DNA of 49,769 bases from Elainella sp. Prado103 (GTDB lineage: Bacteria > Cyanobacteriota > Cyanobacteriia > Elainellales > Elainellaceae), in NCBI GenBank assembly GCA_025454395.1, contig JALOOM010000017.1:1-49769 (forward strand), given 5' to 3'. The position numbers and the translations under genes are program-made. Positions 1 through 49,769 of this stretch are shown here, piece after piece. The first letter of the stretch is position 1. The number at the start of each line of letters is the position of its first letter. The notes beneath the pieces are model-generated. The model had not been told where the DNA came from. It did no database searches and saw only the letters and a list, made by a program, of their open reading frames with translations.

Positions 1-122
1 TCGAGCGAAAGCCTCAGAAACTGAAAGCGAGTTAGACCTAAAGAATGATCGAACAAATGTCAGCCTGTCCTAAAAATTGAGGATAATATCCAGTAATCGC
101 CACTCATATTTGAGATGGGTTC

Positions 123-1340
123 ATGCTTAGTTCTGGGTCATCCACGCCAAAACGCAGTCGCCTTCTGACCTGGTGGGATTCGCTCTCGTCGCTATCCCGA
201 TTTTTGTTGATCGCGCTGGCTGCTCCTTTGACGGTGCTAAATGTCTGGGCGTTCTCCACCATTTTTAGCTACTTCAAGTCCCTCTTAGTGGTGCTGTTGG
301 TAGCTGCCCTATTGTCCTTTCTGCTCAACTATCCGGTGAATTGGCTGGAACGGAATGGACTCAGACGGGGACAGTCCGCGATTTTGGTATTTCTGGCGGC
401 CATTTTGTGTTTGTCTTTTTTAGGAGTCACCTTATTGCCGTTGGCGATCGGGCAGGCTCAACAGTTGGTAGCGCGGTTGCCAGAATGGTTTGACTCTGGG
501 CAGCGGCAGTTGATGATGCTGAACGAGCGGATTGATGTGTTTGGGTTGCCCATTAGCCTGGATGGCGTGATCGCTCAAATTAACGATCGCCTCAAAGCTC
601 AGCTACAGACGATCGCTGGTCGGGCCCTCAACCTGAGCTTGAACCTGGCCGTGTTCACGGTCTCCAAACTGTTAGATGTCATCTTAATTACGATTTCTAC
701 CCTCTATTTGTTGCAACATGGTCGAGACGTGTGGGAAAGCTTGATCGGGTGGTTGCCTGACCAAGTGCAGCAGCCCTTCTCCAAAACACTGCGATCGAGT
801 TTTCAAAACTATTTTCTGGGACAAATTATCTCGGCCACCTGTATGGCTTCAGGGTTAATTTCGGTCTTTTTACTGCTGAAAGTGCCCTTCGGGTTGCTGT
901 TTGGTCTCACGATCGGGCTGATGGCTTTGGTGCCATTTGGCGGAACGGCGGGCATTATTCTGATTACCTTACTGGTGGCTCTGCGAGATATCGGGTTGGC
1001 TTTGCAAGTATTGGCGGCATCACTGATTGTGCAGCAGATTGTTGAAAATGGAGTGGCACCGAGGGTTTTAGGCAGTGTCACCGGGCTAAACCCGTTTTGG
1101 GTGTTTGTATCGTTGCTGGCCGGGGCCCGCGTGGGAGGGCTATTGGGGGTGGTGGTGGCCGTTCCGACTGCGGTCGTAGTCAAAGAAGCCTTAGTGGCTG
1201 TACGATCGACCCGTAAAGGTGATGAGGCAGAACTCGAAGAAGGAGCCGGAGTCCGACTGGTAGAAACCGGGATGGATCGCACCAATGACCCACCCAGCCC
1301 GGAACGACGCGCCGCTAAGCCGATTCCTAAACCGAATTAA
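123..1340 (+). CDS. AI-2E family transporter (PerM/UPF0118-like permease)
   Basis: 405-residue polytopic membrane protein. Hydrophobic segments lie at about residues 25-75 and 85-115, followed by an amphipathic stretch (130-165) and a block of helices from about 170 to 370, the usual layout of the AI-2E/PerM family. The segment GLMALVPFGGTAG and the following ENGVAPRVLG region match the conserved C-terminal core as I remember it. The last 35 residues are charged and probably cytoplasmic. The family exports or moves small molecules (AI-2 in E. coli TqsA, Na+/H+ exchange in others), and the substrate here cannot be told. The ATG at 123 is the first start and gives the normal length. The ThrE-like pair follows 39 bp downstream on the same strand, so co-transcription is possible. 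Confidence 0.85.
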   Translation: MLSSGSSTPKRSRLLTWWDSLSSLSRFLLIALAAPLTVLNVWAFSTIFSYFKSLLVVLLVAALLSFLLNYPVNWLERNGLRRGQSAILVFLAAILCLSFLGVTLLPLAIGQAQQLVARLPEWFDSGQRQLMMLNERIDVFGLPISLDGVIAQINDRLKAQLQTIAGRALNLSLNLAVFTVSKLLDVILITISTLYLLQHGRDVWESLIGWLPDQVQQPFSKTLRSSFQNYFLGQIISATCMASGLISVFLLLKVPFGLLFGLTIGLMALVPFGGTAGIILITLLVALRDIGLALQVLAASLIVQQIVENGVAPRVLGSVTGLNPFWVFVSLLAGARVGGLLGVVVAVPTAVVVKEALVAVRSTRKGDEAELEEGAGVRLVETGMDRTNDPPSPERRAAKPIPKPN

Positions 1341-1379
1341 TCGCAACTGACTTCCAGATTTCTGCGCTGAAGCCTAAGC

Positions 1380-2183
1380 ATGATGTCCGATCGCCCAACC
1401 CTGACGGTGCCCGAACTGGTGGAGATTATGCAGGTGGTGATGCGAGTCGGTGTGTTGATGTTGCAAAGTGGCACTGTCAGTTTTCGGGTGGAACAGGCGA
1501 TGCAGCGAGTGGCGATCGGGCTGGGAGCAGAGCGATTAGATGCCTATGTGACGCTGACTGGTGTGACAGCTTCAATTCACTGTGGTCATTACCACTATAC
1601 GCAAATTGCTCGTGTCACTCGTCTGGGGGTAGATATGAGTCGGCTCAGTGCGGTGGAATACCTCACCTTGTATATTCCTGGAACCGCTACGCCTGCTGAT
1701 CTCTGTCGGCAGCTCGACAAAATTGAACAGGGGGCTCCCCCCTATTCTGCCAATCTGGTGATCCTGGCGGTGGGGATCGCCTGTGGTGCTTTTGCGTTGC
1801 TGAGTGGCGGCAAGGGGAGTGATGGTTTAGCAGCGGCGATCAGTGCCGGACTGGGATTAGGACTACGGCTCCAGCTCCAGCAACGACGACTGAATGGGAT
1901 CGCCGTGACTGTGATTTGTTCGGCAGTAGCCACGATCATTTGCTATAGCATGATGCAAGGGTTGGCGCTGTTGCAGGTGCGATCGCCTTTGCCCCAAGCG
2001 GGTTTTCTGTCTGCTGTCCTGTTTCAGGTGCCTGGAATGTTGCTAGTGACGGCTTCACTCGATCTGGTGCGGTTAGATCTGATGTCAGGGATGGCGCGAG
2101 TCATCTATGCCTTGATTCAGCTTTTTAGTGTGGCGATCGGGATTTTGATCGTGATGGCCTTTGTTGATTTTTCCATTCTCTAA
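1380..2183 (+). CDS. Threonine/serine exporter ThrE family, DUF1212 subunit
   Basis: 267 residues. The N-terminal half is soluble and carries the DUF1212 pattern (an ELVEIMQVVMRVG helix, then LQSGTVSFRVEQAM and a TGVTASI strand). The C-terminal half (about 125-265) has five hydrophobic segments. In Corynebacterium ThrE both halves of the exporter are one protein; here, as in many cyanobacteria, the second membrane half is the next gene. The gene probably exports threonine/serine or a related small metabolite across the inner membrane. The stop is only 2 bp from the ATG of the partner gene, which indicates a translationally coupled pair. Confidence 0.85.
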   Translation: MMSDRPTLTVPELVEIMQVVMRVGVLMLQSGTVSFRVEQAMQRVAIGLGAERLDAYVTLTGVTASIHCGHYHYTQIARVTRLGVDMSRLSAVEYLTLYIPGTATPADLCRQLDKIEQGAPPYSANLVILAVGIACGAFALLSGGKGSDGLAAAISAGLGLGLRLQLQQRRLNGIAVTVICSAVATIICYSMMQGLALLQVRSPLPQAGFLSAVLFQVPGMLLVTASLDLVRLDLMSGMARVIYALIQLFSVAIGILIVMAFVDFSIL

Positions 2184-2185
2184 AT

Positions 2186-2647
2186 ATGTCTTATCTCTTA
2201 GCATTCCTGCAATCAGACTTTCTGCGCACTGGGCTACTGAGTTTTATTGCCACTTTGGGATTTGCGCTCCTCTATCAGGTGCCTCGACGAGCTTTACTCA
2301 TCTGTGCCACGATCGGGATGGCAGGCTACTTGCTGCGGTGGTGTTTGATGCAATGGGGAATCGATTGGGTCGCCGCGACATTTTGTGGAGCATTGTTCGT
2401 GGGATTGGTGGGTACGCTGCCCGCTCGCCGCTTACAATTGCCACTCGTGCTATTCGCCATCACAGGGATTATTTGTATGGTGCCTGGCATTTCTGCCTAT
2501 AAAGTGTTGGTGTATTTCAATCAGGGAGATGTGATGGGTGGACTTCGCAGTGCGATCGAAACAGGCTTCGGGGTAGGAGCTTTGGTCAGCGGCATTGGTG
2601 CAGCTCGCATCATCACCGATTCAGAATGGGGCTTTGAAGATTCTTAA
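2186..2647 (+). CDS. Threonine/serine exporter ThrE_2 family, DUF3815 subunit
   Basis: 153-residue membrane protein with about five hydrophobic segments and the motif MVPGISAYKVL near residues 98-108, typical of DUF3815/ThrE_2 proteins. It begins 2 bp after the DUF1212 gene stops and should form the other half of that exporter. The length is normal for a stand-alone ThrE_2 subunit. No terminator-like hairpin was seen in the 88 bp before the next, convergent gene. Confidence 0.85.
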   Translation: MSYLLAFLQSDFLRTGLLSFIATLGFALLYQVPRRALLICATIGMAGYLLRWCLMQWGIDWVAATFCGALFVGLVGTLPARRLQLPLVLFAITGIICMVPGISAYKVLVYFNQGDVMGGLRSAIETGFGVGALVSGIGAARIITDSEWGFEDS

Positions 2648-2735
2648 TTGCTCAAAAGTTCAGCCTTTATTTGGGTCAATTGGTCTTTTCAAGGTTGCCT
2701 CTACTGTTCTGTCTATTCTCTCCAGACTGGCTGGC

Positions 2736-3515
2736 TCAGGGTTCCCACGATAACCCCAGAAAATCGATCGCTGCTTCTACCCGAGAATCATATTTCGTCG
2801 CAAACTCTTCAAACCAGGCTGCTTCACTGGTGTTGGCATCCAGGGTTCTGAGCCAAGTTTGAGCTTGCTGCATCACTTTCATGCGATGTTGCTGACGCAG
2901 GGCTGGCTGCTGGGACGCTGCGATCGTCTCTGGTTGGTGCTGCTGCCATTGCGGTTGATTCGGCTCGGCATAAAGCTGCTGGATCTCCGCTAGCAGTCGA
3001 TCGGTGGAGTTCGGTGAGTTCGGTGAGTTCGGTGAGTCCGGTGAGTCCGGTGAGCTAAGTGAATCACCAGGTAGTATGTTATTTGAATGACTTTCTAAAT
3101 GGATGGTTGGATGATTTTCTGAATACTTTTCTGAATAACTTTCTGAATGATTGCTTGGATCGATCGATGAATAATTTTTTGTCTGTTTTGGGAGCTGATT
3201 GGTTGATTGATTGGGAGGCTGCTTAACCGGACTCAGGCGATTTTCCGGAGAATGCAGCAAGGCTGAAAATTGTGGATTGGTGACTGGACTGGTCGGCTGA
3301 ACAGGCGTAGTCCCCTCGGCTGAACTAGAAGCAGATGGATAGGCTTGATCAAGCTGATCCAACTCAGAGAGCAGTTGATCGATCGAATTGGCTGTCGTCT
3401 TGAGGTCAGGATGAGAGGAAGCGTTGGTTTGGGGAGTCGCCATTGGTGTTGCAAGGGGGGCAGGAGGTGAGGACTGAATCTGGGAGAGCAGTTGATCGAT
3501 CGGATCAGGTTTCAT
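2736..3515 (-). CDS. Disordered hypothetical protein with three LLxxIQ motifs and a conserved-looking C-terminus
   Basis: 259 residues, family not recognised. Most of the chain is Ser/Pro/Asn/Gln-rich and probably disordered. A short amphipathic motif occurs three times: PIDQLLSQIQ (5-14), SIDQLLSELD (44-53) and STDRLLAEIQ (170-179). Residues 155-170 are built from a tripeptide SP(D/N) encoded by a 9-bp tandem array, and residues 123-146 are a degenerate SES/SEK-type repeat. The last 50 residues (QTWLRTLD, WFEEFATKY, VEAAIDFLG) look folded and resemble the end of conserved cyanobacterial hypothetical proteins. A scaffold or adaptor that docks a partner through the repeated motif is possible but unproven. 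It lies 63 bp downstream of the vWA gene on the same strand. Confidence 0.7.
   Translation of the reverse strand: MKPDPIDQLLSQIQSSPPAPLATPMATPQTNASSHPDLKTTANSIDQLLSELDQLDQAYPSASSSAEGTTPVQPTSPVTNPQFSALLHSPENRLSPVKQPPNQSTNQLPKQTKNYSSIDPSNHSESYSEKYSENHPTIHLESHSNNILPGDSLSSPDSPDSPNSPNSPNSTDRLLAEIQQLYAEPNQPQWQQHQPETIAASQQPALRQQHRMKVMQQAQTWLRTLDANTSEAAWFEEFATKYDSRVEAAIDFLGLSWEP
3007..3060. repeat. 9-bp tandem array, 6 units, inside a CDS
   Basis: Six contiguous 9-bp units: GAGTTCGGT three times, GAGTCCGGT twice, then GAGCTAAGT. Read on the minus strand it encodes the Ser-Pro-Asp/Asn tripeptide run of the disordered protein. The period is a multiple of three, so copy changes keep the frame. Confidence 0.9.
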
Positions 3516-3578
3516 GGTTTCTCGACTCTAGGACTACATGACTACTCCCCCAAGCAATGAGTATGACCTGGGGACAGG

Positions 3579-4181
3579 TTAATCGCGGATCGCGTTGAGC
3601 AACACTTCCGACAAACTCATCTCTTCCATATCATCCATGGTTAAAGTGTCACAAATGTCGAACTTGGCCCCAACTCCTTGCAGTTGATCATCCAGTGCTT
3701 TCAGAAACTTGCTTGCGCCCGGATCGGAGCCGACTTGGATGATCGATAAACCCAATTCCTCATCCCGTTCCATCTGCCGGGTCGCGTTGATGATCACTTC
3801 CATAACGGCTCGTCGATCGTCCGGTTCGCCATCGGTAATCACCACAATGGTTTCGCCGCCTGCTTTGGTTTGTCCGGCTGCTTTACGCTGAAAGTATTGG
3901 TTCATCGCATCCTGGAGCACGCTGGCTAAATTGGTGGTGCCTGCCGGATCGTTTTCCACAAAAATTTGTTCTACTTTGGCAGCCGTCACGTTTTCGTAGC
4001 GTCGGAAGCGACCAGAGAAAGTATAGACCGTCATGCCGTCTGGATCGAACTGTTCACATTTGCGGGCCAGGGCCAGGGTCGATTCTTGCACTTCTTGCCA
4101 GCGAGTTCTGCCACCCCGTTGGTCGGGGGTAGACATACTGCCGCTTTTGTCAATAATGAGGGTATAGTCCCGATCGTTCAC
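3579..4181 (-). CDS. Small von Willebrand factor type A domain protein
   Basis: 200 residues, essentially one vWA domain. The metal-ion-dependent adhesion site is complete: DKSGSMS at residues 11-17 (DxSxS), a TNLAS threonine near residue 89, and ITDGEPDDR with the third aspartate near residue 116. There is no signal peptide or membrane segment, so it is predicted to be cytoplasmic. Such proteins bind a partner through the Mg2+ site, often an AAA+ ATPase, a kinase or an assembly complex; none is identifiable beside it. The disordered LLxxIQ protein lies 63 bp downstream on the same strand and may be a partner. Confidence 0.85.
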   Translation of the reverse strand: MNDRDYTLIIDKSGSMSTPDQRGGRTRWQEVQESTLALARKCEQFDPDGMTVYTFSGRFRRYENVTAAKVEQIFVENDPAGTTNLASVLQDAMNQYFQRKAAGQTKAGGETIVVITDGEPDDRRAVMEVIINATRQMERDEELGLSIIQVGSDPGASKFLKALDDQLQGVGAKFDICDTLTMDDMEEMSLSEVLLNAIRD

Positions 4182-4306
4182 CGAAAAGCCTCCGTCGGTA
4201 TAGTGTAGGTAAGTGTGTTGTGATTGACAGCGTGATCTTGAACCCTAGTGTTCCCAATGAACCAGGATCCCAATAGATCTACTACACTGCCAACCAGCGC
4301 AACTCC

Positions 4307-4342
4307 GGCTAGACTTCTGGCTAGACTTCTGGCTAGGGCGAT
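4307..4342. repeat. 12-bp tandem array spanning the helicase stop codon
   Basis: Two perfect units GGCTAGACTTCT (4307-4318, 4319-4330) followed by a third that begins GGCTAGG. On the minus strand each unit carries a TAG. The first one met is the stop of the helicase (complement of 4333-4335), and two more TAGs follow 12 bp apart in the same frame. The array therefore repeats the gene's stop codon in frame. Confidence 0.85.
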
Positions 4343-6768
4343 CGATGGGGTAGGGCTTGGGGAAATCGCTGCGCCAAGGCTGGCAATAACGGGCAGGGCG
4401 ATCGACCCTCCAGATTTTCGGGTTTGCTCCAGCTAAAAGGAGCTTGACGAGCGGCTGACATCCAAAGTAAGCGGCGAGCCCGTGTCATGGCGACATAGAG
4501 TAAGCGGTATTCTTCAGCCAGTTTCAGGTCAGATGCCCGTTGCCAAGCAGTGGCTGGATCGGGAATTTCTGGTTCACCATGTACTTGGGATCGAATCTGG
4601 ACTCGGGCCACTTCTGCGAGGTTAAAGTCTCCCAGAAACTGACTTTGCGGCAATACTCGCAAGGAGCCTGGTAGCACTTGCTCATGCAAAAACGGGATGA
4701 AGACGAAATCCCAATCGAGCCCTTTGGCTTTGTGCATGGTGATGATCGTGAGTTGTCCGGGTCGGATATAGCGGGAGTCGGGGTCATCGGTTTCGATCGG
4801 TTCAAATCGTTCCGATCGCACAATCTCGTGAAGCACCTCTAACGTCGCTGCCATGGAAGATTGTCCTGCCGTTTGTTGGCTGATCCGATGGGCAAGTTTA
4901 TCGGCGGTTGCTAATTCTGCCTGGTCGAACTGTAGGGTGAGGGCAATGAAGGGAATCAACTGATAGTGAGGCAATTCCAACCGGGCTCGCAGCAATCCGG
5001 TACAGTAGCGACGGGCTTGCCAGACCGATTCCGATTGGGGTGGGTCGATCGGGCTGGGGTAGAGAAATTGTTCGGGTAGGCTAATCAGCGCATTCAGATC
5101 CTGGGGTGGAATTAACTGACGCTGTACCAGCAATTGCAGCAAGCCTTTCAGGGAATCGGGTGAATGGGGGCGATCGAGAAATTGCAGCACGGCCAGCACT
5201 TCTGAGGGCAGATGGGAATGGCGATCATCTTCGCCCACGTCAAAAATGGCAATGCCTAACGCGCCCAAATCTACCTCCAAGTCATATTGCTGGGGATGGC
5301 GCAGGCGATCAGTAATGAAACGACCTTGGCGATTTTCTCGCACCAGAATGGCGGCTCGGGCTTCCGGTTCGCGGCTCAGCAAGTCTGCCACCCGTTGGGC
5401 GATCAGCTCGATCGATCGGTACACATCTGGCGGAAAGCGAATTTCTAAACCGTTGCCCTCCGGATCGGGGTTGGCATCCGGCTGGGGGTCGTAGCGGGGG
5501 ACAGGACGAATCAACTGATGTCGAAACGGAGCCGATCCAGCTTTGCCATAGCGATCGTTGACCCAGGTGAGGGCAAAATTAGCAGCCTCCATGATCGCCA
5601 GACTACTCCGACCCGCCTGATCCATTTCAGCAAGCCGATCGGACTGGGCACACTGTTGACAAAACTCGGCGAAAAAGAGTGGATCCGCGGGAGTGAAAGT
5701 AGAGTTAATTGCCTGGTTGGGATCCCCCACTCGGACAAGATTCAAAGATGAACGACTCCCTGTACCTACTGCGATCGGATCCGTTGTCGCCTTACCGGGA
5801 TCGGCCGCTAGAATCTCCAACAATCGGGTTTGTAGCGGTGAAGAATCTTGAGCTTCATCTTCAAACACAGCGAAAATTTGCGATTGCCAAAACTGCCGCA
5901 CCTTGTCATCCTGCAGCACCTGCAACGCTGCCAAAATCATGTCGTCATAGTCGATGAAGCCGCGCTGTTGCAGTAAGGCTTGGTAGCGCTCGTAGAGTCC
6001 TGCTCCGATCGCCAGTACCTCATACGGGCTCCCCCGGTGCTGTCCAGAATAGGGTTCAGAATAGGGTTCAGAACGGGTCTGTGATGCGACTTGTTGAGCC
6101 AGTTGCCACACGGCATCTGGTTGCAAGCCTGAACTTTTAGCTTCATGAATAATCGTGTCGGCTAACTCTGGCAGAATTTCGGTGCGCAGAACCGCTTGGC
6201 GGCGCAATCGTTCGGTTTCTTCGCCATCAAACTGCCGTCCCTCCAGAAGTTGCTGATAAGTTTGAGGGTAGGCGGCGATCCATTGCTCCACACTGGTGCG
6301 AATGAGCCGATTACTCTGATTGGGCGAAATTAAGGTCAGGCGTTCTAAGTCTAATCCCGATAGTTGGGGATGGCGAGTCGCAATATGAAGCGCTAAACCA
6401 TGCAGAGTATGCACCATAAACCCCTGGGAGGGCACCGCCAGATCCCGGAGATACTGGCGAATTTTAGTTTTGAGGTTGGCGACGGCCGATCGGGTAAAGG
6501 TGACCAGCAGTAGCTGAGATGAATCGAGCGAGGTAGCAGCCTGATCCTCCCAAGCTGCTAGTTGAACCTGTTGGAGATAGCGCTGGGTGAGCAGGATGGC
6601 TGAGGCGATCGCCATACCGGTAGATTTCCCCGACCCTGGAACGGCCGAAACCGCTAAAATGCCCTGCTGCCAATCGGCGATCCGTCGCTGCCCCGGACGT
6701 AAGCTCTGCCGCAGTTGTTCAAGCAATTGCACTTGGGCCGGTGTAACGGAAGCAAGATGGATTGACAT
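4333..6768 (-). CDS. UvrD/Rep-type superfamily 1 DNA helicase
   Basis: 811 residues. Visible SF1 motifs: Walker A AVPGSGKST (42-50), motif Ia LLLVTFTRSAVANL (86-99), motif II FEDEAQDSS (302-310), motif III VGDPNQAI, motif V TIITMHKAKGLDWD and motif VI LLYVAMTRARR near the C-terminus. No PD-(D/E)XK nuclease domain is apparent after motif VI, so this is a helicase and not an AddA-type nuclease. It should unwind DNA 3'-5' in repair or replication restart. Residues about 233-242 (SEPYSEPYSG) come from an internal 12-bp tandem repeat and probably form a surface loop. The stop codon sits at the edge of another 12-bp array. The start ATG at 6768 lies 12 codons before a VTPAQ segment and looks right. 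Confidence 0.9.
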   Translation of the reverse strand: MSIHLASVTPAQVQLLEQLRQSLRPGQRRIADWQQGILAVSAVPGSGKSTGMAIASAILLTQRYLQQVQLAAWEDQAATSLDSSQLLLVTFTRSAVANLKTKIRQYLRDLAVPSQGFMVHTLHGLALHIATRHPQLSGLDLERLTLISPNQSNRLIRTSVEQWIAAYPQTYQQLLEGRQFDGEETERLRRQAVLRTEILPELADTIIHEAKSSGLQPDAVWQLAQQVASQTRSEPYSEPYSGQHRGSPYEVLAIGAGLYERYQALLQQRGFIDYDDMILAALQVLQDDKVRQFWQSQIFAVFEDEAQDSSPLQTRLLEILAADPGKATTDPIAVGTGSRSSLNLVRVGDPNQAINSTFTPADPLFFAEFCQQCAQSDRLAEMDQAGRSSLAIMEAANFALTWVNDRYGKAGSAPFRHQLIRPVPRYDPQPDANPDPEGNGLEIRFPPDVYRSIELIAQRVADLLSREPEARAAILVRENRQGRFITDRLRHPQQYDLEVDLGALGIAIFDVGEDDRHSHLPSEVLAVLQFLDRPHSPDSLKGLLQLLVQRQLIPPQDLNALISLPEQFLYPSPIDPPQSESVWQARRYCTGLLRARLELPHYQLIPFIALTLQFDQAELATADKLAHRISQQTAGQSSMAATLEVLHEIVRSERFEPIETDDPDSRYIRPGQLTIITMHKAKGLDWDFVFIPFLHEQVLPGSLRVLPQSQFLGDFNLAEVARVQIRSQVHGEPEIPDPATAWQRASDLKLAEEYRLLYVAMTRARRLLWMSAARQAPFSWSKPENLEGRSPCPLLPALAQRFPQALPHRSP
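6045..6080. repeat. 12-bp tandem repeat inside the helicase gene
   Basis: CAGAATAGGGTT at 6045-6056 and 6057-6068, then a diverged third unit CAGAACGGGTCT. It encodes the repeated SEPY loop of the helicase and keeps the reading frame. Confidence 0.8.
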
Positions 6769-6939
6769 TTGTAACCTTCAATCGAAATACTTTGTTTCAG
6801 GCCTGAGTATCTTTACCGATCACTTCAGGCGCATGTTCCTGATCCCAGCAGATGCTCCATCAGTTCAAAATTGGAACATCTGTACTGACTAAATCATTTC
6901 CCATCTTAGCGGATCTGAAATTTGCGCAGATCTCGATTT

Positions 6940-6987
6940 GCCAGGGTGTGATTTTGCCAGGGTGTGATTTTGCCAGGGTGTGATTTT
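6940..6987. repeat. 16-bp tandem array, 3 units, upstream of the DUF2079 gene
   Basis: Three perfect contiguous copies of GCCAGGGTGTGATTTT (6940-6955, 6956-6971, 6972-6987). The array lies in the divergent gap between the helicase and DUF2079 genes and ends 38 bp before the preferred ATG of the latter, so it probably sits in that gene's promoter or 5' untranslated region. Confidence 0.95.
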
Positions 6988-7025
6988 GATCAAGGTTGCT
7001 TTCTGTTATTTCCGCTGAAGTGATA

Positions 7026-8642
7026 ATGCCATCCCCCTTACCCGATCGATCGGAGTCTCAGTCTAATGGATCTGTTCCGGCAACCCCATCTTCTAGGGAT
7101 CGGGCGAATGATCAAGGATTGAAAGATCAGGACTCTGAAAATCAAGGATTGAAAGATCAGGACTCTGAAAATCAAGGATTGAAAGGTCAAGCCTCTGAGG
7201 ATCGGGCATCTACCGATCGGGCGTGGAAAACCCTCCGATCCCATTTTCTGCCCCGCTGGATTGGGATCGCGACCCTAATTTTGCTGATTGCCAGTTCTTT
7301 GCGGCATCTGATGCTGATGTCTACAGCATTTGATCTGGGCATTTACGATCAGGTCGCTTACCTGATGAGCCGAGGCATGGCTCCGATTTCCTCCTTCCTC
7401 GGCTTTCACCACATGGGGAACCATACCGCCTACACCTTTTATCTGATGGCGATCCCCTATGCGATTTATCCATCGGTCTATTGGCTCTTGGGGATTCAGG
7501 CTCTGTGTTTGGCGTTGGGAGCCTGGCCGACCTGGTTACTGGCTCGACAAGCAGGTTTATCCCCCGCCTTATCCAGTGCGATGGCGGCGGTTTATTTGCT
7601 GCACCCGCTGATTTTCAATGTCAACATGTTTGACTTCCATCCCGAAGTCATGGGGATCTGGGCCTTGCTTCTGTCGATTTGGCTGGCCCGCGAGAATCGC
7701 AAGCTGGGGTTTGTGATCGCTCTCCTCTTTGTCTTGGGTTGTCGAGATGGGTTATCGGTGGTGATCGCGCCGATGGGGCTGTGGTTGCTGCTGTTTGAAA
7801 AGCGACGATTTTGCGGCATATTTGCCTTAGTGGCTGGTGTGGCCTGGTTTCTGCTGGCGACTCAATGGATTATTCCAACCCTGAGTGGCACTGAAGCAGC
7901 GGCTGTGGGTCGATATGAGGCTCTAGGCGGTGATTCGGTACTGGAAGTAGCGATCAATCTATTCCTCAAGCCCGGAATTGTCCTGAGTAAGGTGTTCGCC
8001 CTGCGAGCGTGGCAATATTATGCCTTGCTGCTGCTGCCGTTCATTTGGGGGCTGTCGCCGCGCCATCTGGCTCCCCTACTCAGCATTTTGCCCCTGGTTT
8101 TGCTGAATGTGCTCTCCAAAAACAATGCCCAGCGCGATCTCGTGCATCAATATTCGCTGCCCATGTTGCCCTTCTTGCTGACGGCTGTGATCGATGCCCT
8201 GGCGCACGGAAGAGGGTTCATTCAACAACGCCGCTGGATTGTGGTTTGGGCGATCGTGATGTTTGTTGCGTTGGCGAAGTACGGGCGGTATTACCCAGAA
8301 TATGCGCAAAATTTGGATACCTGGCAGGCCAGCCGCGAAGCCATGGCCTTGATTCCTCGCCATGAGGGAGGTGTGATCACGGATAACTGGCATGGAGCCC
8401 ACTTGAGTCAGCGCTCCCAGATCACCCTATTGCGAGGGAATCGCACCTTTCAAGCAGATTTACCCCAGTCAGACTATGTGCTGATCAATCTGCGGAATCC
8501 CTGGAAAGGGGATGATGAGCTGGTGAATCGGATGTTTGCCCGCTTCAAACGCCGCCCGGATTTACAAATTGCCTATGAGCGTGATGGGGTTTACCTGTTT
8601 ACCCGTCGATCCCAGCCGCCTGCAACGGGAGCCAAACCATGA
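7026..8642 (+). CDS. DUF2079 multi-membrane protein, GT-C glycosyltransferase-like
   Basis: 538 residues from the ATG at 7026; an in-frame TTG at 6996 would add ten residues but is less likely. Residues 1-65 are polar and contain three copies of a ten-residue unit (NQGLKDQDSE) encoded by a 30-bp array. From about residue 75 there are roughly ten hydrophobic helices. AFDLGIYDQVAYL and the LGFHHMGNHT region, followed by FDFHPEV, are the conserved luminal-loop patterns of DUF2079, a family with a GT-C fold. It probably uses a polyprenyl-phosphate sugar as donor, but this is family inference. Two further GT-C type genes follow on the same strand. Confidence 0.8.
   Translation: MPSPLPDRSESQSNGSVPATPSSRDRANDQGLKDQDSENQGLKDQDSENQGLKGQASEDRASTDRAWKTLRSHFLPRWIGIATLILLIASSLRHLMLMSTAFDLGIYDQVAYLMSRGMAPISSFLGFHHMGNHTAYTFYLMAIPYAIYPSVYWLLGIQALCLALGAWPTWLLARQAGLSPALSSAMAAVYLLHPLIFNVNMFDFHPEVMGIWALLLSIWLARENRKLGFVIALLFVLGCRDGLSVVIAPMGLWLLLFEKRRFCGIFALVAGVAWFLLATQWIIPTLSGTEAAAVGRYEALGGDSVLEVAINLFLKPGIVLSKVFALRAWQYYALLLLPFIWGLSPRHLAPLLSILPLVLLNVLSKNNAQRDLVHQYSLPMLPFLLTAVIDALAHGRGFIQQRRWIVVWAIVMFVALAKYGRYYPEYAQNLDTWQASREAMALIPRHEGGVITDNWHGAHLSQRSQITLLRGNRTFQADLPQSDYVLINLRNPWKGDDELVNRMFARFKRRPDLQIAYERDGVYLFTRRSQPPATGAKP
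7111..7200. repeat. 30-bp tandem array, 3 units, inside the DUF2079 gene
   Basis: Two identical 30-bp units (7111-7140, 7141-7170) and a third with a few substitutions (7171-7200). They begin ATCAAGGATTGAAAG and encode a ten-residue hydrophilic repeat in the N-terminal tail of the protein. Confidence 0.9.
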
Positions 8643-8710
8643 TAGGATGCCGCTGCAAGTAGCTGGAGACGGCGGATCAGGGTAATCAGATAGAATCCAT
8701 CAGTAGGATT

Positions 8711-10474
8711 GTGGGAGTGAAACAACTGCGGCAGTTTTCGGAGCGAGTTTTGAATCATCGCCCCACTTGGCGATCGATCGCCTTCTGGTTCGGACTCAGT
8801 TGCGCCTTGGCAATTCTGTATGGGCTGTGGGTTTGGCAGCAGGCGTTTAGTGCTGAGTTCGTGATTCAAGATGATGCTCGCCAGCATGTGTTTTGGATGC
8901 AGCGATTTCTCGATCGATCGCTCTTCCCGCAGGATTTGATCGCCGATTACTTTCAGTCGGTGGCTCCGATCGGCTACACCTGGCTTTATCAGATGGCGGC
9001 TGGGCTGGGGATTCATCCTTTGCTGATGAGTAAATTGCTACCCATGGTTTTGGGGCTGCTGACCACCATTGCCTGTTTTGGTGTGGTTTTGCAGTTTTTC
9101 CCGATACCCGCCGCCGCTTTTGTGGCTTCGCTGCTGCTGAATCAGGTGCTGTGGATGCAGGATGATTTGGTCTCTGCTACACCACGGGCCTTTATCTATC
9201 CCCTGTTTGTGAGCTTCTGTTATTTTTTGTTGCGTCGATCGCTGGTGCCTTGTGTGGGGTTAATTCTGCTGCAAGGCTGGTTTTATCCCCAAAGTGTCTT
9301 CCTGTCCTCTGGGTTGTTGCTGGTTCAGGTAATCCAGTGGCAAGGTGGACGACCCCGTCTTTCCCGATCGTCCGATGATTATTGGTTTTGTGGCATTGGT
9401 TTAGTGGCAGCAGTCGCGGTGATGTTGCCCTACGCTTTGGAAATTTCGGAGTTTGGGCCAGTGATTACCCGAATGGAGGCGCAGCAAATGCCGGAATTCC
9501 AGCGGGGCGGGCGATCGGACTTCTTCACCGAGAATGCCTGGAAATTTTGGGTGGAGGGGCTACGCAGTGGGTTATTACCCTACATTTCGCGGTTGCCCGA
9601 ATTACTGTATGTGGCATTTTTGTTGCCTGTCATGCTGCGGTTTCGCCGAGTGTTTCCTCTAACCCGCTACCTCCAGCCTGCGATCATCCTCATTCCCCAA
9701 CTGTTGGCAGTTTCGTTATTCTGGTTTTTGGTGGCTCATGTCTTGCTGTTTCGGCTTCATCTGCCTAGCCGCTATACCCAGCATAGTTTACGGCTGATCC
9801 TCTGTTGGGCGGCGGGTCTAGCAATTGTGATCGGGCTGGATGGATTACGACGTTGGGCGATCCGCACGGGCAATCGGGCTAAAGGAGTCACGGCTAAAGG
9901 AGTCACGATCACGATTTTTGGCTTAGTTGCCGCTGCATTACTGTTTTATCCGAGCTACACGCCTGAGTTTCCCCGCACGGGTTACTTTGTTGGCACTCAG
10001 CCCGATCTCTATGCTTTTTTATCCCGTCAACCGACCCAGACTTTAGTTGCTTCCCTCTCGGAAGAAGCCAATAATTTGCCCAGTTTCACGCAGCGATCGG
10101 TGTTTGTGGCCCAGGAGTATGCCATTCCTTACCACATGGGTTATTACCGGCCATTTCAACAGCGAGCCATTGATTTAATCGAAGCGCAATACAGTCCTAA
10201 CTTACCGAAGTTAAAACGGTTTATTCGGGCGACGGGCAGCGATTTCTGGTTGCTCGATCGGGATGCCTTTACGCCGGAATATGTGAAAAAGAGCTGGTTT
10301 CGCCAATATCCGCAAGCTGCCCAACCCGCAGAACGCAGCCTCAGAGCTGGACGACGACCGGCATTAGCCCAGATGATTCGTCCCTGCGCTGTCGCCCAAA
10401 ACTCGGAGTTTATTTTGTTAGATGCGGCTTGCATTCTCGATCAGCCCAACCAGCGCCAACCGTCACAACCGTAA
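8711..10474 (+). CDS. Multi-membrane protein, probable GT-C glycosyltransferase
   Basis: 587 residues starting at a GTG (8711), 68 bp after the DUF2079 gene. A first membrane helix at about 22-42 is followed by a loop with VIQDDARQHVFWM (acidic pair at residues 54-55), a position where GT-C enzymes keep catalytic or metal-binding acids. About nine more hydrophobic helices follow up to residue 420, then a soluble C-terminal domain. The exact family is not recognised. The stop overlaps the ATG of the next gene by one base (TAATG, 10472-10476), so the two are coupled. A 15-bp duplication at 9877-9906 encodes a doubled AKGVT in a loop. Confidence 0.7.
   Translation: MGVKQLRQFSERVLNHRPTWRSIAFWFGLSCALAILYGLWVWQQAFSAEFVIQDDARQHVFWMQRFLDRSLFPQDLIADYFQSVAPIGYTWLYQMAAGLGIHPLLMSKLLPMVLGLLTTIACFGVVLQFFPIPAAAFVASLLLNQVLWMQDDLVSATPRAFIYPLFVSFCYFLLRRSLVPCVGLILLQGWFYPQSVFLSSGLLLVQVIQWQGGRPRLSRSSDDYWFCGIGLVAAVAVMLPYALEISEFGPVITRMEAQQMPEFQRGGRSDFFTENAWKFWVEGLRSGLLPYISRLPELLYVAFLLPVMLRFRRVFPLTRYLQPAIILIPQLLAVSLFWFLVAHVLLFRLHLPSRYTQHSLRLILCWAAGLAIVIGLDGLRRWAIRTGNRAKGVTAKGVTITIFGLVAAALLFYPSYTPEFPRTGYFVGTQPDLYAFLSRQPTQTLVASLSEEANNLPSFTQRSVFVAQEYAIPYHMGYYRPFQQRAIDLIEAQYSPNLPKLKRFIRATGSDFWLLDRDAFTPEYVKKSWFRQYPQAAQPAERSLRAGRRPALAQMIRPCAVAQNSEFILLDAACILDQPNQRQPSQP
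9877..9906. repeat. 15-bp tandem duplication inside a membrane-protein gene
   Basis: GGCTAAAGGAGTCAC occurs twice in direct succession (9877-9891, 9892-9906). It encodes a duplicated AKGVT pentapeptide and preserves the frame. Confidence 0.85.
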
Positions 10475-12228
10475 TGAGTAGCCGTTTTATATCCCATTTT
10501 ATATCCCGTGGGTTGTCCCGATTATTAGGGTTTCGTCCTTCCCTGGGCTTGGCGATCATTCTATTCCTGGGGCTGGCACTGCGACTCTGGCATTTAGACT
10601 CGAAACCGCTCTGGTTGGACGAGGTACTGACGGCATTATTTACGATGGGTCGCAGTTATCAAGATGTGCCCCTGGATCAGTTTTTTCCCCTTTCAGCGTT
10701 AGATCGCGTGTTTACCGTGCAGCCTGGTTTGAGTTGTCCGGAGATCACCCATCGGCTCGCGACCGAGTCTGTTCACCCACCGTTGTTTTTCTGTTTGGTT
10801 TATGGCTGGCTGGATTGGCTGCAACCCGAAAACTGGGTTTGGGGCATCCGGATGCTGCCAGTGTTGTTTGGAGTGGCAGGCGTGGCTGCTATCTATCGCC
10901 TTAATCGAATCGCTTTTTCGCGTCGATCGGGGTTGGCGGCCGCTGGGTTAATGGCAGTTTCCCCGTTTGCAGTCTACTTGTCTCAGGAAGCTCGCCACTA
11001 CACGCTCCCGATGCTGCTAATCACCCTCTCCCTGACGGCGTTGGTGCAGATGCAGCAGGATATTCTGCATCAGAAACCGAGAGTGGCGATCTGGCTAAGC
11101 TGGATTGTTCTTAACCTGATCGGGCTCTATACTCACTATTTTTGCCTGTTGGCCTGGATTGCCCAGGTGGCGGCTTTGAGTGGCTGGATGGTGCGGCAAG
11201 TTCAATCCCTTCGACTCCGAGATGGGCTGACCTGGCTAGCGGCTAACTTCGGGGTGGCGATCGGCTATCTGCCCTGGCTTCCGACTCTCATGAACCATTT
11301 CAGTCGCCCCGAAACCGATTGGTTGATTCCCTACAAACCCGATTGGCTCGATCGCGTAGAGCCGCTGTACCGCACGTTAGTCGGTTGGACGCTAATGGTG
11401 ATCGCCCTACCCGTCGAAGAACAACCAGAGCCGTTGGTGATTGGGCTAGGGGTGCTGATGCTAGGTTTTATGATCTGGCTGGGCTGGCAGTTAGCACGGG
11501 GATGGCGCGATCGATGGCAGCAGGCTGACTCTCGTTCGGGACTGGTATTGATTGCCAGCTTCACTGGCTGGATTGTGCTGCAATTTTTTGCGATCATCTA
11601 TCTCCTCGACAAAGACTTAACGGTGGTTCCCCGCTATCACTTCATTTACTATCCGGCGGTTTGCGCTTTGTTGGGTGCCTGTTTGGTGCCAGTCCAGCCC
11701 AGTTCCGGGGCACCGATTCAAAAACTGGTTCGATCGCCGTTGACTTGGGTATTGCTAGCCGGTGTGATCAGCAGTTTCTGTGTAGTCAATGGGCTCGTGT
11801 TTCAAAAGTCCTACTTCCCCGATCGGGTGGCTGCTCAGCTCGCATTTGACTCCAGCCAACCACTGGCCGTAGTGATGACCTATCGATCGCCGCAGGAAGT
11901 GGCATTGGGGTTGAGTTTTGCCCTGGAATTACAAAAATATGAGGAGCGGGCGATCCGGTTTGCTTTCCTCGATCGCTCCAGTGGCTACCAGCAAGCCTGG
12001 GATGCCCTCAAACAAATACCCCAACCCCTGATGCCGCCCCTGAATCTGTGGATCTTTGCCTCACCCGGAATGCGCACCAAAGACTATCCTCAGCGGCTCA
12101 CGCTCCTGGCACCTCCGACGGAAGAAACTCGTCCCCGAATGCGCTGTTTGGTCGATCCCGATCGGTTCGACCGCGTGGGCTTCCCGTATCAACTATTTCG
12201 CTGTCAGCCGATCAAACGCCAAAACTAA
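10474..12228 (+). CDS. GT39/ArnT-like glycosyltransferase
   Basis: 584 residues from the ATG at 10474, which shares its A with the previous stop; the longer reading from a TTG at 10429 is less likely. The first helix (about 23-40) is followed by LRLWHLDSKPLWLDE at residues 36-50. The WLDE acidic pair after the first membrane span is the hallmark of GT39/PMT and ArnT-type enzymes, which transfer sugars from a polyprenyl-phosphate donor on the outer face of the inner membrane. LSQEARHYTLPML near residues 170-182 matches the second conserved loop of such proteins. The acceptor is unknown. The stop codon falls inside a 17-bp tandem array. Confidence 0.85.
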   Translation: MSSRFISHFISRGLSRLLGFRPSLGLAIILFLGLALRLWHLDSKPLWLDEVLTALFTMGRSYQDVPLDQFFPLSALDRVFTVQPGLSCPEITHRLATESVHPPLFFCLVYGWLDWLQPENWVWGIRMLPVLFGVAGVAAIYRLNRIAFSRRSGLAAAGLMAVSPFAVYLSQEARHYTLPMLLITLSLTALVQMQQDILHQKPRVAIWLSWIVLNLIGLYTHYFCLLAWIAQVAALSGWMVRQVQSLRLRDGLTWLAANFGVAIGYLPWLPTLMNHFSRPETDWLIPYKPDWLDRVEPLYRTLVGWTLMVIALPVEEQPEPLVIGLGVLMLGFMIWLGWQLARGWRDRWQQADSRSGLVLIASFTGWIVLQFFAIIYLLDKDLTVVPRYHFIYYPAVCALLGACLVPVQPSSGAPIQKLVRSPLTWVLLAGVISSFCVVNGLVFQKSYFPDRVAAQLAFDSSQPLAVVMTYRSPQEVALGLSFALELQKYEERAIRFAFLDRSSGYQQAWDALKQIPQPLMPPLNLWIFASPGMRTKDYPQRLTLLAPPTEETRPRMRCLVDPDRFDRVGFPYQLFRCQPIKRQN

Positions 12229-12299
12229 TGGCATATCCAAACTCATTGCAGACCAGAACTCATTGCATACCAAAACTCATTCAATTCTAAAACTAAGAG
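12219..12299. repeat. About 17-bp degenerate tandem array spanning the GT39 stop codon
   Basis: Five imperfect units with the core CCAAAACTCATTGCATA start at 12219, 12237, 12253, 12270 and 12287. The first unit contains the TAA stop of the glycosyltransferase gene (12226-12228); in the next three units this triplet has become TCA. The array fills most of the short gap to the convergent Uma2 gene. Confidence 0.75.
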
Positions 12300-12351
12300 A
12301 GCAGCCTACCATTGACCCGGCGCTGCTCTGGTGACGTAACTTCCTGTTCGA

Positions 12352-13143
12352 TCAGCCTAGCGGCTCCAGCCCCGCGGCTCGCAATTGCTCTGCCAATCGA
12401 TCGGCCCGATCGCGTTCCTGCTCAGCTCGTTGGCGTTCCTGCTCAGCTCGTTGGCGTTCCTGCTCAGCTCGTTGGTGTTCCTGCTCAGCTCGTTGGCGTT
12501 CCTGCTCGATCTGTTCTGTTCCCCAGGGCAATAACTCACCCTGTGGGTTCCACCAGCGGAGCCAGTAGCCCGTCCGTCCAGCTCGACTTCCTTGCCAGAC
12601 TCCTAGCGCTAAATCAATTTCAGGTAGCCAATAATGCTGATGGGCATCTGGCGGCTGCAATTGGTAATGTCCGGATGCATCAAGGCGATAAACTTCTAGA
12701 ACGCCGCCATCAGGCTCAAAGATGACATATACCGGCACTTTCAGCACATGTTCATAAAAGAACCATTTGCCTGGTGGGTAAGTGGGCTTATTGGAATACT
12801 CACTCCCTTCCGTGTCAGAGAGAAATTCCATCACGATCGATAGCATTTCTCCTTGCAGTTGGGGTGTATAGCTGCGTTTCACCTCATCTCGCGGCACTCG
12901 GATGAATGGGACATAGGCCCAGTCGGGTGCTTTTACCACAATCCGATCGTTTAAGGTCGCACAAATCCCGTAGTTGGTGGGTGTGAGGGTGGTTGCTGAT
13001 AGCTTGTTGGCGAGTTCCAAGCTTTCGGTTAGGGCAGCAGCGATCGACGGCTGATTAATGTTATCCACAGGGTCATCATCTAAAACAAAGTCGTCAGGCA
13101 GTTTTTCCCATCTGACCTTGAAGGAGACAGGGCTGATGGTCAT
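12352..13143 (-). CDS. Uma2 family (DUF820) putative endonuclease with coiled-coil tail
   Basis: 263 residues. Residues about 1-205 form a Uma2 domain, a PD-(D/E)XK nuclease-like fold. APDWAYVPF supplies the first acidic position, IVMEFLSDTEGS the second, and the YEHVLKVPVYVIF segment matches the conserved helix and strand. The last 55 residues are a highly charged coiled coil built of the heptad QRAEQER, encoded by a 21-bp tandem array, then RLAEQLRAAGLEP. Coiled-coil tails of this kind are familiar on cyanobacterial Uma2 proteins, and copy number is likely to vary between strains. The cellular role of the family is not established. The start ATG at 13143 is the only good one. Confidence 0.85.
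   Translation of the reverse strand: MTISPVSFKVRWEKLPDDFVLDDDPVDNINQPSIAAALTESLELANKLSATTLTPTNYGICATLNDRIVVKAPDWAYVPFIRVPRDEVKRSYTPQLQGEMLSIVMEFLSDTEGSEYSNKPTYPPGKWFFYEHVLKVPVYVIFEPDGGVLEVYRLDASGHYQLQPPDAHQHYWLPEIDLALGVWQGSRAGRTGYWLRWWNPQGELLPWGTEQIEQERQRAEQEHQRAEQERQRAEQERQRAEQERDRADRLAEQLRAAGLEPLG
12414..12505. repeat. 21-bp tandem array encoding a coiled-coil heptad
   Basis: Four contiguous 21-bp units start at 12414, 12435, 12456 and 12477, each carrying TGCTCAGCTCGTTGG, plus a partial copy. On the minus strand each unit encodes one heptad (QRAEQER), so one repeat equals one coiled-coil heptad. Confidence 0.92.
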
Positions 13144-13227
13144 TGGCTTTCCTCGCGTGAGTGGTCACTGGAGATGGATGTATTCTGGCACGCTTACTTC
13201 TCTCTTTGCTATATCTGCTCGATGGGT

Positions 13228-13269
13228 TTGATCGATCGGACTTGATCGATCGGACTTGATCGATCGGAC
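13228..13269. repeat. 14-bp tandem array, 3 units
   Basis: Three perfect copies of TTGATCGATCGGAC, each containing the palindrome GATCGATC. It lies in the divergent Uma2/FkbM gap. Confidence 0.92.
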
Positions 13270-13365
13270 TTGATTTGTTCAGTTTGACTGAATTTGATTC
13301 GTTCAGTATTGTGACTCGTGAGCATCCACTATCGGATAACCCTATGCAGGAGAATATTCTTTAAT

Positions 13366-13410
13366 GTGTAGGTAGAAAAGGTGTAGGTGAAAAATGTGTA
13401 GGTAAAATCG
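13366..13410. repeat. 15-bp degenerate tandem array, 3 units
   Basis: Three 15-bp units, each beginning GTGTAGGT followed by an A-rich half (13366, 13381, 13396). It ends about 140 bp upstream of the FkbM start and could be in its promoter. Confidence 0.85.
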
Positions 13411-13552
13411 GATTTCTTGATGAATCTGTCTGCTCCCTATTGTCGATCGAACCTGTCTTTCCCTGCAATGCTTGGGGCTAGAACTGTTCTCCTGCCATGA
13501 ATCTGGGCATTCTAAATCAGCCCGACCTTCGCAACTTATAGACCCCCGACCC

Positions 13553-15244
13553 ATGACGACCCCCCATCCCCTTGAGCGCTATTTACAAGCATTGGATCGA
13601 TTGGAGCCAACGTTTGAGCTGAAATCCAATCGAACATTCAATCAAGTATTTAATCAAGTCTCTAGTCAAGCCTCTGGACAAGCCTCTGGACAAGCATTAG
13701 ATTCATCCCCTATCTGCTGGTCAAACCGGCTATCTCAGGCGGCATTAGAGCGGCTCCAGGCAACGACTCAATCGACGCATTGGGAAGAACCAGAAACGGC
13801 GCTTGATATTAACAACATTGCGGTGATGGCTTTGCTGGATGCCGAACAAGCCTCAGAGCCGATGCTTCGGAGTATGACGATCGAGATGGCGATCGAAGCC
13901 TTGTCTCAAGGTGCCCGGATTGGTCATCCTCTCTGCATTGCGCATTTAGCCATGGTGCATAGTTTGATGGGTGAGGCTGACACAGCTTTTCAGCTTGCGT
14001 TTCAGGGATTGATTGAAAATTTACAGCCAGCTTATCAAGCCGAATCCCTCCCGATCGGTCTGGTGTATTTGCCAGCTAACTCCCAAAGCCAAGTGACGCG
14101 ATCGGAAACATTGCATCAGGTTTTAGAAGCGGCAGATGGCTACCACCAAGCACTCCAAATTTTTGCCGCCGTTTTGTGTCAAATCCAGCTAGTATTCTAT
14201 AACCCCAGTGGCCAGCGCTTTCTGCAAGTTGCCCTTCAGCTCCATCCGAATGCGATCGGGCTCAATCTGAAGCAGGGGATTGCCAATCTGCTGAACCAAC
14301 AATGGGAAGGGCTGCTCCATTTGCATCAGGCTCAAGCGATGGCTCCCCAATCGGCTTTACTGGTACAAGCCCTTTATTTGGCTTATCGATCGCTCCAGCC
14401 CGATCTGGCAGCCGCTTGGTGGCAATATGGGCAAACCTGTGCGGCGGCGGCTCCCACTTCTGCCGATTGGCAATGGCTACAACTTCCAGCCGATGCTCCT
14501 TTCACCTATCTGAAGTTGGGTTCGCTACCGATCGCCGTTGAACCCAGCTTGCGCAGTATTGTCACCAGCGTTTTGCTCGCAGAAGGGGACTGGTTTGAAG
14601 CTGAAATGGAATTATGGCGCGATCAACTTCAGTCTGGTATGACGGTGATTGATGTTGGCGCGAATGTGGGTGTATATACCTTCAGTGCGGCTCAACGGGT
14701 AGGATCCAGCGGTTGTGTGATTGCGGTGGAACCCTTTTCAGGTTGTGTGCGATGTTTGGAGGAAACAAAACGCCTGAACCAATTGGATTGGGTAACGATC
14801 CGGGCCGGAGCTGCCAGTGATTGCCAGGGGACGGCGAGACTCGCGTTACGGTCTGCGAGCGAACTGAATGAATTGGTGACGGCTGATCAACCGATCGAAG
14901 GGGAATTTGAAGAAGTGCCTTGTTTCCCACTGGATAGCCTGATTGACTCGATCGGTATGACCCAACTGGACTGGTTAAAAATTGATGCAGAAGGGCATGA
15001 AATGCAAGTATTGCAAGGGAGTGAGCGGCTATTAACTGAATTCCAACCTGCGATCCTGTACGAAAATATTGCCGGAGCCAGTGCTAGCAATACCCCTGTT
15101 GCGGTTTATCTACAATCGAAAGGCTATCGGCTATTTCGCTATCAGCCCTACCTGAAAAACCTGATTCCGGTAAATTCCCTCGAAGATCTGCGGCAGAGTC
15201 TGAATGTGATCGCTCTACCGGCCGATCGCTGCCCGTCGGATTAA
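13553..15244 (+). CDS. FkbM family SAM-dependent methyltransferase with N-terminal helical region
   Basis: 563 residues from the ATG at 13553; an upstream in-frame start at 13472 is weaker. Residues about 30-50 are a four-residue repeat of the form xQ(V/A)x. Residues 60-330 look like an all-helical TPR-like region. The C-terminal 210 residues are an FkbM methyltransferase: VIDVGANVGVYTF (SAM-binding loop, near 363), VIAVEPFSGC (motif II) and WLKIDAEGHEMQVLQG near 478. FkbM enzymes O-methylate sugars or related hydroxyls. Its position directly against two GT41-type glycosyltransferases suggests methylation of a glycan or glycosylated product. Its stop abuts the stop of the convergent GT41 gene with no spacer. 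Confidence 0.85.
   Translation: MTTPHPLERYLQALDRLEPTFELKSNRTFNQVFNQVSSQASGQASGQALDSSPICWSNRLSQAALERLQATTQSTHWEEPETALDINNIAVMALLDAEQASEPMLRSMTIEMAIEALSQGARIGHPLCIAHLAMVHSLMGEADTAFQLAFQGLIENLQPAYQAESLPIGLVYLPANSQSQVTRSETLHQVLEAADGYHQALQIFAAVLCQIQLVFYNPSGQRFLQVALQLHPNAIGLNLKQGIANLLNQQWEGLLHLHQAQAMAPQSALLVQALYLAYRSLQPDLAAAWWQYGQTCAAAAPTSADWQWLQLPADAPFTYLKLGSLPIAVEPSLRSIVTSVLLAEGDWFEAEMELWRDQLQSGMTVIDVGANVGVYTFSAAQRVGSSGCVIAVEPFSGCVRCLEETKRLNQLDWVTIRAGAASDCQGTARLALRSASELNELVTADQPIEGEFEEVPCFPLDSLIDSIGMTQLDWLKIDAEGHEMQVLQGSERLLTEFQPAILYENIAGASASNTPVAVYLQSKGYRLFRYQPYLKNLIPVNSLEDLRQSLNVIALPADRCPSD
13628..13699. repeat. 12-bp degenerate tandem array inside the FkbM gene
   Basis: Six 12-bp units from 13628, for example AATCAAGTCTCT and GGACAAGCCTCT (twice). 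They encode a run of four-residue repeats with a fixed glutamine near the N-terminus. Confidence 0.8.
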
Positions 15245-15248
15245 TTAA
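15241..15248. other. Palindrome TTAATTAA formed by two convergent stop codons
   Basis: The TAA of the FkbM gene (15242-15244) and the TAA of the GT41 gene (complement of 15245-15247) abut. They form an 8-bp palindrome and leave no room for a terminator between the convergent genes. Confidence 0.8.
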
Positions 15249-17533
15249 CCGTTACTTATGAAGCTCGCGAACTGCTGGCTCCATGTCCGATAAGCTTGTT
15301 CCAACTGGCGAGTCAATTGGCGAGCATTCCAGAGCGGAGCGGTTTGACGAGATTTTTGCAGTTGCCAAGCGATTTGGTCGCGCAGGGTTGCATCTATGCC
15401 AAATCGCACTCCCCATGCTACATATTCAGGATCATTCCAAGCAATTCCAGCCGTGATTCCCACATTGATTAACATGGTGTAGCTGTTGCGTGCCGCAAAT
15501 TGTTGTCCAACTTGGGTGATGATCGGGATCCCCATCCACAATGTTTCCAGCGTGGTGGTGGCTCCATTGTAGGGAAAGGTGTCGAGGACGACATCGGCTA
15601 GGCTTAAATTGGCGCGATGGGTTTCTTCGTTAGCAGTGGGCGGCAAAAACCGGAGTCGATCGCCCGTCACGCCTTCAGCCTCAGCAATCTGCAAAAACAT
15701 CTTCTGCATGGCAGTTTCGCTCCCTAGCCCCTTAATCAGGAAATAACTGTTGGGCACTTGCTTGAGAATCTGCATCTGGAGTCGAATATTGCCTGGATTG
15801 CGCTTCTGTCCCGTTTGAGCGCTAAAATAAACGATCGCATCATCGGGTATGTCTAAATCCCTTCTTTTTAAGTTGGGAACACCTACTTCAAACCCATCAA
15901 CCGCAATGTAAGTCTGCGGTAATCGCCAAATGGTTTCCTGATAATATTCTTGTGCATTTTCCGGTAATACATAGGGATCGGCAATAAAGTAGTCAATAGT
16001 GGGAATTCCGGATGCATCCAGCCCTAGCCAGGTTGCTTGAATGGGAGCAGGTTTGAGAGCCATTACCTGGCAGGTGACATCCATTGTTAAGCTGTCTAAA
16101 TCAATCAGGATGTCGATCCCATCTTGCTGAATTAGGCGAGCAATCTCCAGGGCATCAGCACCGCAGAGCCGAGACTGAGTAGCATTTTGGGCAAACCAAC
16201 GCTCACCAAATGAGCTGAGTTGTGTCTCCATGACAAAGTAGGCATAGACTTCAAATTGGCTGCGATCGAAATGCTCGAAAACCCAGCGGCAGAGCCAACC
16301 TACGGAATGTCGGCGAAAACAGTGACAGATATAACCAATTCGTAGTTTCGATCGATCTGAGACTCTGAGGGAGTAATTTAGTGAATAATTTTTAATATGT
16401 TTCTGAGTAAATCTTTTCAAATTATCTGCATAAACTTGAGCGAGCCGATTTTGAAGATGACGAGTTCGAATCGGTGTATCTGAAAAGTACGGATAGGAAA
16501 ACATAGTGCTACAGAGCAGTAACGGGCTGAGTAAAGTGTCGTCACCGATATTGGGTGCTGCCAACCACTGATTGAGCCGCTCCGTTAACTGATCTAAAGC
16601 CCCTACGGCTGCGTTCCACCGTCCTGCCATCCGTAAATTGGCGCGTACTAACAAGGCGGCACTTAAAATCTTGTCTGGTAGCTGGGCGATCGAATCCGCC
16701 ATGCATCGATCATATTGTTCCGCCATCATTAAGCCGAGTTCATACTGACCGGAATCCTGGTACCAACGACTGAGGCTGCCAATCACATCCGGCTGATTCG
16801 GCCAGATTTGCAGACAGAGTTCGCCATACTGACAAGCCAAGTCATAGCGCCCCTGCACCGTCGCCCAATAATTTCCTAAGGACAAGAGCCGATCGATCCA
16901 ATCCTGCTGCTCGGTTGCGGTTAAGGTTGATAGAACGGGCAAACTAACGGCTGTGTAATCGATCGCTGCCGGATGATCGGGCATTTTGTCCCACAGTTGG
17001 GAGAGCAGGGTCAAAATTGCAGTCCGAATTGCGGTGAGTTCGATCGGCGATAAGGACTGCATCTGGGTCACGATGCCCCAATCCTTGAGAATACTAGGAT
17101 CAAACGGTTGCGTCAGCCAGTGCAGTGAAACCAACGGCAACAGGTTCTTCATCCCTTCCAGCGTCCATTCTGCCGGTACTAACTGGCGGATATGCTGCCG
17201 AATTAACCAGGCTGTTTCCCACTGCTGGCGATCGGATTGCGCCTGGGCTGCCGCATCAAGACACTTCAACAAATCCGCTGTCCAGGCTGCCATCTGAGCC
17301 TCCGCCTGCGGCTCTCCCGCTACTTCGGTAAACGGGGTCATCCAGGTAAACTGAGCTTCTGTTTCCTGCCCATGGAGTAAGTACGCCAAGCCCAACTGCC
17401 AATATGCCTCCCAGCACTGTGGATCGGCTGCAAGAATTTGTTCATACCCCTCGATCGCCAAAGTGTAGTTTTGGTCTGTCATCTGGCTCTGGGCAAGCTG
17501 GAGATCCGATCGATCGGGAGAAGAGGGAGTCAT
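15245..17533 (-). CDS. GT41 O-GlcNAc-transferase/SPINDLY-like glycosyltransferase, copy A
   Basis: 762 residues. The N-terminal part has a TPR pair (YEQILAADPQCWEAYWQLG) and further helices to about residue 370. The C-terminal half is the GT41 catalytic region: RIGYICHCFRRHSVGWL (near 395-412, with the conserved His), DILIDLDSL, LKPAPIQATWLG, IDYFIADPYV, and DTFPYNGATTTLETLWMG near 648, which binds the UDP part of the donor. Bacterial relatives glycosylate proteins on Ser/Thr or make glycans; the acceptor here is unknown. A closely related paralogue lies just upstream on the same strand, so this is a tandem duplication. Twenty bases before the start begins a 14-bp tandem array. Confidence 0.85.
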   Translation of the reverse strand: MTPSSPDRSDLQLAQSQMTDQNYTLAIEGYEQILAADPQCWEAYWQLGLAYLLHGQETEAQFTWMTPFTEVAGEPQAEAQMAAWTADLLKCLDAAAQAQSDRQQWETAWLIRQHIRQLVPAEWTLEGMKNLLPLVSLHWLTQPFDPSILKDWGIVTQMQSLSPIELTAIRTAILTLLSQLWDKMPDHPAAIDYTAVSLPVLSTLTATEQQDWIDRLLSLGNYWATVQGRYDLACQYGELCLQIWPNQPDVIGSLSRWYQDSGQYELGLMMAEQYDRCMADSIAQLPDKILSAALLVRANLRMAGRWNAAVGALDQLTERLNQWLAAPNIGDDTLLSPLLLCSTMFSYPYFSDTPIRTRHLQNRLAQVYADNLKRFTQKHIKNYSLNYSLRVSDRSKLRIGYICHCFRRHSVGWLCRWVFEHFDRSQFEVYAYFVMETQLSSFGERWFAQNATQSRLCGADALEIARLIQQDGIDILIDLDSLTMDVTCQVMALKPAPIQATWLGLDASGIPTIDYFIADPYVLPENAQEYYQETIWRLPQTYIAVDGFEVGVPNLKRRDLDIPDDAIVYFSAQTGQKRNPGNIRLQMQILKQVPNSYFLIKGLGSETAMQKMFLQIAEAEGVTGDRLRFLPPTANEETHRANLSLADVVLDTFPYNGATTTLETLWMGIPIITQVGQQFAARNSYTMLINVGITAGIAWNDPEYVAWGVRFGIDATLRDQIAWQLQKSRQTAPLWNARQLTRQLEQAYRTWSQQFASFISNG

Positions 17534-17552
17534 GAGAAGGAGGTAAATCAGA

Positions 17553-17594
17553 AGTGATGAGATCAGAGTGATGAGATCAGAGTGATGAGATCAG
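17553..17594. repeat. 14-bp tandem array, 3 units, in the GT41-A leader
   Basis: Three perfect copies of AGTGATGAGATCAG directly upstream of the GT41-A start codon on the minus strand. A second short duplication (TGATAGTGACATCA twice, about 17618-17646) follows in the same 120-bp gap between the paralogues. Confidence 0.92.
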
Positions 17595-17653
17595 AGATGG
17601 GAATAATTGAGCTGAAATGATAGTGACATCAATGATAGTGACATCAAAAGAGT

Positions 17654-19891
17654 TCAGTTAGAATCTCTGTAAATCTGCCACATTTGGCGGTAAGCTGCTT
17701 CCAACGATCGGGTGAATTCAGCGGTATTCCACAGTGGGGCAGATCGACGTGCTTGCCGGAGTTGAGTCGCAACCTGCTGACGGAGTGCTAGATCGGTGCC
17801 GAGTCGAATACCCCATTCAATATACTCGCGATCGTTCCAGGCAATTCCAGTAGTCACTCCTACATTCATCAACATAGTGTAACTGTTACGAGCAACAAAC
17901 TGTTGACCAACTTTCGTAACAATCGGGATCCCCATCCACAGCGTTTCTAAGGTTGTGGTGGCTCCATTGTAGGGGAAGGTGTCGAGCACCACATCAGCCA
18001 GACTTAAATTGGCGCGATGGGTGACTTCATTCGGATCACGCTCCAAAAAACGGAGGCGATCGAAGGAAATACCGACTTCTGCGGCCAGTTCGGCACAGGC
18101 AGTTTGCAATGATGCTTCATCTGCTAAGCCTTTCAGCAACAAATAGCTATGGGGAACTGCTTGTAAAATTTGCAGTTGCAAACGCAGGGTGTCTGGATGA
18201 CGTTTTCGACCATCTTGAGCGCTAAAATAGACGATTCCATCTCTAGGAATATTCAATTCCTCACGCCTGCGAGTCGGAATTCCTACCTCAAATCCGTCCA
18301 CGGCAATGTAGGTGTGCGGTAATCGCCAGATTTGCTCTGCATAGTAGGACTGAGCATGGTCGGGCAGCACATAGGGATCGGCTAAAAAGTAATCGATTGC
18401 AGGCAAGCCAGAGGCATCACATCCTAGCCAAGAGACCTGGATCGGGGCGGGTTTAAGCGCCATAACACGGCAGGTTTCGGTGTAGGTAATGCTATCTAGA
18501 TCGACCAGAATATCAATTTTGTCTTGCTGAATCTGTTGTGCAACTCGTGTCCAGTAAGTGTCAGCAAACTGCACCGATCGCGTCACGGGTTGAACAAACC
18601 AACGATCGGTAAAGGTGCTGATTTCAGGAACATGGAGATGATAGGTATAAATATCAAATTGATCTCGATCGTGGTATTGCATCAGCCAACGAGCTAGCCA
18701 ACCCACTGAGTGCTGGATCATGTAGCGAGCCAGATAACCCACTCTGAGCTTTCTAGAAGTAGACTCAAGATGGGATTGAAATAAAGGTGCGACCAGACCA
18801 TGGTGATACTGAGCTTGAAAACAAATATCAGTTTGGAGGAGTTGGGCTAACTGATTGTGAGATAAACGATAATCGATGGGTTGATCATGTAAATAATAGG
18901 GATAGAATCCACAAAAGCTGAGGAGAGCCGGTTTTAAAGGATGATCGGGAGCAGGCTGATAGGTTGCTACCAGTTCATTGATCAGAGCTTTCTGCTGTTC
19001 AAAGAATTGCCTTACTTCCGTCCAGCCCCCACTCACTTTCAGGAGTCGCAGGCAGAGAAACCCGATCGCCATCAGCCGCGCTTCTAGATTCCGGCAAGCT
19101 TCCAGATAGCGTCGAGCAGTTGTCACGGCTTCCTCATAACGCCGCAGTGTCTCATATTGGACAGACAGCAACTTCAGGAGGTCAGGCGAATCAGACTCAT
19201 AGCGTAAACAAATTTCGACTAAATAGGCAATCAAACCAGCATCGCTGCGTCTGCTGCGTCGATCGAGTGCTTCAGCTTCATCTGTGAGGACTGCCACGAT
19301 CAAAGCCGGATCCGCCACCTGGGTTAAGACCGCCTCAGTGAATGACTGGGCTTCTGGCAGAGGGAAATGGTGCGACAGTAATGTCATGGCAGTTTGTAAC
19401 GCCAGGGCTGCATCCCAGTTGGGTCGATCGGGCGAGGCTAGGAGTTGATCGATCAGCCCATCCTGAAGCCATGCTGGATCGAAGCGATTGAGCGGCACCG
19501 CCAGCCGGATTAAATGCAGCCGGTTGTTGATCTGATCCGGCACAATTTCCTGAAGATGGAGCCGAATCAACCAGGCGGAAGCGTCTGCGCCGATCGCCTC
19601 CTGACGGATCGCCTCCTGATCGAGTAATGTGGCTAAGGAGAGGGTTTCAATCAAGTTCACCCGATCGGGCTGGGTCTGCTCGGGCCGGGTCTGCTCCTGC
19701 TCGAAAACTGCCATCGCCCAAGTCATCTGTGCGGCCGCTTCCTGTTCCGTCAGAAGATAGGCTAAGCCCAGATGCCAATAGTGGCTCAATTCCTCTGGTT
19801 CTAACTCGATCAACTGCTCATAGAGCTGACCTGCCTCAATGTAATGACCGGCTTGCCAGAGGTTAATGGCTGCTTGTTGGAGAGGATGCAT
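17654..19891 (-). CDS. GT41 O-GlcNAc-transferase/SPINDLY-like glycosyltransferase, copy B
   Basis: 745 residues from the ATG at 19891; an in-frame start at 19972 would add 27 basic residues that the paralogue lacks. Architecture is the same as copy A: TPR-like helices (YEQLIELEPEELSHYWHLG), then RVGYLARYMIQHSVGWL near 395, DILVDLDSI, LKPAPIQVSWLG, IDYFLADPYV and DTFPYNGATTTLETLWMG near 634. Catalytic blocks are nearly identical to copy A while the N-terminal halves differ strongly, which suggests the same chemistry with different acceptor or partner recognition. Confidence 0.85.
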   Translation of the reverse strand: MHPLQQAAINLWQAGHYIEAGQLYEQLIELEPEELSHYWHLGLAYLLTEQEAAAQMTWAMAVFEQEQTRPEQTQPDRVNLIETLSLATLLDQEAIRQEAIGADASAWLIRLHLQEIVPDQINNRLHLIRLAVPLNRFDPAWLQDGLIDQLLASPDRPNWDAALALQTAMTLLSHHFPLPEAQSFTEAVLTQVADPALIVAVLTDEAEALDRRSRRSDAGLIAYLVEICLRYESDSPDLLKLLSVQYETLRRYEEAVTTARRYLEACRNLEARLMAIGFLCLRLLKVSGGWTEVRQFFEQQKALINELVATYQPAPDHPLKPALLSFCGFYPYYLHDQPIDYRLSHNQLAQLLQTDICFQAQYHHGLVAPLFQSHLESTSRKLRVGYLARYMIQHSVGWLARWLMQYHDRDQFDIYTYHLHVPEISTFTDRWFVQPVTRSVQFADTYWTRVAQQIQQDKIDILVDLDSITYTETCRVMALKPAPIQVSWLGCDASGLPAIDYFLADPYVLPDHAQSYYAEQIWRLPHTYIAVDGFEVGIPTRRREELNIPRDGIVYFSAQDGRKRHPDTLRLQLQILQAVPHSYLLLKGLADEASLQTACAELAAEVGISFDRLRFLERDPNEVTHRANLSLADVVLDTFPYNGATTTLETLWMGIPIVTKVGQQFVARNSYTMLMNVGVTTGIAWNDREYIEWGIRLGTDLALRQQVATQLRQARRSAPLWNTAEFTRSLEAAYRQMWQIYRDSN

Positions 19892-20216
19892 GGGTTTGCT
19901 TTGACACAAGTTGCTTCTGCATAAATTTCTGGACTGGCAGCGACTCAGTTTCAGCTTAGGAGTGAAAATCAAGTAACTGGCGAAATTTAAGGCGAAATTT
20001 AAGATGCAGTGATTGGAATGAATTCTTGTTCTTTCAGTTTAGCCAATGACGATCAGCAATTTGTCGATTCCAGCAAAATAACGCAGAATAATTGGCCATG
20101 CACTCCAACCGGGAGTATCGATCCGTTGGATGGTTCAAAAGCCAAGCACCCAAACCAAGTGGACGAAAATATGCGCTAAAATCTGTCAGGTTCGACGTAT
20201 CGAGCAATTAATCGAG

Positions 20217-20268
20217 GGATTGGATCGAAGGATTAGATCGAAGGATTGGATCGAAGGATTAGATCGAG
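20217..20268. repeat. 13-bp tandem array, 4 units, upstream of pyrG
   Basis: Four contiguous units GGATT(G/A)GATCGA(A/G) starting at 20217, 20230, 20243 and 20256. G and A alternate at the sixth position, which suggests duplication of a 26-bp dimer. Confidence 0.92.
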
Positions 20269-20305
20269 GGCATCGCAATCGATCGGTCAAACGGGCGATC
20301 GGGTG

Positions 20306-22062
<1,757 letters not shown>

Positions 22063-22076
22063 GGTCGATCGAAGCT

Positions 22077-22141
22077 CGAAATCAGTGCCCGAAATCAGTG
22101 CCCGAAATCAGTGCCCGAAATCAGTGCCCGAAATCAGTCAA
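22077..22141. repeat. 13-bp tandem array, 5 units, downstream of pyrG
   Basis: Five contiguous copies of CGAAATCAGTGCC starting at 22077, 22090, 22103, 22116 and 22129; the last ends in TCAA. It starts 14 bp after the pyrG stop and has the same period as, but an unrelated sequence to, the arrays upstream of the gene. Confidence 0.93.
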
Positions 22142-22170
22142 CTGGATCAACCCAGTACTCCTGCTGATTC

Positions 22171-22205
22171 TGTAGTGGTTGAGCCTGTAGTGGTTGAGCC
22201 TGTAG
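22171..22205. repeat. 15-bp tandem array, 2 and a part units
   Basis: TGTAGTGGTTGAGCC occurs at 22171-22185 and 22186-22200, followed by a partial TGTAG. It is separate in sequence from the 13-bp array just before it. Confidence 0.85.
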
Positions 22206-22235
22206 ATGTAGTTTTGGTTTGACTGTAATTTCTCA

Positions 22236-22440
22236 TCACTCTTGCTTGACGGCATCTCCGGAAGAGTGTTGGAGCGAAACCTGATCTAAGAGTTGGAAGA
22301 TTGTGTGAGTGCCTTGTTGCCAAGTGGCGTTGCAGGTCTCGAACATGCGGGTTTGTTCGGGTGAAAGTTGCTCTTGGCTGGCGAGCCAGAAGCAGGTGCT
22401 CCATCAATAGCTCAAGTGCCAAGAACCCAGTTGTACTTTT
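22236..22440 (-). pseudogene. Possible degraded gene 3' end, family unknown
   Basis: No intact gene, but the minus strand reads like coding sequence across a frame change. One frame gives FLALELLMEHLLLA, and after a shift near 22385 another frame gives EQLSPEQTRMFETC, TWQQGTHTIFQLLDQ and an end at SGDAVKQE with TGA at 22236-22238. Composition and helical periodicity look protein-like, and neither frame has a good start. I do not recognise the family. It lies at the left edge of the ATPase/TOPRIM island. Confidence 0.3.
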
Positions 22441-22447
22441 ATTAAAC

Positions 22448-23233
22448 CTATTTCGAGTTATATTCGAGAATGACTGGAATCAGCCATTGCTCAATCTCCT
22501 GAAGGTAAGCTGTTAGACCTGTATTTCCACCTCTTCGCCGTAGAAGCTCTAGACTGGGTTCTTCCCAACATTGCTGTTCTCGTAGCTTATTGCTACCTGT
22601 AAGTTCTTCAAGCACTACTTTAGGATTCCGAATCCGTTCAGGTTCTTCCCAAGAGTTAGAACGTAATCTGTGTGACTCCTCGCAAGGATCAAAATTCAAT
22701 TGGTTCTTAATATTCTCTAAAATTTGCCTTTCTTCTGGATCAGATGGAACAAAGCCATTTAAAACCCAAGCTTCCCGCATTCGATCAGCCGTACCAATGA
22801 TAATCTCTAATTTAGGTTGTCGATCAATATGTTCTGCACGGGCTTGCTCAATACCTTCTCTTCGCTCAGGTTGATTATCTAAATCCCGAATTAAGAGAAC
22901 TGCTCCAACTTGTCGGATCTTTTTAAGCTGAAGAAGTCTTATTAGATTCAAAATTTTCATTGTTGCTGCACCATCAGCTTTCAATGCTCCGCTTCTGCTA
23001 TGCCCCAAAAACTTTGGAACAGGCAGACCTGACTCCTTAGCACTCTGCATGATACTGTTGATATCTTTCCAGCATGAATGCTCAGTTCCTACCTCCAATC
23101 CGCTCCATCGAAATAAGCTTTGTAAAAGCTCAGGCTCTAACCAATCTACTTTTTCTACGAGTACACGCTCAGCTAATTTAGTGGCAGTTTGTGCATCCGC
23201 ACTACTTTCAACAATTACAACAAACTCAAGCAT
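22448..23233 (-). CDS. TOPRIM/DUF4276-like protein, partner of adjacent ATPase
   Basis: 261 residues. The pattern fits a TOPRIM-type fold: a first strand with a conserved acid, FVVIVES (E9), and a later strand ending in AVLLIRDLDNQ (D117, D119, a DxD pair), then ADRMREAWVLNG (151-160), which resembles the E-A-W block of DUF4276/RloB-like proteins. It would be a Mg2+-dependent nuclease or nucleotidyl-transfer enzyme if active. The start codon overlaps the end of the ATPase gene by 8 bp, so the pair is coupled. Paired ATPase and TOPRIM proteins occur in OLD, PARIS and related phage-defence systems; membership here is inference. The gene is more A+T-rich than its neighbours and has no CGATCG. 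Confidence 0.6.
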   Translation of the reverse strand: MLEFVVIVESSADAQTATKLAERVLVEKVDWLEPELLQSLFRWSGLEVGTEHSCWKDINSIMQSAKESGLPVPKFLGHSRSGALKADGAATMKILNLIRLLQLKKIRQVGAVLLIRDLDNQPERREGIEQARAEHIDRQPKLEIIIGTADRMREAWVLNGFVPSDPEERQILENIKNQLNFDPCEESHRLRSNSWEEPERIRNPKVVLEELTGSNKLREQQCWEEPSLELLRRRGGNTGLTAYLQEIEQWLIPVILEYNSK

Positions 23234-24362
23234 TTACCTCTCCAGCAACCACCCAATCTTCTCCCTCCGCATCCCAAAACTCACCAGTGGTCAAAGTTTG
23301 TTTTGCCCATTCCACATCAGGATGCTCGTCTAATCGTTTAGAACTGGTGAATCCTGAGTTCGTATTACTCAATACATGAACTTGGGATGGAGTAAGCTCA
23401 TCTACGATATAAGGAGAGTGTGTAGAAAAGATAATTTGCAGATTTCTATTAGATTGAATGATCTCCTTAAAAACAGTAATTAATTCCCGCTGCGCTTTTG
23501 GATGAAGCCCTTGCTCTACATCATCTAGCAATACTAAATTTGGTTGCTTAGGATTCATTAACACAGCCAGCAATCCCAGAGTTAACATTGTCCCTTCACT
23601 AATAGCATGAGCAGGAATACGCTCACCCGTATTCATATCTAGTACAATCTCTTGTCCAGCAATTTCCTGGCTTTCTTCATAGGAAATAGATTTTCCATCA
23701 ACTTCAATTAAACGTTGCCGATTGATCATAACTTTGGCACGTCTTACTCCTACTTTTTGAACCCCTGGAACAATCCGCTGCAACATTTCCTGTAAGGATT
23801 GGAAATTATCCGGGGCTTCATCACGAAGATAGTCTAATGTAGGTGCCAACCCTGAACCATCAAATTCAACTCGCGGAGTAATTGCCTCACTATAAGCTGC
23901 TTTTGCGAGATTGGTAGCTACTAGCTTGAGATGAACCGCAAATCTCAACGCTTGAGGTATTGGATATGAAACAGTACTCAACGAAGCGTCCCAACCTTCT
24001 GCTTGTCCTGCATCCTGATCGACACTCCATAATGCTTTTGGAAACCATTTGTTCTCTTGCTGTTGCTGAAACTTATAGGAGGCTTCCCAAGTTTTGTGGT
24101 TATTCTGATATCCCCAGAAACCACTTCCACTAACAGACACATGATTTTGTCCAACTGTGGCAATAAATTCAGGTGATCTTTGATATCTGAAGATGTTTTT
24201 AAACTGGGAATCTGCAAGCCGACTCAGATAATGCAACGCTTGCAAAACAGATGTTTTTCCAGAACTGTTTTGTCCTACCAGTGCATGTAAGCGCGAACCG
24301 TCTAGATTAAGCTGTGTGGATCGATGACTTTTAAAGTTATAAAGTTCGACCTTTTTAAGCAT
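23226..24362 (-). CDS. AAA ATPase of the OLD/RecF-like (AAA_15/AAA_21) type
   Basis: 378 residues. ABC-ATPase head features in order: VELYNFKSHRS, Walker A GQNSSGKT (30-37), a long inserted middle region (about 60-235), a signature-like AISEGTMLTLGLLAVL (253-268), Walker B LVLLDDVEQGLHP (276-288) and H-loop FSTHSPYIVDEL (312-323). The Walker B ends in Asp-Asp, as in RecF, and not in the Asp-Glu usual in this class. There is no C-terminal TOPRIM domain as in class 1 OLD nucleases; that function appears to be supplied by the overlapping downstream gene. It probably senses or binds DNA or a phage component and gates the partner enzyme. No CGATCG occurs in the gene. Confidence 0.8.
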   Translation of the reverse strand: MLKKVELYNFKSHRSTQLNLDGSRLHALVGQNSSGKTSVLQALHYLSRLADSQFKNIFRYQRSPEFIATVGQNHVSVSGSGFWGYQNNHKTWEASYKFQQQQENKWFPKALWSVDQDAGQAEGWDASLSTVSYPIPQALRFAVHLKLVATNLAKAAYSEAITPRVEFDGSGLAPTLDYLRDEAPDNFQSLQEMLQRIVPGVQKVGVRRAKVMINRQRLIEVDGKSISYEESQEIAGQEIVLDMNTGERIPAHAISEGTMLTLGLLAVLMNPKQPNLVLLDDVEQGLHPKAQRELITVFKEIIQSNRNLQIIFSTHSPYIVDELTPSQVHVLSNTNSGFTSSKRLDEHPDVEWAKQTLTTGEFWDAEGEDWVVAGEVNA

Positions 24363-24388
24363 TGATTTTTTACTACCTCTTGCGAAGA

Positions 24389-24463
24389 TTATTCTTGGAT
24401 CTTATTAGGTGGAAGTCCTCCTGGGCTTTTATCATAAATATCCATAAAATTATAGACCTCCAT
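24389..24463 (-). other. 24-codon ORF upstream of the ATPase gene
   Basis: A short minus-strand frame, ATG at 24463 to TAA at 24389, just ahead of the ATPase start. It contains DKSPGGLPPN, which recalls the SPGGLP motif of AlbA/Schlafen-type putative DNA-binding proteins. It could be a leader peptide, a remnant of such a gene, or chance. A TATAAT lies inside it on the same strand (complement of 24449-24454). Confidence 0.2.
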
Positions 24464-24600
24464 AATACTCTACGCTATGGGGACTGACAGGCAAGCTTCA
24501 GGTCGTGCTTCACCCAAGATTAAGCGGCATCCCAACCGTGTAATTAGCCAGATACAGCAGGTGACTCAGCGGTTGCCTGACAGCGATCGATTTTTCACTT

Positions 24601-25046
24601 GTTGGTACAGCTACTCTTGCTTTTTACTTCTCTCTGAATTGTATTTATGCTCTTGAGTTGGTGTGTTCTCTCGAGCTTGCTTGTTCGCTTGAAGCTAGGT
24701 CAGAACTTGAAGCTAAGTCAGAACTTGAAGCTAAGTCAGAACTAAAATATAAAATCCAACTACTCAAAGAGAAATTGCCAGATCCATGTAGAGAAAATGA
24801 AGGAAAGTTGAGAAAGTGGTGGAAAACTCATGGTCAATCTTGGGTAGAGAAATTTCGGATAGTGATGATCGAACATCGCACATCGGCCATGATTGGCAGT
24901 TTTCTGAAGAACAAAAAGAACTCTTACGGCAATACCATGGTGCAAATAAGCTACTGGTCGATTGTCTGAATAGCGATTGTTATATTAGTCGAACAGTAAG
25001 AGAGGAAATTGAAAATACTTTGCTGTTGCCGATCTCATCTATCTGA
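24601..25046 (+). pseudogene. 3' remnant of a NACHT-type NTPase gene, frameshifted
   Basis: Two overlapping frames join into one protein-like tail. The first, open from 24601, gives the Leu/Glu/Ala-rich helical repeat (ALELVCSLELACSLE), then LKEKLPDPCRENEG, WWKTHGQSWVEKF and VMIEHR. After about 24880 the sense continues in another frame with IGHDWQFSEEQKELL, LLVDCLNSDCYIS and REEIENTLLLPI, ending at the stop at 25044-25046. From memory this is the C-terminal tail of cyanobacterial NACHT-domain proteins, where EHRNIGHDW is continuous; one missing A after CGC at 24879 would explain the break. No NACHT ATPase domain is present upstream, so only the end of the gene survives. Confidence 0.65.
24688..24741. 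repeat. 18-bp tandem array, 3 units, in the NACHT-like remnant
   Basis: Three units CTTGAAGCTA(G/A)GTCAGAA at 24688, 24706 and 24724. They encode a six-residue LEA(R/K)SE repeat. Confidence 0.9.
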
Positions 25047-25120
25047 TCACTCCTCTCCTGATGCCAGAATTCAACCGACAGGCGAGTTAGATGACGTTGA
25101 AAGACTCGTAGCGTGAATAT

Positions 25121-25150
25121 TCTGACTGTTAGTAGGCAAGATGTCTACTC
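25121..25150. repeat. Left copy of an imperfect direct repeat flanking a Uma2 gene
   Basis: GACTGTTAGTAGGCAAGATG and the following CTACTC closely match a second copy at 25970-25999, with a few changes and a 3-bp gap. The core AGGCAAGATG resembles the AGGCAAGATGCCT element that I recall as common between cyanobacterial genes. Confidence 0.55.
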
Positions 25151-25392
25151 TACGTTTGTGCATCTGGCTGCTTTGCGTGGGTATGCTAACTGCAAGTAGT
25201 CCAGCAGCCTGCTCTGTGGTTGATCTTGAATTTCAACGAGAGCCTGATCTCACCGCATCCATGCCTCAGACTTCCGCTACACTGAAGTCAGATAGGCATA
25301 GCTGCAATGGTGAACACGATCCATCCTTCCGCCAATCCCCTCACCGACACCTGGGTGACCGCCACTTGGGAAGAGTTTTCGATCGTGGTTAG
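25141..25392 (+). other. Doubtful 83-codon ORF with signal-peptide-like start
   Basis: It begins MSTLRLCIWLLCVGMLTASS followed by PAAC, resembling a lipoprotein signal with a poor lipobox. The second half overlaps the start of the Uma2 gene in another frame and reads like random sequence. It may be a decayed gene start or chance. Confidence 0.2.
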
Positions 25393-25954
25393 CCGTCCAG
25401 AATTTGAGCAGGCGCGCTGTTACTACGATGCCGGATGGATGAGGATCGAAACCATGCCGATCGATTTTGCCCATGGACGAGATAACGCCCTGTTGGCAGC
25501 GGCTGTGAGTTTATATGGCACCTTGAAAAATATCCCCTTCTTGTCGATCACCAACGGCAGCTTTCGCAAAACCGGCGAGCGAGAATGCCAGCCTGATTTA
25601 GCTTTTTACATCGGCGACACCTTGCCCAACATCCCTCGTAGCAATAGTCTCGTCGATATCGATCGTTACGGATCGCCAACCCTGGTGATTGAGATCGCTT
25701 CCACCACCTTGAGCGACGATTTAGGACAAAAACGCCTGCTATACGAGCGGTTGGGTGTAGCAGAATATTGGGTCGTGCAGGTGGAAGCCGCTACCGTGAT
25801 CGCCTTTACGATCGTCGATCGAGGCAGTCGGCAGATTTCCGTTTCAACCGTCTTACCTGGGCTGACGCTAACGACGATCGAGTCCGCATTACAGCGTAGC
25901 CAAACGGAAGATGATGGTGCAGTGACTCGCTGGCTCCTACAGCAGTTCCAATAA
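25307..25954 (+). CDS. Uma2 family (DUF820) putative endonuclease
   Basis: 215 residues. Uma2 signature: ECQPDLAFYIG (first acidic position), TLVIEIAST (second acid), QKRLLYERLGVAEYWVV (basic residue, helix and strand). The PD-(D/E)XK-like core is complete and the length is normal. The function of the family in cyanobacteria is not established. It is the first of three Uma2 genes within 2.2 kb, and it is flanked by imperfect direct repeats, so it may have arrived or been duplicated as a small cassette. Confidence 0.88.
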   Translation: MVNTIHPSANPLTDTWVTATWEEFSIVVSRPEFEQARCYYDAGWMRIETMPIDFAHGRDNALLAAAVSLYGTLKNIPFLSITNGSFRKTGERECQPDLAFYIGDTLPNIPRSNSLVDIDRYGSPTLVIEIASTTLSDDLGQKRLLYERLGVAEYWVVQVEAATVIAFTIVDRGSRQISVSTVLPGLTLTTIESALQRSQTEDDGAVTRWLLQQFQ

Positions 25955-25969
25955 GGCGTAGGGCAGGTA

Positions 25970-25999
25970 TCTTGACTGTAAGCAGGCAAGCTCTACTCA
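25970..25999. repeat. Right copy of the imperfect direct repeat flanking a Uma2 gene
   Basis: Reads CTTGACTGTAAGCAGGCAAG then CTCTACTC, matching the left copy at 25121-25150. The copies are about 850 bp apart in the same orientation. Confidence 0.55.
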
Positions 26000-26060
26000 G
26001 CCCAAAAACTGCTTAGCCCGAAAACTGCTTAGCCCGAAAACTTCATTAGCCCGAAAACTG
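25999..26060. repeat. 16-bp tandem array spanning a Uma2 stop codon
   Basis: Units of AGCCCGAAAACTGCTT at 25999 (one change), 26015, 26031 (17 bp, diverged) and 26048. The unit at 26048 is the coding tail of the minus-strand Uma2 gene, whose TAA is the complement of 26046-26048. The others are copies of that tail, mostly with the stop, lying downstream of the gene. Confidence 0.85.
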
Positions 26061-26678
26061 TTGTCTGAACTGCCGGATCGCCTGACTACTGCTCTGCTGA
26101 TAGGCGATCGATCGGTATTCCTGCACCAGAGACGGAAGCTGGAGATCGGGAAAATAGCGGCTGACGGATGTTAAACGGTAAGCGTCATCTTCTAGCCTGT
26201 ACAGGTTCAGCGCTTCTGCCTTAAACATCCAGACTTCTGGTACTCGGTAGGGTAAATAATCGTTGACGTTACTGTAGTTGGTTACGTCAATTTCCAAAAT
26301 CAGATCGGGCGGCGGATCCACCTGCCAGTCGATCCGTTTTTTGCCTCGAACCTGCTCTAGATGATCGATATAAAAACAGTAGTCAGGTTCGATGCCGCCT
26401 GACTCTGGCAAGGTCATCGTGATCGGCGTAAACGCATCATATTCCAGTCCTTTCACATCCAGCAGAACCTTGATCAGATCCGCTAAAAAACTGGCATCTT
26501 TGCCATGCTCCGGTAACGGCGACATCAGCCACATTTCTCCTCGGCAATACTTGATTCGCGGCACTGAGCGATCGCCCCGCTGCTGAGCTACCGCCTGATA
26601 TTCCTGCCAAGTGGCTGGTACCCGAATGACGGTTCCGGCCGGCAGATCGATCTGGCTGGGGGAAATCAGGATGAGCAT
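26046..26678 (-). CDS. Uma2 family (DUF820) putative endonuclease
   Basis: 210 residues. Core motifs: GIEPDYCFYI (first acid), LILEIDVTN (second acid), then YRVPEVWMFK. The usual lysine between the second acid and this helix is not obvious (SNVNDYLPYRVPEVW), so catalysis may be altered. Convergent with the preceding Uma2 gene and divergent from the next. Its last five codons (QQFSG and stop) seed the downstream 16-bp tandem array. Confidence 0.85.
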   Translation of the reverse strand: MLILISPSQIDLPAGTVIRVPATWQEYQAVAQQRGDRSVPRIKYCRGEMWLMSPLPEHGKDASFLADLIKVLLDVKGLEYDAFTPITMTLPESGGIEPDYCFYIDHLEQVRGKKRIDWQVDPPPDLILEIDVTNYSNVNDYLPYRVPEVWMFKAEALNLYRLEDDAYRLTSVSRYFPDLQLPSLVQEYRSIAYQQSSSQAIRQFRQQFSG

Positions 26679-26814
26679 GGCGAAAATATGGCTTCAGGTG
26701 TCAGATAGCTTGCCTCCATTGTAAGGTCTCAGCTTCTCGAAGATATCTGCGATACAATCGAAGCACGATCGATTCAGCAGCAACGCCAGCGTCAGCTTGT
26801 AGCGGAGCCATCCC

Positions 26815-27408
26815 ATGACTCAAGCCAAAGCCAAATTCGCCTCATTTGCAGAATACTTAGCCTACAGCGATCAAGCTGCGATCGAAGGTCGCTATGAATT
26901 GATTGCAGGAGAATTAGTTGAATTGCCACCCGAATCGAGATTGAATAGTACCATTGCTGTGCGTATTCTGCTTGCCCTCGCTGCTATTGGTATCCCGATT
27001 GAACTCCTGCATCCTGGTAAATGTGAAGTCCAAGTTCCAATCTTGCAGCCCAAGGACGCGGCGAATCGGTTTCCGGATCTGGTGGTGCTACGATCGGAAC
27101 ACCTAGAATTGACTCAGCGCAGGCTGACGATTACCCTGGATATGCCGCCCCCTCGCCTAGTGGTTGAAGTCGTGAGTCCAGGAAAGACCAATCGCGATCG
27201 AGATTATATTCACAAACGCGCTCAGTATGCAGCGATCGGCGTTGCAGAATATTGGCTGATCGATCCAGAAATGCAAACGGTGATGGTGCTGAAACTCGAT
27301 CGTGAAGCTGATCAAGAACTTGGAATCTATAGCGGTGCAGAGATTATCACCTCGATCGAGTTTCCGGAGCTGAAACTGTCGGCTGCACAGATTTTTGCTG
27401 AAAATTGA
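26815..27408 (+). CDS. Uma2 family (DUF820) putative endonuclease
   Basis: 197 residues. Motifs: RFPDLVVL (first acid), LVVEVVSPGK (second acid), DYIHKRAQYAAIGVAEYWLID (basic residue, helix and strand), all well conserved. This is the most canonical of the four Uma2 proteins in the window. Start ATG at 26815 follows a 136-bp divergent gap from the previous Uma2 gene. Confidence 0.9.
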   Translation: MTQAKAKFASFAEYLAYSDQAAIEGRYELIAGELVELPPESRLNSTIAVRILLALAAIGIPIELLHPGKCEVQVPILQPKDAANRFPDLVVLRSEHLELTQRRLTITLDMPPPRLVVEVVSPGKTNRDRDYIHKRAQYAAIGVAEYWLIDPEMQTVMVLKLDREADQELGIYSGAEIITSIEFPELKLSAAQIFAEN

Positions 27409-27458
27409 TACAGCGCTAGGGCAGAAATTGACAAAGCCAAAGTGTTTTATACCATCGC

Positions 27459-29126
27459 TCAGAAGGGCACGATCGATCGCAGTTCGAGCCGCTTGAGCGT
27501 TTGGGGATGGGTGAACTCTAGCATTTTGGCGTGGAGGTAGAGCCGATCGGTTATGCCTGCTGTGCTGTAGAGTTGATCGCCCCAGATCGGGTTGTGGAGC
27601 CCTTGGGGTGCGGCGGCATGGAGGCGGAGTTGGTGGGTGCGGCCGGTGATCGGCATGAACGTGACCCGTGCGTGATCTCCGGCCGTTGAGAGCCGTTGGA
27701 AATAGGTTTGGCTGGGTTTGCCAGCGGGATCAATGCAGCGTTTGGGTCGATCGAGCGGATCTACGCCGATTGGTAAATCGATCCAGCCTGACGATGGGCA
27801 GATGGTTGTGGTCAGCAGGGCTTCGTATTGTTTGGTGACCGATCGCTGCTGAAAGGATTGGCTGAGTTGTTGGTGGGTGAGCGGATCCTTAGCCACCATC
27901 AAAATGCCGGAGGTGTCCTGGTCTAATCGGTGAACTGGCTTTAGCGTCTTGCCCCACTGCGACCACAGCCGACTCAACACGCTATCCTGGCGATCGGCAT
28001 AGCGCCCCGGTACCGACAGCAATCCAGCGGGTTTATCGATCGCGATCAGCCAGTCATCTTCGTAGAGGATCGGGAGATCGGAGGCAGGCGCGATCGGGAT
28101 GGCAGGCAGACCTGACAGCAGGAATCCCATTAAGGGCTGGCAGCGTTCAGCACAAGCTCCATAGAATTCGCCCGGTCGTCTTCCAAGCGTGTCATGATCC
28201 TGATCACCCCACCAAAACTCCGCCATCGCAAGTGGTTTGAGCTGGTGAGTGGCGGCATAGTGCAGCAGTTTGGGGGCGCAGCAGTCGCCCGTGCCGGTAG
28301 GAAAGTGGCTGCCAATCTGAGTTAGAGAAACCGATTGCCCTGCGAAATTGGTGAACTGGTAAGCAGCATTGAGCTGGTGTTGCAACGATCGAGAAATTGC
28401 CTTGCGGCGCTGTTTTAAGATCCGGATCCGATCGTCGGCTTGCTGAATCATTTGGCTGAAAGGTTGCAGGGCTTGATCACGCTCCTGTTTGAATCGGCGC
28501 TGCTGAATGCCTGCCCAGCGGCTCTGATCGTCCAGTTGAGCTAGCGCTTGAACCAATGTCTCTCCGGTTAAGGTTTGAACGTACTGCTGTCGCATCTGTT
28601 GGCGTTGGCATTTTTGTAGCTGATGTGTTTGTCTAAGCTGCTGCCAGCGTTGGTTGAATTGGTCTGAAAGGTGTTGATACTGCTGTCGTTCTGGAGTGGT
28701 TTGCAGCGTTATGATTTCTTGTTTGATCGCGTCTAGCTGAGCGATCGTTTCGGCTTCAATCAAGGCAATGGTATCCCGACCCTCAATGGGTGGCACCCAA
28801 CCCTCTAGCCGATCGCAGCCGTTGAGCAACCCTGAAAAGGCCTTGAGCACCTGAATCTGACCGAGGTGATCTTCTGCTAGCAGTACCCCATACATTTTGC
28901 CTTCCCGTTGGTAGAGCGGATCGGCGGCCAAGCCCTGCATGAGTTGGTGAGCTACCGCCTCTGCCAGTGCTGTGCGAGGTAATCTCAGCCATTGTCCCGT
29001 TTGCCGACATTGCCCTTCATACCAGTAGCTGGGAGCACGATCGATCACGGGAACCTGGTCAAAAACCTCAGGTAGCGTCTGTAGGAGCGACTGAACAGAT
29101 AACATCGGGATGGCCAAGCAACTCAA
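27459..29126 (-). CDS. RluA-family pseudouridine synthase with N-terminal extension
   Basis: 555 residues. The C-terminal about 200 residues are a pseudouridine synthase: DKPAGLLSVPGR, then HRLDQDTSGILMV near residue 390 with the catalytic aspartate in HRLDxDTSG, and a closing GRTHQLRLHAA. It would isomerise uridines in rRNA or tRNA. Residues 1-300 are an extension: an N-terminal domain (LYQREGKMYGVLLAEDHLG), a glutamine-rich coiled coil (about 140-260) and GTGDCCAPKLLHYAA, AEFWWG before the catalytic domain. Such long forms occur in cyanobacteria and proteobacteria; the role of the extension is not known to me. It is 7 bp downstream of the MFS gene, likely one transcript. Confidence 0.88.
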   Translation of the reverse strand: MSCLAIPMLSVQSLLQTLPEVFDQVPVIDRAPSYWYEGQCRQTGQWLRLPRTALAEAVAHQLMQGLAADPLYQREGKMYGVLLAEDHLGQIQVLKAFSGLLNGCDRLEGWVPPIEGRDTIALIEAETIAQLDAIKQEIITLQTTPERQQYQHLSDQFNQRWQQLRQTHQLQKCQRQQMRQQYVQTLTGETLVQALAQLDDQSRWAGIQQRRFKQERDQALQPFSQMIQQADDRIRILKQRRKAISRSLQHQLNAAYQFTNFAGQSVSLTQIGSHFPTGTGDCCAPKLLHYAATHQLKPLAMAEFWWGDQDHDTLGRRPGEFYGACAERCQPLMGFLLSGLPAIPIAPASDLPILYEDDWLIAIDKPAGLLSVPGRYADRQDSVLSRLWSQWGKTLKPVHRLDQDTSGILMVAKDPLTHQQLSQSFQQRSVTKQYEALLTTTICPSSGWIDLPIGVDPLDRPKRCIDPAGKPSQTYFQRLSTAGDHARVTFMPITGRTHQLRLHAAAPQGLHNPIWGDQLYSTAGITDRLYLHAKMLEFTHPQTLKRLELRSIVPF

Positions 29127-29133
29127 TTTGATC

Positions 29134-30324
29134 CTAAAGCTTGGCTGCCGGTTTGAGTACTCCTTGATGCCGTAGCCAGAAAACCGCCATTAAAGCGATC
29201 AGGAGTCCTGGCAGTGCCACGTAATTGACCGCTACCCAACCCATTTCACTGAGCAAGCGACCGGAAAGGAAAGCCGCGATCGCCACACAGGTAAACATCA
29301 AAAAATCGTGAGCGGCTTGAGTGCTGGCTTTTTCGGCTGGCGTATAGACCTGCGTTAACAAGGTGGTTGCGCCGACGAACATAAAGTTCCAGCCGATCCC
29401 CAATAGGGTCAGTGCGATTAAAAAATAAGCTACTCCAGTACCGGCAAGGTTAGTGACAATACAAAGAAAATTAAGAATAATGCCACAGGTAATAATAGTG
29501 AGTACGCCAAACCGGGCAATCAAGAAGCCTGTGAAAAGCGAGGGGGTAAACATGCCTAATACATGCCATTGAATCACGGTTGCGGCATGGTGAAAGGGGT
29601 GAGGTACGGACACCATCGCCAGAGGGGTCGCAGTCATCAACAGCACCATGACGCTGTAGCCCACCATGCTGCAAACGGCAGCAGCGATAAAAATAGGTTG
29701 CTGCATAATGGTCGTGATCGATCGTCCAGTTTGGCTAATTTCCTGGCTCGATAGGGGTGGAATGTTGACTCCTTGTAAAAAAATGAGCGTGATCAGTTGG
29801 AGTAGAACGATCGGTACCAATGATCCTGCAAACATTGCCGTCGGCAGCCAGTCTTTGCCCCAATTCGCCAGATTGGGCCCGAGTAAAGCAGCTACAATTC
29901 CGCCTGCTACGACTAACGAAATGGCTTGAGCCCGAAATGCCGGATCGGCAGCATCGGCGGCGGCAAAACGATAAAAGCCAGCGAATCCATTGAAAATGCC
30001 GAAGAGAATTGTAGCGAGACAGAATAAAGGAAAATTACCGATCCAAACAGCGAGAACGCCCAAACCTGCTCCTACCATGCCAATGATTGTGCCCAGCAGA
30101 AACCCTGTTCGCCGCCCGACACGTTGCATGAATAAAGAGGCCGGAATCGTAGTTAACATGACTGCAACCTGCAGAAATGCGATCGGTAACGTTGCCAGGG
30201 ATGAATCGGTGGACAGACGATCACCAATTAAGGCTGCAACGGTGAACAGTGCGGTAATACTGGTCATTGAGAGGGCTTGACAGATAACTAAAAGTGCAAC
30301 ATTTTTTTTCGCTGGCTGCATCAT
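29134..30324 (-). CDS. Major facilitator superfamily transporter
   Basis: 396 residues from the ATG at 30324; a frame open to 30546 would add 74 residues without membrane character, partly from an upstream repeat. About twelve hydrophobic helices. The loop between helices 2 and 3 reads FMQRVGRRTGFLLG, the MFS motif A. The substrate cannot be inferred. The start lies just below a GATCGAAAAA-type repeated tract (30362-30404), which would form the 5' untranslated region. Confidence 0.85.
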   Translation of the reverse strand: MMQPAKKNVALLVICQALSMTSITALFTVAALIGDRLSTDSSLATLPIAFLQVAVMLTTIPASLFMQRVGRRTGFLLGTIIGMVGAGLGVLAVWIGNFPLFCLATILFGIFNGFAGFYRFAAADAADPAFRAQAISLVVAGGIVAALLGPNLANWGKDWLPTAMFAGSLVPIVLLQLITLIFLQGVNIPPLSSQEISQTGRSITTIMQQPIFIAAAVCSMVGYSVMVLLMTATPLAMVSVPHPFHHAATVIQWHVLGMFTPSLFTGFLIARFGVLTIITCGIILNFLCIVTNLAGTGVAYFLIALTLLGIGWNFMFVGATTLLTQVYTPAEKASTQAAHDFLMFTCVAIAAFLSGRLLSEMGWVAVNYVALPGLLIALMAVFWLRHQGVLKPAAKL

Positions 30325-30361
30325 GGCGGTACAGAAGGGTGGGGAATGGGAAAAAAAGACC

Positions 30362-30404
30362 GGATCGAAAAAAGATCGAAAAAGGATCGGATCGAAAAAA
30401 AGAT
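30362..30404. repeat. GATCGAAAAA-type degenerate tandem repeat upstream of the MFS gene
   Basis: Three copies of GATCG followed by five to seven A, spaced about 11-16 bp, in the leader of the minus-strand MFS gene. Confidence 0.7.
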
Positions 30405-30609
30405 GATGCGCTATATCGTAACGTGCTCTGCCTCTTTTCAGCCGCTGACTGAGGCGATTGGTGCTCGCTACCTGTAGAACGGGGCAGCAGGCTCCACCAG
30501 TGGATGGAACGATCGGTCTGCCGATGGAGTGATGGATCAAACGCAATAATCCTGTAAGGTGCGATCGATGGGATCGGTTCAGGCTGACTATGAGAAATAA
30601 TCATCTCAA

Positions 30610-30652
30610 TGAAACCACTCTGAAACCACTCTGAAACCACTCTGAAACCATT
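30610..30652. repeat. 11-bp tandem array, 4 units, upstream of DUF2171 gene
   Basis: TGAAACCACTC at 30610, 30621 and 30632, and a diverged fourth copy at 30643. It ends 30 bp before the DUF2171 start, likely in its promoter or leader. Confidence 0.92.
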
Positions 30653-30681
30653 GATGAATACATAAATTAGGAGAAATTGAA

Positions 30682-30999
30682 ATGGATATTTCGCAAATTA
30701 AACCCCATTTGAGGGTTCATGCTGAAGGAGAAGGGGGCATGGATGGAGTGACTGGAACCCATATCGGAACCGTCGATCAGGTCGATCGGGGTGGATATAT
30801 CAAACTGACGAAAAGCGATTCCGAGGACAAGCAGCCCCATTGGTTTCCGATCGACTGGGTCAAGTCGGTCGATGAACAAGCCGTCTATTTGAATAAAACG
30901 GTTGAAGCAGTAAAGTCTGGACTCATGCAAGAGTTGCCGACTGCGGATGGGCAAGCTCAACCGTCTAATGATTGGGTGTCAGGGGCAGGGGTAGATTAG
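30682..30999 (+). CDS. DUF2171 domain protein
   Basis: 105 residues. HAEGEGGMDGVTGTHIGTVD followed by IKLTKSDS and HWFPIDWVKSVDE is the pattern of DUF2171, a small PRC-barrel-like beta domain. In other bacteria these proteins are often stress-linked; the role here is unknown. A clear AGGAGA Shine-Dalgarno sequence at 30669-30674 fixes the start. The stop overlaps the stop of the convergent cysteine desulfurase gene by 4 bp. Confidence 0.85.
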   Translation: MDISQIKPHLRVHAEGEGGMDGVTGTHIGTVDQVDRGGYIKLTKSDSEDKQPHWFPIDWVKSVDEQAVYLNKTVEAVKSGLMQELPTADGQAQPSNDWVSGAGVD

Positions 31000-32183
31000 A
31001 AGATTCGTGACCCAACGGATCCCTTGATGGTGGCTTGCCGAAGTGCCTGTACAGTGTCGATGATGATTTGTGCCGATTGATCGATCTCTTCTCTTGTTGT
31101 GAAACGGCTGATGCCAATCCGTAATGAAGCAGCAGCTAAAGCAGGCGATCGACCGATTGCAGTGAGCACATGGGAAGGGGCAGCTTTGCCCGTACTGCAA
31201 GCCGAGCCGGAAGAAACTGCCATCGTGGGTTGTAGCCCCAACATTAGGGCTGCTCCATCAATACCAGGAATGCTGACATTTAGATTGTTGACTAATCGCT
31301 GGGTGGGATCACCATTCAATTGAATGCCCTCGATCGCCTGTAACTGCTGCCAGAGTCGATCGCGTAGGGTTTGGATGCGCTCCGTTTCTGAGGCAAGGGT
31401 AGCTAAACTCAGCTCCACGGCTTTGGCAAACCCGACGATTTGGGGAGTATACAGTGTACCGGATCGCAACCCCCGTTCTTGTCCACCCCCATGCAGTTGG
31501 GCTGCGAGCTGCACCCGTGGATTTTTGCGCCTCACGTAAAGGGCTCCAATGCCTTTAGCACCATAGATTTTATGGGCCGTCAGAGACATCAAATCAATTT
31601 GCATGGCTGCCACATCTAATGGAATTTTGCCGATCGCTTGGGCAGCATCTGTGTGGAAGAACACCCCATGACGATGGCAGATTGCCCCAATTTGGGCCAG
31701 CGGCTGAATCACCCCGATCTCGTTATTGGCTGCCATCACAGAAACCAATAAGGTATCGGGGCGGATGGCTTGTGCCAATTGAGCGAGATTCACCAGCCCC
31801 GTTGCCGTAACGGGTAAGAGGGTGGTTTCAAAGCCCAAGGTTTGTAAATAGGCGTAGGGATCAAGAACGGCCCGATGTTCAGTCACCACGGTAATCAGGT
31901 GTCGTCCTTTCGCGCAATAGGCTTCGGCAACTCCTTTAATCGCCAAATTGTTTGCCTCAGTGGCACCACTCGTAAACACAATTTCCTGGGGATCTGCGTT
32001 GATTGCGGCAGCTAAACTTTCTCTTGCTTGCTGTACGGCGGCTTCTGCTTCCCAACCATAGACATGCCCTCCACTGGCTGGATTGCCAAATTGCTCCGTA
32101 AAATAGGGCAACATGGCTGCTAAAACCTGGGGATCCACTGGAGTGGTCGCATGGGCATCAAGGTAAATGGGGCGATGGCGCAT
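30996..32183 (-). CDS. Cysteine desulfurase (NifS/IscS type)
   Basis: 395 residues, PLP-dependent, releasing sulfur from cysteine for Fe-S clusters and thio-modification. It begins YLDAHATTPVDPQV; FTSGATEANNLAIKG near 70-84 is the phosphate-binding loop; SLTAHKIYGAKG near residue 200 holds the PLP lysine; SSGSACSTGKAAPSHVL near 328 holds the catalytic cysteine in the long IscS-type loop, so it is group I and not SufS. No other Fe-S assembly gene is adjacent. Confidence 0.95.
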   Translation of the reverse strand: MRHRPIYLDAHATTPVDPQVLAAMLPYFTEQFGNPASGGHVYGWEAEAAVQQARESLAAAINADPQEIVFTSGATEANNLAIKGVAEAYCAKGRHLITVVTEHRAVLDPYAYLQTLGFETTLLPVTATGLVNLAQLAQAIRPDTLLVSVMAANNEIGVIQPLAQIGAICHRHGVFFHTDAAQAIGKIPLDVAAMQIDLMSLTAHKIYGAKGIGALYVRRKNPRVQLAAQLHGGGQERGLRSGTLYTPQIVGFAKAVELSLATLASETERIQTLRDRLWQQLQAIEGIQLNGDPTQRLVNNLNVSIPGIDGAALMLGLQPTMAVSSGSACSTGKAAPSHVLTAIGRSPALAAASLRIGISRFTTREEIDQSAQIIIDTVQALRQATIKGSVGSRIF

Positions 32184-32745
32184 GGTGCTTTTTAATTCTA
32201 TTGTGCTTCTTGATTCTGTAGTTGTGCTTCAAAGATAGGCTCAAAGTGCGATCGATGCCTGCCCCCGATTACGATATAGCCGTATAATTTGGTTGATTTC
32301 GCCAGCCAAATATTAAAGTTCGGTTTCTCGACTTGTCTGGAAGTCCATTCCTTGCGTACACTGTAGCTTTGGCTACATCGCTGGAACCCGTTTGGGCAGC
32401 AATCCTATCGGGCAGCAATCCTATACCGTTAATCAGTTCTGATCAATCAGATCAAGATTGGGAATGCAGGTAGCACTAAGACTTGGGATCAAAATCTCAG
32501 TACTGGATGCTGCTTTTAAGGATAAGATGCTCCATCGCAATGAAATCGTAGTCTGATTGCTAGGCTAGTCCTGAGATCTAGTTCCTGATAGTGAAGTAAG
32601 TTAGACAGTGGTTGTTCCATAAGTGGTTGTCCCATAAGTGGTTGTCCCATAAGTGGTTGCCCCAATTGATTAGACCCTAACTCAAGACCAGGGATGAATC
32701 TGCCATGAATCGGTGTGTCGCAATGTTGATTGAAGTGAAGGGAAC
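32184..32745. other. 562-bp intergenic region upstream of the FecR gene
   Basis: No supported gene. It carries a TATAAT at 32283-32288 without a convincing -35 box, and a 15-bp tandem array at 32607-32666. Confidence 0.5.
32607..32666. repeat. 15-bp tandem array, 4 units, upstream of the FecR gene
   Basis: AGTGGTTGTCCCATA at 32622 and 32637 (perfect), flanked by copies with one change (32607) and several changes (32652). Confidence 0.92.
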
Positions 32746-33639
32746 GTGATCTGCATATCTAACCTCTATTCTTTCAATTTAAGTCAAAGCTTGAAAAAGC
32801 AACGGTGGTTATGGCTGGCTTTGCTGTCAACCCAGGTCGTGCTGTTTAGTTCATTATCGACCTCTGCTGTTCCCAGTGATATCCCTGTTCGGGTCAATCG
32901 CTGGCTGGCTATCGAATCGCTGGAGGGAAATGTGACTTTCCTCACTCGCTCTGCTTCGCGTTCAGCCCGCTTGGGGGATCGATTACAGACTGTGGGAGAT
33001 GGGGTAGTCACCGCGACTAGCTCTGAAGCGACATTAGAAGTTGATACCCAAATTGGCAGCATTGAGGTTGCAGAGCAGACTAGCGTTAAGGTGCGAGCCT
33101 TGGAAGTGACCGCAAATGATGGGCGAGTAACCCGACTCCAAGTCGATCGAGGCCGAGTACGGCTGCAAGTGCGCCCTTTCAGCAATCCTGAATCAGAGTT
33201 GGAAATCGAGACTCCGGCCGGAATTACAGGGGTGCGGGGTACCGATTTCGGGGTCAATGTAGATGCTAATGGCAAGATGGGAGTTGCCACCCTGGAGGGA
33301 AATGTCCTGACCAGTGCTCAAGGGGAAAACGTCGAAGTCCCGGCTGGGTTTCAAAATGTCACAATCCCAGGTGAGCCCCCTTTAGAACCCATTCCGTTTA
33401 CGAATGAACCTCGGTTAGACTATCAAGTTGATCGAGTGATTCGTCGGGGGATCCGGCGGGTCGTTTTCAATGGGCAGGTTGATCCGACCAGTTCGGTGAC
33501 AATTAAAGGGGAACCGCAGACAATTGATCGAGATGGTCGGTTTCAGATCGTGTTTCCAGCGCCATCCAGGCTACGACTGTCAGTGACGGTGACTACTGCT
33601 TTAGGGAAAACACAAACCTATGACTTGCAACTTCTCTAG
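32746..33639 (+). CDS. FecR domain protein, periplasmic
   Basis: 297 residues from a GTG start. A membrane/signal segment at about 19-42 (WLWLALLSTQVVLFSSL) is followed by the FecR domain: VTFLTRSASRSARLGDRLQT, the TLEVDTQIGSIEV strand, and TPAGITGVRGTDFGV, the most conserved FecR block, near residues 155-170. The C-terminal part is a beta-sandwich-like region. FecR proteins sense or scaffold in the cell envelope and often accompany CHASE2 sensors. The gene overlaps the downstream CHASE2 kinase by 20 bp, so the two are co-translated. Confidence 0.88.
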   Translation: MICISNLYSFNLSQSLKKQRWLWLALLSTQVVLFSSLSTSAVPSDIPVRVNRWLAIESLEGNVTFLTRSASRSARLGDRLQTVGDGVVTATSSEATLEVDTQIGSIEVAEQTSVKVRALEVTANDGRVTRLQVDRGRVRLQVRPFSNPESELEIETPAGITGVRGTDFGVNVDANGKMGVATLEGNVLTSAQGENVEVPAGFQNVTIPGEPPLEPIPFTNEPRLDYQVDRVIRRGIRRVVFNGQVDPTSSVTIKGEPQTIDRDGRFQIVFPAPSRLRLSVTVTTALGKTQTYDLQLL

Positions 33640-35416
33640 CTGGAAGCAGCGACTCCTACCGGGCGGGTGTTCTGCCTTGGGGGTGTTGCTGTTGTTCAAG
33701 ATAGGAATGTTGACACCGCTCGAACATTTGGGTTATCAGGCGTTGTTTCACCTGAGGGGTGAGCGAGTTTGGGACGATCGAATTGTTTTAGTGGCGATCG
33801 ATGATGCCAGTCTCACGAAAATTGGTCGGTTTCCCTGGCCACGCCAGCAGTATGTGCAGCTTTTGCAGACGCTAGAACGATCGCGCTCCAATATGGTCGT
33901 TTTTGATCTCTTATTCTCGGAAGCGAGTGAGGATGATCCGGATCTCGCGGAAGCGATGAGTCAGCATGGCAAAGTAATTCTGGCTCAGGCCTGGGATAGT
34001 GAAGGAACCCCTCTCGTGCCGGTTTCGGTATTGCAGCAAAGTGCGATCGGCATCGGGCATATTTTGGCCCAACAGGACAATGACGGCATTGTGCGGCAGG
34101 TGATGCCTCAAGTTCACCAGGTGCCGGCCTTAGCAATGACTACGATTCAAGCCTACCGGCTGCTGAAGGCAGAGGTGCCGCTTCCTGATTTGCAGGCTCC
34201 CCTGTGGGCTAACTGGGTCGGTCAGACGACCTCGTTGCCCCACTACTCTTTTGCTGATGTGGTTCAGGGTAAGGTTAACCCAGCCGTTTTTAACGACAAG
34301 ATTGTGCTAGTGGGTGTGACCGCCACTGGGCTAGATCCGCTAGTCAGCCCGTTCGATCGGAACCCACCGACGAGTAGCGTCATTCTCCATGCGGTGTTAA
34401 TTCAAAATTTGCTGCAACAGTCTACGCTTCAGCCTTGGATAAGGGAAATCATGGCGGGAGTGCTCCTGCTGGGCGGGCCCGTCCTAAGCTGGTTTCTTGG
34501 GGGGCGGGGTTGGTTAAAGCAAGTCGCGGTTGTCAGTGGTTTGTGGGCATTCTGGGTGATTTTTAGCGTGGGCTTGCTCAATGCCAATATCTTGGTACCT
34601 CTGGTGGCACCCCTACTACTATTTTTAGTGACGGGAAGTGCGACTGGCATCTCCGATCGATTGCGAGAATCTGCGGTGTTGCGCCACCAGATTCAGGGCA
34701 TTCAGCAGGAAGAAGCCCTCAAGGAAGAATTCTTACGCACTGCATCCCACGAACTGCGAGCCCCAGTTGCTAATATTCAGAGTGCGATCAGCTTGTTGCG
34801 GATGACTGATTCCGAGTCCGATCGGGAAGAATATCTGCAAATTTTGGAGGAAGAATGTCAGCAAGAATTTGCCATCATCAATGATCTGCTCGACTTTCAG
34901 CGGCTGAGTGTCCAGGCAGCGAAGGCAGAGTATGAAACTCAAAATCTACATGAATGGTTGCTAGAAGTGGCTGCCCCTTTCTCTATGCGGGCCAAGACCA
35001 GTCAGCAAACCTTGCATTTGAGGGCGGATCCACCTGATGCGATTCTTACCCTAGATTGGCTAAGCCTGCATCGCATTTTGGCTGAACTCCTAAACAACGC
35101 CTGTAAATACACCCCGAACCAAGGGTTGATTCAGGTAGAGGCAGAGGTGATGGGTGCCCATCTCACCTGTCGGGTCAGTAATTCGGGAGTGGTGTTACCC
35201 GAAAGTGAATTAGAGAAGCTATTTCAACCGTTTTATCGCAATGTTGAAGTGGATCATCGGCAACAAGGTGGAACGGGTTTAGGGCTGGCGATCGTGAAGC
35301 GGTTGACGGAGCAATTGCAGGGTGAAGTCCAAGTGAATCAATGGCAGGATCAATTGGTGTTTACAGTGCGTCTACCGATCCCACAAGAATGTACTGCCCT
35401 GGAAGGATTATTATGA
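33620..35416 (+). CDS. CHASE2 sensor histidine kinase
   Basis: 598 residues. An N-terminal membrane segment (about 12-30) precedes an extracytoplasmic CHASE2 domain (about 35-265) with DDRIVLVAIDDASLTKIGRF and VVFDLLFSE. Three membrane helices follow (about 270-345), then the cytoplasmic kinase: H-box TASHELRAPVANIQ with the phospho-accepting His near 377, N-box ELLNNACKYTPN and G-box GGTGLGLAIVKRL. There is no receiver domain, and no response-regulator gene is adjacent, so the partner is elsewhere. It probably reads an envelope signal relayed by the overlapping FecR protein. Confidence 0.92.
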   Translation: MTCNFSSWKQRLLPGGCSALGVLLLFKIGMLTPLEHLGYQALFHLRGERVWDDRIVLVAIDDASLTKIGRFPWPRQQYVQLLQTLERSRSNMVVFDLLFSEASEDDPDLAEAMSQHGKVILAQAWDSEGTPLVPVSVLQQSAIGIGHILAQQDNDGIVRQVMPQVHQVPALAMTTIQAYRLLKAEVPLPDLQAPLWANWVGQTTSLPHYSFADVVQGKVNPAVFNDKIVLVGVTATGLDPLVSPFDRNPPTSSVILHAVLIQNLLQQSTLQPWIREIMAGVLLLGGPVLSWFLGGRGWLKQVAVVSGLWAFWVIFSVGLLNANILVPLVAPLLLFLVTGSATGISDRLRESAVLRHQIQGIQQEEALKEEFLRTASHELRAPVANIQSAISLLRMTDSESDREEYLQILEEECQQEFAIINDLLDFQRLSVQAAKAEYETQNLHEWLLEVAAPFSMRAKTSQQTLHLRADPPDAILTLDWLSLHRILAELLNNACKYTPNQGLIQVEAEVMGAHLTCRVSNSGVVLPESELEKLFQPFYRNVEVDHRQQGGTGLGLAIVKRLTEQLQGEVQVNQWQDQLVFTVRLPIPQECTALEGLL

Positions 35417-35581
35417 GGGGCTATCCCAAGTCTGAGCTTTCGGCATAGGCATCAGGTGCTGTCACGACACTCAGACCGGGCGCATCCGGGAAGTGACTCT
35501 CCTCAAATTGCCCAAGATTACCCAAGAAGGAATCCGATTGGGTAAAATACTCTTTGCTGCCAAATTTTTACTCGTTTTCCT

Positions 35582-36565
35582 ATGCCAAATTCCGATCGCA
35601 AACCGCTGCTGTTAGATTTTGAAAAGCCATTGGCAGAGCTTGATGCTCGGATTTCGCAGATTCGAGAATTGGCTGAAGAAAACGATGTGGATGTGACGGA
35701 TCAAATCTGCCAGCTTGAGTCCCGGGCGACCCAACTCCGGCAGGAAATTTTTGGCAGCCTCACGCCTGCTCAGCGGCTGCAAGTGGCGCGTCATCCTCGC
35801 CGACCCAGCACCTTAGATTATGTGCAAGCGATCACCGATGATTGGATCGAACTACATGGGGATCGCAGCACTGGGAACGATGATTTGGCATTAGTAGGAG
35901 GGCTGGCGCGTTTAGAAGGCCGTCCTGTCATGATCTTGGGACACCAAAAGGGGCGCGACACTAAAGATAATATTCGACGTAATTTTGGGATGGCCTCTCC
36001 GGGTGGCTATCGCAAGGCGATGCGGTTGATGGAACATGCCAACCGATTTGGGATGCCAATCGTGACCTTTATTGATACCTGTGGTGCGAATCCGGGAGCC
36101 GAAGCGGAACGATTAGGACAGGGAGAAGCGATCGCCTATAACCTGCGCGAAATGTTTCGGTTAGAAGTGCCGATTCTCTGTACGGTGATCGGCGAAGGGG
36201 GATCCGGCGGGGCTCTGGGGATCGGAGTGGGCGATCGACTTTTGATGTTTGAGCACTCGGTTTACATGGTGGCCAGCCCAGAAGCTTGTGCGGCAATTCT
36301 CTGGCGAGATGCAGGCAAAGCGCCTCAAGCGGCTGAAGCGCTAAAGATCACAGCAACCGATCTATTACAACTTGGCTTAGTCGATCAAATTTTGCCCGAA
36401 CCTGTGGGTGGAGCCCATTCCAACCCATTACAAACGGCTGCCACCTTGAAGCAGGCCCTCCTAGACAATCTGGCTGTGCTCACCCAAATGACCCGCCAAC
36501 AGTTGAAAGAAGAGCGCTATCAAAAATTTAGAAAGATGGGAGTCTACACTCAACTAGCTGGATAG
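35582..36565 (+). CDS. accA: Acetyl-CoA carboxylase carboxyltransferase subunit alpha
   Basis: 327 residues, normal length. It transfers carboxyl from biotin carboxyl carrier protein to acetyl-CoA with AccD, giving malonyl-CoA for fatty acid synthesis. Conserved blocks: [67 protein letters not shown] and [17 protein letters not shown] short reductase-type gene (FabG-like) follows after 486 bp, consistent with lipid metabolism, but the gap argues against a tight operon. Confidence 0.97.
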
Positions 36566-37051
36566 ATGTAGCAGCCAAGCCGACTCTAGTTTCATTGAGA
36601 TTTTTCAATTATAAAAAGTGTAAAAACCTATAATTCGTAATTGCTACAACCACTACAAAAAAGAAGACTCCGGCTGGACGGTGCTATAATCTTTGTAGCA
36701 ACATTTTTTTACATTTTTCTCATCCTCTTACTTTCTGGCTAGTGGTTTGATGGGAGCGCTTTGTAAGTCAATGGCATGTCTGAGTGCTGTAAATACTATG
36801 GGCGCTTTGCTTTAATGCGATGTCGTTGTGTCAGTCTGATATCACAAGGCATTCCATGGTCGGGTTTAATAACTTCGAATTGGTGGGCTTGATTCATTGC
36901 ATATACTTTTGCACTTTTTGCAACCAAAATATCAGCCCAATTTCTAGGCTGGGTACTTTGTCTGAACGGTTGACAGCCCCTGCTTAACCAACTATGAGAT
37001 TTTGACTACGCTTTTGTCCCCTTTGAGTCTGGCAAACCCTGGAAGAATTGC
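36566..37051. other. 486-bp intergenic region between accA and the SDR gene
   Basis: No gene seen. It is A+T-rich at the left, with a TGCTATAAT extended -10-like sequence at 36682-36690. The rest holds no recognisable RNA or repeat. Confidence 0.5.
36682..36690 (+). promoter_or_regulatory. Possible extended -10 promoter
   Basis: TGCTATAAT matches an extended -10 element. No good -35 box lies 17 bp upstream. It could start a long leader for the SDR/folE pair or a small RNA. Confidence 0.3.
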
Positions 37052-37774
37052 ATGACTTCTATCATTCCTCACCGTGTTCTGATCACGGGTGCAAGTCGCG
37101 GCATTGGTCAGGCGACTGCCCTTGCTTTTGCGAAATTGGGTGTCAATTTAGTGCTTGTGAGCCGATCGCAGACTGACCTGGATCAGGTTGCCGCCGCCGC
37201 TGCTGATTTAGGGGTGGAGGTACAAACACAAGTGCTTGATCTGGCCATAGTCGATCAAGTGAAATCTCGCATTGAGACCTTGGTAGACCAGTTTCCGGTG
37301 GATATTCTGGTGAATAATGCCGGGATGGCCTACACCAATCCTTTATCCGAAACTCAATTATCGGCTTGGCAACAGGTACTGAATCTCAATCTGACCAGTG
37401 TGTTCCAATGTATTCAAGCGGTTCTCCCAAGTATGCGCGATCGGCAACAGGGAACCATTATCAATATTGCCTCAATTGCAGGCTATCAGGCGTTCCCAGG
37501 GTGGGGAGCTTACAACGTGAGTAAAGCAGGCTTAATTGCTCTGTCAAAAACCCTGGCGGCGGAAGAACGACCTCACGGCATCCGTGTGGTTACGGTTTGT
37601 CCCGGTTCGGTGAATACTCCCCTATGGGAAACCGATACGGTGCAGGCTGACTTTGATCGCACTCGCATGTTAACGCCAGAGACAGTGGCGCAATCCATTG
37701 TGCATGCTGCCTTGTTGCCTCTGGGGGCGGTGATCGAAGAAATGACGGTGATGCCTAGTGCTGGTGCATTTTAA
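37052..37774 (+). CDS. Short-chain dehydrogenase/reductase (FabG-like)
   Basis: 240 residues. NAD(P)-binding [10 protein letters not shown] (residues 9-18), NNAGMAY near 90, catalytic serine in NIASIAGY and YNVSKAG near 152 (YxxxK). It is a classical SDR with an Arg/Ser-rich adenine loop (VSRSQTD) suggesting NADPH. It resembles 3-oxoacyl-ACP reductases but could reduce another substrate, including pterins given the folE gene right behind it. Start ATG at 37052 has a GGAAGAAT upstream that may serve as ribosome-binding site. Confidence 0.9.
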
Positions 37775-37826
37775 GGCTGTCATCGGCTGGTTTGAATTGT
37801 TTTCTGGAGATTTCATCCATTTACTT

Positions 37827-38558
37827 ATGACTATTGCTTCTTCCAACGGAATTAACGGCACCTCATCACCCGCAGCGAAAGAGGGCGATTCAAGTATGGA
37901 TCCCAATCTGCTGAATCGTATGTCTGTACGTCCCGATCGCTCGACGATTCAAGGACGAGAAGCGAAACCCCACCCGGTTCCTGATCATGCGAATGAGGAT
38001 ATGATCGATGCAGTGCGTACCATGCTGGTGAGTGTCGGCGAAGACCCAGAGCGGGAGGGTCTACTGAAAACCCCCAAGCGGGTGGCTGAAGCCATGCGGT
38101 TTTTGACCAGTGGTTACAATCAATCGCTGGAAACCTTAATCAATGGTGCGATTTTTGATGAAGGGCACAACGAAATGGTGTTGGTGCGCGACATTGATTT
38201 CTTCAGCCTTTGTGAACATCACATGCTCCCCTTCATGGGCAAAGCTCATGTCGCCTATATTCCGAATCAAAAGGTCGTGGGCTTGAGTAAGTTGGCACGC
38301 ATTGTTGAGATGTATTCTCGGCGGCTGCAAGTACAGGAGCGTCTAACTCGTCAAGTCGCTGAAGCGATTCAAGAAATTCTTGAGCCGAAAGGTGTTGCAG
38401 TGGTCATGGAAGCCACCCACATGTGCATGGCAATGCGAGGTGTGCAAAAGCCGGGTTCCTGGACCGTCACGAGTGCCATGTTAGGTGTGTTTCAGGAAGA
38501 CTCTAAGACCCGCGAAGAATTCCTGAGCTTAACTCGCCATCGCCCTGCTTTCTTCTAG
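37827..38558 (+). CDS. folE: GTP cyclohydrolase I
   Basis: 243 residues from the ATG at 37827; an in-frame GTG at 37758 would overlap the SDR gene and is less likely. It converts GTP to dihydroneopterin triphosphate, the first step of folate and pterin synthesis. Catalytic core: [11 protein letters not shown] with the zinc-binding Cys and His pair, [20 protein letters not shown], and [15 protein letters not shown] with the second zinc cysteine. The first 50 residues are a Ser/Pro-rich extension. It lies 52 bp after the SDR gene. Confidence 0.95.
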
Positions 38559-38903
38559 TCGTGGCATCACGAATGTCCTTCCATTGTCTTTCAGTGATTG
38601 ATGTCTTTGATGAATGTTGCTGAATGAAAAGGTGAATTTTGGCGTAAGTTGCAACCTTGCCATTCTTCTCGACCTTGTGAGCTTGGGGACTCGAAAAAAT
38701 TTGAAGTTTCCAAACTTGCAGAGGCAGGATGTTCACGATACTCCCATTCAGCCATGCTTGCTCATTGTCCGATCTAGGCTGGCTACTCTTCAGGGTTCCT
38801 TGGGGATCCTGAAGAATAACTCGTGCATGACTGCATTCTTGCGGCTGCTTGGCTGGAACTGCTGCCTCTCAGGTGGAATGAATCGGAATTCTGAGAAGGA
38901 AAT

Positions 38904-38949
38904 GTAGGGACGATCCATTCGCGATTTGAATTGCGACGATCGCCCCTAC
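38904..38949. repeat. Imperfect inverted repeat, probably a dispersed element
   Basis: Arms GTAGGGACGATC (38904-38915) and GATCGCCCCTAC (38938-38949) are complementary with one mismatch around a 22-bp loop. The GTAGGGGCGAT form recalls an intergenic repeat common in cyanobacteria. Confidence 0.7.
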
Positions 38950-39064
38950 CGGCTCTGGGAAACTTGTCATTTGCTCATTGCAGCGCCGAATGAAGCAAAG
39001 CTGGCTCTCAAAGGCTGATTCTAACCAATGCTGTTGACCGATCCAGCATGAGGGGTGAGAATGA

Positions 39065-39097
39065 CCGACTAGAAACCGACTAGAAACCGACTAGAAA
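39065..39097. repeat. 11-bp tandem array, 3 units
   Basis: Three perfect copies of CGACTAGAAAC (39065, 39076, 39087) in the gap before the GH15-like gene. Confidence 0.92.
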
Positions 39098-39467
39098 CTG
39101 AACGCTAGGGGGTAGCCAATTCGACGAAATTGAGGGGCAGTTCGTTCGCTCTTATACTTTAGTCCCATCTTGATAAACTTATCGATCGATCGATCGTGAT
39201 TTCCGTAAAGATTTGAATAATAAATTACCCACAATAAATGGCTATGAGCCAGGTTGAGAGGCGCGATCGAGCTAACGAATTGGCTTGACCAGAATTGGCC
39301 TGATCAGGATTGGCTGGATCGAAGGCTGAGGAATTGTGAAATTCCAAACAGGTTTTGCCGCTTCTATGGTGGTTTCGGAAGCCTGAATGATAACCTTAAG
39401 GAATTATTAAGATCCATGATGTCTTTTGTTCTAGCCTAATAACCAGCTAAATGTGCTGGTTTTCCCC

Positions 39468-42400
39468 ATGAGTGCGACTGCCGATCCGCTACGAACTTTC
39501 TCGCCATTCACTGCTCAATTAACCCTGGAGCAGCTAGATTCGTTCTATCAAGAAATCCAGTCTGTGATTCTGTCGCGCCAAAACCCCATCAGTGGGCTGC
39601 TACCGGCGAGTACAGCCATCACTACCCACGGCAACTACACCGATGCCTGGGTGCGGGACAATATCTATAGCATCTTGGCTGTTTGGGGACTGGCTTTAGC
39701 TTATCGCAAGCGAGATGAGCATCAGGGGCGCACCTATGAGCTAGAACATAGCGTGGTGAAATTGATGCGGGGCTTGTTGTTTGCCATGATGCGGCAGTCC
39801 CATAAAGTCGAGGCATTTAAGCATACCCAGTCTCCTCTGGATGCCCTGCACGCGAAGTACGATACCAGTACGGGAGATGTGGTGGTCGGGGATGATGGTT
39901 GGGGACATTTACAGTTGGATGCGACCTCGCTGTATCTGCTGATGTTGGCGCAGATGACGGCTTCTGGCTTGCAAATTATTTTTACGATCGATGAAGTCAA
40001 CTTTATCCAAAATCTGGTTTATTACATTGGTCGCGCCTATCGCACACCCGATTATGGGATTTGGGAGCGGGGCAACAAAATTAACCATGGTAATCCGGAA
40101 TTAAATGCTAGCTCAGTTGGGATCGCCAAAGCTGCACTGGAAGCCATTCATGGGCTGAATTTATTTGGTGTGCAGGGTGGGCAGGCTTCGGTGGTGCATG
40201 TGTTACCAGACGAGATTGCCCGTACCCGAATTACGCTGGAATCTCTATTACCGCGTGAATCGGCCTCCAAAGAAGTGGATGCAGCAGTGCTGGCAGTGAT
40301 TGGCTTTCCAGCGTTTGCGATCGATGATCCGGCTCTAGTAGAGCGCACCCGCAACAAAATTGTGGAGATGTTGCAAGGTCACTATGGCTGCAAGCGATTT
40401 CTGCGAGATGGACACCAAACGGCGATCGAAGATGTGACTCGGTTGCACTATGAACCTCTGGAACTGAAGCAGTTTGAGCATATTGAATGTGAATGGCCGT
40501 TATTCTTCACCTATTTACTGTTGGATGCCCTGTTTCGGGGTGATGTATCTCAGGCAGAAGCGTATGATCAACGCCTGCAAGCGCTATTGGTGGAGCAGGA
40601 TGGGCTGAAACTGCTGCCAGAGCTATATTACGTGCCTGCCGATCGACTTGAAGCGGAGCGCTCCCAACCCCACAGTCAACCTCGACTACCCAACGAAAAT
40701 TTGCCGCTGGTATGGGCTCAAAGCCTCTATATACTGGGGCGATTACTGAAATCGGGTTTGCTGTCTCCTGGTGATATTGACCCGTTAGGGCGGCATCAGC
40801 GATCGACCCATCTGCGCCAACCCCTGGTGCAAATTGCCCTCTTAGCAGAAGATGAATCTCTACAGGCTGATCTGGCTACCTATGGGATCGAAACCCAGAC
40901 TCCGACTCAGGTGGCTCCGATTCAGATTCGTCAGGCTGGCGAACTAACCGCGATCTACCACCAGATTGGTCGTAATGACAAGCTGCATCTCACTGGCAGA
41001 CCGATTCGGCGGTTGCGTAGTCTCACCACCTCTCGTCTGTTTCGGATTCGAGGCGAAGTGGTTGCTTTTTTACCGGCTTTTCTCGATCAACAGCAGTTTT
41101 ATTTGACCCTGGATTACCACTTTTGGGTGGCGCAAATTCAAGCAGAGTTGGCCTATATTCAGCGGCACTGGGATCAGTTGGGGCGGCCCACGATGACTTT
41201 GCTGCTGACCCATGCCATGTTTGAAATTCAGCCGGGAATCCCAGAGGACAGGGGAATTGAACGATCGCCACTGCTGAAACTGCTGAAAGATTTGCGAGAG
41301 GGGCACTGCAATGGTGTGGCGGTGAAGTTGGGGCATCTCAATCAGTTTTTGCTGACAGCAGGGATCGAACGCATTGATTTTGTGCATGACTTTGAGTTTC
41401 GCCAAGAATCCATGCAAGATGCGGCACCAGCAGCCTACTACTTGACTTTTTACGCCGATCGCAATCTACCTTTAACGAATACGCAAGAGTTTCTGCTGTC
41501 TTACGAAACGAATATTCCACGGTTATTGGATCGGTTGCGTCATTCTACCAATCTCTATGAGCAGGTTGATTTACTGGAAACCCTGAGTCAACTGGTGGGT
41601 TTGGAGTTTGATACCCGGTTGGGGCCACAACCCGTTTCGATCGCTGATTTGCTGAATGAGGTCTATGGCAAAGCCAGTCAACTTCATCTCTGGGCGATCA
41701 TTCGTCGCACGGCCGGACTACTCAACAAAACCGATATCGGTTTGTCCGATGCGGTGACCGATATTTTGGTACGGGGTAAACAGATCGCTGTTGGTAAAGC
41801 TTACAGTGAAGCTTCGCTCATTACCGCTCCGATGGCCACCGATGAAATTCTGGAAAAGATTTGTACTTTTTGCAGTAATGACATCCGTGATCGCCCCCTC
41901 ACTCAGGAAATTTTGATCTACCTCAGTGTGTTGATCAAAACCGATCCAGATTTGTTTAATGGCTTGTTGACGCTACGGGTGGGTTATCTAATTTTGCTGA
42001 TCGCGAGCGGGTTAGCCCGTGAACTGGGCTTAACTCAAGATGAAGCCTATGAACGCTTGATGCAGATGAGTCCATTTGAGGTGAAGCAGCATCTAGCCCA
42101 TGTACTTGCTGGGTACGATCGCCTCGATCAAACGCTGTTTCGCCAGGAGTCACTCCATGTTCGTCAGCAATCCCAGGCTGCGATTGAGTGGGTCGTTGCT
42201 CCTCAGTCCCAAATGGCGAGCTTGATCGATCCAGGTGAGGCGATGAGGGATGCTCCCTTCGCTCAAAAGGATCAGTTGGCTCAAAAGGATCAGTTGCATC
42301 CCACTGTGGATCCCAACGGAGATCGAGAGAGTCAACTGCAAGGAGCAGCTTCTTCATCTCCAGGTTGGTGGCAGCAACGACAACGAGATGGGGCACTGAA

Positions 42401-42923
42401 CCGCGTCCCGAAAGGATTTTATCCCCAAGTTTGGCGATTACTTCAGCATTGTAAGGGGTTGGTGATTGGCGATAAGCTCGATCGCCGCAATCGTTTAGAT
42501 AGTGAACTGTTGCTAGCAGAAACGACCCCAGGTGAAAAAAACTTTGCTCTGCAAGTGGAACATTTGCTGAACAAAATGCAAGCTCCTGAATATCGGCAGG
42601 TCAACATTGAAGCCTTAATGGAGTTAGCCACGATCGTTGAACGCAATCCCGCCCTCTATATTGAAGAATATATTGTGCTAGATGTATTGATTGGTCATGC
42701 CGTGCGGTTAGCCTGGCTTGATCATGCCAATCATCAACCGCGTCTCTACGATCAGCAAAAAGGCATGGCTTGGCGATCATTCTACGAAATGACCCCCTAT
42801 GATTGTGCGATCTATATTGCTAAAGCCCTCCGATTCCTGATGGAGTTGGCCCATGATAGTGTGCAGTCTGCCACCGATCGGGTGCTACAGGTCGATCCAT
42901 TCGGATCCTCAGCCGATCGGTAG
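39468..42923 (+). CDS. Glycoside hydrolase family 15-like / phosphorylase kinase alpha-beta-like protein
   Basis: 1151 residues from the ATG at 39468; a GTG five codons earlier is possible. HGNYTDAWVRDNIYSILAVW near residues 53-72 and DDGWGHLQLDATSLYLLML near 143 are the conserved blocks of the (alpha/alpha)6 domain shared by GH15 glucoamylases and eukaryotic phosphorylase kinase alpha/beta subunits. The remaining 600 residues match the long C-terminal half of that family as I remember it. It may hydrolyse or only bind alpha-glucans; whether both catalytic acids are present was not settled. A short 18-bp duplication gives AQKDQL twice in a linker near residue 935. The 3' end overlaps the convergent HAD gene by 15 bp. 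Confidence 0.82.
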   Translation: MSATADPLRTFSPFTAQLTLEQLDSFYQEIQSVILSRQNPISGLLPASTAITTHGNYTDAWVRDNIYSILAVWGLALAYRKRDEHQGRTYELEHSVVKLMRGLLFAMMRQSHKVEAFKHTQSPLDALHAKYDTSTGDVVVGDDGWGHLQLDATSLYLLMLAQMTASGLQIIFTIDEVNFIQNLVYYIGRAYRTPDYGIWERGNKINHGNPELNASSVGIAKAALEAIHGLNLFGVQGGQASVVHVLPDEIARTRITLESLLPRESASKEVDAAVLAVIGFPAFAIDDPALVERTRNKIVEMLQGHYGCKRFLRDGHQTAIEDVTRLHYEPLELKQFEHIECEWPLFFTYLLLDALFRGDVSQAEAYDQRLQALLVEQDGLKLLPELYYVPADRLEAERSQPHSQPRLPNENLPLVWAQSLYILGRLLKSGLLSPGDIDPLGRHQRSTHLRQPLVQIALLAEDESLQADLATYGIETQTPTQVAPIQIRQAGELTAIYHQIGRNDKLHLTGRPIRRLRSLTTSRLFRIRGEVVAFLPAFLDQQQFYLTLDYHFWVAQIQAELAYIQRHWDQLGRPTMTLLLTHAMFEIQPGIPEDRGIERSPLLKLLKDLREGHCNGVAVKLGHLNQFLLTAGIERIDFVHDFEFRQESMQDAAPAAYYLTFYADRNLPLTNTQEFLLSYETNIPRLLDRLRHSTNLYEQVDLLETLSQLVGLEFDTRLGPQPVSIADLLNEVYGKASQLHLWAIIRRTAGLLNKTDIGLSDAVTDILVRGKQIAVGKAYSEASLITAPMATDEILEKICTFCSNDIRDRPLTQEILIYLSVLIKTDPDLFNGLLTLRVGYLILLIASGLARELGLTQDEAYERLMQMSPFEVKQHLAHVLAGYDRLDQTLFRQESLHVRQQSQAAIEWVVAPQSQMASLIDPGEAMRDAPFAQKDQLAQKDQLHPTVDPNGDRESQLQGAASSSPGWWQQRQRDGALNRVPKGFYPQVWRLLQHCKGLVIGDKLDRRNRLDSELLLAETTPGEKNFALQVEHLLNKMQAPEYRQVNIEALMELATIVERNPALYIEEYIVLDVLIGHAVRLAWLDHANHQPRLYDQQKGMAWRSFYEMTPYDCAIYIAKALRFLMELAHDSVQSATDRVLQVDPFGSSADR
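42261..42296. repeat. 18-bp tandem duplication inside the GH15-like gene
   Basis: GCTCAAAAGGATCAGTTG occurs twice in succession (42261, 42279), encoding AQKDQL twice in a polar linker. Confidence 0.9.
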
Positions 42924-43628
42924 TGGAGTTTCGGGTTGAGGCTCTGGGCAGTGAGCGGGTAATCCGTCGTTCGGTAAAAGTTTGCTCGGTAATAGTTGGT
43001 TGAGTCGCTCGTCGGTAAAGTCATGGATCACGAGAGAAGCGCCAAGCGGATAGAGCACTTCTGGAGCATGGGTCGAGGCGATACCGATCGTCAAAATGCC
43101 AGCCGCCACTGCTGATTGCAGTCCAGAGGGTGAGTCCTCGAAGGCAATAGCTTCGCTAGGTTGAATCTGCAAGCGACGGAGGGCTTCCTGGTAGGGGAAG
43201 GGATGGGGTTTGCCATAGGGTAGATCATCACTAATCACCACCGTGGCTAATCGCGATTCCAGGTGGAGTGATCGCAGCATAAACCAGGCATTCTCGCGGG
43301 GGGCATTGGTGACGACCGCCAATGGCAAACCCTGTTGCTCCGCCCAACTGATCCACTCTAATAGTCCTGGCATGGGTACGAGTTGTCCGGCTTGGCGACG
43401 AAATTCTGCTTCTTTGTGATCAGCAAACTCTAGGTGCTGATCGCGGCTGAGTTGGGGTAGCAGATCGGCCAAGATATCGGGGTTCAATCGACCGCTAATT
43501 CTAGCCTTGTAAAAGGGGCGATCGATTTCTAGTCCGTAATCCCGCAGAAAATCTTGCCAAATTCGAAAATGGAGGGAGTCTGTTTCAACGATGGTGCCAT
43601 CCAGGTCGAGCAGAAGGGCTTTCAGCAT
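42909..43628 (-). CDS. HAD-superfamily phosphatase, beta-phosphoglucomutase-like
   Basis: 239 residues from the ATG at 43628; the longer frame to 43748 runs into the neighbouring gene. Motif I LLLDLDGTIVETDSLHF at residues 5-21 has the nucleophile Asp and the acid Asp two residues on. Motif II is VVTNAPRENAW, and motif IV region FEDSPSGLQSAVAAG. A helical cap follows motif I, as in beta-PGM/phosphoglycolate phosphatases. Probably a sugar-phosphate phosphatase or mutase. It is convergent with the GH15-like gene (15-bp overlap). Confidence 0.88.
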   Translation of the reverse strand: MLKALLLDLDGTIVETDSLHFRIWQDFLRDYGLEIDRPFYKARISGRLNPDILADLLPQLSRDQHLEFADHKEAEFRRQAGQLVPMPGLLEWISWAEQQGLPLAVVTNAPRENAWFMLRSLHLESRLATVVISDDLPYGKPHPFPYQEALRRLQIQPSEAIAFEDSPSGLQSAVAAGILTIGIASTHAPEVLYPLGASLVIHDFTDERLNQLLPSKLLPNDGLPAHCPEPQPETPLPIG

Positions 43629-43717
43629 GAGCGGTGTTTGATAAGACAGAAATCTATCAGAGAAAAATTGCTCGATCCATTGCTTGAGTCTAGCAGAGAC
43701 AAGCTTGATTCCAGGGT

Positions 43718-44071
43718 CTATCCGAAGGTGGAACCGTTCCAGCCCCACAGATACCCCTTGGCATCCGCAAATTCAATATAGGTGCGGTTGAGGGGAACTC
43801 CCAGCGAAGCATTGATCTGCTGACAAAAATCCTGGCTCATCGCCTGGGTTTGAGCTGAACTCAGACTGCCAATGCTTTTGATTTCGATATAGCAGACTGG
43901 ATCGGTGGTACCGCCAAAAGTCATGGCGATGTCGGGCTCCAAGGCTGTCATAACATAGGATTCTGGTTTGCCGGTATGTTTGGCCAGGCTAGCAGAAAGT
44001 TGTTTGAGCAATGACTCGACAGAAGAGCGATCGGACAGGGATACGGAAGTCTGAACCTTGATTAGAGGCAT
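43718..44071 (-). CDS. Phenylpyruvate tautomerase / MIF-related protein
   Basis: 117 residues from the ATG at 44071. It begins M-P-L-I-K-V, so proline 2 becomes the catalytic N-terminus after methionine removal, which decides this start over one at 44083. LEPDIAMTFGG and the closing YLWGWNGSTFG match MIF-type tautomerases, which form trimers. Between the flavin reductase (53 bp upstream) and the HAD gene (89 bp downstream) on the same strand, possibly one operon. Confidence 0.92.
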   Translation of the reverse strand: MPLIKVQTSVSLSDRSSVESLLKQLSASLAKHTGKPESYVMTALEPDIAMTFGGTTDPVCYIEIKSIGSLSSAQTQAMSQDFCQQINASLGVPLNRTYIEFADAKGYLWGWNGSTFG

Positions 44072-44124
44072 GATTTTCTCCAATTTGCTAGCTCAATTGC
44101 CATAACGGGATGGATGCAATTCCA

Positions 44125-44604
44125 TTAACCGCCATACTGCCAGCCTGTACTTTCGAGCAGTAGTGGATCGCCTTCCCGATGGATCCCAGCGGCTACCACT
44201 TCGCCAACAAAAACGGTGTGATCGCCCTGCTCGACTGATCCGACCACGCGACATTCCACATAGCCCAACGCATCTTTGATAATTGGGCAACCCGTTTCAC
44301 CGAGATAAAACTCGACCTCTTCAAACTTGTTCCCGACTCGACGCTGTGGCTTAAAGAATTTTTGGGCCAACTCTTTTTGTCCAGCTTCTAGGACGCTCAA
44401 CGCAAAAACTTGACTAGATTGGATCATGGCGTGGGAGCCAGAACTCCGATTAACGCAATTGACGACGAGGGGGGGCTGGAAAGAACCCTGCATCACCCAA
44501 CTTGCGGTAAAACCGTTGACCTCATCGCCGTCTTTGACTCCACAGATGTAAAGCCCATGGGGAATTTTGCGGAGGATTGTCTTTTTTGCCTGTTCGTCTA
44601 GCAA
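44125..44604 (-). CDS. Flavin reductase domain protein (FMN-binding split barrel)
   Basis: 159 residues. IPHGLYICGVKDGDEVNGFTASW, GSFQPPLVVNCVN and the SQVFALSVL strand are the flavin-reductase-like pattern. YVECRVVGSVEQGDHTVFVGEVV contains the conserved GDH that closes the flavin site. It starts at a TTG (44604) with AAGGAA about 9 bases upstream on the minus strand; no ATG lies before the first conserved block. It may supply reduced flavin or act in nitric-oxide/oxygen chemistry as related flavodiiron modules do; no partner is adjacent. Confidence 0.82.
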   Translation of the reverse strand: MLDEQAKKTILRKIPHGLYICGVKDGDEVNGFTASWVMQGSFQPPLVVNCVNRSSGSHAMIQSSQVFALSVLEAGQKELAQKFFKPQRRVGNKFEEVEFYLGETGCPIIKDALGYVECRVVGSVEQGDHTVFVGEVVAAGIHREGDPLLLESTGWQYGG

Positions 44605-44706
44605 GAGTCTAAGTTCCTTACGGTGCTACATCGTTCAGTGTACTGTGTCTCCGAAGTGTTTGAAAAATTAAGGAATGATGAATTTCGTAATCATTTGAGT
44701 TAACAA

Positions 44707-45771
44707 TCAAGCAATCTGAATCAAATCGGGATAGAGAGTCAGCAGTTGCTGGCGTGACAAACTGTCAGCAGGATCTTGAGGAGTCCAGATCAGCTCGAAA
44801 ATTAACAGGTAGGCAGGGGTGATCCCACCCAATCGTTTTAAGAGGTTTTGTAATTCTTCAGCGGCATAAATTTCCTGAGTGAGAGGGCGATCGTCAGCCG
44901 TACCCAATAATAAAGTCACCACAATGTAACTGGCAGGATCAGCATCTGCATCCACCACTAGCTGCTGGCGCTGGATCTGTCCCCCGACGTTCACCAAGGT
45001 TTCTGCACTGAGCTTGCTGCGAGACTGAATTGAGAACTGTTCGAAAACTCGCGCAGCTTCCTGTCGGCTCTCTACTGTTTGAGACAATATTCTGGCATGT
45101 GTCCAGTTTTCCGGCGATCGTAACAAAGCCAGAACGGTTTCTTGTAGCAGGCGGGCTAATCCCTCCGGGGTATTCAGATTAGCTTTCAAGCTCAGTGCCG
45201 TCAAGGCTTCCTGAATGTAGCGAGCTTGCGCTAATAAGGCGACCTGAAGCTGAGTGACAGTGACAATATCATTGGTAATTTCATTGGTGACAGCCGATCG
45301 GCTAGTTTGATGGCTCGATCGACCTTGCCGCAGGTAAGCGCTGATCACCGGCAAAACTGAGATGCCGCAGACGAGTACTAAGACTAAGAACAGGCTGTCA
45401 CCAGAACTGGAAGTGCCATAGCCATAGGGATCGACGGGATAGGATTGGGGCGGTACCACAATCACGGGTGGTCTGCGATAGGAGCCAGGAAAATAACCCG
45501 GTTGGGAAGGATAGTAAGGCCGACTATTTGAACGATCATTGGGACGAGAATAGTCGTAGGGACTGCTGTAATTGTCGCTAGGATAGCTGCTGGGGGGAGC
45601 AGGGCTGGTCGGTCGATCGAACGATCCACCGCGGGTGCGGCCACCCGACTGGGCCCAAGCAGAACTGCCAGAAATCAGATCCCAGGATAATAAGCCGATC
45701 CCACCCTGAATGACGGTGATGACTAAACCGATCGCTACCAGAAAGTTACCGGACTGTTGGAACTGTTTCAC
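44707..45771 (-). CDS. DUF1517 family membrane protein
   Basis: 354 residues. Signal/anchor segment at about 10-30, a Ser/Pro/Tyr-rich linker (about 42-120), a membrane helix SLFLVLVLVCGISVLPVI near 127-145, and a soluble C-terminal domain with VTVTQLQVALLA, IVVTLLLG and ELIWTPQDP typical of DUF1517, found in cyanobacteria and plastids. Function unknown. It lies downstream of the cellulose-synthase-like gene on the same strand, 145 bp away. Confidence 0.82.
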   Translation of the reverse strand: MKQFQQSGNFLVAIGLVITVIQGGIGLLSWDLISGSSAWAQSGGRTRGGSFDRPTSPAPPSSYPSDNYSSPYDYSRPNDRSNSRPYYPSQPGYFPGSYRRPPVIVVPPQSYPVDPYGYGTSSSGDSLFLVLVLVCGISVLPVISAYLRQGRSSHQTSRSAVTNEITNDIVTVTQLQVALLAQARYIQEALTALSLKANLNTPEGLARLLQETVLALLRSPENWTHARILSQTVESRQEAARVFEQFSIQSRSKLSAETLVNVGGQIQRQQLVVDADADPASYIVVTLLLGTADDRPLTQEIYAAEELQNLLKRLGGITPAYLLIFELIWTPQDPADSLSRQQLLTLYPDLIQIA

Positions 45772-45875
45772 CGATGCTGCCCAAACTCAGCCACGCCAAA
45801 CTTAGCATATGTCCTGAAATGGCGGGCTCCTAGATCAGACTGATTTAACCTATAGACTGATCTAACCCTGTTGAT

Positions 45876-45933
45876 TGGGCGACCTTAAACCTGGGCGACC
45901 TTAAACCTGGGCGACCTTAAACCTGGGCAACCG
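45876..45933. repeat. 16-bp tandem array spanning the stop codon of the GT2 gene
   Basis: TGGGCGACCTTAAACC at 45876, 45892 and 45908, plus a fourth partial unit with one change (TGGGCAACCG). On the minus strand the fourth is the coding tail (VAQ) and the third carries the TAA stop (complement of 45917-45919), so the downstream copies each repeat the stop. Confidence 0.92.
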
Positions 45934-48208
45934 AAACGGCACTGACATCAATATTGCGATCGAACAACACCCTGGGTCGCAGCAAAATCCGAAATAGGAG
46001 CAACAGAGATTGCAATTCTCCTGGTGTATGGCGATCTTTCCACTGTCCGGGTCGGCAGAACAGCAATTCAATCAACTGGCGTTGCTGACTGAGTTGCAGG
46101 GAATCGAACAGGATTCGTACGGTGGGAAACTCTCCGCTAAAGCCCGTTTGTACGGCTCGTCCCTGAATAGAAAGCTGGTATTCCAAAATATCAAGTCGGA
46201 TTAGCACGATCGCTTCAGGAGAGAGGCTAGGAAAGCCAGTTTCGGTCAGTGCCACTTCTGCACCAATTTCCGACAGCATGGTGGTTGTCCCCCAAAAGGT
46301 GCGCTCAGGTTGGCCGGTGGGAGAGAGGAGGTTCAACTGTACTGTACGTCGCAGGTTAAACCATTCATAGGGACTGGGACGAGGCACATCGAGCAGAATC
46401 AGCAGTGCGATCCCAATCATGATCAGGTTATAGCTACTCCAAATCCACCCTAAGCCAATCCCTTTGGCCTGCATCGCCACTTCGGGGGGAACGGTGTCCA
46501 TCCAGGCTCCTTTCAACATACAGAGGCCAAAATTGACCCACAAACTGACTGCCGTAACACCAAACAAAATCAGCAATGGCCAGGCAAGATGCCAGTTAAA
46601 CGAGTAGCGATCGCTGGCAGTCCCTTTAGGAGTCACTTTGAAGCCACGCGAAAAAGGGTTCAGCATCACTTGGATGACAGTCACAGCCAGTGGGAAACAG
46701 AGTACCAGTGAGTAAATATCTGATAGCAAAGCAGAGCGCGATCGATAGTTGAGCCAGGAGAAGACGGCAAGCTGTACCAGGTAGTAGGGCAAAAAGAAGT
46801 AGAGCAGTTCGGAGGCAGTAGCACGCAGCGGGATCACACCCAGAAATGAGTAAGCCAGTGGCATCAACAAAAAGCCGACGCGGGAGATGCTAGTAAACCA
46901 ATGCAGTAGTCCTTCAAAGTGGGCCAACCGCTGGAGCAAATTAAGACCGCGAATGGTGAGCGGGTTAGATTTGATAAAAAAGGCTTGCAGGGTGCCTCTA
47001 GCCCAGCGCAGGCGTTGCACCGCATGGGCCGCAATGTTTTCGGCCGCAAGACCAGCACTGAGTTTCTCGTCTAGATAGATTAATCGATAGCCCTGTGCCG
47101 AAAGGCGAATCCCTGTGAAGTAGTCTTCACTGAGCGAATCAGTGACAAAGCCGCCCATGGCTTCTAAAGCACTCCGCCGCACAACAAAGGAGGTACCTGA
47201 ACAGATGACGCTACCTGCTCCATCGCGAATGGGTTGGATCTGCCGATAAAACACCTCTTCTTCGGGGGTAAGCACATCCTCCAAGCCCAAATTTCGAGCG
47301 ATCGGGTCTGAGTTATAAAAGCTTTGTGGCGTTTGAACCAGGGCAACTTGAGGGTCTTGAAAAAATCCAACGGTGCGGGTGAGAAAATTGGTTGTAGGGA
47401 CAAAATCAGCATCGAACACCACAATGAGATCACCGTGAGTTTGATGGATCGCATGATTTAAATTGCCAGCTTTGGCAAACCGATTATCCGGACGAGTCAG
47501 GTAGGCGCATCCTAGCTCTTCTGCCAGAGTGCGGATTTCAGGCCGTTTGGTATCGTCTAGCAAATAAATCTGTTTGGGCTCATACTCGATCGCCTGACAG
47601 CCAATGACAGTCCGCCGCAAGATAAAAGCGGGTTCATTATAGGTGGGAATCAAAATATCGACGCTGGGACGATAGCGCCCTTCCTCCACATCCATCGCTA
47701 GCCAGTCTGCTTCTCGCCGTCGATCCCGCACTCGCAGCATCAAAAAAAGTTGGATCGTACTGCTGACTAACATCAATAATTCCAGGAAAAGCAGCCCAAT
47801 ACTGAATACGCCATTTAAAGGAGTAGTCAGGTTGAGGGTTGAGAGCGATCGCCACAGCAAATATCGAACTGTCAAAGCCAGGAGAATCCCAACCACCACA
47901 AACCGCGACCAGGCTTGTGGACGAGGCGAAACCTGCATCACAACCAAAACAGTCAAAAATAAAATGACAGTCGGAAAGATCAAATAAGTACCCGCAATCA
48001 TTGGTACTTCCAACCACAAGGGTGGATTGTTTTGCAACTGATTAAGCTGGCTAAAAATGCGGCTAATGGTACCTTGACCGGCAAACCAAGCAGCCACCAC
48101 TGCGCCGGATAAGGCAACAACCCCAAGCAGGACGAGGGTTGCAACCTGAGGCCGAAAAAGTGGGCTACTTTGCGGAGTGGCTGTTGTCTGAGGAATTGAG
48201 GTGGTCAT
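45917..48208 (-). CDS. Cellulose-synthase-like GT2 glycosyltransferase (BcsA type)
   Basis: 763 residues. Four helices before the catalytic domain (about 28-160), then GT2 motifs: DILIPTYNEP near 184, YLLDDTKRPE, VVFDADFVP near 265 (DxD), SLSEDYFTG near 357 (the TED position) and VQRLRWARGTLQ near 398 (QxxRW). Four to five more helices follow, then a soluble C-terminus (about 610-763) in the position of a PilZ domain; a clear RxxxR c-di-GMP motif was not found. It makes and exports a beta-glucan, probably cellulose. BcsB and BcsZ partners are not in the window. Confidence 0.92.
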   Translation of the reverse strand: MTTSIPQTTATPQSSPLFRPQVATLVLLGVVALSGAVVAAWFAGQGTISRIFSQLNQLQNNPPLWLEVPMIAGTYLIFPTVILFLTVLVVMQVSPRPQAWSRFVVVGILLALTVRYLLWRSLSTLNLTTPLNGVFSIGLLFLELLMLVSSTIQLFLMLRVRDRRREADWLAMDVEEGRYRPSVDILIPTYNEPAFILRRTVIGCQAIEYEPKQIYLLDDTKRPEIRTLAEELGCAYLTRPDNRFAKAGNLNHAIHQTHGDLIVVFDADFVPTTNFLTRTVGFFQDPQVALVQTPQSFYNSDPIARNLGLEDVLTPEEEVFYRQIQPIRDGAGSVICSGTSFVVRRSALEAMGGFVTDSLSEDYFTGIRLSAQGYRLIYLDEKLSAGLAAENIAAHAVQRLRWARGTLQAFFIKSNPLTIRGLNLLQRLAHFEGLLHWFTSISRVGFLLMPLAYSFLGVIPLRATASELLYFFLPYYLVQLAVFSWLNYRSRSALLSDIYSLVLCFPLAVTVIQVMLNPFSRGFKVTPKGTASDRYSFNWHLAWPLLILFGVTAVSLWVNFGLCMLKGAWMDTVPPEVAMQAKGIGLGWIWSSYNLIMIGIALLILLDVPRPSPYEWFNLRRTVQLNLLSPTGQPERTFWGTTTMLSEIGAEVALTETGFPSLSPEAIVLIRLDILEYQLSIQGRAVQTGFSGEFPTVRILFDSLQLSQQRQLIELLFCRPGQWKDRHTPGELQSLLLLFRILLRPRVLFDRNIDVSAVSVAQV

Positions 48209-48641
48209 TGCGGCATCCTTGTTGCGATGGCTCGACTAATCATCTTCAGATTTTGGAGATAGAGGTGTGGCTTGGACAACAGTATGCTTCAACATGCTTC
48301 ACACTTTGGAGTTGCCTCGACAGCAATCCTCTGGGCAGCAAATTTATGGCAAAGGAACTCCCTAGTCGATCGATAGTTTCCGTCTCTAAAAGTTCCCATC
48401 TGTGGAATGATTTTTTGCTGTACTCCAGTGGATCGCTGGTCAAGCTGTCCTGAAAGATTACCTGGTTGCTCGAAGGGCTAGCTCAAAATTGCCTGAGAAA
48501 ATTGCAAAAATGTTCTGAAAACGCGATCAGTAATTTCTCAGCGTAAAATCATCTCAGCTATCTTTCAGGGTGATAGATTGCTGTCACTCCAATACCGAAT
48601 TTTTACTGTTCCGATCAGGGATTCCTGAAGGGGTTTGATGC
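48209..48641. other. 433-bp divergent intergenic region
   Basis: It separates the divergent GT2 and DUF4079 genes. No gene, repeat array or RNA was recognised; both promoters are presumably here. Confidence 0.5.
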
Positions 48642-49340
48642 ATGAACACCATAGATATGACACGGCTGATCCATCCAGCGCTTGCGGTCGCGTTTGTGTT
48701 TCCCTGTATTGGGATCGTCGTTTACTACGCTTGGCAAACTCGTCAGCGGCGCTTACAACTCAAAGATGGCAACAAAAGCAAAATCGCTCCAACAGCGGGT
48801 GTTGAGCATCTCAAGCTAGGACAATGGCTTTCAAACATGGTGGTCGGACTATCATTGATTGGACTGGCACATCCCATCTTTACAAAAATGGCAGCGAGAC
48901 AAGTTTGGAGCGAGGATAGCTTTCGAGCTTGGTTTGTGGTGCTAATATTCCTTGCCACGATCGCTTCACTCGTAATCTTGAATCGGGCTCGAACCAAGCT
49001 TTGGCGGGGAGTGTTTGCCACTTTAACCGGCATGGGATTAGTTTTACTTGGCTGCCAGCCTGAGGTGTTTCGTCGAGGTTATGAGTGGTATGTCTCTCAC
49101 TACTACTACGGTATGACAGCCGCGCTGCTGATGGTTTTTTCGCTGGCGATTTTCCCAGATATTTACCAGGATCGTACTAATCGCTGGCGCGCAGTTCATG
49201 TTGTACTCAATTGTTTCGCAGTGCTGCTATTCATTGGGCAAGGATTTACTGGTAGCCGTGACTTGCTGGAAATTCCGTTAAGTTGGCAGGAGACACATCT
49301 CTATAAGTGTGATTTTGCTAATCAAGTCTGTCCTCCTTAA
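48642..49340 (+). CDS. DUF4079 membrane protein
   Basis: 232 residues. Six or seven hydrophobic helices, with MTRLIHPALAVAFVFPCIGI at the N-terminus and histidines near helix ends (H11, H93-like AHPIF, HYYYG, HVVLN), a pattern that recalls cytochrome b561-type haem-binding helices. DUF4079 is found mainly in cyanobacteria; its function is unknown. A GAAGGG Shine-Dalgarno at 48627-48632 supports the ATG at 48642. Confidence 0.8.
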   Translation: MNTIDMTRLIHPALAVAFVFPCIGIVVYYAWQTRQRRLQLKDGNKSKIAPTAGVEHLKLGQWLSNMVVGLSLIGLAHPIFTKMAARQVWSEDSFRAWFVVLIFLATIASLVILNRARTKLWRGVFATLTGMGLVLLGCQPEVFRRGYEWYVSHYYYGMTAALLMVFSLAIFPDIYQDRTNRWRAVHVVLNCFAVLLFIGQGFTGSRDLLEIPLSWQETHLYKCDFANQVCPP

Positions 49341-49491
49341 ATTTGACAATCTGGGTTTGGCTGTGACTCTAGTTTTGAATTTTGAGAGCAGATCCCACGG
49401 CTGCGAATTTCTGGCATGAGCCTAGTAGTCGGTGTCGCAGAAAATGGTATGAGCAGTGAAAAGCTAGTACTGTTTGGTTGTTTTAGCACAA

Positions 49492-49534
49492 CAGTTGAGT
49501 CATCAGCCAAAATGAGTCATTAACGACTCAACTG
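49492..49534. repeat. Perfect 10-bp inverted repeat
   Basis: CAGTTGAGTC (49492-49501) and its complement GACTCAACTG (49525-49534) are separated by 23 bp. The motif TCAACTG recurs nearby at about 49551. It could be a hairpin in the 3' region of the DUF4079 gene or the mark of an element. Confidence 0.7.
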
Positions 49535-49723
49535 ATGGTGAAACGCTCGATCAACTGTTATCGACTAAACAAAAGTCGAGTCAGTTTGTTGAATTAAGTG
49601 ATGGTCTTTGAAACCAGCTTAAGCTTTACCCAGCCAGTCTCTACGGATTTCCCGCAATTTCTTCCAGAAGTGATATTGACAGTGAGAGTAAGAGGTTGCT
49701 ATCTTAGTAAAGCGGCGGTGAGG

Positions 49724-49752
49724 CGCGAGCGAAGCGAGAGCGAAGCGAGTGA
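49724..49752. repeat. 11-bp tandem repeat
   Basis: CGCGAGCGAAG (49724-49734) and CGAGAGCGAAG (49735-49745), then a partial CGAGTGA. Confidence 0.8.
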
Positions 49753-49769
49753 TTTAGCGTCGCATCGAA

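Follow-up and report, generated by a model that had tools for sequence, protein, structure and literature searches.

PARIS is an abortive infection system in which an anti-restriction protein acts as the trigger and tRNA is cleaved. It is encoded by adjacent genes, one for an ABC ATPase of the AAA_21/AAA_15 type (AriA) and one for a separate TOPRIM-type protein with a DUF4435 domain (AriB). Under the rule set out in part of PMC9122126, a PARIS locus combines an AAA_15 or AAA_21 match above threshold (27 bits for AAA_21) with DUF4435 (PF14491), for which the partner threshold is at least 27 bits. More broadly, sections of PMC12839542 and PMC12409363 treat the TOPRIM-linked OLD-ABC dyad as an established conflict architecture. 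In class 2 OLD proteins, including GajA of Gabija and the Bp and Xcc OLD proteins, the ATPase and TOPRIM parts belong to one chain; the two-metal site of Bp OLD, as given in part of PMC6755086, comprises E400, E404, D455, D457, T506, E508 and K562. The locus described here is probably an undescribed form of the known TOPRIM-linked OLD-ABC dyads and a candidate for abortive infection defense.

The window, that is, the whole stretch of 49,769 nucleotides analyzed from Elainella sp. Prado103, contains two overlapping genes on the minus strand, where all features listed below are also located. Gene A (23226..24362) encodes an OLD-type ABC ATPase of 378 aa, the proposed sensor and inhibitor, and gene B (22448..23233) encodes a predicted TOPRIM-fold nuclease of 261 aa, the proposed effector. 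The stop of A and the start of B overlap by 8 bp (23226..23233), exactly as had been noted in an earlier, sequence-only reading of this DNA. An overlap of precisely this length is kept in 36 of the 44 intact pairs measured and therefore exceeds chance, and it may couple the translation of the two genes. A and B are one cassette: 45 of the 59 loci carry both genes at full length, and A also directly precedes B in seven loci from other phyla (L093, L095–L100), in which B is 34–43% identical to the window protein. A scan for promoters and terminators yielded a single site of either kind; shuffled sequences gave more.

Gene A carries the hallmarks of the ATPase half of a dyad. Its AAA_21 match (Pfam, 5.9e-31) reaches 109.1 bits against the cut-off of 27, which is the level used for the PARIS ATPase. 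The Pfam scan matched A to no family of nucleases, in keeping with the earlier description of an OLD/RecF-like ATPase that lacks a nuclease domain. The Walker A motif GQNSSGKT (residues 30–37; 24252..24275) retains G30, N32, G35, K36 and T37 in all 36 aligned A proteins, and the signature, LHP and H315 of the H-loop are likewise found in 36/36. The Walker B acids D280 and D281 are present in 35/36 and 34/36, respectively; since the aspartate D281 takes the place of the Walker B glutamate, A may hydrolyze ATP slowly or not at all. The AlphaFold (AF2) model of A (pLDDT 89.4) most resembles retron PtuA (Z 23.3) and the heads of Rad50/SMC proteins (Z about 21–22). Additionally, A ends in a conserved tail (residues 355–371; 23250..23300) with G360, G367, E368 and W370 in 36/36 proteins and E361 in 35/36. 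This tail, modeled at low confidence (the last three block pLDDT values are 67, 67 and 56), is a candidate docking segment for B.

Gene B has no sequence relatives among the families of Pfam (window protein, up to E 1), NCBIfam or the PDB, and no match was found in phage, plasmid and viral-contig collections. An alignment of 39 B proteins, 34–83% identical to that of the window, nevertheless holds six invariant residues of catalytic type: E9, D13, D117, D119, E154 and K205. E9, the glutamate of TOPRIM motif 1, and D13 (residues 9–13; 23195..23209) parallel E400 and E404 of Bp OLD, while the DxD motif (residues 117–119; 22877..22885) parallels D455 and D457. E154 (22772..22774), a proposed ligand of metal B in the helix 154–159, corresponds to E508, and K205 (22619..22621), a proposed transition-state lysine in the helix 204–212, corresponds to K562. 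These correspondences were drawn from the order and spacing of the residues and from their predicted secondary structure rather than from a superposition. Residue 152, in the place of T506, is not conserved, so an equivalent of T506 is missing. The AF2 model of B is of high confidence (pLDDT 94.7). Its best solved fold is 2p62, Pyrococcus protein PH0156 (Z 9.9, rmsd 5.1, 188 residues aligned); the C-terminal or Toprim regions of class 2 OLD proteins score Z 6.4–7.0, a range that unrelated folds also reach (up to 7.8), and Foldseek gave no match at E <= 0.001. The AriB structure is absent from the folds listed for B, which excludes nothing. With this modest fold match, the most plausible reading of B is that of a TOPRIM protein with a nearly full set of predicted two-metal residues. 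The acids E9, D117 and D119 that the sequence-only reading called TOPRIM-like are present and invariant, and the non-TOPRIM fold that it had named as evidence to the contrary did not clearly emerge, as OLD Toprim domains are among the better-covering solved folds for B.

Together, these features place the pair close to PARIS, as the earlier comparison with a PARIS-like split ATPase and TOPRIM with a different second subunit had suggested. The pair differs from PARIS in that B has no DUF4435 match, either in the window protein (up to E 1) or among the 11 families found over the 39 members, and so falls outside the PARIS rule; A, at 378 aa, is also shorter than the 464-residue AriA chains in the PDB. 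The pair shares with class 2 OLD proteins the OLD-type ATPase and the TOPRIM-type series of E, an acid at +4, DxD, a later E and a distal K. Unlike those single-chain enzymes, it is divided between two polypeptides, A ending at 378 aa with ATPase-type matches only, and B is without the T506 equivalent; no helicase gene was recognized next to the window pair on reading its ORFs. Among solved structures, A fits best with the PtuA proteins of retron and Septu systems (Z about 21–23), but the partner of A is TOPRIM-like rather than the HNH protein PtuB, and no reverse transcriptase was recognized beside the pair in the window ORFs. RloB (PF13707) matches 3/39 B members (best 0.0018) but not the window protein, and a profile comparison was not significant. 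In the literature covered, with bioRxiv preprints and most subscription journals outside its scope, no paper on the A/B family was found. Because the two genes move between genomes together and A carries a fast-changing patch, the pair is put forward as a promising candidate for a PARIS-like antiviral system that has yet to be described.

The distribution of the cassette is patchy. Traces of the pair were found in 21 of the 386 genomes of the window's phylum, five of these holding partial copies, and the pair reaches 14 of the 143 genera sampled there despite an effector without sequence-family relatives. None of the four congeners and none of the eight other family members sampled has it. In all 15 loci compared, the GC content of the pair is below that of its flanks, narrowly in some, and the same holds in the window. 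Broken copies occur in 10/59 loci, excluding three cut by contig ends, and seven of the 59 have a full-length A with a broken or short B. Some of the copies scored as broken may be assembly errors. The pyrG stretches of six relatives were also compared with the window; downstream synteny around pyrG is not conserved, so a clean empty site could not be shown.

A property of A that had escaped the earlier reading is a hypervariable, predicted beta-rich segment (residues 48–148; 23919..24221), the core of which spans residues 85–135 (23958..24110). In four hand-picked separate pairs, pN/pS was 0.91 within residues 48–148 and 0.14 in the rest of the protein; the Fisher value of 3e-21 is post hoc, as the segment was chosen after the conservation profile had been seen and the choice of pairs was manual. 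In the B tree, L050/L051 and L058/L066 are sister copies and L057/L061 fall in an unresolved fork; L075 lies outside that tree. RecF of the same genomes served as a control, without the pair L058–L066, for which the L058 RecF was not recovered. Its pN/pS was flat across the corresponding comparison (0.16 vs 0.16), with a faster stretch of its own near 161–200. An excess of dN over dS in the A patch was not significant (p 0.73 and 0.57), so relaxed constraint is compatible with these data and the claim made here is one of hypervariability only. The ratio was reversed in one of six sets, from Phormidium (L043/L045), with few changes and an interrupted A gene in L045. Conserved tryptophans and predicted strands are retained within the variable segment. 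The hypervariability of this part of A, set against the flat RecF control, fits the proposal that the patch is a surface for trigger recognition.

On balance, we favor the reading that A and B form a horizontally mobile, two-gene conflict module operating in the manner of PARIS, a conflict role argued for by the patchiness, transfer and decay of the pair and by the hypervariable patch of A. We infer a complex of A and B, the inhibition of B, a trigger, nuclease activity of B on a substrate, and defense as its outcome. In this proposal, A is the OLD-kind ABC ATPase, and the overlapping gene B would supply a two-metal TOPRIM nuclease as a protein of its own. Most likely, A would oligomerize and keep B inactive until a phage product binds the hypervariable, beta-rich patch (residues about 85–135), whereupon a shift in the state of A would free or activate B. 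Active B would then cut host nucleic acid, either tRNA, on the model of AriB, or DNA, on the model of OLD; the infected cell would cease growth or die. A more specific version is offered tentatively: the pair may be an undescribed cyanobacterial immune pair in which A is a germline-variable receptor whose patch, set in an ABC motor that is nearly frozen elsewhere, varies between sister species to track phage triggers, and which switches B. If so, exchanging the patch should exchange trigger specificity. The patch makes what dyad ATPases sense directly testable, both by patch exchange and by fishing for triggers with natural copies.

It is unlikely, if conceivable, that the pair is instead a divergent HEC-01 (an ATPase with HEC-01B, a family that overlaps DUF4276) or the mad3–mad4 part of MADS, and not a variant in its own right. 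HEC-01A is the best PADLOC profile for A (3e-34), but AriA models follow closely (4.8e-31) and the match is therefore not specific; mad3 scores 2.2e-23, and A reaches 90.4 bits against a cut-off of 420 for the NCBIfam MAD3 equivalog. The sole PADLOC matches of window B are HEC-01B (0.0025) and mad4 (0.0047). The former covers only profile positions 59–117 of 197, 59 positions in all and short of the whole protein, and the latter is a weak match over B residues 4–137. Across the family, mad4 matches 11/39 B members (best 2.3e-5) and any single HEC-01B model at most 5/39. Cyanobacterial DUF4276 proteins also carry E, DxD and E-x-W motifs like those of B, and some genes are matched by both DUF4276 and HEC-01B models. 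The "DUF4276-like EAW block" of the sequence-only reading is present as R-E-A-W at residues 153–156, with A155 alone varying (38/39), but the resemblance ends at the motif: DUF4276 (PF14103, cut-off 30.2 bits) had no match in window B, among the families of the 39 members or in the window's own genome. Nor was anything significant in profile–profile comparisons of B with two DUF4276 sets, an RloB set and a set of OLD-like TOPRIM proteins. The best B/DUF4276 segments there coincide with the expected motifs, and DUF4276 against RloB was likewise insignificant, so the test has low power with these alignments. Genome searches with mad4 and a single HEC-01B model found nothing in the window's own genome at E 0.001, and no further MADS gene was recognized beside the pair on reading the window ORFs, the neighbors being partly profile-scanned.

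Two of the remaining explanations give the pair roles other than phage defense. A selfish cassette of the toxin–antitoxin kind, with B as a toxic nuclease and A as an antitoxin ATPase serving addiction or plasmid exclusion, is rather doubtful. Overlapping genes, differing contexts, frequent breakage and the presence of Uma2 (11) and PIN (4) genes among 127 neighbors would suit it, and AriA itself is called an antitoxin that sequesters AriB in part of PMC11455837. Addiction alone does not, however, explain an A that is upstream, larger and endowed with a fast-evolving patch, and in PARIS the deletion of either gene is described as non-toxic in part of PMC9122126. A genome-maintenance or stress role, in which A and B are a RecF/OLD-like repair ATPase and nuclease, appears improbable. 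It draws on the Rad50/SMC-like as well as PtuA-like fold of A, on the mixed, often housekeeping-looking neighbors, and on Cran1, an archaeal OLD-family ATPase whose reported role, according to part of PMC12796447, is in the progression of the cell cycle and apparently not in defense. Against it stand the absence of the pair from most sampled genomes, including all congeners and other family members examined, the broken copies, the low GC relative to flanks, the lack of a constant neighbor (by reading) and a fast patch without counterpart in RecF of the same genomes. Finally, it is very improbable that the variable segment is an unconstrained surface and B a catalytically dead TOPRIM-like scaffold. 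The segment pN/pS is not above 1 and loci with an intact A beside a damaged B do exist, but B keeps its six catalytic-type residues without exception, and tryptophans and strands are conserved within the segment of an otherwise conserved ATPase.

The defensive role had first been argued from the position of the pair in an atypical island, an argument that proved weak and was dropped as evidence. Among 127 proteins within 5 kb of the pair, from 14 of the 21 genomes (two with partial copies only), PADLOC matched 29 families, compared with 64 among 110 control proteins from one region of each same contig where contigs were long enough, and thus showed no enrichment. Uma2 genes were mildly enriched (11/127 vs 2/110, Fisher 0.023), and PIN genes numbered 4/127. 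The neighbors vary between genomes, and on reading no constant one was recognized; the housekeeping neighborhood that the sequence-only reading had held to count against defense therefore did not clearly appear, as there is no single housekeeping operon. Since B lacks sequence relatives in Pfam, NCBIfam and the PDB and these neighborhoods are not defense islands, discovery based on islands would tend to miss the pair. In the window itself, the pair does have an atypical composition (41.4% GC vs 50.9% for the window outside 22–26 kb), but the low-GC stretch spans only ~3 kb. Of four neighboring ORFs scanned, family matches came only from a NACHT relic and a single Uma2 gene. The NACHT-like remnant is real: it matches NCH2 at 6.2e-11, with its two parts in different frames.

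According to PMC12839542, Aravind and colleagues recognised operons linking a TOPRIM gene to an OLD-ABC gene as conflict systems, and such operons were afterwards reported anew under the names PARIS and Gabija; the general kind is therefore already known. PARIS has been proposed as a class 4 OLD system (PMC10568477), and its rule, as given in PMC9122126, requires DUF4435, which the TOPRIM-like partner B lacks. By profile, HEC-01 and MADS are the closest catalogued relatives of the pair formed by B and the OLD-type ABC ATPase A, and B falls short of both. The pair is filed here as a variant within the known TOPRIM-linked OLD-ABC kind, with a B family for which no Pfam or NCBIfam match was obtained here.

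The ORF for A (23226-24362, minus strand, 378 aa) shares 8 bp with that for B (22448-23233, minus strand, 261 aa). Together they lie between a Uma2 gene and a gene at 20392-22062 that, read by eye, is presumably pyrG-like. Their GC content is 41.4%, and that of the window without its 22-26 kb stretch is 50.9%. The 5.84 Mb genome holds a single copy of B, whose nearest named relatives are cyanobacterial, which suggests that the genome is cyanobacterial too.

A matches AAA_21 (5.9e-31) and AAA_15 (9.1e-27) in Pfam. In PADLOC, HEC-01A ranks at the top (3e-34), followed by AriA (4.8e-31) and mad3 (2.2e-23), with the AbiLi and PtuA models behind; because several system models match, profile rank names no system. 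The Walker A motif (30-37), the signature SEGT (255-258), LHP (286-288) and H315 are invariant in all 36 aligned A proteins. Walker B ends in DD, and D281, at a position usually occupied by glutamate, is kept in 34 of the 36. Conservation is also among the highest in the C-terminal tail (355-371), a part that is nonetheless modelled with low confidence. The top solved fold for the A model is retron PtuA (9o4a_B; Z 23.3, 294 aligned residues, rmsd 3.1); heads of Rad50/SMC proteins are also among the best.

B of the window has no match in Pfam or NCBIfam up to E 1 or among PDB sequences up to E 10, and in PADLOC it scores weakly against HEC-01B (0.0025) and mad4 (0.0047). Among 39 B members, mad4 is matched by 11, any single HEC-01B model by at most 5, RloB by 3 (best 0.0018), Toprim by 2 (0.11) and DUF3226 by 1 (0.11), alongside about seven unrelated weak family names. 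The AlphaFold2 model of B is confident (mean pLDDT 94.7, pTM 0.91), and Foldseek returned no match for it at E <= 0.001 in PDB or viral models. VIA re-ranking placed 2p62, an uncharacterised Pyrococcus protein, first (Z 9.9, rmsd 5.1, 188 aligned); four class 2 OLD C-terminal regions scored Z 6.4-7.0 (rmsd 4.6-5.2, 173-179 of 198-208 residues). Since this list also contains unrelated folds with Z up to 7.8, the fold evidence for B is modest when taken alone.

Invariant in the 39-row alignment of B are E9, D13, D117, D119, R153, E154 and W156, together with L158, N159, G160, K205, R218, E219 and C222. In Bp OLD, metal A is bound by E400, D455 and D457 and metal B by E404, T506 and E508, with K562 close to the scissile phosphate (PMC6755086). 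E9 and D13 have the +4 spacing of E400 and E404, E9 following modelled strand 2-8 and D13 lying in helix 11-28; D117 and D119 lie at the end of strand 109-117, E154 opens helix 154-159, and K205 falls within helix 204-212. By order, spacing and secondary structure rather than superposition, these residues would correspond to the two-metal set of Bp OLD, and the 39-row alignment holds no conserved equivalent of T506.

A itself evolves unevenly. In a Microcoleus/Tychonema set of nine members it is near-frozen save for residues ~71-150. Across four hand-picked separate pairs, pN/pS is 0.176/0.194 (0.91) for residues 48-148 versus 0.029/0.206 (0.14) for the remainder. The rounded Nd/Sd counts are 165/48 versus 75/152 (Fisher 3e-21, a post hoc value because the segment was picked after the conservation profile). 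Segment and remainder differ likewise in Aphanizomenon/Dolichospermum (0.72 vs 0.14), the Nostoc group (0.40 vs 0.13), Roseofilum (0.27 vs 0.12) and Okeania (1.06 vs 0.21); Phormidium is reversed (0.56 vs 1.32), with few changes and one interrupted A gene. In the same genomes, the related housekeeping ATPase RecF gives 0.16 both at the matching offset and elsewhere in three of the four pairs, and has its own somewhat faster stretch near 161-200. B has no comparable patch (overall ratio 0.33 over nine pairs). Tryptophans conserved within the segment argue against mere loss of constraint. Diversifying selection is suggested rather than demonstrated, because overall the ratio in A does not exceed 1 (binomial p 0.73 for residues 48-148, 0.57 for 85-135). 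In single pairs, for example L069 with L070 and L070 with L077, synonymous distance in the segment is likewise 2- to 3-fold that of the rest of A, as if divergent alleles had been exchanged.

The closest worked-out case is PARIS, where an AriA hexamer holds three AriB, and a phage protein binding AriA frees AriB to dimerise and cut tRNA (PMC12409363 and PMC11455837). By analogy, A and B may follow the same logic, with the variable patch as trigger surface and the conserved tail of A as a possible dock for B. DNA and tRNA would be equally possible targets of B, because OLD Toprims cleave DNA (PMC6755086).

A scan of one genome per species (84,980 species) for [FL]IRDLDNQ and REAWVLNG, patterns that will miss remoter relatives, yielded 59 loci. 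Both genes are full length in 45; A is full and B broken or short in 7, the reverse holds in 2, both are broken in 1, a contig end cuts 3, and 1 is only a fragment. Some of the broken copies may be assembly errors. The overlap is exactly 8 bp in 36 of 44 pairs measured, and A lies directly upstream of B in all seven loci (L093, L095-L100) from MAGs of Myxococcota, Pseudomonadota, Bacteroidota, Acidobacteriota and Planctomycetota, whose B proteins are 34-43% identical to that of the window. Pairwise distances of A and B are correlated (r 0.92 over 45 rows; r 0.67 over 36, the most distant left out).

Occurrence is patchy. Within the phylum, counting the window's own genome, B is matched in 21 of 386 genomes (16 near full length, 5 partial), which fall in 14 of 143 genera, and it is found in none of 4 congeners, none of 8 other family members and 1 of 7 more distant genomes. 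In the B tree, one Methylococcaceae and one Chloroflexaceae MAG sit amid cyanobacterial rows on unstarred branches. MAG contamination is a possible cause; against it, the pair on the Methylococcaceae contig has 41.0% GC and its flanks 52.7%. Pair GC is below flank GC in 15 of 15 loci compared (smallest gap 0.2 points). Flanks, by reading, vary from genome to genome, and no constant housekeeping partner was recognised in them by eye. The neighbours examined were 127 proteins of 14 genomes; their commonest Pfam family is Uma2, mildly enriched (11, vs 2 of 110 control proteins), and PADLOC families show no enrichment (29 vs 64 in the controls). The pair resembles a solitary roaming cassette rather than a defence-island member.

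L035 (G022:C1; 6232-6537 and 12730-14629) carries an intact pair and a separate broken partial B about 6 kb off. At L088 (8083-10432), full-length A is followed by a B in two parts separated by about 1.5 kb, suggesting that an insertion has interrupted B. Within genus g60, one of L036 and L041 (genomes G251 and G284) has an intact pair and the other short A and B remnants, likely a loss event; downstream of both is a near-identical membrane-protein gene, ABC-3 type by eye.

The Uma2 gene of the window (25307-25954; Pfam 2.2e-25) is followed by ORFs at 26046-26678 and 26815-27408 that, by eye, are presumably Uma2-like. A NACHT C-terminal relic lies at 24742-25031 (plus strand), with NCH2 parts in different frames (24742-24888 and 24864-25031), so this gene end is frame-broken; contig C102 of the same genome holds one other NCH2 match. 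Two adjacent, mutually similar ORFs of 762 and 772 aa (15245-19972, minus strand) are, by eye, presumably TPR/O-GlcNAc-transferase-like.
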